Assembly (NCBI GenBank): GCA_024655865.1
Contig: JANLFM010000049.1
Location: 1 to 6,518, forward strand
Length of the DNA stretch: 6,518 nucleotides
DNA from: Caldisericota bacterium
Lineage (GTDB): Bacteria > Caldisericota > JANLFM01
Direction: 5' to 3'
Numbering within the stretch: position 1 is the stretch's first letter; each line of letters starts with the position of its first letter. The translations under genes were made by a program, and so were the position numbers. Positions 1 through 6,518 of this stretch are shown here, one piece after another. The notes beneath the pieces were generated by a model. The model did not search any database and was not told where the DNA came from. It saw only the letters and a program-made list of their open reading frames with translations.

Positions 1-9
1 TTAAAGAAT

Positions 10-297
10 TCACTGTACAAACTCAGGACCTTTTCCTGATGCGGGACGGGCGGGCAAATTGATCGATCCGAACTGGGCTTCGTAACGGCGTACGTTTTCC
101 TCTAAGGCCTGAAGGAAGGCCTTGGTGTGCTGGGGGCTCATTACGATCCGGGAAACGATGTGGATCAGATCCTGCTCATCGGGAGTGGTCCGGCCAAAGT
201 CCATTACGAACTCAAAGGGGGTGTGCGAGATGCGCACCGTATTCGAGTAAATTCCCATCTTTACTTCCGGGGCAACCTCCACCTTTATTTCCTTCAT
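10..297 (-). CDS. DUF3467 family protein
   Basis: This is a 95-residue protein of unknown biochemical function. The central block matches the DUF3467 family as I know it: YSNTVRISHTPFEFVMDFGR at about residues 17-36, then VSRIVMSPQHTKAFLQALEENVRRYEAQFG at about 48-77. The family is small, cytosolic and widespread in bacteria and archaea, and full-length members are about this size, so the gene looks complete. There is no signal peptide or membrane segment. The last 18 residues (from N80) are a Pro/Gly/Ala-rich tail of low conservation. The ATG start is well supported by an AGGAGGTA Shine-Dalgarno (complement of 301-308) five bases upstream. It is transcribed away from the plus-strand genes, with a 149-nt divergent intergenic region. 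The stop codon lies 9 nt from the window edge, so whether anything is co-transcribed after it cannot be seen. Family assignment is confident; function is unknown. Confidence 0.93.
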   Translation of the reverse strand: MKEIKVEVAPEVKMGIYSNTVRISHTPFEFVMDFGRTTPDEQDLIHIVSRIVMSPQHTKAFLQALEENVRRYEAQFGSINLPARPASGKGPEFVQ

Positions 298-300
298 CTC

Positions 301-308
301 TACCTCCT
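301..308 (-). promoter_or_regulatory. Shine-Dalgarno of the DUF3467 gene
   Basis: On the minus strand this reads AGGAGGTA, a near-perfect anti-16S match, with five bases between GGAGG and the ATG. It fixes the start of the DUF3467 gene. It also shows that this organism uses canonical SD initiation, in contrast to the genes at 447 and 3123. Confidence 0.88.
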
Positions 309-332
309 AAACATTTTTCTTGACGCTCAATT

Positions 333-361
333 ATTCTAACACCAGCCTCTTACGCTGTAAT
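333..361 (-). promoter_or_regulatory. Promoter for the DUF3467 gene (extended -10)
   Basis: The minus strand reads TGT-TAGAAT (complement of 341-333), an extended -10 (TGn plus 5/6 match to TATAAT). A weak -35, ATTACA (complement of 361-356, 4/6 match), sits 17 nt upstream. The predicted transcription start is near 326, giving a leader of about 29 nt that contains the SD. This is assigned from sequence match only. Confidence 0.5.
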
Positions 362-409
362 ATTCCCCTATTTGCAAGAAAGATTCTCGGAAAAACTCAG
401 TAATTAAAG

Positions 410-440
410 TTCACCTAAATGAGGCTTTTTCTAATATAAT
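410..440 (+). promoter_or_regulatory. Leaderless-type promoter for the beta-helix gene
   Basis: A perfect TATAAT at 435-440 ends six bases before the ATG at 447. A sigma-70 start would therefore fall on or within a base or two of the A of the ATG. A poor -35 candidate, TTCACC, lies at 410-415 with a 19-nt spacer. No Shine-Dalgarno is present between the -10 and the ATG, and an in-frame TAA at 432-434 excludes a longer N-terminus. The inference is a leaderless mRNA. Confidence 0.6.
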
Positions 441-446
441 AAGCCT

Positions 447-1133
447 ATGAGACAATTGTTTCATCATTCTCAATTTTTTGATTTGAGTGACTGTCCTTTC
501 AAAAAGATCTTCGAGGACTTGGAGTTCGTCTGGGAAGTCCTTCCCAAAATTGGCCCTTTTCTGGAGCAGTTTCTCGAGCCCGGGATCTACGGCCAGGTGA
601 TGGAGGGCGCCTTTCTTCTGGGAAACGATATCTACCTTGGTCCGGAGGCCGTTGTGGAACCTGGGGCCCTGATTAAAGGTCCTGCTTACATCGGCAGGGG
701 GAGCATCGTACGCCATGGAGCTTACGTGCGAGGAAACGTCCTGGTAGGGGAGAATTCCGTCATCGGTCACGCCACCGAGATTAAAAACTCCATCATGCTC
801 AACCAGGCTAATGCTGCCCACTTCAATTATGTCGGGGATTCCGTGCTGGGAAATCGGGTGAACCTGGGAGCAGGAACAAGGCTGGCAAATTTGAAGAACA
901 TAGAGGGAGAAGTCGTGGTACGCCTTGAGGGGAAGGAGTTCCCTACTGGATTGAGGAAGTTCGGCGCCATCCTGGGAGACGACGCCAAAACCGGGTGCAA
1001 CGTGGTCACAAATCCCGGCACCATTTTGGGAAGGGGCGCAATCATTTATCCCTGCCTCTCCGTTCGCGGTTTTATCCCTGAATTCGCGGTAGTGAAACCC
1101 AAAGAGCCCTATGTTGTAGAAAGAACAAGATAA
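447..1133 (+). CDS. GlmU C-terminal-like left-handed beta-helix (hexapeptide) acyltransferase-family protein
   Basis: This is a 228-residue protein of the LpxA/GlmU left-handed beta-helix superfamily. Residues 1-45 form a helical lead-in (DLSDCPFKKIFEDLEFVWEVL). From about residue 48 hexapeptide-repeat turns follow: LGNDIYLGPEAVVEPGALIKGPAYIGRG, VRGNVLVGENSVIG, then IKNSIMLNQANAAHFNYVGDSVLGNRVNLGAGT (113-144) and ILGDDAKTGCNVVTNPGTILGRGAIIYP (175-202). The AAHFNYVGD segment aligns with the GlmU acetyltransferase stretch around its catalytic histidine, making H125 the candidate equivalent. The N-terminal uridyltransferase (Rossmann) domain of GlmU is absent, so this is not a bifunctional GlmU. 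Stand-alone proteins of this type are often labelled nucleotidyltransferase- or GlmU-like. The substrate is unknown, but an acyl-CoA-dependent transfer to a nucleotide sugar or envelope precursor is plausible. It is cytosolic, with no signal peptide. It probably forms an operon with the lipoprotein gene 11 nt downstream. Confidence 0.85.
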   Translation: MRQLFHHSQFFDLSDCPFKKIFEDLEFVWEVLPKIGPFLEQFLEPGIYGQVMEGAFLLGNDIYLGPEAVVEPGALIKGPAYIGRGSIVRHGAYVRGNVLVGENSVIGHATEIKNSIMLNQANAAHFNYVGDSVLGNRVNLGAGTRLANLKNIEGEVVVRLEGKEFPTGLRKFGAILGDDAKTGCNVVTNPGTILGRGAIIYPCLSVRGFIPEFAVVKPKEPYVVERTR

Positions 1134-1144
1134 GGGAGGTAGGA
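1134..1144 (+). promoter_or_regulatory. Shine-Dalgarno fixing the GTG start at 1145
   Basis: GGGAGGT begins immediately after the TAA stop of the upstream gene, and GGAGG ends six bases before GTG 1145. The GTG start gives a complete N-terminus: a positively charged n-region (RAR) followed by a hydrophobic core. This supports GTG over downstream candidates and supports translation within the same operon as the beta-helix gene. Confidence 0.8.
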
Positions 1145-2344
1145 GTGCGAGCCAGATGGGTTCCTCTCCTTGTTCTGGTTGCTCTTATTTGTTTCTTGTG
1201 CTCCTGCTCCACACAGCCCCAGGAAATCCTCTATTTCCTTTCCTATTCCAGGTTGGAAAACAGGGGAGAGCTCTTCAAAGCGATCGAGGGGAAAACCGAG
1301 AAGCTATATGAAAAGCCAGGTCTTGTGGATTTTGCGCCTTGCGGCGATTCTTTCTATCTTTTAACACGAACTCCCACAAAATCCGCGCTTTATTCCTTAA
1401 ATAACGGAAAAGAGCAGGTAGTCAAAGAAAGCTCCCAGACCATGATTTTCCTTAAGCCTTCTTTCCCTGAGGCTCCGCTGGCAGTCAGGGAGATTGGCAA
1501 AGAGCGTGAGATCTTGCACTTGCTCTCTTCAGAGGGAATAGAGGATAGTTTCATTATGCCCAAAGGGGTTCTTCCCTTAAGCATCTCTCCCCAGAAGGAG
1601 CTAGCCTTAAGGATCTGGGAGAGTTCCGGGAAAAAGCGCCTGGCAAAAATTTACCTCATGGATTTAAAGGAGCCGAATCCCTCCCTCTTTCGTCCCGCCC
1701 TTTCTGAGGATTCCTCTGAGGAATTCCTTTCCTGGTCTCCAGAGGGTGGGGAGTTCCTTTTTCAGAGAAAAACCTCTTCGGGGACCTACTCCCTTTTCAT
1801 TTACAACCTGAAGGAAAAAAGGGAAACCCTCTTCCGGGAAAATGCCTTTTCTTTCCAGGGAGCGCTTACCGGGGGTGAAAGCTGGAGCCTTGATGGTCAC
1901 ATTATCTACAGCTATGACTCCCAGAAGGAAGTGTTTTCAGAAATTTATCTTGCCCGGGAAGGAAAGGAGTGGCAAGTAGAGGCAAAAGGGGCTTCTCCCT
2001 ATCTTTCCCCGGACGGGGAGGTTCTGGCTTTCGCTACTCCCTCTGAGCGCAAGAGGCCCGGAGAGAATGCCCCTCCTCAAGCCGATTTGGGAATTTATTT
2101 CTTGAAAGAGGAGAAGACCTTCATTGTCAATTTGGAGGGTGACTGCCTTTCGCCTGTGAGCGCTTCCTGGTCCGATTCCTCGCGCTTTTTCGCCTTCGTC
2201 ACCTACATCTGGAACGAGAATCAGGGACCCAGTGGGTTCAAGCTCTACCTTTACGAGAGGAGCGAGAATTCCTGCCAGGCAATCTTCTACGACCCTACCA
2301 GGGAGATCCTTACTTTGGCCTGGAAGGCTGAGGGTACCCGTTGA
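1145..2344 (+). CDS. Predicted lipoprotein with TolB/PD40-like beta-propeller
   Basis: This 399-residue protein starts with a lipoprotein signal peptide: Arg-rich n-region (residues 2-4), hydrophobic stretch V6-L18, and a lipobox-like LCSC with the modified cysteine expected at C21. The mature part is beta-strand rich, with repeated blades carrying the SWSPEG / SPDGE / SWSDSS type motif: about residues 147-156, 196-207 (LSWSPEGGEFLF), 246-256 (SWSLDGHIIYS), 283-297 (ASPYLSPDGEVLAFA) and 340-352 (ASWSDSSRFFAFV). This pattern is typical of PD40/WD40-like propellers such as TolB and related periplasmic proteins. I see no catalytic motif, so a binding or scaffolding role at the outer face of the membrane is most likely. 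It lacks the N-terminal TolB domain, so it is not TolB itself. It sits 11 nt after the beta-helix gene and shares its transcript. A cell-envelope function is inferred, and a specific partner is unknown. Confidence 0.82.
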   Translation: MRARWVPLLVLVALICFLCSCSTQPQEILYFLSYSRLENRGELFKAIEGKTEKLYEKPGLVDFAPCGDSFYLLTRTPTKSALYSLNNGKEQVVKESSQTMIFLKPSFPEAPLAVREIGKEREILHLLSSEGIEDSFIMPKGVLPLSISPQKELALRIWESSGKKRLAKIYLMDLKEPNPSLFRPALSEDSSEEFLSWSPEGGEFLFQRKTSSGTYSLFIYNLKEKRETLFRENAFSFQGALTGGESWSLDGHIIYSYDSQKEVFSEIYLAREGKEWQVEAKGASPYLSPDGEVLAFATPSERKRPGENAPPQADLGIYFLKEEKTFIVNLEGDCLSPVSASWSDSSRFFAFVTYIWNENQGPSGFKLYLYERSENSCQAIFYDPTREILTLAWKAEGTR

Positions 2345-2365
2345 CCTTTCCTGCTCTTTTCTTAT

Positions 2366-3076
2366 ATGAATAATTGGAAAATGAACGAGCAACTGACCGC
2401 TATTTTGGAATTTTTTGAAAGGGATACAATTGCCAATTTTGAAATCCTTTACCACCTCCAGAGCGGCCAGGAAGCTCGTATTATGTTCCGGGATCCTTCC
2501 TATCTAATCGAGTTGCCTTCGGCGCGCAAGGTATTTTTAGGGGGAGAACCGGAGTCGGCCATGCCTTTTCTCCGCAGCCTATCCCTGCCAAGTTACCTGA
2601 TTCATACGGAGTACAACTTCCTCCAACCCCTCAAGATCAGCTTCATTGTCCGTGAAGTAGAAATGTACCTGGTTTACGTGCTGAAAGAGGAAAACTTTGT
2701 TCCGGTCAGGGACGCCCGGGTACGCCCTCTGATCCCCCGAGGTTCCCCTATCTCCTATCAGGTGGGTCAGGAAAAAATTTCCCTGGAAACCTTTTACGGC
2801 CTCTTTTTGGGAGATAAACTGGTTTCTTACGGGGGGACCCAGTTTGAAACCGAAAAGTGGGCGGAGATTGCCTGGCTCAAGACCGAGGAGGAACACAGGG
2901 GGAAGGGCTACGGCCTGAAAGTCGTCTCCGCAATTGTGGAGGACCTTTTAAGAGAAGGGAAGGTTCCCATTTATCGGGTTTCCGCTGAGAACATCGCTTC
3001 AAGAAGGTTGGCAGAGAAGTTAGGATTTCAGCTTCACTCCAGATTTTTTTATGTTTCCGTGAAACTGAAGGGGTAA
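2366..3076 (+). CDS. GNAT family N-acetyltransferase
   Basis: This 236-residue protein has a C-terminal GNAT fold (about 113-236). Motif A is clear at 172-190, with the acetyl-CoA pyrophosphate loop R178-G-K-G-Y-G183. Motif B follows at 207-221 (SAENIASRRLAEKLGF), with the usual Asn and the closing GF. Residues 10-105 form a second, poorly conserved alpha/beta region. This is the layout of GNAT proteins that carry a degenerate GNAT-like N-terminal domain. The acceptor (amine of a small molecule, protein or antibiotic) cannot be read from sequence. It is cytosolic. It begins 21 nt after the lipoprotein stop. There is no Shine-Dalgarno before ATG 2366. An in-frame ATG at 2381 (residue 6) lies six bases after AATAAT (2369-2374), so the true start may be 2381. 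A TTGACC at 2341 with TATGAA at 2365 (18-nt spacing) is another possible promoter. The gene may be read through from the operon or independently. Confidence 0.88.
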   Translation: MNNWKMNEQLTAILEFFERDTIANFEILYHLQSGQEARIMFRDPSYLIELPSARKVFLGGEPESAMPFLRSLSLPSYLIHTEYNFLQPLKISFIVREVEMYLVYVLKEENFVPVRDARVRPLIPRGSPISYQVGQEKISLETFYGLFLGDKLVSYGGTQFETEKWAEIAWLKTEEEHRGKGYGLKVVSAIVEDLLREGKVPIYRVSAENIASRRLAEKLGFQLHSRFFYVSVKLKG

Positions 3077-3087
3077 GATCTAAGACA

Positions 3088-3115
3088 TTGCAAATTTTCC
3101 TCCCCTTTTTATAAT
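3088..3115 (+). promoter_or_regulatory. Leaderless-type promoter for the DUF3795 gene
   Basis: TTGCAA (3088-3093, 4/6 to TTGACA) is followed 16 nt later by a perfect TATAAT (3110-3115), which ends seven bases before ATG 3123. The predicted transcription start is 3122 or 3123. There is no Shine-Dalgarno: the intervening sequence is TTTGGCCT. The gene therefore appears to be expressed from its own promoter as a leaderless mRNA. Confidence 0.68.
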
Positions 3116-3122
3116 TTGGCCT

Positions 3123-3431
3123 ATGAGGAGTTCGTTGGCAGGGGCTTGCGGGGACTGGTGCGGAAAATGTCCCAATTATCTTGAAAGCTGCGATGGGTGT
3201 GGTCCTGATCAGACTGACTGCTACTTTATCAATTGTTTGAGCCTGCGCTTCCTGGAGCACTGTGGAGAATGTCCGGATTTTCCTTGTGCCCGACTCTCCT
3301 CTTTCGTCCCGGATGACCGGCCAGGCTATCCTGCGGGATATCACATTGAGAACCTTAAAAGACGCAAACAAATTTCTCTTGCAGAGTGGCTCAAAGAGCA
3401 GGAGGAGTACTGGAAGAGTTTAGGAAACTGA
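3123..3431 (+). CDS. DUF3795 family cysteine-rich protein
   Basis: This 102-residue protein has ten cysteines in its first 55 residues: C9, C13, C16, C23, C26, C33, C38, C47, C50 and C55. They are arranged as CGDWCGKCP, CDGC, and HCGECPDFPC. The C-terminal part reads ENLKRRKQISLAEWLKEQEEYW. This combination is the hallmark of the DUF3795 family, common in anaerobic bacteria and archaea. The cysteines are presumed to bind zinc or an iron-sulfur cluster, but function is unknown. The length is close to typical for the family and nothing appears missing. There is no signal peptide, so it should be cytosolic. It lies 46 nt after the GNAT gene but has its own strong -10 element. Family call is confident; metal binding is inferred from cysteine spacing only. 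Confidence 0.9.
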   Translation: MRSSLAGACGDWCGKCPNYLESCDGCGPDQTDCYFINCLSLRFLEHCGECPDFPCARLSSFVPDDRPGYPAGYHIENLKRRKQISLAEWLKEQEEYWKSLGN

Positions 3432-3467
3432 ATGTTTACACGCATCTTATCGTTTGACCTATATAAA

Positions 3468-3483
3468 GAATGGTCGGTCATTC
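3468..3483 (+). promoter_or_regulatory. Operator-like inverted repeat GAATG-N6-CATTC
   Basis: GAATG (3468-3472) and CATTC (3479-3483) are perfect inverted 5-bp arms around GTCGGT. A separate TGACC (3455-3459) faces GGTCA (3476-3480). The minus strand reads ATGACCGACCATTC, which resembles operators of TetR-type repressors. It sits just after an AT-rich TATATAAA stretch, where a repressor would block a promoter. No regulator gene is visible in the window, so this is only a candidate site. Confidence 0.25.
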
Positions 3484-3570
3484 AGCCCCCCTTCTCGCCT
3501 CACTATCTTTGCTTTGCCCGCGCATTAAGATCTTCGGAGAACCACATGGAACCGCCTCCCAGTACCCACC

Positions 3571-3599
3571 TTGACAATCAATATCCATTGAATTAAATA
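3571..3599 (+). promoter_or_regulatory. Promoter candidate for the histidine kinase
   Basis: A perfect -35 TTGACA (3571-3576) is followed 17 nt later by a weak -10, TAAATA (3594-3599, 3/6), within an AT-rich run. The predicted start is near 3606, giving a leader of about 29 nt. That leader contains only a weak purine-rich ribosome site (GAAGGGAAAGCGG, 3613-3625) before ATG 3635. Confidence 0.45.
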
Positions 3600-3634
3600 A
3601 ATTAATCGAAGCGAAGGGAAAGCGGAAAAGCCAA

Positions 3635-6199
3635 ATGCCGGGTTCGGGTCTTGAAACATTAGAAAAATTTGCTGAGGTCGTTTCCAGGGAGGTTGACGAA
3701 TCCTCAGTTTACAGCAAAGCACTCTCGTTTTTAAACCAGGACCTCGGATATAAGAAAATATTTCTTTATTTAATCTCACAGAACAGGTTTTACCTTCAAG
3801 GGCAGGTTGGATTCCGGGAAATTCCTTTTGAACTCCCTTTATCTCATGGAGCTCTATTCTCAGTTCTTCAGTCCAGAAAACCGGTCTCCATCAAAAATAC
3901 CCAGTGTGATTTCATCTCGCACCAAGAGGTTCAGGGTACCTTGATCTGTATCCCGTTATCTCAGGAGGAAGAAGCTTTTGGTATCCTGGGCGTTGAGAGC
4001 TTAAAGCCTGAAGAGCTCAACGAAGTGGAACTTCCCCAACTGGAGTTAATAGGCGTCTTCTTGAGTCTTACCCTGGGGAAATTACGGTTGTTGGCAGAAC
4101 GGGACCGAGCGCTCCAGGAGTTAAAGGGTCTCTCAGAAGTAGCCCCGAAAATCGCTTCCTTTGAGGACTTAAATACTCTGCTTAAAGAAATCGTTGAGGA
4201 GGCCTGCAGGATCGCCGACGCGGATAAAGGAGGACTCTACCTTAAGGAAGCGGAAAGGGACGAGCTGAGGTTAGCAGTAGTCCGCGGATTCCCGGAGAAT
4301 TTAATCGGCTATAAACTGCCCCTGGAGAAGGATCTTTCAGAAAAGGTCTCCCTTTCCGGCGAGCCACTCCTTGTTTCCAATTACTCAACTTGGGAAGAGG
4401 CAGACCCCACGTTCTCCTCTTTTTCAATGAATCATGCCCTCTCTATTCCCCTCAAGTCCCCGCAGGGTGTAATAGGAGCATTTTTCGTAGGGCGGGTTCG
4501 TAGCCCGGCCCCCTTCTCCGAAGATCAGGTTCGGGCCGTTTCTTTCCTCGCTGAGCACGCCTCGGTCGCTATTGAGAAAGCAAAGCTCCAGGATATCCTC
4601 GCAAGGAGAATTAATGAGTTAGAAAAAGCACAAAAATCCTTAGAAAAGGGTCTGCTCAACTACCGCCTTCTCTTCGAAGAATCTCCTATTCCTCTCTGGA
4701 TTGAGGATCTTTCCTCGGTTATGGCTCACCTGGAGGAACTTCAAAATAAGGGCGCAGTGGACCTCAGAGACTATCTATCACGGCACCGGGAAGAAGTGGA
4801 TAAGTTAATTTCCATGGTCCGGGTGGAAAGCGTGAACAGGGCCACTCTGGAATTCCTCAAGATAAAATCTCAAGCTGAAATTGGGGAAGGATTGAGTCTG
4901 GTAATCAGTGAAGAAGCCAGGAGGACCTTTATTGATGTGATAGTCTCCGCCTTTGAGGAGAAGAAGATTTTCGAAGCCGAGACTATTAACAGAATTGCCA
5001 CAGGAGAAGATAAGCATATCCTCCTGAAGAGCGTTTTACTTCCGGAGGATGAGGAAGGTCGAAAAAGGATCCTCGTTGCCCTCATCGATTTGACCGAGCA
5101 AATCAGGGCTGAGGAAGCCCTGAAGTTAGCCTCGCTCCACTGGGCGCAATTTATCGAAGCCTCCCCTGACCCGATGTGGATGAAGGATGCTTCTGGCCAC
5201 TACATCGCTTGCAACAAAGCCTGGCTTAAATTGGTGAATCGGAAGGAGGAAGATGTAATTGGAAAAACCGATTGGGAACTTTATCCTCCGGATGTCGCTC
5301 CTTCTTATATTGAAAGCGATCAGATAGCTGTTTCAAACGGTATATTTGAAGGAGAGTTCAAACAAACCACGCCCAAAGGGGAGCTGATTTTTCTGGTCAG
5401 GAAGGTGCCCTTGCGTTCTCCGGAAGGAAAAATAGTGGGCAACCTGGGCCTGGGGCGCGATATCACAGAAAGAAAAAGGGCGGAGGAAGAGATAGAAAAT
5501 GCCAGGAGAAATTTCATTCTCGCGGTATCCCATGAAATGAAAACCCCTTTGATGAACATAATGACTGCCCGAGAACTATTGAAGGGCATTCCAGATGAAG
5601 AACAGAAGAAAAGGTTTTTTGAATATGACCAGATCTGGGAGGGGAATATCTTGCGCTTGAAGCGGCTGGTAGACAATTTAATCGACAGCCAGCGTTCGCT
5701 TATTATGGGAATGAAGCTGCTCAAAGTCCCAGTTGATCTCAGGAAACTTGTGGAGAGCGTCTTAGAGGATTTAGGGCCTCTTACTCAATATTATTCGGTT
5801 TCCATTGAAAGCGACTTGAAGCCGGTGCCGGAAATGTCCCTAGACCGGGAAGCGATAGAAAGAATGATAGATAATCTGCTCTCAAATGCCATTAAGTTCT
5901 CTCCCAAAGAGGGAAAAGTGAGGGTTTCCCTGTGGCACGAAAGCGGCCTGGTTTTCCTCTCCGTGGAAGATCAAGGAAAAGGAATCTCACCCGAGGAAGT
6001 GCTCCATCTTTTCCAACCTTTTAGCCGGGGAAGGGAAGCCATAAAGGAGGTTATTCCCGGAACAGGATTAGGGCTCTATGTCTCAAAGCTGATTGCTGAA
6101 GCTCACGGAGGTGAAATTTCCCTCGAAAGTTCACCCGGGAAAGGAACGAGGGTCACAGTAAGGCTTCCCCTGAGTCATCCTTCCTCTGAGCAAAGATAA
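3635..6199 (+). CDS. Soluble sensor histidine kinase, GAF-GAF-PAS-PAS-HisKA-HATPase
   Basis: This 854-residue kinase has no predicted membrane segment, so it should be a cytosolic sensor. Domains in order: GAF 1 (about 8-150, ending in CIPLSQEEEAFGILGVES); a short helical linker; GAF 2 (about 165-318, with SIPLKSPQGVIGAFFVG); a coiled-coil-like linker (315-342, Glu/Lys rich); PAS 1 (about 343-490), which contains an extra block at 359-397 rich in charged residues before VNRATLEFL; PAS 2 (about 500-612, ending DITERKRAEEE). The transmitter starts at 622. The H box is LAVSHEMKTPL with phospho-acceptor H633. The ATP-binding domain has the N box (N747, N751 in DNLLSNAIKFSP), G1 (EDQGKGIS, 778-785), F box (LFQPFSRG) and G2 (GTGLGLYVSK, 809-818). 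All key residues are present, so it should be active. No receiver domain or neighbouring response regulator is seen, making it an orphan kinase here. The ligand of the GAF/PAS domains is unknown. ATG 3635 is the first ATG in frame after the stop at 3572-3574. Confidence 0.95.
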   Translation: MPGSGLETLEKFAEVVSREVDESSVYSKALSFLNQDLGYKKIFLYLISQNRFYLQGQVGFREIPFELPLSHGALFSVLQSRKPVSIKNTQCDFISHQEVQGTLICIPLSQEEEAFGILGVESLKPEELNEVELPQLELIGVFLSLTLGKLRLLAERDRALQELKGLSEVAPKIASFEDLNTLLKEIVEEACRIADADKGGLYLKEAERDELRLAVVRGFPENLIGYKLPLEKDLSEKVSLSGEPLLVSNYSTWEEADPTFSSFSMNHALSIPLKSPQGVIGAFFVGRVRSPAPFSEDQVRAVSFLAEHASVAIEKAKLQDILARRINELEKAQKSLEKGLLNYRLLFEESPIPLWIEDLSSVMAHLEELQNKGAVDLRDYLSRHREEVDKLISMVRVESVNRATLEFLKIKSQAEIGEGLSLVISEEARRTFIDVIVSAFEEKKIFEAETINRIATGEDKHILLKSVLLPEDEEGRKRILVALIDLTEQIRAEEALKLASLHWAQFIEASPDPMWMKDASGHYIACNKAWLKLVNRKEEDVIGKTDWELYPPDVAPSYIESDQIAVSNGIFEGEFKQTTPKGELIFLVRKVPLRSPEGKIVGNLGLGRDITERKRAEEEIENARRNFILAVSHEMKTPLMNIMTARELLKGIPDEEQKKRFFEYDQIWEGNILRLKRLVDNLIDSQRSLIMGMKLLKVPVDLRKLVESVLEDLGPLTQYYSVSIESDLKPVPEMSLDREAIERMIDNLLSNAIKFSPKEGKVRVSLWHESGLVFLSVEDQGKGISPEEVLHLFQPFSRGREAIKEVIPGTGLGLYVSKLIAEAHGGEISLESSPGKGTRVTVRLPLSHPSSEQR

Positions 6200-6447
6200 G
6201 TTTTGGGGACTGAATTGATCTTGCACCGAGGGTTCTTCTTTTCATTTTCCTAAAATTGACCCAGGTTTTTGCTTCCATCTTGATGGCTCAAATGCCACTA
6301 TAAATTCAGACCAAACAGGCTTATTTGGAAAGTGTCTTAGCTAAAGCTTGTATAAATACTGTTTTCGCCGATAAATTGGTGTTCGTAACCTCAGAGTGAA
6401 AGTCTCACTTCTGAATCTCGGATGGCACCTGATTTCTCAATAAAAAA
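6200..6447. other. Non-coding region after the histidine kinase
   Basis: No credible gene is seen on either strand. The stretch contains several small hairpins: CCATC-TT-GATGG (6275-6286), GGC-TCAAAT-GCC (6285-6296), CCAAA-N8-TTTGG (6311-6328) and the CAGAGTGA/TCACTTCTG stem (6392-6413). A possible -10 TATAAA lies at 6351-6356, with only a distant -35-like TTGGAA (6325-6330, 20-nt spacing). The concentration of short stems upstream of the terminator suggests a structured transcript, either a 3' UTR, a small RNA of about 115 nt, or a leader of a gene beyond the right edge. Confidence 0.5.
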
Positions 6448-6476
6448 GACCCCCGAGACAATCTCGGGGGGTCTTT
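6392..6476 (+). promoter_or_regulatory. Possible antiterminator/terminator switch (T-box-like remnant)
   Basis: A hairpin (CAGA and GTGA at 6392-6399 paired with TCAC 6405-6408 and TCTG 6410-6413) is followed by AATCTCGG at 6414-6421. The same eight bases form part of the right arm of the terminator (6460-6467). TCTCGG 6416-6421 could therefore pair with CCGAGA 6453-6458 and break the terminator. Directly after it is ATGGCACC (6422-6429). In known T-box leaders the antiterminator has a short 5' helix strand followed by a TGGNACC bulge that binds the tRNA acceptor end, so the geometry is similar. Against this, no Stem I with its AGTA bulge is found upstream, the second antiterminator helix is poor, and the plus-strand T-tract is only TTT. 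Confidence 0.28.
6442..6476. terminator. Rho-independent terminator, probably bidirectional
   Basis: The left arm GACCCCCGAGA (6448-6458) pairs with TCTCGGGGGGTC (6462-6473), with one extra G bulged and a CAA loop. The stem is flanked by AAAAAA (6442-6447) and TTT (6474-6476). On the minus strand the stem is followed by TTTTTT, the stronger terminator orientation, suited to a minus-strand gene to the right of the window. On the plus strand it could end transcription about 250 nt beyond the kinase stop, but with a weak T-tract. Confidence 0.82.
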
Positions 6477-6477
6477 C

Positions 6478-6518
6478 CTGCTAAAATATAAAAGGTAGTA
6501 CCTTTTAGATTTTAGCAG
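6478..6518. repeat. 20-bp inverted repeat at the window edge
   Basis: Arm 6478-6497 (begins CTGCTAAAAT, ends AAAAGGTA) is the reverse complement of 6499-6518 with one mismatch, separated by a single G. As RNA it would make a long AU-rich hairpin with a small loop around GGTAGTACC. It begins two bases after the terminator and ends exactly at the last base of the window, so the true extent is unknown. It could be a second hairpin, a palindromic repeat element, an end of a small non-autonomous element, or a fold-back artefact at a contig end. Confidence 0.75.

Follow-up and report, generated by a model that had tools for sequence, protein, structure and literature searches.

Predicted Leaderless Promoters with Conserved −10-to-Start-Codon Spacing in a Family of Caldisericota

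Results

Genes and Features of the Locus

The window, i.e., the whole analysed stretch of 6518 nucleotides, is an entire contig (C43) of a Caldisericota genome of 1.82 Mb with 96% completeness. The features discussed below are collected in Table 1. The first of the two genes of interest encodes a left-handed beta-helix (LbH) protein resembling the C-terminal half of GlmU-like sugar-1-phosphate nucleotidylyltransferases/acetyltransferases; its residues 19–204 match positions 208–391 of the TIGR03992 profile, below the cut-off. An in-frame TAA at positions 432–434 excludes earlier starts, so that ATG 447 is the first possible one, and alignments with orthologs begin at residues 1–7. No SD-like string was found upstream of this ATG, nor was a good −35 element recognisable, the best candidate at 16–18 nt having 4 of 6 mismatches.

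Table 1. Coordinates of promoter elements, genes, and repeated motif copies in the window.
Feature	Position	Strand	Remarks
−10 box (TATAAT), LbH (GlmU C-terminal-like) gene	435–440	+	Perfect consensus; kept in all five family genomes
Spacer AAGCCT, 6 nt	441–446	+	Predicted +1 falls at the A of ATG 447
GCCTATGAG, first copy	443–451	+	Coincidental; neither conserved nor enriched
LbH hexapeptide-repeat protein gene	447–1133	+	Start ATG 447–449; Pfam Hexapep 1.9e-15
−35-like TTGCAA	3088–3093	+	16 nt 5′ of the second −10; not conserved in the congener
−10 box (TATAAT), DUF3795 gene	3110–3115	+	7-nt spacing retained in G001, within conserved CTTTTTATAATT
GCCTATGAG, second copy	3119–3127	+	Coincidental; neither conserved nor enriched
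DUF3795 protein gene, second leaderless gene (predicted)	3123–3431	+	PF12675 8.5e-06

The second gene encodes a DUF3795 protein, whose ATG (positions 3123–3125) is separated from its TATAAT by the 7-nt spacer TTGGCCT and is likewise preceded by no SD-like string. Its ortholog in the congener G001 is 81% identical and starts at the same residue. The window contains two matches to TATAATN{3,12}ATG, where 0.14 would be expected. The initial annotation had described a TATAAT six bases before the LbH start with no SD, and the bases are as it read them; it had ascribed the same geometry to the DUF3795 gene, where a TATAAT does lie close to the ATG but at 7 nt instead of 6, that is, within one base. 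SD sequences precede the starts at 297 (minus strand) and 1145, in line with its remark that canonical genes lie alongside, and genes of this type form the majority in the genome.

Several other features of the window were observed. In the GNAT gene (region 2341–2383), the start is probably ATG 2381 and not ATG 2366, the upstream ATG being absent in the congener; a conserved TTGACC overlaps the stop of the preceding gene and is followed by a TATAT element; this arrangement, which lacks an SD, suggests an mRNA with a very short leader. A gene for an 854-aa GAF/PAS histidine kinase with its flanks (3428–6442) is missing from the otherwise collinear locus of the congener, so that a gain or loss at this place occurred within the genus. 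The contig end (6450–6518) consists of a strong terminator-like hairpin followed by the near-perfect palindrome CTGCTAAAATATAAAAGGTAGTACCTTTTAGATTTTAGCAG, which is also found at the equivalent place in the congener.

The Shared Nine-Letter Motif

The initial annotation noted that GCCTATGAG recurs across both starts, as is indeed the case, and took this to suggest a conserved promoter/start module. Two copies within 2.7 kb, both spanning starts with TATAAT just 5′ of them, speak for a sequence that is recognised in its own right, for instance by a dedicated factor; shuffling gives an expectation of 0.04 copies in the window, and the LbH gene of another family member, G002, carries CGGCCTATG. 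The wider counts contradict this reading. The whole 1.82 Mb genome holds 13 copies, which is the chance level (~14 expected from 4^-9 on both strands). Seven of them lie in the 43–44% of the genome that was sampled: those of the two window genes, one at another predicted start with no −10 element or TATAAT in front of it, and four away from predicted starts. The congener has ATCCCATGAG at its LbH gene and CCTACTATGAG at its DUF3795 gene, GCCTATGAG being absent from both, and the number of start-spanning 9-mers common to at least two genes is 89 against a mean of 84 in shuffles.

As a genome-wide module, GCCTATGAG is thus refuted by its chance copy number, by its absence in the congener, and by the shuffles, and its specific recognition is highly improbable. 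ATGAG begins 12% of the genes, and, on the sequences compared, the sharing is a coincidence that stems from this common beginning and from the lack of a purine-rich SD before the predicted leaderless starts.

Genome-Wide Class of −10-Adjacent Starts

The sample consisted of 787 kb read in stretches, which together with the window made 793.5 kb, ~43–44% of the genome, at 49% GC. Genes were called with a home-made finder using a hexamer model without a start-region motif, which gave 655 genes. A hexamer was counted as −10-like if it differed from TATAAT at no more than one position and retained A2 and T6.

SD strings predominate 4–11 nt 5′ of starts in this sample. A scan for −10 elements just before starts, as suggested in the initial annotation, gave a positional peak at gaps of 6–9 nt that is present but small: such a hexamer precedes 24 of the 315 first-in-operon genes, whereas 11.2 are expected (Poisson P = 6e-4). 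An SD-like string was found in 1 of these 24 genes versus 160 of the remaining 291. The −35-like sequences of the class are somewhat better than background (2.83 vs. 3.50 mismatches), and a pyrimidine at −1 occurs in 14 of the 24 against 118 of the 291 others, a difference that is suggestive only. Chance may account for up to about half of these 24, and the true leaderless class would comprise roughly 5% of first-in-operon genes.

At the level of the family, we compared TATAATN{6,8}ATG with the same pattern at N{16,18}, the latter serving as the control since reversed patterns were judged a weak one. The two counts are 128 and 64 for the five members of the family (P = 4e-6). In the 18 genomes of family f2 they are 1797 and 1571, only a 1.14-fold difference; the excess is therefore much stronger in the family of the window, where it is two-fold.

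Two further observations were made during these scans. In G057, a 3.1 Mb genome of the same domain, 28 occurrences of TATAATN{6,8}ATG stand against 3 of the N{16,18} form, which suggests a genome rich in leaderless genes. At an ABC-permease start of the window's genome (C61:75920; around 15870–15920 of the piece C61:60001–80000), a −10-like CATAAT lies right after the hairpin ACTTGCGGGTATATACCCGCAAGT and just before the ATG; the hairpin is retained with altered bases in the ortholog of G001 and is possibly a regulatory site or a terminator adjoining the start.

Conservation of the Spacing in Relatives

The window's genome (G000) was compared with its congener G001, of which 800 kb were read as stretches, and with three other family members, G002, G003, and G004; the relatives found among named genome contigs and plasmids were too distant for promoter comparison. 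At the LbH gene, TATAAT-N6-ATG is present in all five family genomes at protein identities of 64–83%. The spacers are AAGCCT in the window, AATCCC in G001, CGGCCT in G002, TCTGCC in G003, and TGGCCC in G004, so that the length is fixed at 6 while the bases vary, and the flanks have diverged, with no conservation of the DNA further 5′ of TATAAT among the five genomes. This geometry was not seen in LbH orthologs from other families of the phylum, which, where readable, have leaders, some of them with SD-like strings. At the DUF3795 gene, the two genomes of the genus with a clear ortholog both have TATAAT-N7-ATG.

Three other genes behave similarly. LepA has TATACT-N6-ATG in G000, G001, G003, and G004, which are all four readable cases, since the contig of G002 is cut. 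The dCTP deaminase gene (dcd) has TATAAT-to-ATG gaps of 6, 6, 7, 7, and 7 nt in the five family genomes (5/5). For the AMMECR1-like gene, TATAAT-N6 is found within the genus, while the rest of the family has TACAAT at 8, 8, and 10 nt.

A two-fold enrichment (24 vs. 11.2) is small enough to raise the question of whether the association of −10 hexamers with starts is a chance or compositional effect of start prediction in AT-rich intergenic DNA. The spacing argues strongly against this: across 142 first-gene ortholog pairs of G000 and G001, exact spacing is kept for 9 of 11 hexamers at gaps of 6–9 nt but for 12 of 81 at 20 nt or more (Fisher P = 1.4e-5). If shifts of up to 3 nt are allowed in both groups, the contrast is weaker and still holds (9/11 vs. 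35/81, P = 0.017). Together with the near-absence of SD strings in the class and the multi-genome cases of LbH, LepA, and dcd, this makes a pure chance effect scarcely credible; it is already disfavoured for the named genes, although single unconserved candidates could possibly be chance.

Discussion

Taken together, our data indicate that the LbH and DUF3795 genes very probably have leaderless promoters and belong to a small leaderless class that the family has retained by descent. The proposal of the initial annotation that the two genes have leaderless starts is thus supported by the spacing conserved in relatives and by the lack of SD strings.

In bacteria, transcription normally begins ~7 nt 3′ of the final T of the −10 element. 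The housekeeping RNA polymerase would bind the −10 element, which ends 6 nt (LbH) or 7 nt (DUF3795) before the ATG, and this usual distance would place +1 on the A of the ATG or within about one base of it. The resulting mRNA would have neither a 5′ UTR nor an SD, and the ribosome carrying fMet-tRNA would recognise its 5′-terminal AUG, as expected from the known biology of leaderless mRNAs. Both the +1 position and this mode of ribosome entry are inferred for the two genes. Selection would lock the spacing between the −10 element and the start codon because shifting either one would break initiation.

Alternatively, promoters lying further upstream could give both mRNAs a leader that lacks an SD, the TATAAT by the ATG being an unstructured AT-rich translation enhancer or a chance match. 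AT-rich, unstructured start regions do aid SD-independent initiation, and such an arrangement would fit the LbH gene in that no strong −35 precedes it. We consider it unlikely, however, since it is the exact hexamer and spacing, and not AT-richness, that are kept in five genomes while the surrounding bases change, and since distal −10 matches fail to keep their spacing.

Leaderless genes of this kind are already known, as a minority mode of initiating protein synthesis. TA-led genes, in which a TA-like signal ~10 bp 5′ of the start replaces the SD, occur in 207 of 953 bacterial genomes, the signal being TATAAT-like in genomes of medium GC (Zheng et al. 2011, PMC3160421), as in the present one. 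The phyla listed in that survey do not include Caldisericota, and the shares that it gives, ~20% in Actinobacteria and ~40% in Deinococcus-Thermus, are higher than the one estimated here. In Deinococcus, the −10 motif lies mainly 6–7 bp before ORFs and is conserved among orthologs of the genus, and its role in expression, at a spacing of 6–7 nt, was tested experimentally in Deinococcus radiodurans (Zhong et al., PMC12340547). The present class resembles that of Deinococcus-Thermus in the ~6–7 bp distance, the lack of an SD, the conservation among orthologs, and the absence of a single common pathway; it differs in that the motif there is TANNNT and concerns about one-third of genes (PMC12340547), whereas here it is TATAAT-like and marks only a small fraction of genes, SDs being dominant in the genome. 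Studies of Mycobacterium tuberculosis and M. smegmatis (PMC3898074, PMC4633059) likewise describe transcripts that begin with the start codon, and initiation independent of an SD, in bacteria that also use SDs; the evidence there is transcriptome and translation profiling, whereas ours is sequence comparison.

We found no published report of leaderless genes in this lineage; a paper that names both "leaderless" and Caldiserica cites Caldiserica in connection with the anti-SD. What appears to be new is that a lineage dominated by SDs has a small set of leaderless genes with deep conservation. One speculative idea, which we regard as improbable, is that selection has maintained a fixed leaderless core in the family across genus-level divergence (LepA/EF4, dCTP deaminase, the AMMECR1-like protein, the GlmU-like LbH protein, and others), and that these genes may respond together, with their translation shifting relative to SD-led genes when the state of ribosomes or initiation factors changes.

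The exact conservation of spacing between congeners offers a simple test for leaderless genes without RNA data in mostly SD-led genomes, where a bulk motif search gives only a faint peak. By this test, a poorly studied bacterial family joins the lineages with predicted leaderless genes, and in several genera individual genes show selection on the distance between the −10 element and the AUG.
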